The notes under the pieces were generated by a model. It ran no database searches and was not told where the DNA came from. It saw nothing but the letters and a program-made list of their open reading frames with translations. Positions 1 through 39,179 of a stretch of DNA of 39,179 bases are shown here, one piece after another. The stretch is from Nitrosomonadales bacterium (GTDB lineage: Bacteria; Pseudomonadota; Gammaproteobacteria; Burkholderiales; Gallionellaceae): contig JANXWX010000055.1 of the NCBI GenBank assembly GCA_025350915.1, positions 1 through 39,179 of the forward strand, given 5' to 3'. A program made the position numbers and the translations under genes. How positions within the stretch are numbered: the stretch's first letter is position 1; the number at the start of each line of letters is the position of its first letter.

Positions 1-33
1 CGGTACAGCCGGATGGGTGAGGATGGTGGGCAT
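1..33 (-). CDS. Start of a YdjM-like membrane hydrolase gene (5' end only)
   Basis: An ATG reads leftward from position 33, two bases past the ptsI stop codon, and stays open for 11 codons to the window edge. The visible peptide is MPTILTHPAVP. This resembles the opening of YdjM/COG1988-type membrane-bound metal-dependent hydrolases, which commonly begin with a similar Pro-Thr-Ile..His-x-Ala-Val-Pro string. The tight spacing suggests it is the last visible gene of the gshA-to-ptsI operon. With 11 residues the family call is only suggestive, and no Shine-Dalgarno sequence is obvious in front of it. Confidence 0.4.
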   Translation of the reverse strand, partial: MPTILTHPAVP

Positions 34-34
34 G

Positions 35-1759
35 TTACGCGTTTAGCTTGTGCAACAAATCCTGTATCTTCATCGGGTCGCTGGCGCGCAGCATTCGTTG
101 CGTCAGTGTCGCAATTTCAGGCAAACTGGTGGTAAGCACGCGTTGCTTGATGGCGAGTAATTGAGCCGGGTGCATCGAAAATTGCCGTAAGCCCAACCCG
201 AGTAACAATCGGGTATAGGAAAGCTCACCAGCCATTTCGCCGCAGACAGAGACCGGTATTTCTGCCTTGTTTGCGGTACTGATGACGTGTGACAGCAGAT
301 GCAGTATGGCTGGATGCATGGGATCGTACAAATGTGATACTTCATCGTCGGTACGATCGATCGCCAGTGTGTACTGGATCAAGTCGTTGGTGCCGATGGA
401 CAGGAAATCCAGTTTTTTGATGAAGGCGTGCAAGGAGATGGCTGCTGCAGGAATTTCTATCATGCCGCCGATTTGCACATCTTTGTTGTAGGCAAGCCCG
501 TCGATATCCAGTCCTATTTTGGCGGCTTCAATAAAATTGATGGTCTGATTAATTTCTGCCGCGCCCGATAGCATGGGAATTAATATTTTTACATTTCCAT
601 ACACGGTGGCGCGCAATAAGGCACGGAGTTGTGTTTTGAAAAGCTGGGGTTCGGCCAGGCACAGGCGTATTGCACGCAGGCCAAGCGCCGGATTACTGGC
701 TACGCGTTTGGCGCCGTTCAGTTGCTTGTCGGCGCCCAAATCAAATGTACGTATGGTGACAGGCAGGCCTTCCATGCCTTCAGCGACTGCGCGATAAGCC
801 TGGAACTGCTCTTCCTCATCGGGCAAGGTATCACGGTTCAGGAATAAAAATTCGCTGCGGAACAAACCAATCCCACTTGCACCATTTTCACGTACGTCGA
901 TTAGATCGCTGGGCAACTCGATATTGGCATGCAGTTCGATCTTGGTGCCATCAAGGGTGTTGGCACGTGCTGTTTTAAGGCGTTTTAGTTTCTGTCTTTC
1001 CAGGTCAAGCTGGCTTTGGCGTAACTTATATTCGGCCAGGATGTGCGTGTCAGGATTAACAATAACGACACCCTGCGCACCATCAACAATCAATAAATCA
1101 TTATCTTTTATTAATTCACGCGCATGATGCAAACCGACGACACAGGGTTTGTTCAGTCCGCGCGCAACAATTGAGGTATGCGAGGTGGCACCACCTAAAT
1201 CAGTCAGGATACCGGAGAACTGTTGCGGCTTGAGTTGTATCAGGTCTGCCGGGCTGACGTCATGCGCCACCATGATGGGTTGCAAATCATGCGTGATGGA
1301 GGGTGGTGTATGGCCGGCTTGGCCGCCCATGGTTTTGAGAATACGCTCGACAACCTGCACGACGTCTGTTTTGCGCTCGCGCAGATAGCTGTCTTCAAAC
1401 GCTTCGAACTGCATGACGAGGTCATCCATCTGCACTTTGAGCGCCCACTCTGCATTGCAATGTTCTTCGAGGATCATTTCACGCGCAGCCTGGCTGATAT
1501 GCTCGTCTTGCAAGATCATCAGATGCAGATCGATAAAAGCATCAAATTCTGCGGCTGCGTATTGAGGTTTAATTTCGTGCAGTGAGGTCAGCTCCGCGCG
1601 AGTTTTGTCCAAGGCTGCATTCAGGCGCGCAACCTCGTTTTGCACCAGCTCCTGCGGCACAATGTAGTGCGATACCTCCAGCGAAGTGTGCGAGACCAGG
1701 TGCGCATGGCCAATGGCAATGCCGCTGGAGACGGGTAAACCATGTAAGGTAAAACTCAT
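35..1759 (-). CDS. ptsI: Phosphoenolpyruvate-protein phosphotransferase (PTS enzyme I)
   Basis: Enzyme I takes phosphate from PEP onto a histidine and passes it to HPr in the cytoplasm. The PEP-utiliser signature GGATSHTSIVAR is present with the phospho-accepting His at about residue 194, and the C-terminal PEP-binding barrel carries SIGTNDLIQYTLAIDR. Length (574 aa) is normal for the family. I chose the ATG at 1759, which has a GGGG stretch about eight bases upstream and gives MSFTLHG; a GTG two codons further upstream (1765) is also possible. It is the last complete gene of a minus-strand operon with ptsH and an EIIA-Man gene. No EIIB or EIIC permease is nearby, so the chain probably serves regulation rather than sugar uptake. 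Confidence 0.96.
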   Translation of the reverse strand: MSFTLHGLPVSSGIAIGHAHLVSHTSLEVSHYIVPQELVQNEVARLNAALDKTRAELTSLHEIKPQYAAAEFDAFIDLHLMILQDEHISQAAREMILEEHCNAEWALKVQMDDLVMQFEAFEDSYLRERKTDVVQVVERILKTMGGQAGHTPPSITHDLQPIMVAHDVSPADLIQLKPQQFSGILTDLGGATSHTSIVARGLNKPCVVGLHHARELIKDNDLLIVDGAQGVVIVNPDTHILAEYKLRQSQLDLERQKLKRLKTARANTLDGTKIELHANIELPSDLIDVRENGASGIGLFRSEFLFLNRDTLPDEEEQFQAYRAVAEGMEGLPVTIRTFDLGADKQLNGAKRVASNPALGLRAIRLCLAEPQLFKTQLRALLRATVYGNVKILIPMLSGAAEINQTINFIEAAKIGLDIDGLAYNKDVQIGGMIEIPAAAISLHAFIKKLDFLSIGTNDLIQYTLAIDRTDDEVSHLYDPMHPAILHLLSHVISTANKAEIPVSVCGEMAGELSYTRLLLGLGLRQFSMHPAQLLAIKQRVLTTSLPEIATLTQRMLRASDPMKIQDLLHKLNA

Positions 1760-1765
1760 AAACAC

Positions 1766-1909
1766 CCCGTCAAATCTACTACGCAGCTCGATTGCTGCGT
1801 TGCGCGGGTCGCGCCGCCCCGACTGCCCAATTGGCAGGCTTCGTTGTTGTGTGCCGTGCGCCTTGCGCTCGCGTTGCCCGCTACGATTTTTCGTGTTGTT
1901 TCTAACAAG
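1766..1909 (-). other. GC-rich ptsH-ptsI spacer with hairpins
   Basis: This 144-base spacer is longer and visibly GC-richer than the other spacers in the operon. It contains a perfect inverted repeat ACGCAGC / GCTGCGT (1781-1787 and 1794-1800, six-base loop), a GCGC-CTT-GCGC repeat (1858-1868), and CTGCC / GGCAG flanking CAATT (1823-1837). It encodes no convincing protein. It could be an intercistronic processing or attenuation element that sets the HPr to EI ratio, or a copy of a dispersed repeat. A genome-wide search would decide. Confidence 0.4.
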
Positions 1910-2179
1910 TTATCCGCCTTCACCGAAATAGTCGTTTATAAGCGCCAGCAGTGCAGTCATTGCTTCCTGTTCCTGTTCGCCGTTGGTTTCTACATTGATC
2001 GTGCTGCCCTTGGCTGCCGCCAGCATCATGACACCCATGATACTTTTTGCATTGATGCGGCGTGTGTTGCGTGTCAGCCAAATTTCGCAGGGAAATTGCG
2101 ATGCCAGCTGAGTCAGTTTTGCCGAGGCGCGAGCATGTAAACCCAGCTTGTTAATAATGAGTGCATCCTGTTTCAACAT
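1910..2179 (-). CDS. ptsH: Phosphocarrier protein HPr
   Basis: HPr carries phosphate between enzyme I and EIIA proteins. The active-site motif GLHARAS places the phospho-His at residue 15. Ser46 lies in the motif AKSIMGV, the serine targeted by HPr kinase/phosphorylase in bacteria that have one. The 89-residue length is typical. AAGGA precedes the ATG at 2179. It lies between the EIIA-Man gene and ptsI on the same strand. Retention of Ser46 suggests, by inference, that an hprK gene exists elsewhere in this genome. Confidence 0.96.
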   Translation of the reverse strand: MLKQDALIINKLGLHARASAKLTQLASQFPCEIWLTRNTRRINAKSIMGVMMLAAAKGSTINVETNGEQEQEAMTALLALINDYFGEGG

Positions 2180-2238
2180 CCAAAATCCTTAATAGCACAA
2201 AAAAATAAAAGCTGACTTAATCAGCGCTTCCAAAATAT

Positions 2239-2643
2239 TTAGTCACACTTGTGCTTTGTATCCTGCAGGTCGACGATACAATCGCGCCCTCCTTCCAGCG
2301 CTCTTTGCTTCAACTGCATGAGGGGCATATCGGGTCCGCAAGATACACGCAATAGCATGGGCAAATTTACACCAGCGATTCCTTCAATACTGCCCGGTTG
2401 ACACAGCCGCTGGGCAATGTTTGAAGGTGTTGCACCATAAATATCCGTCAAGACGAGCACACCATCACCGGTATCCAGAAGTTTAAGTAATGCGCGCCCC
2501 TCGTCCTCTTTCTGTAGCGGGTCATTCTCTGCCAGCACTGAAAGTGATTTAACATGCGCCGGTACACAGCCGGTTACGTGCTTTACGCAATCGAGCAGGC
2601 TGTCACCCAGACCATTATGAGTTACCAGTAAAATGCCGGCCAT
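2239..2643 (-). CDS. PTS EIIA component, mannose/fructose (ManX) family
   Basis: This 134-residue protein is a stand-alone EIIA domain of the mannose family. His9 in LLVTHNGLG is the expected phosphorylation site, and DIYGATPSN is the second conserved block of the fold. Mannose-type EIIA normally delivers phosphate to EIIB of a permease, but no EIIB, EIIC or EIID gene occurs here. In betaproteobacteria such orphan EIIA-Man proteins form a regulatory PTS with HPr and EI. It is followed by ptsH on the same strand with a 59-base spacer. What it regulates cannot be read from this window. Confidence 0.9.
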   Translation of the reverse strand: MAGILLVTHNGLGDSLLDCVKHVTGCVPAHVKSLSVLAENDPLQKEDEGRALLKLLDTGDGVLVLTDIYGATPSNIAQRLCQPGSIEGIAGVNLPMLLRVSCGPDMPLMQLKQRALEGGRDCIVDLQDTKHKCD

Positions 2644-2668
2644 ACGAAATACTTTCTAAGGGGATTAT

Positions 2669-3727
2669 TCATTGCGAAACTGTTGTTACTGTGCTCTTGT
2701 CGGTGAATTCTAGCCGTTTCTGCATGGCAGCGGTGAGATGTACCACCGCATCAGTATCGATTAATAGCGCATTGCTTATCTTCATTTGCCTGGCAGCTGC
2801 TAGCCAGTTTGCAGAACCCGCGATAAACAGGGGCTTGGAGGTGGCATCGGAGAGTACACCAGCATGGTTGCCCTGTGTCAGTACGGTCACCGCCTCAACA
2901 CCCTGTGCCGGCTGGCCGGTGCGCGGGTCGATCACATGACAGTAACGTTTGCCATTCAGTTCAAAATAGCGCTGGTAGTCGCCCGAAGTCCCGATTGCTT
3001 CGCCGTCGTGCAGCTCCAGTGTCGCAATCGGCCCGGGTTTACGCGGATGTTGTATGCCGACACGCCACGGCCGGGAACCATGGGTACCCAGGGCAATCAC
3101 ATTGCCACCGATGTTGATCAGCGCGTTATGTATACCCTGCTGCTTAAGCAATTCAACCGCACGATCCAGTGCATAGCCTTTGGCATAACCGCCCAGATCA
3201 AGTTGTACTGAGGGGTTACTGCTGCGCGTTTTATATTGAGCCACTTTTTTGTCAGAGACCAGGGATATTGATATATCACTCATCTGTGGCCGCGCAGCTA
3301 CCAGTGCAGCGACCTGCTTTTCATCCGGCAGCGCCGCCTTGAACTCGTCTGCATGAAACCCCCACAACTTAACCAAGCCTCCGATTGCGGGATTGAACAA
3401 GCAACCCGATTGTTCGGAGAGTTGCGTTGCTTCACGCAACATGGCTTCTATTTCTGGTGTGATCGCAATCGTTTTCTGTTGGGCAAAGGCGCTATTGATG
3501 TCGCTTAAGGCAGAGGGTTTCCAGGCATGCAGCAGGTTATGCAAACGTTGAAACTCCTGCATGACAGACGCAACACCACGTCGTGACAGGTTTTCATCAG
3601 CCCCGACGATGCTAATTTCTACACGTGTGCCGAAGACAAAACCTTCTTCCTGATAGACGGCTTCTTTGTTGCAGGCGCTCAGGATAAAAACAGCGGCTAG
3701 AAGCGCCGCATGAGGTGTGAATTTCAT
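2669..3727 (-). CDS. apbE: FAD:protein FMN transferase (ApbE), lipoprotein
   Basis: ApbE attaches FMN covalently to Thr or Ser of target proteins such as Nqr or Rnf subunits in the periplasm. The N-terminus is a lipoprotein signal with lipobox LSAC (Cys19). Family blocks appear in order: DLGGYAKGYALD (177-188), SGDY (248-251), HVIDPRTG (264-271) and DATSK (294-298). Length (352 aa) is normal. Its ATG overlaps the stop of gshA in an ATGA junction, so the two are translationally coupled. The position is unusual: in Burkholderiales, as I recall, gshB usually sits between gshA and the EIIA gene, and here apbE occupies that place. No flavoprotein target is encoded nearby. Confidence 0.93.
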   Translation of the reverse strand: MKFTPHAALLAAVFILSACNKEAVYQEEGFVFGTRVEISIVGADENLSRRGVASVMQEFQRLHNLLHAWKPSALSDINSAFAQQKTIAITPEIEAMLREATQLSEQSGCLFNPAIGGLVKLWGFHADEFKAALPDEKQVAALVAARPQMSDISISLVSDKKVAQYKTRSSNPSVQLDLGGYAKGYALDRAVELLKQQGIHNALINIGGNVIALGTHGSRPWRVGIQHPRKPGPIATLELHDGEAIGTSGDYQRYFELNGKRYCHVIDPRTGQPAQGVEAVTVLTQGNHAGVLSDATSKPLFIAGSANWLAAARQMKISNALLIDTDAVVHLTAAMQKRLEFTDKSTVTTVSQ

Positions 3728-5007
3728 GCCAATACCATGTTCTGCATTTCATCCAGTTCAATCGATGCGGCCAGCAAGGCCAGCCGTGCGATAACGCCGT
3801 AGGAATAAAAACGGTTAGGAATGGCATCCGGCCCGTATTCCGGATTGGGTAGAGTGCAGGTTGTTTCAAACGCCAGCGGCACAAAATGCATGCCCGGCGC
3901 ATTCAGGTTTTCGTCGACACCGCGACCGGTGTGCACCCGGTAAAAGCCGCCAACTACAAAGTGGTCGACCATATAGATAACCGGCTCAGCCACGGCATCA
4001 TTGATGCTTTCAAAGGTATACACGCCCTCCTGTAGCAACACATCGGAAACGCCCAGGCCTTCCTTGACCACGGACATTTTATTGCGCTGCTTGCGGTTAA
4101 GGTCGCGCACTTCACTGGCATCCTTGACTGTCATGATGCCCATACCGTAAGTACCGGCATCGGCTTTGACGATCACAAAAGGCGTTTCTTTCACGCCGTA
4201 TTCGTCATACTTGACGCGAATTTGTTGCAGCACGCGGTCAACTTCGGTGGCAAGACAATCTTCACCTTCGCGCTGCTGAAAATTAATTTTATTGCATTTG
4301 CCAAAGTAAGGGTTGACGAGCCATGGGTCAATTTCAAGGAGATCGGCAAAATCTTTCGCAACGTGATCATAGGCCGCAAAGTGCTTTGATTTGCGCCGTG
4401 TCGTCCAACCCGCAACCAGTGGCGGGATGACTTCCTGTTCAAGATTTTTTAATATTTCAGGCACGCCGGCTGATAAATCATTGTTTAATAAAATGACGCA
4501 AGGATTAAAGTTGGCCAGATGCAAACGGTTATCCTTGCGTACTATCGGCTCAAGTGTGAGCGAGCCGCCATCGGGTAGATCGATGGTGGTGGGTTGCGTA
4601 ATGTCGGGCAACAGGCTGCCGACGCGGACCGTTACGCCGGCGCTTCTGAGCATCTTGATAATCGACGCGACGTTTTGCAGGTAAAAAACATTGCGGGTAT
4701 GGTTTTCAGGGATCAGTAAAACCCCACGCGCATCGGGACAAATTTTTTCGATCGCGCTTTGTGCCGCCATCACACATAACGGCAGAAAATCCGGATTAAG
4801 GTTATTAAAACCACCCGGGAACAGGTTAGTATCAACCGGTGCCAATTTAAAACCACTATTGCGCAGATCAACCGAAGCATAGATGGGAACACGGTGCTCC
4901 TGCCATTGCGAACGGAACCAGTGTTCAATTTCAGTTTGCTGGTTCAATATCCGTTTTTCAAGGTCAAGCAGCGGGCCGGTTAATGCAGTGGTGAGATGGG
5001 GAACCAT
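3724..5007 (-). CDS. gshA: Glutamate-cysteine ligase, proteobacterial (ferrooxidans) type
   Basis: This enzyme makes gamma-glutamylcysteine, the first step of glutathione synthesis. The 427-residue protein matches the proteobacterial GshA type found in Acidithiobacillus and betaproteobacteria, not the larger E. coli type. Visible blocks include VDTNLFPGGFNNL near the N-terminus and VIVKADAGTYGMGIMTV, an ATP-grasp-like nucleotide-binding stretch. It is the first gene of the minus-strand operon and shares an ATGA overlap with apbE. TAGG lies about seven bases before its ATG. The partner enzyme glutathione synthetase (gshB) is not in the window. The 170-base region upstream (5008-5177) separates it from a divergent phosphoesterase gene and should hold both promoters. 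Confidence 0.93.
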   Translation of the reverse strand: MVPHLTTALTGPLLDLEKRILNQQTEIEHWFRSQWQEHRVPIYASVDLRNSGFKLAPVDTNLFPGGFNNLNPDFLPLCVMAAQSAIEKICPDARGVLLIPENHTRNVFYLQNVASIIKMLRSAGVTVRVGSLLPDITQPTTIDLPDGGSLTLEPIVRKDNRLHLANFNPCVILLNNDLSAGVPEILKNLEQEVIPPLVAGWTTRRKSKHFAAYDHVAKDFADLLEIDPWLVNPYFGKCNKINFQQREGEDCLATEVDRVLQQIRVKYDEYGVKETPFVIVKADAGTYGMGIMTVKDASEVRDLNRKQRNKMSVVKEGLGVSDVLLQEGVYTFESINDAVAEPVIYMVDHFVVGGFYRVHTGRGVDENLNAPGMHFVPLAFETTCTLPNPEYGPDAIPNRFYSYGVIARLALLAASIELDEMQNMVLA

Positions 5008-5177
5008 AGGTTACCTATAATGTATGGATACGTATATTCTAGCTGATCGCCAGCACGTCTACCCGAGTTCATGATGTATTTGAAAATTAATTAAATTTTA
5101 AGTTCTGATGCGGGTACATTTATTTCAGTATTTGCCCATGATTTGTAATATGAAGGATTACCCATTTTGATGCCCGT

Positions 5178-5924
5178 ATGAAAATCGCTGTTCTGTCTGA
5201 TATTCACAGTAACCTGGAGGCACTGCGCGCTTGTCTTATCCATGCCCGCTTTCAGGGTGCTGAAAATTACGTTTTTCTGGGCGATTTGCTGGGATATGGC
5301 CCCGATCCCGGCGCTTGTCTGGAAATTATCGCAAACATGGTTAAAGATGGCGCTATTGCCGTGTTGGGTAACCATGACGAAGCCGTGTTGGGCGGTGATT
5401 GTGAAAACCTGGCTTATGTCGCCCGTGATGCAATTTACTGGACACGGCAACAGCTGCAACCGACCGAACTGGATTTTGTGCAAAACTTGCCGCTGGCCGG
5501 TCAGGCAGGCTATGTATTTTATACCCACGCCAGTGCGGATGCGCCAGAACGCTGGACCTATATAAACAACAGCACAGACGCCGCCAAATGTATGGCGGCA
5601 TCAGGTAAACCCTTGACTATTGTGGGCCATGTGCATCATCAGGTGCTTTATTACTCAGACAGGGGGAGCAAAGTGCGTAGTTTTATACCGGTGCTTGGCG
5701 TGGGGATACCGTTGATGCTGCATAACCGCCAGTGGCTCGCAATTGCAGGTTCGGTAGGGCAGCCGCGCGACGGTAATCCTGCTGCAGCCTATGTATTACA
5801 CGATACGGAGAACGACTCACTTACATTTTTCAGGGTTCCCTACGACCATGATCGGGCGGCGCGTAAAGTGCGCGCAGCGGGTTTACCGGAAAGATTGGCT
5901 TACCGTCTGGAAACAGGAAAATAA
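5178..5924 (+). CDS. Calcineurin-like metallophosphoesterase (YfcE/MJ0936 type)
   Basis: A 248-residue cytoplasmic metallophosphoesterase. The dimetal motifs are all present in order: DIH (Asp8, His10), GDLLGYGPDP (Asp36), GNHDE (Asn65, His66) and GHVHHQ towards the middle. These are the ligands for two divalent metals in calcineurin-like phosphodiesterases. The GYGPDP variant is typical of the small YfcE/MJ0936-like subgroup. The natural substrate is not predictable from sequence. It is transcribed divergently from gshA and is followed by a long gene-poor stretch, so it appears to be a single-gene unit. Confidence 0.88.
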   Translation: MKIAVLSDIHSNLEALRACLIHARFQGAENYVFLGDLLGYGPDPGACLEIIANMVKDGAIAVLGNHDEAVLGGDCENLAYVARDAIYWTRQQLQPTELDFVQNLPLAGQAGYVFYTHASADAPERWTYINNSTDAAKCMAASGKPLTIVGHVHHQVLYYSDRGSKVRSFIPVLGVGIPLMLHNRQWLAIAGSVGQPRDGNPAAAYVLHDTENDSLTFFRVPYDHDRAARKVRAAGLPERLAYRLETGK

Positions 5925-6313
5925 GATAAGTGTTTTACGCATTTCTATGCAGTTGTGTGTTTACTGGTTCAATTTTACGGTTACCTTGTTGCAGTAACTT
6001 TGCAGTCTGACTATTTAAGCCAAACCGAATCTGAAAACTCCGTACCTGAGTATTGCTGAAGCCTTTAGGCCTTTGTAATGTTGAGTAAATTAGCATTAAC
6101 TGATCTGATTGACGGATCAGAAGTTAGTATGTAAGACTGAAAAAGTTGATCAGCGAAATCGTTCTGAGTACGCGGGTTATATTTGGGCAAAACTGTTTTA
6201 GAAAATTGTATATGATCCATGCTGATTAACCAGTCACGGATTTCCTGCCCAGGGAAAGAAGTGATAAAAGTATATATCTGGCAAGCAATCTCAATAATCT
6301 GGAGGAGTCACAA
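5925..6313. other. Gene-poor spacer after the phosphoesterase
   Basis: About 390 bases without a convincing gene. Small dyads are visible: GCCT-TT-AGGC at 6061-6070 and CTGATC / GATCAG at 6100-6105 and 6115-6120. A TATGAT hexamer at 6211-6216 could be a -10 element but has no good -35 at normal spacing. No U-tract terminator follows the phosphoesterase gene. A minus-strand frame across 6226-6459 is open but has no family resemblance and overlaps a plus-strand ORF with a better ribosome-binding site. Confidence 0.4.
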
Positions 6314-6475
6314 ATGAAAAGCATTAAACAACTATCTTTCGTTCTCGTCTCACATGGTTTTATGACTGCAACAAGGGCGTCAGATGCCCATCCCGCAACA
6401 CCTTCATCTGTACATGGCGGCGTCAAATTTGTTGATGCAATTTTGTTTGATACCCGCAAACTCCCAATGTATTAA
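6314..6475 (+). CDS. Short ORF of unknown function (53 codons)
   Basis: An ATG at 6314 is preceded by GGAGGAG (6301-6307) at a good distance, making this one of the best ribosome-binding sites in the region. The ORF runs 53 codons to TAA at 6473. The peptide starts with a Lys-containing, moderately hydrophobic segment (MKSIKQLSFVLVSHGF), which could be a weak or decayed export signal, followed by a polar His/Ala/Pro region and the end KLPMY. I recognise no family. It may be a real small protein, a leader peptide for the transporter operon that begins 126 bases downstream, or the 5' remnant of a broken exported-protein gene. Confidence 0.35.
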   Translation: MKSIKQLSFVLVSHGFMTATRASDAHPATPSSVHGGVKFVDAILFDTRKLPMY

Positions 6476-6600
6476 GCCAGTCCTTTAATCTAATTTACGA
6501 TTTCATTAATCAGACTATTGTCGAGAGGCATATAGCTGTGATGACTATTGTTCGTTAATTAAAGATATCTATCACCTCAATAAATGCAGGAGCATAAATT

Positions 6601-7740
6601 ATGAGCGATACGGGATTTTTTCAAAAACTGCCAAGAGCCTTGCCTGGACTGGCACTCATTGTTATTACGATGGTGGTAATTCGACAATGGATAGAACCAT
6701 GGATGGGCAATGCAGTTGTATTCGGTACCAAGGGTTGGTTGATCAAAGTCACACATCTGAATTACATCCTGCTGGGCATTATTATGGGAATGTTATATCG
6801 CAATGTATTTTTCGGTGGAAAGATGCCCGAAATCCTGAGCGACGGATTCAAATTATCACGACTGATGATCAAGACCGGTATTATCCTGCTGGGTTCGCTC
6901 TACACTTTTAACGCGATCGTTCAGCTCGGCTCTATGGCAGTCTTTCTGATTGGCGGTTTCGTGGTGCTGACTATCATCATGGTGTTGTGGTTTGGTACCC
7001 TGTTGGGCCTGGATCGCTCCATGATCGGCGTTATGGCGAATGCGCTGAGTATCTGCGGTGTGACCGCAGCTGTCGCGACTTCTCCCGGTGTTGAAGCCAA
7101 GGCGTCGCACGTGGCTTACGCTATAGCAACGATTTTGGGATTTGGTATTCTGACCATGTTTATCAGCCCCTTCATCGGTCATGCCCTGGGTCTTACCGAC
7201 TTGCAATACGGTGCATGGATAGGCACCGGTATTCTCAATTCCGGTCAGGTACTGGCTGCAGCATTGGCGTTCAATCCAAACGTGGCGCCGGGGACGGCAG
7301 TGTCAGTTGCCGAGATTTGGAACATCATGCGCGTGATCTCGATTCCATTTGCTGTATTTGCTGTCACTGTTTGGTATTGGTCGGGTAAAGTCGGAATGGA
7401 AGGCGCCGAAAGAAAAGGCCTGGGTACATTGCTGGTTGAAAAATTTCCAGTATTCGTCATAGGCTTTTTGGGCATGGTATTTTTGACCAGTATGGGTGCG
7501 TTCGGTGATGTTGGTCTTAAAGGTGGGCCTCCCGCATCTGAAACCATCAAAATGATGCGTTTATGGATGACTTGGATCTTCGGCTTCGGGTTGATCGGTC
7601 TCGGTGGCTATATTGATTTCAAGGAACTCCGTCAGGCTGGCGGCGCACCACTCAAGCTCGGCTTGATTGTTGGTGTGACCAAATATGTACTGGCATTGGT
7701 GGTGGTATTCCTGATCAAGGATTATCTGGTTGCGATTTAA
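6601..7740 (+). CDS. YeiH/UPF0324-like membrane transporter (putative sulfate exporter family)
   Basis: A 379-residue inner-membrane protein with roughly ten to eleven hydrophobic segments. It resembles the YeiH/Cons_hypoth698 family, often named putative sulfate exporter family. The recognisable blocks are MIKTGIILLGSLYTF, SICGVTAAVA and GAWIGTGILNSGQVLAAAL. These correspond to the family's usual SICGASAIAA and GAW-GTAIHDTAQVVAAG motifs, but residues such as the HD pair in the second block are replaced (ILNSGQ). It is therefore a divergent branch, and transport of sulfate should not be assumed. AGGAG precedes the ATG. A small single-span protein and a Usp protein follow at short spacing and probably belong to the same transcript. 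Confidence 0.8.
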   Translation: MSDTGFFQKLPRALPGLALIVITMVVIRQWIEPWMGNAVVFGTKGWLIKVTHLNYILLGIIMGMLYRNVFFGGKMPEILSDGFKLSRLMIKTGIILLGSLYTFNAIVQLGSMAVFLIGGFVVLTIIMVLWFGTLLGLDRSMIGVMANALSICGVTAAVATSPGVEAKASHVAYAIATILGFGILTMFISPFIGHALGLTDLQYGAWIGTGILNSGQVLAAALAFNPNVAPGTAVSVAEIWNIMRVISIPFAVFAVTVWYWSGKVGMEGAERKGLGTLLVEKFPVFVIGFLGMVFLTSMGAFGDVGLKGGPPASETIKMMRLWMTWIFGFGLIGLGGYIDFKELRQAGGAPLKLGLIVGVTKYVLALVVVFLIKDYLVAI

Positions 7741-7767
7741 TCAAATTAACAACAAGGAGAATGAACT

Positions 7768-8013
7768 ATGGCTCAATCAGGTAGCGAAACCATTGGCGCC
7801 CCAGGCGACAAAAGCAAAATGACCTTGTTTAAAAATGATCGTGCAGAAGATATTGGCGCGATTATTTTAAGCGTACTCATTATTGCTATCATTATGGTCT
7901 TGACCATGAATAAACAACCAGTACCACCAGCCGCAACACCTGCAACACCGGCTGCAACCACAACAGCACCCGTTGCCACACCAATGGCACCCGCTGAACC
8001 GGTCAAGAAATAA
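7768..8013 (+). CDS. Small single-span membrane protein with Pro/Ala/Thr-rich tail
   Basis: An 81-residue protein with AAGGAG seven bases before its ATG, 27 bases after the transporter gene. Residues 1-28 are polar and contain LFKNDRAEDIG. Residues 29-47 form one hydrophobic helix (AIILSVLIIAIIMVLTM). The remaining third is low-complexity Pro/Ala/Thr ending in two lysines. I do not recognise a named family. The pre-helix stretch recalls the LYKKEDWW-type segment before the first helix in longer YeiH-family proteins, so this could be an accessory subunit split off as a separate gene. That link is speculative. Confidence 0.75.
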   Translation: MAQSGSETIGAPGDKSKMTLFKNDRAEDIGAIILSVLIIAIIMVLTMNKQPVPPAATPATPAATTTAPVATPMAPAEPVKK

Positions 8014-8029
8014 AGATTGGCAGCTTGTT

Positions 8030-8482
8030 GTGGAATTTAAAAAAATAGTTGTAGCAGTTGATGGTTCAGACGCCTCGCAGGAGGCGCTGAATTATGCAGT
8101 AGACTTGGCCCGTCAAAGCAATGCTGCCTTGACGGGTCTTTTTATTATCGACGGCGGGTGGTCAGATTACATTGGTAATGACTGGCAATCACCTCAAAAT
8201 GTACGTCAAGAATTTTTGGATTACATTCACAAAGAACAGGAGCAACAGGCTGAAGCAGCACGACAGCAGTTTGAATCTGTGGTGGATGGAATCAAGTATT
8301 GTAAATTTACGGTTCTCGCGGGCGACCCTATCGAGAAACTGATTAAAACGGCCAATGCGGTTGATACGGATCTGTTTATTGTGGGCCAGCGTGTTTTTCA
8401 GGTTAGCGGCCGACCGAGTCTACGCGCCCTTGGCAAACGATTGGCTGCAAAAGCTACGCGGCCACTCATGTTGTTTCCATAA
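8030..8482 (+). CDS. Universal stress protein (UspA family)
   Basis: A 150-residue Usp-fold protein starting VEFKKIVVAVDGSDASQ, the usual first strand and Asp-containing loop of the family. I chose the GTG at 8030 because it aligns with the family start; an ATG at 7973 would add 19 residues and overlap the previous gene by 41 bases. The C-terminal ATP-binding motif of MJ0577-type Usps (G-x2-G-x9-G-S/T) is degraded: the region reads VGQRVFQ and then ALGKRL, lacking the second Gly and the final Gly-Ser/Thr. It therefore may not bind ATP. The position directly behind the transporter and small membrane protein suggests a role in regulating them. Confidence 0.85.
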   Translation: MEFKKIVVAVDGSDASQEALNYAVDLARQSNAALTGLFIIDGGWSDYIGNDWQSPQNVRQEFLDYIHKEQEQQAEAARQQFESVVDGIKYCKFTVLAGDPIEKLIKTANAVDTDLFIVGQRVFQVSGRPSLRALGKRLAAKATRPLMLFP

Positions 8483-8603
8483 ATCATGGTTTATGCAGAA
8501 CCTTGTAAAAATACGCTGGTCAAACGCTAAGAATTAATAAATGTAAATCCTGATATTTGAGCATAACATTCCAGTAGATCCATCAATCTCGGAAAGATTA
8601 ATC

Positions 8604-9257
8604 ATGAGTGATAAATTAAAAATTGATATTGTTTCAGACGTATCCTGTCCGTGGTGCATCATTGGTTATCAATCGCTGTCAGCGGCATTGAGGCAATTGG
8701 CGCCACAAATTAGCGCAGACATAACATGGCATCCTTTTGAGCTTAATTCTGCTATGCCTGCAGAAGGAGAAGATCTGGGAGAGCATATACATAAGAAATA
8801 TGGTTCCAGTAAATCCGATATGGAGCAAACCCGAAACATGATCACGGATCGGGGTGCTGCATTGGGCTTTAAGTTTAACTTTAAGGATGACGGACGTATC
8901 TACAATACCTTTAATGCACATCGATTGCTCTATTGGTCGAAGCAGTTCGGCAAACAGACTGAACTCAAGCTGGCATTGTTTGGCTTGTATTTTACCGAAG
9001 GCGGCGATCCATCCAACATCGAGCAATTACTGAAGGTAGTAGAAAAGGTTCGGTTGCCGGTAGAGGAAGCTCGTCAACTTCTGCAATCGGATGAGCTCAC
9101 GCAGGAAGTTCGCGCGGAACAGGCAAAATATTTGAGTATGGATATTTCATCAGTACCCACTTTTATTATTAATGACAAATTCAAGATTACGGGCGGGCAG
9201 CCGGTTGAAACCTTCGTTGAGGTATTGAACGAGATTGCTATCAAGGAGTTAGCTTAG
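8604..9257 (+). CDS. DsbA-family oxidoreductase, FrnE-like
   Basis: A 217-residue thioredoxin-fold protein of the DsbA/2-hydroxychromene-2-carboxylate isomerase superfamily. The redox motif CPWC is at residues 15-18 in DVSCPWCIIG, and the cis-proline loop reads SSVPTFIIND near residue 185. No signal peptide is present, so it should be cytoplasmic, as for FrnE, a disulfide isomerase/oxidoreductase linked to oxidative stress. GGAAAG lies before the ATG. It is 121 bases downstream of the Usp gene, so it may or may not share its transcript. A glutathione-dependent activity is possible given the family, but is not shown by sequence. Confidence 0.9.
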   Translation: MSDKLKIDIVSDVSCPWCIIGYQSLSAALRQLAPQISADITWHPFELNSAMPAEGEDLGEHIHKKYGSSKSDMEQTRNMITDRGAALGFKFNFKDDGRIYNTFNAHRLLYWSKQFGKQTELKLALFGLYFTEGGDPSNIEQLLKVVEKVRLPVEEARQLLQSDELTQEVRAEQAKYLSMDISSVPTFIINDKFKITGGQPVETFVEVLNEIAIKELA

Positions 9258-9361
9258 AGAATAAACATGTTATGTAACTCTAATGGATTATTCCCTTTAC
9301 CAATCCAAATAGGTTAAAGTTCATAAGCACAAATTGCAAAGCCAATGAGTTCTAACCATCC

Positions 9362-9745
9362 ATGCTATCCGCGCATCGAAAAAATAAATACATTTCACGC
9401 CTAATGCTGGCTGTAGTACTTTTTGCGCAAGGCATGCTCGCTGCCCATGCCTGTGTTGAACCTATCTCAGGTGCGGCAAAGTCAATTGCACGCCAGCAGT
9501 CTGAGGTGACCATGCCTTGCCATGTCACATCAAAACTGTCCAGAAATGAATGTTTGATGCACTGCACACAGTCGGACCAGGTCAATGTTGACCACCAGGC
9601 TATGACGGCATTACCAGTCAGTGATATGACATTGCATGTTGTTATACCCCCGTATAAGCGCGAGTTTTTAGCGGCTACCTACATTCCACCCGTGGTAAAC
9701 ACCGGCCCTCCTCTTTCCATTCGCTACTGCACTTTCCGTATTTAA
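9362..9745 (+). CDS. Small exported Cys/His/Met protein preceding cusCBA
   Basis: A 127-residue protein with an N-terminal signal peptide: basic n-region, hydrophobic MLAVVLFAQGM, probable cleavage after AHA near residue 30. The mature part carries candidate soft-metal ligands in two clusters, MPCH (51-54) and CLMHC (64-68), plus Cys31, His78 and Cys123. The C-terminus ends PPLSIRYCTFRI; similar short endings occur in uncharacterised small proteins next to metal-efflux operons, as I recall. It sits 98 bases before cusC, separated by a strong hairpin. Its likely role is periplasmic copper or silver binding or sensing, but that is inferred from context and residues only. No strong Shine-Dalgarno is visible at this start. 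Confidence 0.7.
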   Translation: MLSAHRKNKYISRLMLAVVLFAQGMLAAHACVEPISGAAKSIARQQSEVTMPCHVTSKLSRNECLMHCTQSDQVNVDHQAMTALPVSDMTLHVVIPPYKREFLAATYIPPVVNTGPPLSIRYCTFRI

Positions 9746-9753
9746 ACGTTCCC

Positions 9754-9796
9754 GCATAAGGCACATACTGCACACTTGCAGTGAACAGCCTTGTGC
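9754..9796 (+). promoter_or_regulatory. Nested hairpin before cusC
   Basis: Read as plus-strand RNA, GCATAAGGC (9754-9762) pairs with GCCTTGTGC (9788-9796), nine base pairs including one G-U. Inside it, ACTGCA (9767-9772) pairs perfectly with TGCAGT (9777-9782) around the loop CACT. The internal loop is ACAT on one side and GAACA on the other. No U-tract follows directly, so it is not a standard terminator. It could be a processing or stability element that separates expression of the small exported gene from cusC, or part of a conditional attenuator. It is clear in the sequence; function is unknown. Confidence 0.55.
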
Positions 9797-9843
9797 AGAT
9801 TTCGCTCTTTTAGTGTCGATATGCGGCAATTTGGAGAATCATC

Positions 9844-11109
9844 ATGGGAACAATTTTCAAAACTATTTTATGGCTATTATGGCTGACAAGCATGTCAGTA
9901 TCGGCATCATCACAGGTGCCGGGTGCCGATGTAAACGAGCTGCTGGCGCTTGCGCTGGAACGCAATCCGGAATTGGCCGCTATGCGTTATGAAGCCGATG
10001 CACTTGCGGAACGAACAGATTCCGCTGGAGCCCTGCCCGACCCTGCCTTCCGTATTGCCCTGCAGGATTTCACCAACAAGGCCTCGGGCGCGGCTACCAC
10101 GCTGGTGCCCAGCGAAGTCGGCAGCACCTACTATCGCTTGATGCAACCGTTGCCTTTCTGGGGCAAGCGAAACTTGAAGCGCGATATTGCCGACGCAGAA
10201 GCCAGTGCTGCCAAGGGACGCGCCGGCACGACCTGGGCCGAACTGGCGGCGAAAATCAAAACCGATTTTGCGCAATATTATCTGGCCTTCAACAGCCGCA
10301 AGCTGACACAGGAAATGCTGGACCTGACCCATGATCTGGAGCGTATCGCCAAATCGCGATACGCCACCGGGCTGGCGCCGCAGCAGGATGTGATCCGTGC
10401 GCAGGTGGAACAAACCGGCCTGCGCCGCGATCTGGTGATGCTGGAAACCGAGCGCCACCACAATACGACGCGCTTGAATACGCTGCTGTTACGCGATCCC
10501 TATGCGCCATTGGCCGATCCGCAACGTTTACGACCGCTGCCTGTACCGGCCAAACTTGAGTATACGGCGTTGGCAGAACGTTTGCGCAATCACAGTCCGC
10601 AACTGTTTACCTTGGAATCACAGCTTGCAGCCGCAGACAAGAACCGCGAGCTTGCGTACAAAAACCGTTACCCTGATTTTACGCTGGGCGTGGGTGCGAC
10701 TCAGGTTGGCAACGATATAAAAATGTGGGAACTGATGCTTGAGTTTAATATTCCGCTGCAGCAAGGTTCGCGGCGCGGTTTGGAGCATGAAGCAGAAAAC
10801 ATGCGTGCTGCTGCACAATCTCGCAATGACGCCACGGCCAACCAATTGCTGGGCGAGCTGGTTGAATACAGCTCGGCGCTGGATGCGGCACGCCAGGTGG
10901 AGTCGCTCACTGCCAACAGTCTGCTGCCGCAGGCCGAGGCTACCTTACAGGCAGCCTATGTTGGCTATCAGAATGGTAAAGTGGATTTCGCCACCCTGCT
11001 CGAGGCGCAGAGGCAAATACTTAAAGCAAAACTGGATGTGTTGAATTCACAGGCACAGCAACAGGCCAATCTGGCGCAAATTGAAAAATTGTTAGGGGAA
11101 GAATTATGA
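9844..11109 (+). CDS. cusC: Outer-membrane efflux protein, CusC/TolC family
   Basis: A 421-residue outer-membrane channel subunit of a heavy-metal RND efflux pump. It has a signal peptide (TILWLLWLTSMSVSAS) and the duplicated long-helix TolC architecture, with conserved beginnings such as LLALALERNPELAAMRYEAD and the second-repeat VGYQNGKVDFATLLEAQRQ. GGAG precedes the ATG by six bases. Its stop overlaps the start of cusB in an ATGA junction, showing translational coupling. Together with CusB and CusA it should carry Cu(I)/Ag(I) from the periplasm to the outside. The protein family alone does not separate CusC from CzcC; the assignment rests on CusA. Confidence 0.9.
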   Translation: MGTIFKTILWLLWLTSMSVSASSQVPGADVNELLALALERNPELAAMRYEADALAERTDSAGALPDPAFRIALQDFTNKASGAATTLVPSEVGSTYYRLMQPLPFWGKRNLKRDIADAEASAAKGRAGTTWAELAAKIKTDFAQYYLAFNSRKLTQEMLDLTHDLERIAKSRYATGLAPQQDVIRAQVEQTGLRRDLVMLETERHHNTTRLNTLLLRDPYAPLADPQRLRPLPVPAKLEYTALAERLRNHSPQLFTLESQLAAADKNRELAYKNRYPDFTLGVGATQVGNDIKMWELMLEFNIPLQQGSRRGLEHEAENMRAAAQSRNDATANQLLGELVEYSSALDAARQVESLTANSLLPQAEATLQAAYVGYQNGKVDFATLLEAQRQILKAKLDVLNSQAQQQANLAQIEKLLGEEL

Positions 11110-12548
11110 AGCCGGCATACAAAATAAGTTTGGCTGCGCTGGCAGTGGTTGTCGTGGTGGTGTTTGCCTATTGGCTGGGTGCACGCAGCAACAATGGACA
11201 AAGTGGCGCGCAGCAAACGCAAGTGAAGCAGGCACCGAAAATACGCTACTACCGAAACCCAATGGGCTTGCCAGACACCTCAGAGGTACCGAAGAAAGAT
11301 TCGATGGGGATGGATTACTTGCCGGTATATGAAGAAGATCCTGCGTCCATGCAAGCCAAAAAAGAGCGCAAGATTTTATTTTATCGTAATCCGATGGGTC
11401 TGCCTGATACCTCCACTGTGCCCAAACAAGACTCAATGGGGATGGATTATCTCCCCGTGTATGAAGGTGACAATGAGTCCTCCGAGAACGGTACGGTGAT
11501 CAAAATCGACGTGGAAAAAATACAGAAGCTGGGCGTGAGAACCGAGAAGGCCACGATGCGCCAGCTTAACCGCAGCGTGCGAGCAGTGGGTCGTATCGAG
11601 GCAGACGAACGTCGCGTGTATACCATCGCGCCCAAATTTGAAGGCTGGGTTGAACAGTTGCATGTGAATGCCACCGGAGACGTGGTCAAGGCGGGACAGT
11701 CACTATTTGACGTATACAGCCCCGATCTGATTTCAGCCCAGCGCGAATACCTGATTGCGGTGCAAGGGGTGAACGCGATGCAGGACGCCGTGCCGGAGGC
11801 GCAGGGCAGCATGAAAGAACTGGCGCAATCCAGTCTGATGCGTTTGAAGAGCTGGGATATCGGCGATGATGATTTGCGCAAGCTGCGCGAGTCGGAAGAA
11901 GTAAAACGCACCATTGCCTACCGCTCGCCGGTGAACGGCATCGTCATGGAAAAACCGGCGCAGAAGGGCATGCGCTTTATGCCGGGTGAGGCGCTGTACA
12001 AGATTGCCGATCTCTCCACACTGTGGATTATTGCCGATGTGTCGGAACAGGAAAGCGGTTTGATCAGAGTCGGGCAGCTGGCAAAAGTGCAGCTGGATGC
12101 CTACCCAGGGCGGGAGTTCAGTAGCCGTGTTACCTATGTTTATCCGACTTTGAACCAGCAAACTCGCACGACCCAGGTACGCCTAGAGCTTGCGAATACC
12201 AATGGTGCTTTACGCCCCGGCATGTTTGCGCAAGTGGCGTTATCCGGCCTGGGAAGCAAGGGAAAAGTGATCAGTGTGCCGGACTCTGCAGTCATCTACA
12301 CCGGGCGCCGTAATCTGGTGCTGGTCGAATTGGCCGAGGGACGCTTTGAAGCGCGTGTGGTCAAGCTGGGTGAGCATTCGGATGATTATATTGAAGTAAA
12401 AGAGGGGATCGGTGATGGAGAAAGCGTGGTGGTTGGCGCCAACTTCCTGATCGATGCCGAGAGTAATTTAAAGGCGGTGGTTGCCGGTTTTAGCCAGGCT
12501 GAAAAAGACAAACCGGCCGAGATACCACCCACTACGCAAGTCAAATAA
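11106..12548 (+). CDS. cusB: CusB-type periplasmic adaptor with two tandem metal-binding domains
   Basis: A 480-residue membrane-fusion protein linking CusA to CusC. Residues 5-25 are an uncleaved anchor or signal. Two near-identical heavy-metal-binding domains follow in tandem, about residues 46-76 and 90-120, each with YRNPMGLPDTS, a VPK segment and DSMGMDYLPVYE, at a period of 44 residues. Then come the barrel-sandwich (VRAVGRIEADERRVYTIAPK), the alpha-hairpin (SAQREYLIAVQG) and the beta-barrel region. CusB relatives that I recall carry one such N-terminal domain. The duplicated DNA differs mostly at synonymous positions, so the duplication is not recent. It overlaps cusC by four bases and is followed by cusA after 12 bases. 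Confidence 0.92.
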   Translation: MKPAYKISLAALAVVVVVVFAYWLGARSNNGQSGAQQTQVKQAPKIRYYRNPMGLPDTSEVPKKDSMGMDYLPVYEEDPASMQAKKERKILFYRNPMGLPDTSTVPKQDSMGMDYLPVYEGDNESSENGTVIKIDVEKIQKLGVRTEKATMRQLNRSVRAVGRIEADERRVYTIAPKFEGWVEQLHVNATGDVVKAGQSLFDVYSPDLISAQREYLIAVQGVNAMQDAVPEAQGSMKELAQSSLMRLKSWDIGDDDLRKLRESEEVKRTIAYRSPVNGIVMEKPAQKGMRFMPGEALYKIADLSTLWIIADVSEQESGLIRVGQLAKVQLDAYPGREFSSRVTYVYPTLNQQTRTTQVRLELANTNGALRPGMFAQVALSGLGSKGKVISVPDSAVIYTGRRNLVLVELAEGRFEARVVKLGEHSDDYIEVKEGIGDGESVVVGANFLIDAESNLKAVVAGFSQAEKDKPAEIPPTTQVK

Positions 12549-12560
12549 TAAGAGGCCATC

Positions 12561-15500
12561 ATGTTATCGAAAATAATTGAATGGTCGGCCCGTAATATAT
12601 TCTTGGTGTTGTTGGCCACCCTGTTTGTTGTGGTGGCGGGTGTGTATGCGGTAAAGAAAATGCCGCTGGATGCGATTCCCGATCTGTCAGATGTGCAGGT
12701 AATAATCTACACCGAGTATTCCGGTCAGGCGCCGCAGGTCGTGGAAGACCAGGTCACCTATCCGCTCACCACCGCGATGCTGTCGGTACCGAAATCAAAG
12801 GTGGTGCGTGGCTTTTCATTCTTTGGCGCATCGTTCGTCTATGTGATTTTTGAAGACAATACGGATATTTACTGGGCGCGTTCACGCGTGCTGGAGTATC
12901 TGAATTTTGCTTCCAGCCGCATGCCGGCAGGGGTGCGCCCTTCACTGGGGCCAGATGCCACCGGTGTGGGCTGGGTGTACGAGTATGCGGTGCTGGGGGT
13001 GCAACATACTCTCGCCGAGTTGCGCACCATACAGGACTGGTATTTGCGTTACCAGATCACCAAGGCGCATGGCGTGTCTGAAGTAGCCAGCATAGGCGGC
13101 TTTGAAAAGCAGTATCAGGTGGTGGTCGATCCGCGCAAATTGCAGGCCTATGGCATTCCCTTGTCGCGCGTAACGCAGACCATCCGCGACAGCAACCGCG
13201 ATGTCGGCGGGCGCGTGATCGAGATGTCGGAGATCGAATATATGGTGCGCGGCAAGGGCTATCTGCGCGGCATAGACGATCTTGAGCAACTGGTGATGAA
13301 GAGTGAAAAAGGCGTGCCGGTATTGCTGCGCGATATCGCGCATGTCGAGCTGGGGCCGGAAGAGCGACGCGGCCTGACCGAGCTGAATGGCGAGGGTGAA
13401 GTGGTCGCGGGTATTGCCGTGGCGCGCTACGGCGAGAATGCGCTGGAAGTGATTGATAACATCAAGCACAAGATAGCCGAGATTTCCAGCGGTTTGCCCA
13501 GTGGTGTAGAAATCAAAGCGGTGTATGACCGCTCCGATTTAATTCGCCGCGCAATTGATAATTTGAATAGAACCTTGATTGAGGAAGCGATCATTGTGGC
13601 GCTGGTATGCATGGTGTTTCTGCTGCATGTGCGCAGTGCGCTGGTGGCGATTGTGATGCTGCCGGTGGGGGTGCTGATCGCGTTTATTTTGATGCAAAGA
13701 CTGGGCATGAACTCCAACATCATGAGCCTCGGCGGCATTGCAATTGCGATAGGCGCGATGGTAGATGCCGCGATTGTGATGATCGAGAACGCGCACAAAC
13801 ATCTGGAACGCCTGGCGCCGGGTGGTTCGCGTACCCAGGCGATTATCGATGCGTGCAAGGAAGTCGGCCCCGCGCTGTTCTTTAGCCTGCTGATTATCAC
13901 CGTGTCGTTTGTGCCGGTGTTTACCCTGGAGTCGCAGGAAGGTCGGCTGTTCTCGCCGCTGGCCTATACTAAGACCTTCTCCATGGCGGGTGCCGCGCTG
14001 CTGGCAATTACGCTGGTGCCGGTGCTGATGCTGATTTTCATCCGCGGCAAGATCATGCCGGAGCAAAAAAATCCGGTGAACCGTTTTCTGATCTGGGTGT
14101 ATCGCCCGATTATTGAAGCGGTGATGCGGCGCAAAAAGCTCACGATAGCGATAGCGCTTGCTGTAATGATTTTGAGCATTTATCCGGCCTCCAGACTGGG
14201 TAGTGAGTTTATGCCCAGCCTGAATGAAGGTACGTTGATGTATATGCCCTCATCCCTGCCCGGCATGTCGGTAACCAAAGCCGCCGAGCTGATGCAGTCG
14301 CAGGATAAAATCATCAAGACATTCCCCGAGGTGGAATCGGTTTTCGGCAAGGCCGGCCGTGCGCAAACCGCCACTGACCCCGCCCCACTCGAGATGTTTG
14401 AAACCGTGATCAACCTCAAGCCGCAGTCGGAGTGGCGCAGCGGCATGACGGTGGACAAGTTGATCGCCGAGATGGACAAGGCGCTGCAATTTCCCGGTGT
14501 TTCCAACTCGTGGACGATGCCGATCAAGGCGCGCATCGACATGCTTGCCACCGGCATCCGCACGCCGATAGGCATCAAGGTGTTCGGCAAAAATCTGCAG
14601 GGGATTGAGGATGTCGCCCGTGAGGTGGAAGCAGTAGTGAAAAAAGTGCCCGGCACCACCAGCGCCTATGCCGAGCGCATCACCGGCGGCTATTACCTCG
14701 ATATCGTGCCGGACAGGCTGCAGTTGGCACGCTATGGCCTCACTACCGGCGAGTTGCAGGAGGTGATCGGCACTGCATTGGGTGGCGAAATGGTCACCAC
14801 GACTGTGGAAGGACTGGAACGTTTCGGCGTTAACGTACGTTATCCGCGTGAATTACGCTCGAGTCCGCAAATGATCGCCACCCAGGTGCTGGTGCCCACT
14901 ATGACCGGTGCGATGATACCGCTGGGACAACTGGCCAGGGTTGAAGTGGTTAAGGGCGCTCCGGCTATCCGCACCGAAAATGCACTGCTCTCTGCATATA
15001 TCTACGTGGATATTCGCGACCGCGATATCGGCGGCTATGTGCATGATGCGCAAAAAGCCGTGCAGGAGCAGGTCAAGTTTCCGCCCGGCTATTACGTCAC
15101 CTGGAGTGGCCAGTTTGAATACATGGAGCGCGCCATTGCAAAAATGAAAGTGGTAATTCCGGTCACGCTGCTGATTATTTTCCTGCTGCTGTACCTCAAC
15201 TTCAGGCGGCTGACAGAAACATTTATAGTGATGCTGTCGGTGCCGTTTGCGCTGGTCGGCGGGGTTTGGCTGATGTGGCTGCTGGATTACAACATGAGCG
15301 TCGCTGTCGCGGTGGGCTTTATCGCATTGGCCGGGGTGGCGGCAGAAACCGGTGTAGTGATGCTGATTTATCTGGATCAGGCGTGGCACAAATTAAAAAC
15401 GCAACGCGAAGCAGAAGGTGGCCAGTTTAACGTGGCTGATTTGTATGCTGCCGTGATGGAGGGCGCTGTGGAACGTGTGCGCCCCAAAATGATGACCGTT

Positions 15501-15677
15501 GTCGCCATCATGGCGGGTCTGCTGCCCATCATGTGGAGCAACGGCACCGGTTCGGAAGTGATGCGCCGTATTGCAGCACCGATGGTGGGAGGGATGGTGT
15601 CATCGACCGTACTGACCCTGCTGGTGATACCGGCTATTTATGCGTTGGTGAAAGAACATGCGATGCGAAAAAATTAG
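12561..15677 (+). CDS. cusA: Cu(I)/Ag(I) efflux RND transporter CusA
   Basis: The inner-membrane proton-driven pump of the Cus system, 1038 residues. Met562 (LMYMPS), Met612 (APLEMFE) and Met661 (RIDMLAT) have the same spacing as the three methionines of E. coli CusA (573, 623, 672) that bind Cu(I)/Ag(I). The TM4 proton-relay Asp is at 402 in IGAMVDAAIVMIEN, the CusA rather than the CzcA form. Two RND halves are complete, with IALAGVAAETGVVM in the second. These features support monovalent copper/silver specificity over Zn/Co/Cd. No cusF, cusRS or cueR gene is present in the window, so the regulator is elsewhere. Confidence 0.95.
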   Translation: MLSKIIEWSARNIFLVLLATLFVVVAGVYAVKKMPLDAIPDLSDVQVIIYTEYSGQAPQVVEDQVTYPLTTAMLSVPKSKVVRGFSFFGASFVYVIFEDNTDIYWARSRVLEYLNFASSRMPAGVRPSLGPDATGVGWVYEYAVLGVQHTLAELRTIQDWYLRYQITKAHGVSEVASIGGFEKQYQVVVDPRKLQAYGIPLSRVTQTIRDSNRDVGGRVIEMSEIEYMVRGKGYLRGIDDLEQLVMKSEKGVPVLLRDIAHVELGPEERRGLTELNGEGEVVAGIAVARYGENALEVIDNIKHKIAEISSGLPSGVEIKAVYDRSDLIRRAIDNLNRTLIEEAIIVALVCMVFLLHVRSALVAIVMLPVGVLIAFILMQRLGMNSNIMSLGGIAIAIGAMVDAAIVMIENAHKHLERLAPGGSRTQAIIDACKEVGPALFFSLLIITVSFVPVFTLESQEGRLFSPLAYTKTFSMAGAALLAITLVPVLMLIFIRGKIMPEQKNPVNRFLIWVYRPIIEAVMRRKKLTIAIALAVMILSIYPASRLGSEFMPSLNEGTLMYMPSSLPGMSVTKAAELMQSQDKIIKTFPEVESVFGKAGRAQTATDPAPLEMFETVINLKPQSEWRSGMTVDKLIAEMDKALQFPGVSNSWTMPIKARIDMLATGIRTPIGIKVFGKNLQGIEDVAREVEAVVKKVPGTTSAYAERITGGYYLDIVPDRLQLARYGLTTGELQEVIGTALGGEMVTTTVEGLERFGVNVRYPRELRSSPQMIATQVLVPTMTGAMIPLGQLARVEVVKGAPAIRTENALLSAYIYVDIRDRDIGGYVHDAQKAVQEQVKFPPGYYVTWSGQFEYMERAIAKMKVVIPVTLLIIFLLLYLNFRRLTETFIVMLSVPFALVGGVWLMWLLDYNMSVAVAVGFIALAGVAAETGVVMLIYLDQAWHKLKTQREAEGGQFNVADLYAAVMEGAVERVRPKMMTVVAIMAGLLPIMWSNGTGSEVMRRIAAPMVGGMVSSTVLTLLVIPAIYALVKEHAMRKN

Positions 15678-15738
15678 AAGTAAAAAATTTTGAACATTTG
15701 CGACAACAAATATTATTTGAACAGGCTTCACTTTTTGT

Positions 15739-15924
15739 TTACGATTCGTCAAGCAATTTGCCGGCAATCGCCCAGTTTTCATCGGGCAATTCATCGAAGG
15801 CAATATAAGTATACGACGCGGGTTTGTTGGCTATTCGCTCCAACGTGTCTGTGATTTCAGCGGCGATTTTGGCTTTTTGCTCGCGGCTTAAACTGCCGGC
15901 AATGCGAATGTTGACGTAGGGCAC
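15739..15924 (-). CDS. 4-oxalocrotonate tautomerase family protein
   Basis: A 61-residue protein that starts MPYVNIRIAG. Pro2, exposed after Met removal, is the catalytic base of this family. The length and helix-strand pattern (LSREQKAKIAAEITDTLERI) match single-domain tautomerases that form hexamers. The substrate is unknown; family members act on keto-enol or related compounds. It is 26 bases upstream of no other gene on its strand but follows rsmE, with only 26 bases between them, so it is probably co-transcribed with rsmE. It converges with cusA; no clear intrinsic terminator lies in the 61-base gap. Confidence 0.88.
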   Translation of the reverse strand: MPYVNIRIAGSLSREQKAKIAAEITDTLERIANKPASYTYIAFDELPDENWAIAGKLLDES

Positions 15925-15950
15925 GGAGCTCTCCTTAAGTTATTAAGTCG

Positions 15951-16688
15951 TTAGTTAAAGTCACCCCACAGCGTTTGCAGCGCGGTAATACCTGCAATAG
16001 CTGCCGTTTCGGTTCGCAATACACGCGGTCCCAGCAACACGGGGATAAATCCTGCCTGTTTCGCCATAAGCGCTTCGTCAGCGGTAAAACCACCTTCAGG
16101 GCCAATCAATAGGGTAACCGGATTTTGCGGCGTTGCATTTGCACGTAGCGCTACAGTGCCATCCGGCAGCAGAATAAATTTACTGCCAGGCGTATCGCGC
16201 TGACCAGCCAGCCAGTGGCTAAAATCAATCGGTGCATGTACTTGCATCAGGTCGTTGCGGCCGCTCTGTTCGCAAGCGGCGATGACGACACCTCGCCAGT
16301 GTTCAGTGCGTTTTTCCACGCGTTCACTGGTCAACTTGGCAACGCTACGCTGGGTTTGTACGGGCTGAATTTCTGTTGCGCCCAATTCGGTGGCTTTCTG
16401 CACGACCCAATCCATTTTTTCGCTGCTGCACATGGCTTGTGCAAGCACGATAGGCATTGGTGCCAGGGCTTGCGCCGGGCATTGCCTGAGGATATTGACG
16501 TGGACATGCTTGCCGTTTACCTCGGCCAGAACGGCGTCGCAGGCGTGGCCCTCACCGTCAAAAATCTGGACAGGGTCGTTGAGGCGTAGCCGCAATACGC
16601 GCAGGGCATGATGTGCCGCGTTTGACGGGAGTTCAAATAGTCCTGTTTCAGGCAGGGATTCGGGACAATAAAAACGGGGTGCGGACAT
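15951..16688 (-). CDS. rsmE: 16S rRNA (uracil(1498)-N3)-methyltransferase RsmE
   Basis: RsmE methylates N3 of U1498 in 16S rRNA using S-adenosylmethionine. The 245-residue protein shows the SPOUT-knot blocks LLIGPEGGFTADE (GPEGG 196-200) and VLRTETA (LRTETA 224-229), which form the cofactor pocket, and the N-terminal PUA-like part with HHALRVLRL. Length is normal. It reads away from the redoxin gene with 78 bases between the two starts. The downstream tautomerase gene is probably in the same transcript. Confidence 0.94.
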   Translation of the reverse strand: MSAPRFYCPESLPETGLFELPSNAAHHALRVLRLRLNDPVQIFDGEGHACDAVLAEVNGKHVHVNILRQCPAQALAPMPIVLAQAMCSSEKMDWVVQKATELGATEIQPVQTQRSVAKLTSERVEKRTEHWRGVVIAACEQSGRNDLMQVHAPIDFSHWLAGQRDTPGSKFILLPDGTVALRANATPQNPVTLLIGPEGGFTADEALMAKQAGFIPVLLGPRVLRTETAAIAGITALQTLWGDFN

Positions 16689-16766
16689 AGTATGGGCTTC
16701 GATGTAAAGGTTGCAGCGTGATAATATAGTGTCTTGTGCAAAAATTGTATTTTAGGAGTGCTTATC

Positions 16767-17324
16767 ATGGTTAGTTTACACCCCCCCGTTTGCGACTTTG
16801 GCTGGAAAGCACGGGATTTTAATCTGCCGGGCGTGGATGGAAAGCGTTATTCGCTGGAAAACGTACGTGGCAAGAATGGTTTGCTGGTGATGTTTATATG
16901 CAATCACTGCCCCTATGTGAAATCGATTCGTGAACGTATCGTGCGCGACACACTTGAATTGAAACAGCACGGCATCAATAGCATTGCAATTATGTCCAAC
17001 GATCCCGCTGAGTATGAAGAAGACTCATTTGAGAATATGAAGGAAGTGGCAAAAGTGTTTAATTTTCCTTTCCCCTATGTATGGGATGAAACCCAGCAGA
17101 TCGCAAAAGATTATGGTGCAGTATGCACGCCGGATTTTTTTGGTTTTAACGCGAACCTTGAATTGCAGTACCGTGGCCGTCTCGATGCATCGCGCAAAGA
17201 TGCCGTAGCGGATGCAACTCGCGACTTGTTTGATGCGATGGTGGCGGTGGCAAAAACAGGCAAGGGCCCGGCAGAACAAATTGCCAGCATGGGTTGTTCA
17301 ATCAAGTGGAAGAATGTAACCTGA
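16767..17324 (+). CDS. Thioredoxin-fold redoxin (AhpC/TSA-like)
   Basis: A 185-residue cytoplasmic redoxin. It has the fold start DFNLPGVDGKRYSLENVRG and a CxxC site CNHCPYV (Cys45, Cys48). Two more cysteines are conserved-looking: CTPDFFGF in the middle and MGCSIKWK at the C-terminus. This pattern fits a widespread family of thioredoxin-like proteins annotated as redoxin-domain proteins rather than true thioredoxin or AhpC. I chose the ATG at 16767, which has TAGGAG about ten bases upstream; a GTG at 16734 would add 11 residues without family support. It is followed after 15 bases by the inositol-monophosphatase gene. The physiological substrate is unknown. Confidence 0.85.
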   Translation: MVSLHPPVCDFGWKARDFNLPGVDGKRYSLENVRGKNGLLVMFICNHCPYVKSIRERIVRDTLELKQHGINSIAIMSNDPAEYEEDSFENMKEVAKVFNFPFPYVWDETQQIAKDYGAVCTPDFFGFNANLELQYRGRLDASRKDAVADATRDLFDAMVAVAKTGKGPAEQIASMGCSIKWKNVT

Positions 17325-17339
17325 GTTGGCAGGCAAATT

Positions 17340-18182
17340 ATGTCATCTGAAATAAAAACCGAAAATCATAACGGCAGTGGAAATCAAGGCATGGGTGCCA
17401 TGCTTAAGGCGATATCTGCCGCGATGAAGCTGGTCGCAGAACATGACATCATGCCCCGCTACATGCGTGTAGGTCATCAGCACAAAGAAGATGGCAGTCT
17501 GTGCACGGAGGCGGATCTTGCGGCACAGGAATCCCTGATCAAGCGACTCCAGGCTATCCATCATGTACCGGTGCTGGGAGAAGAGATGAGCGCCGCGCAG
17601 CAGGAAGCAATCTGGGGTGACGGCAAGCAAGAGCTATGGTGCATAGACCCGATTGATGGAACCTCAAATTTTGTGCATGGCCTGCCTTATTTCGCCATAT
17701 CGGTTGCCCTGATTCGTGAGGGGAAAAGCGTGCTGGGTGTGGTATACGACCCGGTGGCCAAGGAATGTTTTGCTGCAGAGCGTGGCCGGGGTGCATTTCT
17801 GGACGGGGTCAGGATGCAGAAGAGGAGCGTATGCAAAGCGCTTTCAGGAGCGCTGGCCAATGTCGATTTGAAACGGCTAAGCAGAAAACTTGCGGCGGAA
17901 ATTGGCGGCAATCCGCCTTATGCGTCGCAGCGAAATTTTGGCGCCAGCACCCTGGATTGGTGCTATACCGCGGCCGGCCGTTATGACGTATATTTGCATG
18001 GCGGCCAAAAATTGTGGGACTATGCCGCCGGCTCACTGGTGCTGTCTGAAGCCGGCGGACATATTTGCTCGCTGGATCAGGAGAAATTTGCAAGCGGGGA
18101 CGTGTGGCAACGTTCTGTTATTGCTGCGCTGGATGGCAATATTTTTGAAGCATGGAAAGCGTGGATACGCGCACATCAATAG
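17340..18182 (+). CDS. Inositol monophosphatase family protein
   Basis: A 280-residue Mg-dependent sugar-phosphatase-like enzyme. The metal-site motifs are complete: GEE (80-82), DPIDGTSN (103-110) and LWDYAAGS near residue 222, with KEDGSLCTEADL upstream. Family members dephosphorylate inositol phosphates, histidinol phosphate, or PAP/fructose bisphosphate, and these motifs do not separate them. The first 20 residues are polar and Gly/Asn-rich, so a later start is possible. Spacing of 15 bases after the redoxin gene suggests one transcript. Candidates include a SuhB-like or HisN-like phosphatase; I do not assign a gene name. Confidence 0.87.
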   Translation: MSSEIKTENHNGSGNQGMGAMLKAISAAMKLVAEHDIMPRYMRVGHQHKEDGSLCTEADLAAQESLIKRLQAIHHVPVLGEEMSAAQQEAIWGDGKQELWCIDPIDGTSNFVHGLPYFAISVALIREGKSVLGVVYDPVAKECFAAERGRGAFLDGVRMQKRSVCKALSGALANVDLKRLSRKLAAEIGGNPPYASQRNFGASTLDWCYTAAGRYDVYLHGGQKLWDYAAGSLVLSEAGGHICSLDQEKFASGDVWQRSVIAALDGNIFEAWKAWIRAHQ

Positions 18183-18233
18183 GGTAGTGATGGACTGTAT
18201 TATTTCATTCGATTATTTTGAAAGGCGGCTGGC

Positions 18234-19607
18234 TTGAATATCCTTATCCTCGGTGCCGGACAAGTCGGATCAACCGTCGCTGAAAGCCTGGTCAGTGAAG
18301 CCAATGACATCACCGTGGTTGATCTTGATGCGGCAAAACTGAAGACGTTACAGGATCGTTTTGATCTGCGCACCCTGGTAGGAAACGCTTCCCACCCATC
18401 GATACTGGAACAGGCGGGCATTGCCGATGCTGACATGCTGCTGGCCGTCACCCAAAGCGATGAAGTCAACATGGTTGCCTGCAAACTGGCCGCCAGTCTG
18501 TATAACACACCCACAAAAATTGCGCGTATTCGTTCGGCGGATTATCTGGCGCATCCGGTGATATTTGACGCCAATAATTTCTGTGTGGATTTTTCTATTT
18601 GCCCCGAACAAATTCTCACCGACTACATATGCAAACTGATTGAATTTCCCGAGGCCTTGCAAGTGCTGGAATTTGCCGATGGCAAAGTATCGCTGGTTGC
18701 CGTGCGTGCAATCCAGGGCGGACCGCTGGTCGGGCAACCGCTGAGTTTTTTGCCCACCCATTTACCGAATGTGGACGCGCGTGTCGCGGCTATCTTTCGC
18801 CAGGACAGGTCGCTTATACCCAAAGGTGACACTGTCATTGAAGCGGGCGATGAGGTGTTTTTTATTGCCGCAACCGAGAATATACGCACGGTATTAAAAG
18901 AAATGCGCCGCATGGATAAACCGGCCAAGCGGGTGATGATCATGGGCGGCGGTAATATAGGCAGGCGCCTTGCACTGGCCCTGGAGAAGGAATACCAGGT
19001 CAAACTGGTGGAGCATAATAAAAAATCGTGCGAACGTCTGGCCGGTGAGCTTTCGAACACGCTCGTGCTGCATGGTGATTGTACGGATGAAAATTTGCTG
19101 CTCTCTGAACATGTCGGGGAAGTAGACGTCTTCTGTGCGCTGACTAACGATGATGAAAATAATATCATGTCATCGCTGCTAGCCAAGAGTGGTGGTGCGC
19201 GCAAGGTGATATCCCTGATCAATCGCAGTGCCTATGTGGGCCTGGTGCAGGGCGGTAAGATTGATATTGCCCTGTCGCCAGCCCATGTCACCATTGGTTC
19301 TCTGCTTGCCTATGTACGCCATGGCGACGTGGCTGCAGTGCATTCCTTGCGCCGGGGTGCGGCTGAGGCGCTGGAATTGATCGCCCACGGGGACAGGCAA
19401 TCATCCAAGGTAGTGGGCCGCAGAATAGATGAAATTGATCTGCCCGAAGGCGCGACAATCGGTGCGATGGTGCGCAATGGTGTGGTAATTATGGCGCATC
19501 ATGACCGCCTGATAGAGCCTGATGATCATGTGATTATCTTTGTCATCAACAAGCAAATCATACGCAAGGTGGAAAAACTCTTTCAGATTGGTATAGGCTT
19601 CTTTTAA
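18234..19607 (+). CDS. trkA: Trk potassium uptake regulatory protein TrkA
   Basis: TrkA is the cytoplasmic NAD(H)-binding gating subunit of the Trk K+ uptake system. The 457-residue protein contains two RCK units, each with a Rossmann motif: GAGQVGS at residues 7-13 and GGGNIG near 238-244, each followed by a TrkA_C part. I chose the TTG at 18234 because it gives MNILILGAGQVG, the normal start of TrkA, and AAAGGCGG lies just upstream; no ATG or GTG fits as well. Its stop codon shares a base with the trkH start, so the pair is coupled. Confidence 0.95.
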   Translation: MNILILGAGQVGSTVAESLVSEANDITVVDLDAAKLKTLQDRFDLRTLVGNASHPSILEQAGIADADMLLAVTQSDEVNMVACKLAASLYNTPTKIARIRSADYLAHPVIFDANNFCVDFSICPEQILTDYICKLIEFPEALQVLEFADGKVSLVAVRAIQGGPLVGQPLSFLPTHLPNVDARVAAIFRQDRSLIPKGDTVIEAGDEVFFIAATENIRTVLKEMRRMDKPAKRVMIMGGGNIGRRLALALEKEYQVKLVEHNKKSCERLAGELSNTLVLHGDCTDENLLLSEHVGEVDVFCALTNDDENNIMSSLLAKSGGARKVISLINRSAYVGLVQGGKIDIALSPAHVTIGSLLAYVRHGDVAAVHSLRRGAAEALELIAHGDRQSSKVVGRRIDEIDLPEGATIGAMVRNGVVIMAHHDRLIEPDDHVIIFVINKQIIRKVEKLFQIGIGFF

Positions 19608-21064
19608 TGATTCGCTCACTCACAGTTATACATGCTTTAGGCATGATGCTGATCCTGTTCAGTCTCACCTATCTTTTCCCTATCATCACTTCCTTGATCT
19701 ATCAGGATGGAACACTGGTAGATTTCTTATGGTCCATGCTGATGACGTTTTTGTCGGGTGCATTAATGTGGGTTGTAACACGTCGTTTCAAAGGCGAGTT
19801 GTCTATACGTCATGGATATTTGTTGGTGGTGGTGATGTGGACGGCGATTCCCGCATTTGCCACGTTGCCATTACTGATGGTTCTGCCAAGTTTGTCGTTT
19901 ACCGATGCGTATTTTGAAACCATGTCGGGTCTGACAACAACGGGAGCAACCGTGTTGACCGGGCTGGATAGCATGCCTGAGGCCATTAATATGTGGCGAC
20001 ATGAGTTGAACTGGCTGGGCGGTATGGGCATCATTGTGCTGGCGGTCGCTATTATGCCTTTGTTGGGCATAGGTGGGCGGCAGTTATATAAAGCGGAAAC
20101 GCCGGGGCCGATGAAAGATTCAACATTGACGCCACGTATCACTGAAACAGCGCGCAATCTGTGGCTGGTGTATCTGGGCATTACCATCGCCTGTATTGTG
20201 TCGCTTAAAGTTGCCGGTATGAACTGGTTTGATGCGGTGTGTCACGCATTTGCGGCGATGGGCTTGGGCGGGTTTTCTACACATGATGCCAGCGTCGGAT
20301 TTTTTAATTCACCCGCGATTGAAATCGTGTTGATCGTTTTCATGTTGCTGGCGGCGATGAATTTCGCCACGCATTTTCTTGTGTGGCGCGAAAAAAGCTT
20401 GAAATTATATTTACACGAGACTGAGGGGATTGCCACTGTGTTGGTGGTACTGGTGAGTTGTGTGGGTATCGGATTTTTTCTTTGGTGGCAGGGTGTTTAC
20501 CCCAGTTTTTGGACTGCCCTGCGGCATGCCAGTTTTAATTTGGTATCACTGGCTACTGATTGCGGATTTGCCAGCGAGGACTTTAACAAATGGCCCATAT
20601 TCGCGCCGCTTTGGATGCTTTTCCTGAGTTGTATTGTTGCTAGTTCAGGATCTACCGGTGGCGGAATCAAGATGATAAGAACAATTATCCTGTTCAAGCA
20701 GGCGGGTCGAGAGTTTATAAAATTATTGCATCCATCAGTGATAAATCCGATGAAAATTGGCGGGCATGTGATACCGAATAACATTGTGTTTTCAGTGCTG
20801 GGTTTTATTTTTCTATATTTCATGAGCGTTGTAATACTTACATTTGCATTATTGATAAGTGGCCTGGATTTTATTTCGGCATTTTCCGCAATCATTGCCT
20901 GTATTAATAATGCGGGTCCTGGTCTGGGAGTAGTTGGACCTGCCGGAAATTACGGTGTATTAAACGATTTTCAGACTTGGGTGTGTACTGTGGCCATGCT
21001 GATTGGACGTTTGGAAATTATTACCTTGCTGATAATATTCACGCCAAAATTCTGGCGAAGATAG
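19607..21064 (+). CDS. trkH: Trk potassium uptake protein TrkH
   Basis: The membrane subunit of Trk K+ uptake, 485 residues. Four pore-loop repeats with selectivity-filter glycines are visible in order: TTTGATVL, GLGGFSTHD, SLATDCGFAS and NNAGPGLG. Between them lie hydrophobic segments of the MPM fold. Translation starts in the TAATG junction with trkA. Together they import K+ driven by membrane potential and gated by nucleotide binding to TrkA. A weak terminator-like hairpin follows at 21101-21120. Confidence 0.95.
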   Translation: MIRSLTVIHALGMMLILFSLTYLFPIITSLIYQDGTLVDFLWSMLMTFLSGALMWVVTRRFKGELSIRHGYLLVVVMWTAIPAFATLPLLMVLPSLSFTDAYFETMSGLTTTGATVLTGLDSMPEAINMWRHELNWLGGMGIIVLAVAIMPLLGIGGRQLYKAETPGPMKDSTLTPRITETARNLWLVYLGITIACIVSLKVAGMNWFDAVCHAFAAMGLGGFSTHDASVGFFNSPAIEIVLIVFMLLAAMNFATHFLVWREKSLKLYLHETEGIATVLVVLVSCVGIGFFLWWQGVYPSFWTALRHASFNLVSLATDCGFASEDFNKWPIFAPLWMLFLSCIVASSGSTGGGIKMIRTIILFKQAGREFIKLLHPSVINPMKIGGHVIPNNIVFSVLGFIFLYFMSVVILTFALLISGLDFISAFSAIIACINNAGPGLGVVGPAGNYGVLNDFQTWVCTVAMLIGRLEIITLLIIFTPKFWRR

Positions 21065-21100
21065 AAAATTTAAATTGAAATTCGGAATATGATATACCCT

Positions 21101-21120
21101 GCCTGAAGTCGCAGGCTTTT
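21101..21120 (+). terminator. Possible intrinsic terminator after trkH
   Basis: GCCTG (21101-21105) pairs with CAGGC (21112-21116) around a six-base loop, followed by TTTT and then GATT. The stem is short and the U-tract is brief, so this would be a weak terminator. Its position 37 bases after the trkH stop fits. Confidence 0.4.
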
Positions 21121-21247
21121 GATTGGCCGATAAATTTTATAGTTACAGTTCATGAATAACGGTTTGATTATTTAATTACCAGTTAATTATTAAACGGGTG
21201 CGCCATATGCCGTCTAAATTAATTTGTTAACCATTCAAGCTAATACA

Positions 21248-21351
21248 TTGAACAGTAAGTGTAAAATGCGGTAGGATTCGGTCTGTAATAAAGTCTGCGA
21301 CAGACTCGGGTTACAGGTTTAGGGAGCGCTTAAGTTTATGAAAGATCTAAA
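21248..21351 (+). promoter_or_regulatory. Candidate promoter, leader hairpin and mini-ORF before pilG
   Basis: TTGAAC (21248-21253) and TAGGAT (21272-21277) are 18 bases apart and could be a weak sigma70-type promoter. Downstream, AGTCTG (21292-21297) and CAGACT (21301-21306) form a perfect hairpin with a CGA loop. A five-codon ORF (ATG at 21338, stop TGA at 21353-21355) is preceded by AGGGAG at 21321 and overlaps the GTG start of pilG. The promoter is weakly supported; the hairpin and overlap are visible directly. Confidence 0.35.
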
Positions 21352-21750
21352 GTGAGTGAAAGTAATTCATTATCGGGCATCAAAGTTGTGCTCATCGATG
21401 ACAGCAATACGATACGTCGTAGCGGTGAAATATTTTTATCGCAAGCCGGGTGCCAGGTAGTGCTGGCAGAAGACGGATTCGATGGCCTGTCTAAAGTAGT
21501 AGATACCAAGCCGGACATAATATTTGTAGACGTCATGATGCCTCGTCTGGATGGATATCAAACTTGCGCGCTTATCAAAAATCACCGTGAATTTAAAGAT
21601 ACCCCGGTCGTCATGCTGACCAGCAAAGATAGTTTGTTTGATCGTGCTCGTGGCAAATTGGTTGGTGCTGATCAATATCTGACCAAACCCTTCAGCAAGA
21701 AAAGCTTAACGGATGCAGTCATCCAACACACTCAGTATAAAGGAGAGTAA
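21352..21750 (+). CDS. pilG: Twitching motility response regulator PilG
   Basis: A 132-residue single-domain response regulator. Asp16-Asp17 form the acidic pocket, Asp60 in IIFVDVMMPRLDG is the phosphorylation site, and the C-terminal Lys lies in YLTKPFSKKS. In Pil-Chp systems PilG promotes pilus extension and cAMP signalling after phosphorylation by ChpA. The GTG start gives MSESNSLSGIKVVLIDDS; no strong Shine-Dalgarno lies at the usual distance. Translation may instead be coupled to the five-codon mini-ORF that overlaps this start. pilH follows after two bases. Confidence 0.92.
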   Translation: MSESNSLSGIKVVLIDDSNTIRRSGEIFLSQAGCQVVLAEDGFDGLSKVVDTKPDIIFVDVMMPRLDGYQTCALIKNHREFKDTPVVMLTSKDSLFDRARGKLVGADQYLTKPFSKKSLTDAVIQHTQYKGE

Positions 21751-21752
21751 CA

Positions 21753-22118
21753 ATGGCAATTAAAAACATATTAGTTGTGGATGATTCCGCAACGGAGCGA
21801 CACATTATCGGCGGCATTTTGACCAAAGGCGGTTACACCGTAACCTTTGCAGAAGATGGTGAGTCCGGTATTGCAAAAACCAAGGCGGATATGCCTGATC
21901 TGGTGGTGATGGACGTGGTGATGCCCGGCCTGAACGGCTTTCAGGCGACACGTGCCATCACGACGGATCAGGCTACCAAACATATCCCGGTCATTATCTG
22001 CACGACTAAAGGTCAGGAAACCGACAAGATTTGGGGTTTGCGTCAGGGTGCCAAGGACTATGTTACCAAGCCCGTTGATGCAGCTGAATTGCTAAGCAAA
22101 ATAGCCGCGCTGAATTAA
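21753..22118 (+). CDS. pilH: Twitching motility response regulator PilH
   Basis: A 121-residue single-domain receiver. Asp10-Asp11 and Asp54 (LVVMDVVMPGLNG) are the acidic pocket and phospho-acceptor, and VTKPVDAAEL carries the conserved Lys-Pro. In characterised Pil-Chp systems PilH promotes retraction or drains phosphate from ChpA, opposing PilG. AAGGAG lies before the ATG. It lies two bases after pilG and two bases before pilI, so the three genes are one transcript. Confidence 0.93.
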   Translation: MAIKNILVVDDSATERHIIGGILTKGGYTVTFAEDGESGIAKTKADMPDLVVMDVVMPGLNGFQATRAITTDQATKHIPVIICTTKGQETDKIWGLRQGAKDYVTKPVDAAELLSKIAALN

Positions 22119-22120
22119 TT

Positions 22121-22615
22121 ATGTCCAAGCGTTTTAATTTGCGCGAATTCCAGCAAGGCCTGCTGGAGAGAATGCAGATACAGGCTGACGCGGGTGATCG
22201 CGTTGCAACGCTTGGTATTTTGATAGGCCAGGAAAGCTGGCTGGTAGAGATGTCTGATATTTCAGAGGTGTTGGCGTTGCCAGAACTGACGGCAGTTCCA
22301 CTGACCAAGCATTGGTATTGCGGCGTCGCCAATGTGCGTGGAAATATCTACAGCATTATGGATTTGGCCGATTATTTGAATCGTGGTTCGGTAGCACATG
22401 ATGCACAGAGCCGGGTATTACTGATAGGACAGAAATACAACTTTAATACAGGTCTGCTGGTTTCAAAGGTATTGGGTTTGCGCAACGCGAAAGATTGGCA
22501 GCGCAGTGAACAGGATGGGGATGTTTTTTATCGGGACAGTGAAGGTCAGCGCTGGCAAAAACTGGATATTAAACAACTGACTCAACAGCCGGAATTTATT
22601 CAAATAGGGGTTTAA
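22121..22615 (+). CDS. pilI: CheW-like adaptor PilI
   Basis: A 164-residue CheW-domain protein that couples the receptor PilJ to the kinase ChpA. Visible CheW features are the WLVEMSDISEVLALPELTAV strand region and GVANVRGNIYSIMDLADYL, the canonical N-(V/I)-RG turn. No Shine-Dalgarno is evident, and the two-base gap after pilH suggests translational coupling. pilJ begins 23 bases later. Confidence 0.93.
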   Translation: MSKRFNLREFQQGLLERMQIQADAGDRVATLGILIGQESWLVEMSDISEVLALPELTAVPLTKHWYCGVANVRGNIYSIMDLADYLNRGSVAHDAQSRVLLIGQKYNFNTGLLVSKVLGLRNAKDWQRSEQDGDVFYRDSEGQRWQKLDIKQLTQQPEFIQIGV

Positions 22616-22638
22616 TACTCCACAAATAAGGACGCAAA

Positions 22639-24660
22639 ATGGCATTTAAATTATCCAATCCATTCAAAAAAGCGACTAAAAAGCCACAGGCAGGCAGATC
22701 CCAGGCAGCAAAGCCGCAGGTCGCCAAGAAAAAATCGACGATGCCCTTGTTGGGCATGCTACCGATAGGCAAGCAATTGCAATTGCTCAGCGTGACGTTG
22801 CTGGCATTTCTTGCATTGGCAGTTGTATCAGCATATTTCGATAACAAGGTTGCGTCACAAGGTACGCGCTACATTTCTGAATCTTCAAAACTGCTGATGT
22901 TGTCACAACGTCTTGCAAAAGATGCGCAACAAGGTTTGCTGGGTAACTTTGCCGCGTTTGAAGGTTTAAGCCAGGGCCGTCAAACCGTATCAGAGGTGAT
23001 GAATCTGCTGGATAAAGGCGATGCAACTCTGCCTGCCACAAAGGGCGCACCACGTGCAGCTTTAAATGATCTTATTCCGCGGGTCAAACAAACTGTTGCA
23101 AACGTTGCGATCATGGAGGAGGGGCGTACCGGTCTGCTAACACTTGCGCGTGCTATTACCGTGATTGATTCGATGAATAAAGAGTTGCGGCAGCAAATAC
23201 AACAAATACCCAAAACTCCTGCGGTGCAAAATTTCTCTCTGTCTATTGAACGTATGGGTAAGGACGCAACCTCCATGCTGGGCGAGGTAACCACTGAACA
23301 GGTAACAGCTTTGGCTGTGAACACGATAGAGGCGCAAGACAATCTTGAAGGCATGCCCAAATTAGACGCAGCGGTGAGCGATCTTGCAGAATTGTTCGAG
23401 GGTTATCGTGGCGCGGCTGAAATTATTGTCGGAAACTCGCAGAATTTATTGGGTGCCAAGCGTGCAGGTAGGGCCATTTTTGATGATAGTGATGCGTTCC
23501 TTGATCAGGCGCAAAAATTGACAGATGCGTATGAGCGCGTATTGTCAAATCGCTTGACGAGCTATGCCATGGTATTTTCAGGCGGTATGGTGTTAATCAT
23601 GCTGGTGCTGTTGGCCAAGGTCTATTTGACAGATACGAGCCATCGCGCGCAGATAGCTGAAGCAACCAATGCGTCTAACCAGCAGTCAATTTTGAACTTG
23701 ATGAACGAATTGTCCGAATTGGCGAACGGTGACTTGACGGTGAAGGCGACAGTTTCCGAAGACATAACCGGTGCAATTGCCGACTCGGTCAACTTTACCA
23801 CGGACGAATTGCGCAAGCTTGTAGTGGCGGTTAGTACCTCGGCGCAGCAGGTGTCACAAGCGACGGCTGAAGCGGGTTCGATAACCAAGAAACTGCTGGC
23901 TGCCGCACAAAAACAAGCTGAAGAAATTTATCAGGTAGGCGATGCGGTGGACCTGATGACCACCTCAATTCGTGAGGTTGACGCGAGTGCTTCGCGCTCT
24001 GCAGAAGCGGCGCGTCAGACCCTCACGGTAACCCAGCAGGGTACGCAAGCGGTGCATAACTCCATTGCGGGTATGGACGGTATTCGCGAGCAGATTCAGG
24101 AAACTTCGAAGCGTATTAAACGACTGGGTGAAAGCTCGCAGGAGATTGGCGAGATTGTGGATCTGATTTCAGATATTACCGAACAAACTAACGTATTGGC
24201 GTTGAACGCGGCGATTCAGGCGGCTTCTGCCGGTGAAGCGGGACGCGGCTTCTCGGTGGTTGCGGAAGAGGTGCAGCGTCTGGCGGAACGTTCGGCAGAC
24301 GCGACCAAGCAAATCGGCTTGCTGGTAAAAGCGATTCAGAACGATACGCACGATGCGGTGGCGGCGATGGAGCAAACGACCCAGGGTGTGGTTGAGGGTG
24401 CGAGACTGGCCGACACCGCCGGACAATCGCTGCGCGAAATTGAACAGACGACGAATGAATTGGCGACACTGGTAAGCAGCATCTCGGTCTCGACTCAAAT
24501 GCAAACAGAAATGGCGCGTGAGTTGGCAACGGTAACGCAGGGTATTCTGAAAATTACAGAACAGACTACTGATGGTACACAACGCACCAGCGCTTCGGTG
24601 TTGGCGGTAGAAAAATTGGCGACGGAATTAAGTAACTCCGTTTCAGGCTTTAAAGTTTAA
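22639..24660 (+). CDS. pilJ: Type IV pilus chemoreceptor PilJ
   Basis: A 673-residue methyl-accepting chemotaxis protein for pilus-based motility. An N-terminal basic, Lys/Ala/Gln-rich cytoplasmic stretch (1-45) precedes TM1 (about 47-67). The periplasmic PilJ-type sensor follows (RYISESSKLLMLSQRLAKDA at 77-96), then TM2 (about 308-330), a HAMP-like region and the signalling hairpin with ITEQTNVLALNAAIQA (about 515-530). It lacks the C-terminal CheR-tethering pentapeptide. No pilK (CheR) or chpB (CheB) accompanies it here, so whether it is methylated is uncertain. AAGGA precedes the ATG. Confidence 0.95.
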   Translation: MAFKLSNPFKKATKKPQAGRSQAAKPQVAKKKSTMPLLGMLPIGKQLQLLSVTLLAFLALAVVSAYFDNKVASQGTRYISESSKLLMLSQRLAKDAQQGLLGNFAAFEGLSQGRQTVSEVMNLLDKGDATLPATKGAPRAALNDLIPRVKQTVANVAIMEEGRTGLLTLARAITVIDSMNKELRQQIQQIPKTPAVQNFSLSIERMGKDATSMLGEVTTEQVTALAVNTIEAQDNLEGMPKLDAAVSDLAELFEGYRGAAEIIVGNSQNLLGAKRAGRAIFDDSDAFLDQAQKLTDAYERVLSNRLTSYAMVFSGGMVLIMLVLLAKVYLTDTSHRAQIAEATNASNQQSILNLMNELSELANGDLTVKATVSEDITGAIADSVNFTTDELRKLVVAVSTSAQQVSQATAEAGSITKKLLAAAQKQAEEIYQVGDAVDLMTTSIREVDASASRSAEAARQTLTVTQQGTQAVHNSIAGMDGIREQIQETSKRIKRLGESSQEIGEIVDLISDITEQTNVLALNAAIQAASAGEAGRGFSVVAEEVQRLAERSADATKQIGLLVKAIQNDTHDAVAAMEQTTQGVVEGARLADTAGQSLREIEQTTNELATLVSSISVSTQMQTEMARELATVTQGILKITEQTTDGTQRTSASVLAVEKLATELSNSVSGFKV

Positions 24661-24678
24661 GGATGTTCAGGCAATCGC

Positions 24679-27600
24679 ATGGTTGATACCAAACAGTTCA
24701 ATCCACTCCCTCTATTATCGGTTAAGGGTGGTTTAGATAGTTCGCTTGCGCAAATTAGCGCGGAGCTGGAAAACTATTTTAACGCGGGGTGGTCGGGAAA
24801 TGAGCACCTGAAGCTGGCGCATGAAGAATTACATCGCGCGGTGGGTGTGCTGCAGATGTTGTCGCTTGAAGGTCTGGCTGTATTCAGCAGGGAGTTTGAA
24901 ACGGTGTTGCAGGAAATGTTGATGCAGCAGCAAGCGCCAACGTCTTTACACAGGGATACTCTACGCGGTGCCTTGCTGGCGCTGACGCAATATCTGGATT
25001 CTCTGGCTGACGGCGCCTCCAATACAGCGTTAAGGTTGTTTTATTCCTATCAGGAATTGCATCAACTGCGTGGTCTGGAAACAGCCTTTGAGGTGGATCT
25101 GTTCTTCCCCGAATTCGGCGTTGAATTGCCCGCGGAAGTCCTCGATGTGCCTTTGGTAAAATCTGCGGCAGAGAGTGTCAAAAAAGCCCGCGCTCAATAT
25201 CAACGCGCGCTGTTGAAATGGCTGCGTCAGGATAATCCGGCGCAATCTTTGTTAAGTATGCGTGCGTCGGTGCAAACGGTGATGGCATGTGCCCCACAAG
25301 ATCAGCATCGCGCCTTCTGGTGGATTGCAACCGGTCTGCTGGATTGCCTGATACATGACGGATTGCCCGCTGAGTTGAATGCAAATAAATTGCTGGCCCG
25401 TGTTGATTTGCAGATGAAATCAATGGCCGAGCAAAAGACGCGTGACACCGAATACAACACCACCTGCGGCATGCAATATATTCTGGCACGCAGCCATTCG
25501 GTCAGCGAAACGGTAGACAAGATCAAGCAAACCTATGTGCTGGACTCCTATTTGCCCGAAGAGCAGCCACTGCCCTATGCTGAAGTAGTGCAAGTTCTTG
25601 AACAAATGCACAGCGCGCTGACAGCGACCCAGGAAACGCATGAGCAGTGCATAAAGGGTGATGCCGAATGCAGCAAGCGTTTCATAGCGCAACTGGAAGA
25701 GCTGCATAACCTGTCGGAACGCCTCGACAAGGATACTTTGCAATTCTTGTGTAAACAGATACTCAACGTGGCATCAGATACTGATGACCCGGATGCGATG
25801 CACAGGCTCAAAATGGAAATTTCAATGTCGTTGCTGTTACTTGGCGGCGGCATCGATCGCTATCAGCATCTGGATGCACGATTCCATGAGCAAGAACGCA
25901 TGCTGGTGCAGTGCCTGAAATCCGAGTCATCAATAGACCCGGCTGATGAAAATTCCGTAATGGCTGAAATTACGGCACTTCACTGTCAAATGGCCGAGCA
26001 GGAAGTCTTATTGCCCCTGGCTACCGAAATGAAGGGTAATTTGCAGCAAGTCGAATTAAACTTGAACGTCTTCTTCAGTGATACCAGCAAGCGAAATGAA
26101 CTCGCGCCACTGCGCAGGTTGCTGACTCAGGTATACGGTGGCTTGTATATGCTTTCGCTGGATACTGCCAAACAATTGATAGGCCCTGTCGTGATCGCAG
26201 TTGACCGATATGTCGCCGGTGCCACGCCATCCCATACAGAAATGAACGCAATTGCCAGCGCTGTCAGCGCACTGGAAAATTATGTTCACGGCGTGTCGCA
26301 AGGTTTGAAGCCGGATGAAACCAGTCTTAAGGAAGTACTGCGTCTCGTCCTATCCGATTCACACAAAGCGGATCAACAATCCGTTGTGCAGGAAGCTTCG
26401 CTGCCAACCGGTGTGTCTGTACGTGAAGGTGGCGAAGACGCCGAATTACTGGAAGTATTCCTGGAGGAAGCGCAGGAAGTACTGGATACGTTGCATCTGC
26501 ATTTGGGTGCGTGTCAGCGTAATCCACATAGCCGTGAAGATCTGGTGACGATAAGACGCGGCTTCCATACCCTTAAGGGCAGTGGCCGTATGGTTGGCCT
26601 GACCAATCTGGGTGAAGTTGCCTGGTCAGTTGAGAAAGCCTTGAATAAGTGGCTGCAGGATGAAAAGCCAACAACACTGCCTGTGCTTGAATTGATAGGC
26701 GATGCAGAAGTGTTATTTCAGCATTGGGTGGAAAAATTGCGCAGCGGTGCCACGGCATTGATTGATGCAACAGACCTGGTTGCAGCGGCACAACGTGTAG
26801 AGAGTGGTAACTTTGAGGAAACCCCCTCTGTTGCCGCCAAAGCTGAAAAAGAAGCAGAGCTGCCAGACATCGTCATCGGCGGTGTGAGTCTGTCACCGGT
26901 ATTGTTTAATATTGCAACGGATGAAGCGGCCAGTATTATTGAAACGTTGCAACGGCTCGTTGCTGAATTACGCAAGGGAGGGCAGTCTGTTATACATTAT
27001 GATTTTGTACGGGCTGCACATACACTTGCCGGCGTAAATCGGTCGACCGGTTTCACCGATATTTCAGATTTGGCCGGCGCACTCGAATTATGGTTGCAGG
27101 CCTGTCTGGATACCATGGCGCCTCCCGATATTTTGCAGCTGAATTTACTTGAGCAGACGATCAATGCACTGGCAGAAATGGTTAATACATTGCGCAGAAA
27201 GCAGGAGCCCAAGCCACGTCCAGACTTGATTACCCGCTTGCAAATAAAAAAAAAGCAACTGAATAAGGCGCAGGAAGAAGAAAAACAGAAGGATAGTTCG
27301 CCTCAAATAGAATCCGTGCAGAAAGTTGCTGAAATTGCAATGCCCGATTTATCAGCAATTGAAATACAGCCACTGAACGACGAAGATGACTTGGTTGCCT
27401 ACGTGCAACGAGTGGCCCAGGAGCAGGCAAATGAGCCATTGCAATGGCAATCGCCCGAAGAACCTGCCAATACCGAAACGAAAAAAACCACGGAATCCAG
27501 TCCTGAGTTTGAACCTGTTATGCCGGAAATCGCGCCGGACAATAGTTTATTCTCGATCGATTTGAACGACCTGCGGATAACCCCTGGCTCACAATCAAAA

Positions 27601-30192
27601 CCCGATCAGGATGACAGCAAATCACCAGATGCTGAAGCCTTTTCGTTCAATTTCGATGATATGGATTTTGCTGCCGAAACACCCAAAGTGGTGAAGGCGG
27701 CTGAGCCTGAAATTCAGTTTAATCTAAATGAATTTCAACCTGATTCAAGCCATCAGGAACAGGCACTGGATGAAGTGCGTGCGGGGGCAGGAACTAAACA
27801 ACCCATTGCCGAGGCATCCTCTTACATTCCCGAAATTGAATCGCTTGATGAAATCAACGCACAGTTAAAAGCCCAGCCTTCAGTGGCGCATGACGAAACT
27901 GTAACTGAAGATAGCCATGGAACTAAAAAAAGGGCGACCCAGGATGACCTGGACGAGCAGTTATTGCCGATATTTTTGGAAGAGGCAGACGAATTATATT
28001 CGCAATTAACAAGTGAATTAAACGAGTGGCGTAGCAATGTCAATGATGCCGGAGAAGGACTCAAAATTGCACGAAAGCTACAGCGCAGCCTGCATACCCT
28101 GAAAGGGAGTGCACGTATGGCTGGCGCAATGCGATTGGGAGAATTGACGCATCGGGTGGAAGATTGCCTGGATGCCACCGTAGCAGAAGGTAAACATGAT
28201 GCAGCATTGCTGGATGAGTTAGAAGGCTATTTTGACCGGATAGGTGGAGCGCTTGAAAAATTGCGCACAGGCGATACTTCAGCGGATGTTGTTGAACAGG
28301 TAGCCAAGGTTGTTGCGCCGAAAAAGAATGTGGTACAGCAACCGGTAGAGCAGCTAGTAGAAAATGTTGAAGAGAGCAAAGAAGCTGCGATATTACGCGT
28401 CAGATCAGATGTGGTTGATGATCTGGTCAACGAAGCGGGTGAAATAAGTGTCACGCGTTCACGTATGGAAGTTGAATTAAGTGCGTTCAAGGGCGGCCTG
28501 CACGACTTGACGAGTAGCGTACTCGGTATGCGAAAATTGGTGCGTGAAATTGAAATGCATGCCGAAGGACAAATGCAGGCGCGTTCTGCCGTGGCAGGAG
28601 ATAGTGCAGAGAAGTTTGATCCACTTGAGTTTGACCGTTTCACGCGTTTCCAGGAGTTGACACGTTTCATGAGCGAAAGCGTGCATGACGTCCACACGGT
28701 GCAACAGTCACTGCTCAAAAATCTGGATGAAACCAGTGCTGCCATGTCGGCACAGGCCAAGCTGAATAGTATCTTGCAGAAAAGCCTGATGTCGATACGC
28801 ATGCTGCCGTTTTCAAATATCAGCCAGCGTCTGTATCGCATTGTGCGTCAAACCGGAAAAGAGTTGGGCAAGAAAGCAAACCTGGAGTTATACGGTACCG
28901 AAATCGAGCTGGATCGCGGCGTGCTGGAAAAAATGACCGCACCGTTTGAACACTTGTTGCGTAACGCCATCGTGCATGGACTCGAAAGTCCCGAGCAACG
29001 CGAGTTAAAAGGCAAGCCGCCGATAGGTAACATCGCGCTGACCCTGCGTCAGGAAGGTAACGAAGTTGTATTTGAATTCAAGGACGATGGCGCCGGACTG
29101 AATACGGCCAAGATACGGCAAAAAGCCCTTGAGCAAGGCTTGATAAAATCGAATGAAGTCATCAGCGATGAAAAAGCCATGCTGTTGATATTTGAAACGG
29201 GTTTATCGACTGCAACAGAACTGACTGAAATTTCCGGACGCGGCGTCGGTATGGACGTTGTCCGCAGCGAAATTAAAGCACTGGGTGGACGTGTTGAAGT
29301 TTCATCAGAACCGGACAAGGGTGCAAATTTTACAATCTACCTGCCGTTAACCCTGGCGGTGATGAAGGCATTGATGGTGCGTGCCGGTAACGACATATAT
29401 GCAATTCCCTCGGTGATGGTGGAACAGGTGCAACAGATCAAGCCGGACGTTCTGGTAGAACTGTACCGCAGTGGATCAGTGTCCTGGCAGGACAAATCCT
29501 ACCCATTGTATTACCTGCCGCAATTGCTGGGTGACAAGGAGCGGGTGCCGGATAGCAAAGTTTATAACTCAATACTGCTCTTGCGTAGCGGTGATCAGCG
29601 TATCGCGCTCCATCTGGATGAGTTGATGGGAAACAAAGAGGTGGTCGTTAAAAACGTGGGCGTACAACTTGCCCGATTACCCGGTATTGCGGGTGCAACA
29701 GTGCAGGCCAACGGTAAAGTGGTGCTAATTCTGAATCCGGTTCCGCTGATACAAGAAACCAAAGAAGTGAAAAGGTTTGATACAACGATTATTCAGGAGC
29801 CATTACGGCGGACGCCAGTGGTCATGATCGTCGATGACTCGCTCACGGTCAGAAAAATTACAACCAGATTGTTGACCCGTGCCGGTTATGAAGTGGTTAC
29901 CGCAAAAGACGGCGTGGATGCACTTGAAAAACTGGTTGATATGACACCGGACATTATGCTGCTGGATGTCGAGATGCCGCGCATGGACGGTTTTGAGTTG
30001 ACCAAGCAATTGCGGCGCGACAGCAAGACCGTGGATCTGCCCATTATCATGATCACGTCACGTACAGCCGATAAACATAAAAACTATGCTTTCGAATTGG
30101 GCGTAAATGGCTATCTCGGCAAGCCCTATCAAGATGAAGAGCTATTGGAAAATATAGCTCAATACGCGCCACTGCTTGAGCCTGCATCGTAA
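24679..30192 (+). CDS. chpA: Chemosensory hybrid histidine kinase ChpA/PilL
   Basis: An 1837-residue CheA-type kinase that phosphorylates PilG and PilH. Order: a FimL-like N-terminal Hpt-related region (His52 in EELHRAVGVLQM); a long helical region to about 560; Hpt domains with His630 (FHTLKGSGRM), His781 (AHTLAGVNRS) and His1139 (LHTLKGSARM); an acidic low-complexity linker at about 840-1080. Next come the dimerisation/HATPase domain with N-box Asn1429, DDGAGL (1469-1474) and GRGVGMD (1520-1526), a CheW-like domain (about 1560-1690) and a receiver with Asp1763. P. aeruginosa ChpA is longer, with eight Hpt-like modules; only three clear TLKG-type histidines plus the N-terminal one are visible here. 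It follows pilJ after 18 bases. Confidence 0.95.
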   Translation: MVDTKQFNPLPLLSVKGGLDSSLAQISAELENYFNAGWSGNEHLKLAHEELHRAVGVLQMLSLEGLAVFSREFETVLQEMLMQQQAPTSLHRDTLRGALLALTQYLDSLADGASNTALRLFYSYQELHQLRGLETAFEVDLFFPEFGVELPAEVLDVPLVKSAAESVKKARAQYQRALLKWLRQDNPAQSLLSMRASVQTVMACAPQDQHRAFWWIATGLLDCLIHDGLPAELNANKLLARVDLQMKSMAEQKTRDTEYNTTCGMQYILARSHSVSETVDKIKQTYVLDSYLPEEQPLPYAEVVQVLEQMHSALTATQETHEQCIKGDAECSKRFIAQLEELHNLSERLDKDTLQFLCKQILNVASDTDDPDAMHRLKMEISMSLLLLGGGIDRYQHLDARFHEQERMLVQCLKSESSIDPADENSVMAEITALHCQMAEQEVLLPLATEMKGNLQQVELNLNVFFSDTSKRNELAPLRRLLTQVYGGLYMLSLDTAKQLIGPVVIAVDRYVAGATPSHTEMNAIASAVSALENYVHGVSQGLKPDETSLKEVLRLVLSDSHKADQQSVVQEASLPTGVSVREGGEDAELLEVFLEEAQEVLDTLHLHLGACQRNPHSREDLVTIRRGFHTLKGSGRMVGLTNLGEVAWSVEKALNKWLQDEKPTTLPVLELIGDAEVLFQHWVEKLRSGATALIDATDLVAAAQRVESGNFEETPSVAAKAEKEAELPDIVIGGVSLSPVLFNIATDEAASIIETLQRLVAELRKGGQSVIHYDFVRAAHTLAGVNRSTGFTDISDLAGALELWLQACLDTMAPPDILQLNLLEQTINALAEMVNTLRRKQEPKPRPDLITRLQIKKKQLNKAQEEEKQKDSSPQIESVQKVAEIAMPDLSAIEIQPLNDEDDLVAYVQRVAQEQANEPLQWQSPEEPANTETKKTTESSPEFEPVMPEIAPDNSLFSIDLNDLRITPGSQSKPDQDDSKSPDAEAFSFNFDDMDFAAETPKVVKAAEPEIQFNLNEFQPDSSHQEQALDEVRAGAGTKQPIAEASSYIPEIESLDEINAQLKAQPSVAHDETVTEDSHGTKKRATQDDLDEQLLPIFLEEADELYSQLTSELNEWRSNVNDAGEGLKIARKLQRSLHTLKGSARMAGAMRLGELTHRVEDCLDATVAEGKHDAALLDELEGYFDRIGGALEKLRTGDTSADVVEQVAKVVAPKKNVVQQPVEQLVENVEESKEAAILRVRSDVVDDLVNEAGEISVTRSRMEVELSAFKGGLHDLTSSVLGMRKLVREIEMHAEGQMQARSAVAGDSAEKFDPLEFDRFTRFQELTRFMSESVHDVHTVQQSLLKNLDETSAAMSAQAKLNSILQKSLMSIRMLPFSNISQRLYRIVRQTGKELGKKANLELYGTEIELDRGVLEKMTAPFEHLLRNAIVHGLESPEQRELKGKPPIGNIALTLRQEGNEVVFEFKDDGAGLNTAKIRQKALEQGLIKSNEVISDEKAMLLIFETGLSTATELTEISGRGVGMDVVRSEIKALGGRVEVSSEPDKGANFTIYLPLTLAVMKALMVRAGNDIYAIPSVMVEQVQQIKPDVLVELYRSGSVSWQDKSYPLYYLPQLLGDKERVPDSKVYNSILLLRSGDQRIALHLDELMGNKEVVVKNVGVQLARLPGIAGATVQANGKVVLILNPVPLIQETKEVKRFDTTIIQEPLRRTPVVMIVDDSLTVRKITTRLLTRAGYEVVTAKDGVDALEKLVDMTPDIMLLDVEMPRMDGFELTKQLRRDSKTVDLPIIMITSRTADKHKNYAFELGVNGYLGKPYQDEELLENIAQYAPLLEPAS

Positions 30193-30227
30193 CGGTAGCT
30201 TGCTGACAACCCCCTGTAATCTACCGT
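30192..30227 (+). other. Inverted repeat after chpA
   Basis: ACGGTAG (30192-30198) and CTACCGT (30221-30227) are perfect complements with a 22-base loop, starting in the chpA stop codon. No U-tract follows. It could be a 3' end stabilising structure or chance. Confidence 0.3.
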
Positions 30228-30287
30228 AAGAATGCAATCTACAAATTTACGGATGAAACATATGGGCTAGCAGGCTACAATAACGAC

Positions 30288-30848
30288 ATGTCACAGATTG
30301 ATCTTAGCCATCATTTCCTCATTGCCATGCCTGCCATGACAGACCCTATTTTTGCCAAGTCACTTACTTATGTGTGTGAACATAATGAGCAGGGTGCACT
30401 TGGAATTGTAGTAAACCGCCCTATCAGCTTAAACCTGGGCGAGTTATTCGCGCAAATTAAAATACCGTTACTCCCGACCGAGCTGGAAGAGTTACCCATA
30501 CATTTTGGCGGCCCGGTGCAGACAGATCGTGGTTTTGTTTTGCATGTTCCGGCTGGAGAATGGCAATCAACTCTGGTCGTAAAAGATCGGGTAGGCATGA
30601 CAACTTCCAAAGATATTCTCGAAGCGGTAGGGCAGGGAAAAGGTCCGCGCAATATACTCGTCACGCTTGGATACGCAGGTTGGTCTCAAGGCCAGCTTGA
30701 GCATGAGTTATCGCAAAATGCCTGGCTGAGTGTGCCGGCTACGGAAGAAATATTGTTTGATATGCCTGCAGAAGAGCGCCTGGCCGCTGCAATGGCCTTG
30801 CTCGGTGTGGACTATGCCTCGTTGTCTGCAGATTCCGGGCATGCATAA
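30288..30848 (+). CDS. algH: AlgH/YqgE family protein (UPF0301)
   Basis: A 186-residue YqgE/AlgH protein. The family start [19 protein letters not shown] and the block [11 protein letters not shown] are clear, as is [15 protein letters not shown]. The biochemical function is unsettled; AlgH was named from alginate regulation in Pseudomonas. Its place directly before ruvX and pyrB is a conserved arrangement across gamma- and betaproteobacteria. The C-terminus overlaps or abuts the ruvX start, depending on the start chosen for that gene. Confidence 0.93.
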
Positions 30849-30879
30849 CAGGCCAGTGGATGCATATTCAATAGCAGAA

Positions 30880-31338
30880 ATGAATTCAGCCATTAACGTG
30901 AAGGCGGTAACAGGAACACTGTTGGCATTTGATTTTGGTACCAAGCGAATCGGGATAGCGGTGGGTAACTCAATAGCTCACTCAACCCAACCGTTGATTA
31001 CTTTGCATGGTGAACAAAATGATCAGCGATTTTTGGCCATCGAAAAATTGATCACAGAGTGGCAACCCAGCGCACTCATCGTTGGCCTGCCAAGCAATGA
31101 TGATGGCACGCCGCACGAAATGACGCGCTTATGCCGGCGCTTTGCCAACCGCCTGAAGGGGCGTTTCAATTTGCCTGTAATCCTGGTAGATGAGCGTTAT
31201 ACTTCCGCCTCGGCAAGTACGCAACTGACTGAAATGGGCGTTCGCGGCATCAAGCAAAAAGTTATGATAGATCAAGTTGCCGCGCAACATATCTTACAAG
31301 CCTACTTTGACGAACCTACGATGGCGATTTTTGCATGA
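30880..31338 (+). CDS. ruvX: Putative pre-16S rRNA nuclease / Holliday junction resolvase RuvX (YqgF)
   Basis: A 152-residue RNase H-fold nuclease of the YqgF/RuvX family, implicated in pre-16S rRNA 5'-end processing. The catalytic Asp18 is in [16 protein letters not shown], and [11 protein letters not shown] is the second conserved block. I chose the ATG at 30880 for normal family length; an ATG at 30841 would add 13 residues and overlap the algH stop. Its TGA stop overlaps the pyrB ATG, so it is coupled to pyrB. Confidence 0.9.
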
Positions 31339-32288
31339 ATAATCCTCAACTGAATAAACACGGTGAATTGCAACATTTGCTCTCCACCGAAGGCCTGCCA
31401 TCGCGAATTTTGTATGACATTCTGGATCGTGCCTCAGCATTTGTTGATGAAGCCGGGCATGGAGAAATCAAGAAAGTACCCCTGCTTCATGGCAAGTCGA
31501 TATTCAATATATTTTTTGAAAACAGCACCCGCACCCGCACAACATTTGAAATAGCCGCCAAGCGCTTGTCAGCTGATGTGGTCAATCTGAATATAGGTTC
31601 ATCCTCGAGCAGCAAGGGCGAGACACTGCTGGATACAGTAGATAACCTGTGTGCCATGCATGCCGATATGTTTGTTGTACGCCATGCGCAAAGTGGCGCC
31701 GCGCATTTAATTGCAAAACATGTTGCTCCCGAAATTCATGTGATCAATGCCGGTGATGGACGTCACGCCCACCCGACACAGGCCCTGCTCGATATGTTCA
31801 CAATCAGGCACTATAAAAAAGAATTTCACAACCTGCGCGTGGCGATTGTTGGCGACATCATACATTCGCGTGTTGCACGCTCGCAGATTCATGCTTTGAC
31901 TACGCTGGGCGTACCCGAAGTGCGCGTGATTGCCCCCAAAACCTTGTTGCCCAGCCATGTTGAACAACTTGGCGTGCGCGTCTTCCACAATATGGAGGAG
32001 GGGTTGCGCGACGTTGATGTGGTGCTCATGCTCAGGCTGCAAAATGAACGCATGCAAGGCGCGGCGCTGCCATCGGCGCAGGAGTATTTTAAAAATTACG
32101 GATTGACGCAGGAAAAATTATCCCTGGCAAAAGAAGACGCCATCGTGATGCACCCCGGGCCGATGAACCGGGGTATTGAAATCGATTCCAGTGTTGCAGA
32201 TGGTGCACAGTCTGTCATCCTGCCACAGGTAACTTTTGGTATTGCGGTGCGTATGGCGGTGATGAGACTGCTGGCGGGCGATAAATAA
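31335..32288 (+). CDS. pyrB: Aspartate carbamoyltransferase catalytic subunit
   Basis: PyrB joins carbamoyl phosphate to aspartate in pyrimidine synthesis. The carbamoyl-phosphate loop STRTRT is at residues 64-69 and the SSSSSKGET loop follows near residue 97; [12 protein letters not shown] and MHPGPMNRG are further signatures. Length 317 is normal. It overlaps ruvX by four bases (ATGA). A dihydroorotase-like gene follows after 20 bases, and no pyrI regulatory subunit or pyrR is present. That arrangement matches the class A ATCase of pseudomonads, where the inactive PyrC' holds the complex together. Confidence 0.96.
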
Positions 32289-32308
32289 ATCAGATCAGGC
32301 ACACAGGT

Positions 32309-33586
32309 ATGAATATACAAATACAAAATGGACGATTGATTGATCCTAAAAATAAAATTGATGCCATACAGGATGTCTTTATCTCGGCAGGCAAAATCGT
32401 GGCGACGGGTATGGCACCTGCCGGATTTAAAGCAAATAAAATAATAGATGCCAAAGGGTTGATTGTGGCGCCGGGGTTAATAGACTTGGCAGCCAGACTA
32501 CGCGAGCCGGGTTATGAATACAGGGCAACGCTCGAGTCGGAAATGAATGCTGCGGTTGCTGGGGGTATAACGTCGTTAGCTTGCCCGCCAGATACCGATC
32601 CGGCACTTGATGAACCGGGTCTGGTCGAAATGCTTAAGCATCGCGCGCGCGCCTTGTGTCAGGCCAATGTATATCCCGTCGGCGCGCTGACTTATGGTTT
32701 GAAAGGGCAAGAATTAACCGAAATGGCCGAGCTGGTCGACGCAGGTTGTGTGGCATTTAGTCAGGCCGATGCACCATTAACCGATACAAGAGTTTTAATG
32801 CGCGCGATGCTATATGCCGCGACATTTAATTTTGGTGTCTGGTTACGCCCGCAAGACAGTTTTCTCGCCCGTGATGGTGTTGCCCATGATGGAGAAGTGG
32901 CAACACGGCTGGGGTTGCCGGCCATACCGGTCTGCGCAGAAACGATTGCGTTGTGTACCATGTTGCAATTGGCCAGAGAAACAGGAGTGCGCCTGCATAT
33001 ATGCAGGATCTCCAGTGCCGCTGGCGTTGCATTGCTCCGCGCTGCAAAAAAAGAAGGGCTTGTGGTTACTTGTGATGTATCGATGAACCACATTCACCTG
33101 TCCGAAATGGATATCGGCTATTTTGATTCAAATTGTCATTTGGTGCCCCCGCTACGCAATCAGCGTGACCGCGAGGCACTGCGAATCGGGTTGCAAGAAG
33201 GTGTGATCGATGCAATCTGCTCCAACCACTCTCCCGTGGATGACGATGCCAAGCAAATGCCATTTGCCGAAGCGGAAGCTGGCGCGACGGGTGTAGAGTT
33301 GCTCCTACCACTCGTGTTGAAGTGGGCCCAGGAAAGCAAACAAACGCTTATAGATGCCCTCGCAAAAGTAACATGCAATGCAGCGCATATACTTAAAATA
33401 GATGCTGGTCATTTAACTATTGGCGCTGCAGCGGATATATGTATTTTCGACCCGGCCTGTCACTGGAAGGTAGAGCCCCTCGCATTAAAGAGCCAGGGAA
33501 AAAATACGCCATTTTTGAATATGGAGCTACAGGGTAAAGTTCGCTATACACTGGTGAATGGCCAATTCGTTTATCAATCCGCGTAA
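32309..33586 (+). CDS. pyrX: Dihydroorotase-like protein lacking metal ligands (PyrC'/PyrX)
   Basis: A 425-residue amidohydrolase-fold protein immediately downstream of pyrB. The canonical metal motif D-x-H-x-H is altered: residues 59-68 read DLAARLREPG, with Ala61 and Arg63 where the two histidines should be. The later HxxHxS reads HICRIS (Arg233 instead of His), and the catalytic Asp of the DHAP motif is Asn306 in SNHSP. The protein is therefore very unlikely to be an active dihydroorotase. In Pseudomonas such a pyrC' product is a structural partner of PyrB. A true pyrC should exist elsewhere in this genome. The overall frame is intact, so it is not a decaying pseudogene. Confidence 0.9.
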   Translation: MNIQIQNGRLIDPKNKIDAIQDVFISAGKIVATGMAPAGFKANKIIDAKGLIVAPGLIDLAARLREPGYEYRATLESEMNAAVAGGITSLACPPDTDPALDEPGLVEMLKHRARALCQANVYPVGALTYGLKGQELTEMAELVDAGCVAFSQADAPLTDTRVLMRAMLYAATFNFGVWLRPQDSFLARDGVAHDGEVATRLGLPAIPVCAETIALCTMLQLARETGVRLHICRISSAAGVALLRAAKKEGLVVTCDVSMNHIHLSEMDIGYFDSNCHLVPPLRNQRDREALRIGLQEGVIDAICSNHSPVDDDAKQMPFAEAEAGATGVELLLPLVLKWAQESKQTLIDALAKVTCNAAHILKIDAGHLTIGAAADICIFDPACHWKVEPLALKSQGKNTPFLNMELQGKVRYTLVNGQFVYQSA

Positions 33587-33670
33587 AATAGACATCCTCC
33601 TTCTTTTATACCTATAAATTTCCGGCATAAAATTATTCTGCAGCATTTAAGTACCAGTCCCGAAAACATC

Positions 33671-35743
33671 ATGAATATTTCAAACACCACAAACAATCCT
33701 TTGCTCAACTTTACCGGCCTGCCGCGCTTTGCAGAAATTTTGCCAGCTCACGTGACGCCCGCAGTTGATAACTTACTGCAGCATAATCGTGACATCGTAT
33801 CAGCTTTGTTGAATGAGACTGCCGCGCCGATATGGGAAAATTTTGTTGATCGACTGGATGATGCAAACGAAATGATGGCACGCGCCTGGGGACAGATTAG
33901 TCATTTAAACGCGGTAATGAACAGTGCGGAATTGCGCGAAGTTTACAATGAAAACCTGCCAAAAATAACCCAATATTACGCCGAGCTGGGCCAAAATCTG
34001 AGCCTGTTCGCCAAATACAAGGCGTTGAAAAACAGCGCGGAATTTATCAAGTTAACGCAAGCCAGAAAAAAAATTATTGAAAATGCGTTGCGTGACTTTC
34101 GCCTCAGTGGTGCAGAATTGGCAGAGGACAAAAAAACGAGATTCCTTGAAATCCAGGACGAATTATCTGCACTTAGCTCGCGCTTCAGTGACAACCTGCT
34201 GGATGCGACAAATGAATTTTCCTTGCTGATTGATAATCGCGCTGAACTGGTGGGCATTCCGGCGGATGATCTGCAGGCCGCAAGAGATGCCGCACAGGCG
34301 AAGCAAAAAACAGGCTGGTTATTTACCTTAAAAGCACCCTCGTATATGCCGGTAATGCAGTATGCAGAGAATAGAGAGCTTCGAGAAAAGATGTACATCG
34401 CCTATAGTCAGCGCGCTAGTGAATTTGGCAAGGCAGACTGGGATAACACCCCGCTTATTACGCAAATTCTTAAGCTGCGGGAAGAAGAAGCAAAATTATT
34501 GGGTTACGCGAATTACGCCGAATTATCATTGGCTAGCAAAATGGCGAACACTCCGGAGCAGATACTTAAATTTCTAAGTGAGCTGGCACAACATGCACGA
34601 CCCCTGGCGGAAATGGATTTGTTGGAATTGCAAGATTTTGCAAAAAAGCAACTGGCAATGTCATCTTTACAGTCTTGGGATATTGGTTACGCCAGTGAGA
34701 AGTTAAGGCAACAACGTTACGCATTCTCAGACCAGGAAGTTAAACAGTACTTTCCCGAAGATGCCGTTGTTGCCGGAATGTTTAATGTGGTTCATAAAAT
34801 TTATGGCTTAAAATTACAGCCAGCACAGACGCAAGTGTGGCATGAAAGCGTTCGATTCTTTGATGTGTTTGACGCTGATGATAAACGTATAGGGCAGTTT
34901 TATATGGATCTGTATGCGCGTGACAGCAAGCGCGGAGGAGCATGGATGGATGATGCTATTACCCGTCGCAGAATAACGCCAGGCCTGCATACACCGGGCA
35001 TGATACAAACACCTGTCGCGTATTTGAATTGCAATTTTGCACCGCCAGTTGGCGGCAAACCCGCCTTGTTTACCCATGATGAAGTGTTGACTCTGTTTCA
35101 TGAATTTGGCCACGGCCTGCATCATCTGCTGACTGAAGTTGAAGAAATGGGCGTCTCCGGCATCAGCGGTGTAGAGTGGGACGCGGTTGAATTACCGAGC
35201 CAATTTATGGAAAATTTCTGCTGGGAATGGGATGTGCTGAGCAGTATGACCCGACACGTGGATACAGGGGCGAAAATGCCGCGCGCATTGTTTGATAAAA
35301 TGCTCGCGGCAAAAAATTTCCAGGTCGGTTTGCAAACATTGCGACAACTTGAGTTTTCAATTTTTGATATGCGTCTGCACAGTGATTTTGACGCGCAAGG
35401 AAAACAAAGTGTGCTTGATCTTCTGGCAGAGGTACGCAAGGAAGTTGCCGTGCTGATCCCACCGGCTTATAACCGCTTTGCCAACAGCTTTTCGCATATC
35501 TTTGCCGGTGGTTATGGCGCCGGCTATTACAGCTACAAATGGGCCGAAGTATTATCTGCCGACGCATACAGTATGTTTGAAGAACACGGCGTATTAAATG
35601 CCGAGATTGGTGCGCGCTTCCGCAAGGAAGTGCTCGCTGTCGGTGGTAGCCGCGACGCGATGGAGTCATTCATAGCCTTTCGCGGACGCGAACCGAGCAT
35701 CGATGCGCTGTTGCGGCACAATGGCTTGGTACAAACAAATTAA
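33671..35743 (+). CDS. prlC: Oligopeptidase A (M3 family metallopeptidase)
   Basis: A 690-residue cytoplasmic zinc peptidase that degrades short peptides, including cleaved signal peptides. The HExxH motif is HEFGH at residues 477-481, with the third ligand in EWDAVELPSQFMENFCWE. The long N-terminal helical part begins LLNFTGLPRFAEILPAHVTPAV, typical of PrlC. No signal peptide is present. Its neighbours are pyrX upstream (84-base gap) and a DUF4124-glutaredoxin gene downstream. Confidence 0.95.
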   Translation: MNISNTTNNPLLNFTGLPRFAEILPAHVTPAVDNLLQHNRDIVSALLNETAAPIWENFVDRLDDANEMMARAWGQISHLNAVMNSAELREVYNENLPKITQYYAELGQNLSLFAKYKALKNSAEFIKLTQARKKIIENALRDFRLSGAELAEDKKTRFLEIQDELSALSSRFSDNLLDATNEFSLLIDNRAELVGIPADDLQAARDAAQAKQKTGWLFTLKAPSYMPVMQYAENRELREKMYIAYSQRASEFGKADWDNTPLITQILKLREEEAKLLGYANYAELSLASKMANTPEQILKFLSELAQHARPLAEMDLLELQDFAKKQLAMSSLQSWDIGYASEKLRQQRYAFSDQEVKQYFPEDAVVAGMFNVVHKIYGLKLQPAQTQVWHESVRFFDVFDADDKRIGQFYMDLYARDSKRGGAWMDDAITRRRITPGLHTPGMIQTPVAYLNCNFAPPVGGKPALFTHDEVLTLFHEFGHGLHHLLTEVEEMGVSGISGVEWDAVELPSQFMENFCWEWDVLSSMTRHVDTGAKMPRALFDKMLAAKNFQVGLQTLRQLEFSIFDMRLHSDFDAQGKQSVLDLLAEVRKEVAVLIPPAYNRFANSFSHIFAGGYGAGYYSYKWAEVLSADAYSMFEEHGVLNAEIGARFRKEVLAVGGSRDAMESFIAFRGREPSIDALLRHNGLVQTN

Positions 35744-35775
35744 AATTGCTGATAAATAAATAGATGGGGTGCGGG

Positions 35776-36309
35776 ATGAAATTTGCAATTTGTATCTTTA
35801 GCTTGTGCTTAATGGCATCAATCAGCGTGCATGCAGATACGCTTTACCGCTGGGTAGATAAAAGTGGCAAGGTACATTATGGCGATAAAACGCCCGAGGA
35901 TGCCGTTAATGCCGAGCAGAAAAAATTTGGTGCCTCGGCAGCGCAGGGCGATGATGAGTTGTCTTATGGAATACGCAAGGCTAAACAGGACTTTCCGGTC
36001 ACCTTATATGTAGCAACTAACTGTGGAGAATATTGCATACAGGCACGTGCACTTTTGAACAAGCGCGGCGTACCTTTTGTGGAAAAAAACCTGGCGACGA
36101 AAGATGATGTAGAGGTATTTAAAAAGCTGACAGGTAGTGACACGACTCCAACACTCATGGTCGGTAAATCACCGCTTAAAGGCTTTGAAGCCGGGCGGTG
36201 GAATAGCGAATTGGATATTGCAGGGTACCCGAAAATCGTACCTTACGGAACTAAGCCTGCACAACCCGCAGCAGCGAAGCCTGAAACAGCGCCAGCCTCA
36301 GACAAATGA
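35776..36309 (+). CDS. Exported DUF4124-glutaredoxin fusion protein
   Basis: A 177-residue protein with a signal peptide (MKFAICIFSLCLMASISVHA, cleavage after residue 20). A DUF4124 domain follows (TLYRWVDKSGKVHYGDKTP, 22-40), then a glutaredoxin-like domain from about residue 74. The redox site is CGEYC (83-87), spaced by three residues rather than the classical CxxC, and TPTLMVG is the cis-Pro loop. The tail is Ala/Pro-rich. I chose the ATG at 35776 for its signal peptide and GGGGTGCGGG upstream; an ATG at 35764 is possible. It overlaps xth by four bases. A periplasmic redox role is inferred; its partner is unknown. Confidence 0.85.
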   Translation: MKFAICIFSLCLMASISVHADTLYRWVDKSGKVHYGDKTPEDAVNAEQKKFGASAAQGDDELSYGIRKAKQDFPVTLYVATNCGEYCIQARALLNKRGVPFVEKNLATKDDVEVFKKLTGSDTTPTLMVGKSPLKGFEAGRWNSELDIAGYPKIVPYGTKPAQPAAAKPETAPASDK

Positions 36310-37064
36310 AAATAGTTACCTGGAATGTCAATTCGCTCAAGGTTCGGCTGCCGCATGTATTGAGTTGGTTAGCTGAACATCAACCTGATGTGTTGTGCTT
36401 GCAGGAAACAAAAACTGAAGATGCGAAATTTCCACTGGATGAAATACAGCAGGCAGGTTATCAAGTGCAATTCAGCGGTCAAAAGACATACAACGGCGTT
36501 GCCATCCTCAGCAAACTGCCTGCATCAGACATTCAGATAGGTATCCCCGATTTTGCGGATGAACAAAAACGTGTCCTTGCCGCCACTATAAACGGGATAC
36601 GCATTGTATGTGTGTACATACCGAATGGACAAAGCCTGGATTCGGACAAATACCAATATAAATTAACCTGGCTCACTGCACTGCATACCTGGATAAAGAA
36701 TGAGCTGCAACAGCATTCCAAGCTGGCATTGCTGGGTGATTACAACATCGCACCTGAAGATAGAGATGTGCATGATCCGGCGGCCTGGGTGGGCAATGTA
36801 CTGGTCAGTGAACCGGAACGTGCAGCCTTCAAGAATCTGCAGCAGCTTGGGCTGCGCGATGCCTTCCGCTTGTTTGAGCAGCCAGAAAAAATATTCAGCT
36901 GGTGGGACTACCGCATGATGGGTTTCCGCAGAAACCACGGTATGCGTATCGATCATATATTGATCAGCCCTGCGCTTGCGTGCAGCGCTTGCAATATTGA
37001 TAAGGCACCCCGCAAGCTGGAGCGACCGTCAGACCACACGCCTGTGTGGGCAGATGTAGGCTAA
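36306..37064 (+). CDS. xth: Exodeoxyribonuclease III
   Basis: A 252-residue AP endonuclease/3'-exonuclease of base-excision repair. Catalytic and metal residues are visible: Asn7 (TWNVNSLKVRL), Glu34 (LQETKTED), GDYNIAPEDRDVHDP and Asp243-His244 in SDHTPVW at the end. RIDHILIS is the fold's standard block before the final His. Its ATG overlaps the stop of the DUF4124-glutaredoxin gene. A strong terminator follows within a few bases. Confidence 0.95.
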   Translation: MKIVTWNVNSLKVRLPHVLSWLAEHQPDVLCLQETKTEDAKFPLDEIQQAGYQVQFSGQKTYNGVAILSKLPASDIQIGIPDFADEQKRVLAATINGIRIVCVYIPNGQSLDSDKYQYKLTWLTALHTWIKNELQQHSKLALLGDYNIAPEDRDVHDPAAWVGNVLVSEPERAAFKNLQQLGLRDAFRLFEQPEKIFSWWDYRMMGFRRNHGMRIDHILISPALACSACNIDKAPRKLERPSDHTPVWADVG

Positions 37065-37066
37065 AT

Positions 37067-37103
37067 AAAAATCCCCCTTGATTAAAGTTAAGGGGGATTT
37101 TTT
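37067..37103. terminator. Bidirectional intrinsic terminator between xth and the TraF_2 gene
   Basis: AAAATCCCCCTT (37068-37079) pairs perfectly with AAGGGGGATTTT (37090-37101) around a ten-base loop. A run of T follows on the plus strand and a run of A precedes it, so it can end transcripts from both directions. It lies between convergent genes xth and the TraF_2 protein. Confidence 0.93.
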
Positions 37104-37149
37104 CAATCGATATTTTCAGGTAGAAAATATCCGGAATTTGCGCCTATTG

Positions 37150-38463
37150 CTAATAACGGAAACCCAACTGGAAAGACGCACCAATTTCATTAGCATTGCC
37201 TGCAACCGCCAAATCCACATGAGCGCCAAAAGGAGACAAGCCTAATCCGAGCGAGGCAATGTTACGGGCGCTATCCACCATATCAACACGATATCCAGCG
37301 CGTATTTGCGCCCATCCAAAGGCATTCAATTCGCCACCAAGCGCAATATATTGTGTATTATTTTCGAAACCAGATGGATTATTACGGGTGAGGTCAACAT
37401 CTAGCGCAACGGTAGACCAGTTTGTGGCATGAGAAATGCCAAAACGAGCCTGAGGATTAAGCGTTAAAGTATTACCGGTTGGAACTGGTGTAGTCCCAGA
37501 CGGAGTAGCCCTTTTGAAATCCAGTTTGTACGGGATAATATTTTTTAATACCAAACCGGTACGCCAGCCATTGCTGTAATCCTTGGCTGCGCCCAGGTCA
37601 AAGTTGGCAATATTGTATTCAGCAATGTAATCAGCTCCAGTGACATTAGTCTGATTGGAGTTGCTAACATTAATTAGAGCGTCAAAAAGAGTGGCTTTAA
37701 TAATCTTGGGTGTAATACCGAAAGCGTAGCTTTTGTTATAAGGATGGAATTCGCGTGATAACGAGAAACCGAATTCACTTAATAAAACACCACGGAAATT
37801 AATGCCAGATGTGAGGGAGTTGCTAGCGAAACTGGGAAGTGCTGGGCAAGTTGAAGGCGTTGTACTGCAAGCAGATGCTTGGGTAGCCAAATTGCCGATA
37901 AGTGTACTATCAGCGGTTGAGTAACTGAATATCCCACCAGTTGCAACAGTACCATTGGCAAAAAATGCTACACCCAGTTTTTTACTCGGAATGCCTACAA
38001 CAGTTGCTGCGCCACCATCGGCAGTAATAGGCTTGTTACTCAAAGTTGCTAACTGAGTATTGATTGCCGTAAGATCATTAGAAACTATAGCTGCTTTGGC
38101 TTGGATAGTTGGTGGATCAGGAGTAATAGCGTTTATGGATGCGTTTAAATTAGCAATAGAATTGGTTAAATTATCAACGTACTTTCCGCTTTGAAATTTA
38201 TCTACGCTATCAAGCAATTTGTCGGGATCAGCTACGCGTATCCCGACAGTTGGCAATATGATTGAAAATTTGTCCTTGTCATTTGCTACGGAAAGTAGCG
38301 CCGGGTTAAACAAAGGTGCTGCGTCAGCACCACCAACAGCAACGCCAGCGCCTCCCATGGCCATTGAGCGCGTATCAAAGGAACTAAAGGGGATAGCGAC
38401 AGCAAATGAGCTGCTCAATAATAATGCCCCGGTTGTAAAAAATTTAAGTAAGTTGGAAGTCAT
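37150..38463 (-). CDS. TraF_2-type outer-membrane beta-barrel protein
   Basis: A 437-residue exported protein of the family annotated as conjugal transfer protein TraF (PF13729). A 23-residue signal peptide ends AVA, followed by SMAMGGAGVAVGGADAAPLF. The C-terminal half carries VALDVDLTRNNPSGF and WAQIRAGYRVD, both family hallmarks, and the protein ends GASFQLGFRY with an aromatic residue, as outer-membrane barrels do. A helical insert with alternating Asn/Ile/Leu lies around residues 83-145, and a Cys pair is near residue 210. No conjugation gene is nearby, so the name is not evidence of transfer; a FadL-like uptake role is as likely. Confidence 0.85.
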   Translation of the reverse strand: MTSNLLKFFTTGALLLSSSFAVAIPFSSFDTRSMAMGGAGVAVGGADAAPLFNPALLSVANDKDKFSIILPTVGIRVADPDKLLDSVDKFQSGKYVDNLTNSIANLNASINAITPDPPTIQAKAAIVSNDLTAINTQLATLSNKPITADGGAATVVGIPSKKLGVAFFANGTVATGGIFSYSTADSTLIGNLATQASACSTTPSTCPALPSFASNSLTSGINFRGVLLSEFGFSLSREFHPYNKSYAFGITPKIIKATLFDALINVSNSNQTNVTGADYIAEYNIANFDLGAAKDYSNGWRTGLVLKNIIPYKLDFKRATPSGTTPVPTGNTLTLNPQARFGISHATNWSTVALDVDLTRNNPSGFENNTQYIALGGELNAFGWAQIRAGYRVDMVDSARNIASLGLGLSPFGAHVDLAVAGNANEIGASFQLGFRY

Positions 38464-38790
38464 ATCATTTCCCGGTGTAGTTATTTATTAATTTATTGTT
38501 TGTGACATCCTGCAATTAAGCGCCAAGCGCAATAAACGAAAGTTATGCTTTTCCGAACTTAATATTGCCTCAAGATTTAGAGATTAGATGGTCAAGCAAT
38601 TCTTGATGGGATTCTATACCTCATGTACTTAACGGCAAAATACGTTAAATATTTAATATGAATAATTTGATTCATATTAAATAATTTAGATACAGTGAGT
38701 TATGTTATAAATTTGCTGCTTGCTTAGTATAGAAATGCTTGGAGTAACTGGATGAACGGTATAGAAATAGTAATATACGGGAAGTTATAT
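38464..38790. promoter_or_regulatory. AT-rich spacer with two inverted repeats
   Basis: About 330 bases between the end of ntrC and the start of the TraF_2 gene, both on the minus strand, with no gene seen. TTAACG (38629-38634) and CGTTAA (38643-38648) flank an eight-base spacer. Directly next to it is a perfect 14-base inverted repeat: arm TATTTAATATGAAT at 38650-38663 and its complement at 38670-38683, loop AATTTG. A further small repeat, GCGC-CAA-GCGC, lies at 38520-38530, near the TraF_2 start. These are candidate operators or RNA stems; no convincing -35/-10 pair was identified. Confidence 0.55.
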
Positions 38791-39179
38791 TCAGGAATTT
38801 TCCCCGTCCAGCCCTAGCTCTTGAATTTTGCGTGTCAACGTATTTCGCCCCATGCCTAACAATGTTGCGGCTTCTATTCTGCGTCCGCCGGTATGTTGCA
38901 GTGCCTGGCTGATTAGAGTGCGCTCAAATTGCTGGCTCAGCGTTTCCAGAATATTTTGATCACCACGTTGTAAGGCTTGGGCAACTTGTTGCTTTAATAT
39001 AATGCGCCAATCTCCACCTGTTGGGCCTGCAGCAGTTGCAGGAGCATCACGCCACTCTTGAGGCAGATCGGCAATCTCAATTTGCTGTGTCGGTGTCATC
39101 ACGGTGAGCCAGTGACACAGATTTTCCAGTTGCCGCACGTTGCCGGGTATATCTTGAGCGGCTAAATAATTGAGCGTGG
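38791..39179 (-). CDS. ntrC: Nitrogen regulation protein NtrC (C-terminal part, gene runs off window)
   Basis: The 3' end of a sigma54-dependent activator. The open frame reaches the window edge, so the receiver domain and nearly all of the AAA+ ATPase are outside. The first visible residues read DIPGNVRQLENLCHWLTVM, the end of the AAA+ domain, followed by IADLPQEW and a Fis-type helix-turn-helix (RRIEAATLLGMGRNTLTRKIQELGL). The NVRQLEN and GRNTLTRK strings match NtrC more closely than other family members. NtrC responds to nitrogen limitation with the kinase NtrB, not seen here. Confidence 0.88.
   Translation of the reverse strand, partial: TLNYLAAQDIPGNVRQLENLCHWLTVMTPTQQIEIADLPQEWRDAPATAAGPTGGDWRIILKQQVAQALQRGDQNILETLSQQFERTLISQALQHTGGRRIEAATLLGMGRNTLTRKIQELGLDGENS

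Follow-up and report, generated by a model that had tools for sequence, protein, structure and literature searches.

The open reading frame at positions 32309-33586 (+ strand) of the 39,179-nucleotide stretch of DNA analyzed here (the window) very probably encodes PyrC' (pDHO, alias PyrX), the chain without catalytic function in an aspartate transcarbamoylase (ATCase) of class A2; ATCase is the first enzyme in pyrimidine synthesis. The product, a dihydroorotase-like pseudoenzyme of 425 aa, matches the family model NF005791 with 743.7 bits (cut-off 442), and the frame is of full length with no interruption, as the initial annotation had stated when it proposed the PyrC' reading. That reading has been borne out and is supported, at the level of sequence comparison, by the family model, phylogeny, gene order and co-occurrence: the protein is a full-length class I dihydroorotase homologue that has lost its zinc site, its gene has pyrB as a neighbor, a separate dihydroorotase of the active type is encoded in the same genome, and the protein is placed within the PyrC' clade. 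Chance is ruled out by the score to a single family model together with purifying selection on the family orthologues. The nine closest named records, all metagenome assemblies, are 80-83% identical to the window protein (Proteobacteria bacterium, Nitrosomonadales bacterium, Gallionella sp. and Candidatus Ferrigenium) and those of Sideroxydans 75-77%. The window probably belongs to the Gallionellaceae, a family of iron oxidizers.

Loss of the metal site

In an alignment with the dihydroorotase of Aquifex (Aquifex DHO, 3d6n), to which the window protein is 34% identical, all six metal-site residues are replaced (H61A, H63R, D153A, H180R, H232R and D305N) and none of the six is kept. The HxH zinc pair His61/His63 is represented by codons 61-63 (Ala-Ala-Arg, positions 32489-32497), the zinc ligand Asp153 by codon 153 (Ala, 32765-32767), the beta-site residues His180 and His232 by codons 180 (Arg, 32846-32848) and 233 (Arg, 33005-33007), and Asp305 by codon 306 (Asn, 33224-33226), all on the + strand. 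Ala61, Arg63, Arg233 and Asn306, named by the initial annotation, are located as it placed them and correspond to Aquifex His61, His63, His232 and Asp305, but its list of lost residues was incomplete, as it omitted the changes of Asp153 to Ala and His180 to Arg. According to PMC3880350, the zinc ligands of Aquifex DHO are His61, His63 and Asp153, with Asp305 next closest and His180/His232 as the beta-site pair, and catalysis is unaffected by the removal of His180 and His232. Arg233 alone is therefore no sign of inactivity, and the argument for inactivity rests on the losses at 61, 63, 153 and 305. At these positions, where an active class I dihydroorotase has H61, H63, D153 and D305 (Aquifex numbering), the window protein has A, R, A and N, and we infer that it is without dihydroorotase activity. 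Despite these replacements, it scores 312 bits with TIGR00857 (pyrC_multi), above the cut-off of 279.05. Moreover, NF005791 and NF006838 both give the name "dihydroorotase" to dead proteins, and NF005791 also captures an intact enzyme (that of genome G180, described below). Such a name does not separate live from dead proteins. With a structural-only dihydroorotase as the rule in the family and the order, an automatic "dihydroorotase" annotation of these genes is misleading, and the enzyme proper is likely to be encoded by the class II gene at another locus.

The extent of the loss was surveyed in 154 rows, consisting of 36 from the family, 22 from the rest of the order and 96 from the rest of the class (9 below the NF005791 cut-off, and some partial). 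Within the family, none of the six residues is kept in 23 rows and Asp305 alone is kept in 13 (position 305: Asn 23/36, Asp 13/36), and in the rest of the order Asp305 is the sole residue kept in 22/22 rows. Among the rows from the rest of the class, none of the residues is kept in 3, one in 42, two in 38, three in 11, four in 1 and all six in 1. As Asp305 is retained in 112 of the 118 rows outside the family (22/22 from the order and 90/96 from the class), the Asn that has taken its place in some Gallionellaceae, among them the window, is a late step of decay, which is a modest addition to the known picture.

A second dihydroorotase in the genome

The genome of the window carries a class II PyrC at G000:C22:7447-8463 (TIGR00856, 472 bits), and a search of the whole genome with the Pfam amidohydrolase models gave two proteins only, PyrC' and this one. 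The stretches WHLHLRD, VKYYPAG, LVHGE, FEHITT and GTDSAPH can be read in its translation, and they correspond by eye to the six ligands that PMC2770081 gives for the E. coli enzyme. The initial annotation had called for a search for an active-type pyrC and would have given up the PyrC' reading for a genome with no other dihydroorotase; since this class II PyrC exists, with its motifs intact, that situation does not apply.

A class II PyrC over the cut-off was found in 57 of the 60 genomes of the order, and in 55 of the 57 in which PyrC' was over its own cut-off. The two remaining genomes are G014, which gave no match in an assembly of 370 contigs, and G039, in which the gene is split over two frames. 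In the latter, a single-contig genome, the split class II pyrC (L108:1855-2891, G039:C1) is found beside a dead PyrC', and a sequencing error is the likelier cause. For the class, 30 genomes for the class II PyrC survey and 16 for a comparison of intact and dead sites were picked by hand and not at random. Class II PyrC was over the cut-off in 22 of the 30; among the other 8, which include G180, G072 has a match below the cut-off, and a further class I match is present in G085, G105 (there below the cut-off), G106 and G169. In the comparison, class II PyrC was over the cut-off in 1 of 8 intact-site genomes (G209) versus 6 of 8 pseudoenzyme genomes, the latter including G178 and G063 because none had been found there before. 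These two genomes, which complete the 8 of the first set, encode a PyrC' with a lost site, and neither a class II PyrC nor a second class I dihydroorotase over the cut-off was found in them.

It is highly improbable that the window protein is an active dihydroorotase that uses another metal or none, in the manner of the Zur-regulated third PyrC paralogue of pseudomonads. A PyrC paralogue without the conserved zinc residues is indeed cited as active in PMC2770081, and NCBIfam names the NF005791 family "dihydroorotase". However, the same source keeps the active paralogue apart from PyrC', the window protein has neither the alpha-site ligands nor Asp305, the residues at the old ligand positions vary across the clade, and the genome has the class II PyrC with intact motifs.

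Neighboring genes and absence of pyrR

The gene order in the window is yqgE, ruvX, pyrB, pyrC' and a 690-aa ORF encoding a putative oligopeptidase. The conserved upstream neighbor yqgE/algH (30288-30848; family-model match and synteny) is followed by ruvX (yqgF; 30880-31338; TIGR00250, 120.4 bits), the start codon of which was chosen inside the ORF 30730-31338, and by pyrB (31335-32288), which encodes the aspartate carbamoyltransferase catalytic chain of 317 aa (NF002032, 408.8 bits, cut-off 263), the presumed partner of PyrC'; all three are on the + strand. pyrB ends 20 bp ahead of the pyrC' start codon, in agreement with the positional coupling that had been noted from the sequence. Motif residues amounting to 13 letters, together with HPGP, can be read in the PyrB translation; typical ATCase motifs are FxExSTR and RxQxER (PMC4581275). 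The PyrB alignments begin inside the chain, with an offset of 17 residues against B. subtilis and 19 against Aquifex, which suggests an N-terminal extension. A PyrB match was located in the same stretch as PyrC' in 93 of the 95 class-sample stretches, and also in L169 and L175, which were listed singly.

The pseudomonad arrangement, with pyrR directly before pyrB, is not found in the window, where ruvX overlaps pyrB by 4 bp. No PyrR over the cut-off was found in the genome (best match 53.6 bits versus 140, on another contig), and the missing pyrR of the initial annotation is thereby confirmed both locally and genome-wide. In the family, PyrR (NF003545) was over the cut-off in 0 of 36 genomes (G000-G035), whereas 14 of the 24 remaining genomes of the order had it. 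The distance from ruvX to pyrB was measured in the window and in 19 family relatives (G001-G020 less G003, which is broken by a contig end), whereas 15 further family stretches contributed PyrC' and PyrB only; in 19/19 family stretches measured it is at most 176 bp, leaving no room for pyrR. In other families of the order, ORFs mostly of 165-216 aa are located between ruvX and pyrB, and the five that were scanned are PyrR. Across the class, 83 of 95 stretches showed a PyrR match together with PyrB, and PyrR precedes pyrB in 6 of 7 stretches with an intact-site dihydroorotase from outside the class, the seventh (L247) showing neither gene; in the G180 stretch PyrB is present and PyrR was not seen. 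As PyrR is found alongside PyrB in most of the class stretches and in the intact-site outgroup stretches, the order pyrR-pyrB-pyrC looks ancestral, with pyrR lost in Gallionellaceae, and the family-wide lack of pyrR is a modest addition to what is known. A riboswitch or PyrR-binding RNA was sought by an Rfam search of positions 30000-34000 to an E value of 1, and the sole match, snoU54, which fell short of its gathering score (21.5 versus 35 bits), was taken as chance.

Selection, conservation and predicted fold

The dN/dS of pyrC' was 0.026-0.096 in 9 of 11 family pairs and that of pyrB 0.019-0.067 in 11 family pairs, the PyrC' value being the higher one in 8 of the 9 pairs computable for both. 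Synonymous sites are saturated in the two pyrC' comparisons that involve the window (pS 0.773 and 0.843, pN 0.093 and 0.111), so that the estimate of selection comes from the other members of the family; among these relatives, PyrC' is under strong purifying selection. In the combined family and order rows, 100 of the 425 columns are identical in at least 57 of 58. Arg63 is present in 58/58, a uniformity for which plain decay does not account; in this order, the old ligand positions are more than noise.

Arg63, Arg180 and Arg233 occur together in 35 of the 36 family rows and in 18 of the 22 rows from the rest of the order, and this arginine triple may be a packing feature or an anion site. In this order, the dead site could have been rebuilt and not merely lost, the near-fixed arginines forming an anion pocket through which the pseudoenzyme senses an ATCase substrate or an effector that carries a phosphate, and so controls how stable the dodecamer is. 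We regard this as unlikely; if true, such sensing could matter more where PyrR has been lost, as in Gallionellaceae. There is still less reason to believe that PyrC' serves chiefly in regulation, with the dead pocket binding an anionic effector and tuning the ATCase while assembly is secondary. The ATCase of P. aeruginosa is inhibited by nucleotides, and the inhibition survives deletion of the N-terminal extension (PMC7053772), which is in line with the proposal; however, the labeling cited there assigns the ATP site to the catalytic chain, and allostery is argued against (PMC7053772). In addition, the triple is rare in the rest of the class (2 of 96 rows) and absent from four rows of the NF006838 type (SAGTQH/SAGHQH), and position 180 is conserved to no more than a roughly average degree for the alignment; because position-wise conservation is not exceptional for all three arginines, the probability given to an effector-binding role is low. 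That PyrC' is a decaying relic, retained only through its proximity to pyrB, is scarcely credible, for although all six metal-site positions are lost and its dN/dS exceeds that of PyrB in the eight pairs mentioned, this explanation was rejected on the dN/dS of the nine family pairs, the pairs of the window itself being saturated, and it is further opposed by the lack of internal stops in the over-cut-off matches of 57 genomes, by the conserved gene order and by the 100 near-invariant columns.

The AlphaFold2 model of PyrC' has a mean pLDDT of 76.1 and a pTM of 0.82, with low confidence in many loops. Its best structural matches are to Aquifex DHO, the first being 4bjh_A (Z 42.6, rmsd 2.6, 391 residues), and the structures of Aquifex DHO alone or with its ATCase partner (ATC) are tied within 1 Z unit. 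Among PDB sequences, no PyrC' was recognizable among the 60 of 61 matches listed, and the nearest is again Aquifex DHO. The stretches with pLDDT below 50 (residues 66-71, 95-99, 129-134, 183-193, 195-197, 265-282 and 308-326) partly come after the former ligand-bearing strands in the sequence. Isolated Aquifex DHO is described as having disordered loops that become ordered upon ATC binding (PMC3880350), and the resemblance of the low-confidence loops of the model to these is suggestive only.

Origin of the pseudoenzyme

The only one of the 154 rows with all six ligands is the gene of G180 (L175:2088-3374, G180:C7), a genome placed in the same class by the genome label of the sample. Like the window gene, it follows yqgE and pyrB, and its product is above the same NF005791 cut-off (485.2 bits versus 442); unlike the window protein, its six ligands are intact, and no second dihydroorotase was found in its genome with TIGR00856 or TIGR00857. 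In a 152-row FastTree phylogeny with Aquifex as the sole root, G180 is sister to all other rows (support 98). In a 61-row IQ-TREE phylogeny, for which the outgroup was limited to seven intact class I enzymes from outside the class and the bootstrap was not settled (0.985), G180 and 49 pseudoenzymes form a clade (98/95) in which G180 is again the sister, and the pseudoenzymes alone, the window among them, form another (100/100). The pseudoenzyme clade also includes the NF006838 type, found in the order pyrR-pyrB-pyrC'. From these trees PyrC' looks to be of single origin, with G180 as a candidate living relative of the state that preceded the pseudoenzyme; a single origin with a living intact sister is a modest addition. 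In the simplest history, the site would have been lost once, when a different dihydroorotase had already taken over, and G178 and G063, with a dead PyrC' and no other dihydroorotase found, do not fit a takeover by the class II enzyme. The survey provides a history that can be tested, namely one origin of the pseudoenzyme and a surviving relative with an intact site in whose genome no second dihydroorotase was found.

Distribution of PyrC' and genomes without it

The initial annotation had presented the window gene as extending a structural-only paralogue to this lineage, a claim of novelty that proved overstated. NF005791 was over the cut-off in 57 of the 60 genomes of the order, that of the window included, and a class-wide sample of 143 genomes gave 89 with such a match. 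Furthermore, PyrC' without zinc residues has already been described, with Burkholderia among the genomes of the alignments (PMC2770081). A structural-only dihydroorotase is the normal state in Gallionellaceae and across the order, and the window protein was confirmed as an ordinary example from a lineage in which PyrC' is the rule. In the openly licensed literature, searched mostly at the level of abstracts, no paper on PyrC' in Gallionella or on an intact PyrC' sister was recognized, which is weak evidence.

Two genomes of the order can be considered natural experiments in the disappearance of PyrC', one with the ATCase swapped (G048) and one with the ATCase kept (G053). In G048, the place of the ruvX-linked pyrB is taken by a different ATCase with an HPLP motif (L106:3943-4956, G048:C4), which is over the cut-off of TIGR00670 (316 bits) and has NF006046 as its best model (481 bits, below the cut-off of 512), and PyrC' is absent; our interpretation is that the ATCase was swapped and the scaffold was lost with it. 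In G053 (L107:3774-5373, G053:C7), a full-length PyrB of the PyrC'-associated type is present (NF002032, 385 bits), PyrC' is gone and the upstream pyrR is degenerate. Only 246 bp separate this PyrB from the next gene, and one frame of the gap resembles, by eye, the C-terminal tail of PyrC', possibly as a remnant of a deletion. PyrI (TIGR00240) was found in none of the six genomes queried, among them that of the window, G048, G053 and G054, and a class B ATCase was rejected on this basis. The retention of PyrB in G053 with neither PyrC' nor PyrI speaks against a strict requirement for PyrC'; some PyrB chains may do without it, or the PyrB of G053 may be failing. In G054, neither PyrC', PyrB nor class II PyrC was over the cut-off.

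Several other records were noted. G028 has two PyrC' matches over the cut-off, on G028:C15 and G028:C50 (735.8 and 729.5 bits), from either duplication or contamination. The metagenome contigs L325 (titled Chitinophaga pinensis), L332, L336 and L339 (Bordetella parapertussis) encode PyrC' proteins 68-69% identical to that of the window; the title of L325 looks wrong for its content, and those of the other three are doubtful. Carriage of PyrC' by viruses was not confirmed in a pattern scan of close relatives only. Plasmid records with PyrC' numbered 35, all below 60% identity, and the 15 listed have 37.6-40.1%; the records listed are of 1.6-4.6 Mb and are thus chromids or chromosomes. An insertion mutant of P. 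aeruginosa PA0401 ("Noncatalytic dihydroorotase-like protein") appears in a membrane-vesicle screen (PMC10722149), so disruption of this gene is possible under the conditions of that screen.

Proposed role and comparison with known systems

The PyrB of P. aeruginosa is monomeric and inactive by itself, pDHO is a dimer, and a 1:1 mix of the two yields an active complex of 457 kDa (PMC7053772). By analogy with this Pseudomonas biochemistry, the window PyrC' would have a role in ATCase assembly and the window PyrB would depend on it: PyrC' dimers would most likely bind PyrB and join two PyrB trimers into a dodecamer (6+6), and the resulting ATCase could not form, or would not stay stable, from PyrB by itself. 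Dihydroorotase activity would be supplied by the separate class II PyrC. The decay of the site probably followed the takeover of the chemistry by the class II enzyme, and the assembly role would have kept PyrC' under selection. In the literature searched, no biochemistry of the window protein or of its family was found.

The closest known counterpart is the PyrC'/pDHO (PyrX) of the class A2 ATCase of Pseudomonas putida and P. aeruginosa. This too is a dihydroorotase homologue lacking the zinc site; its gene is a neighbor of pyrB, and a dihydroorotase of the active type is encoded at another locus. The window PyrC' is in one clade with the NF006838 type, which we take to be the pseudomonad type; unlike the pseudomonads, the window has no pyrR in the cluster or in the genome, and its dead site reads ARARRN versus SAGTQH/SAGHQH there. 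The DHO of Aquifex aeolicus, from the class A1 DHO-ATC reactor (3d6n, 4bjh), shares the fold and the ATCase partner at 34% identity, but it is zinc-bound and active in the complex (PMC3880350), whereas the window PyrC' retains none of the site residues. Finally, the inactive DHO domain of fungal Ura2/CAD (5nnl, "Inactive dihydroorotase-like domain") is also a dead dihydroorotase kept beside an ATCase (PMC7053772); in contrast to PyrC', it is a fused domain on a distant branch, with only 28.1 bits to the window protein, and we read the two losses as independent.
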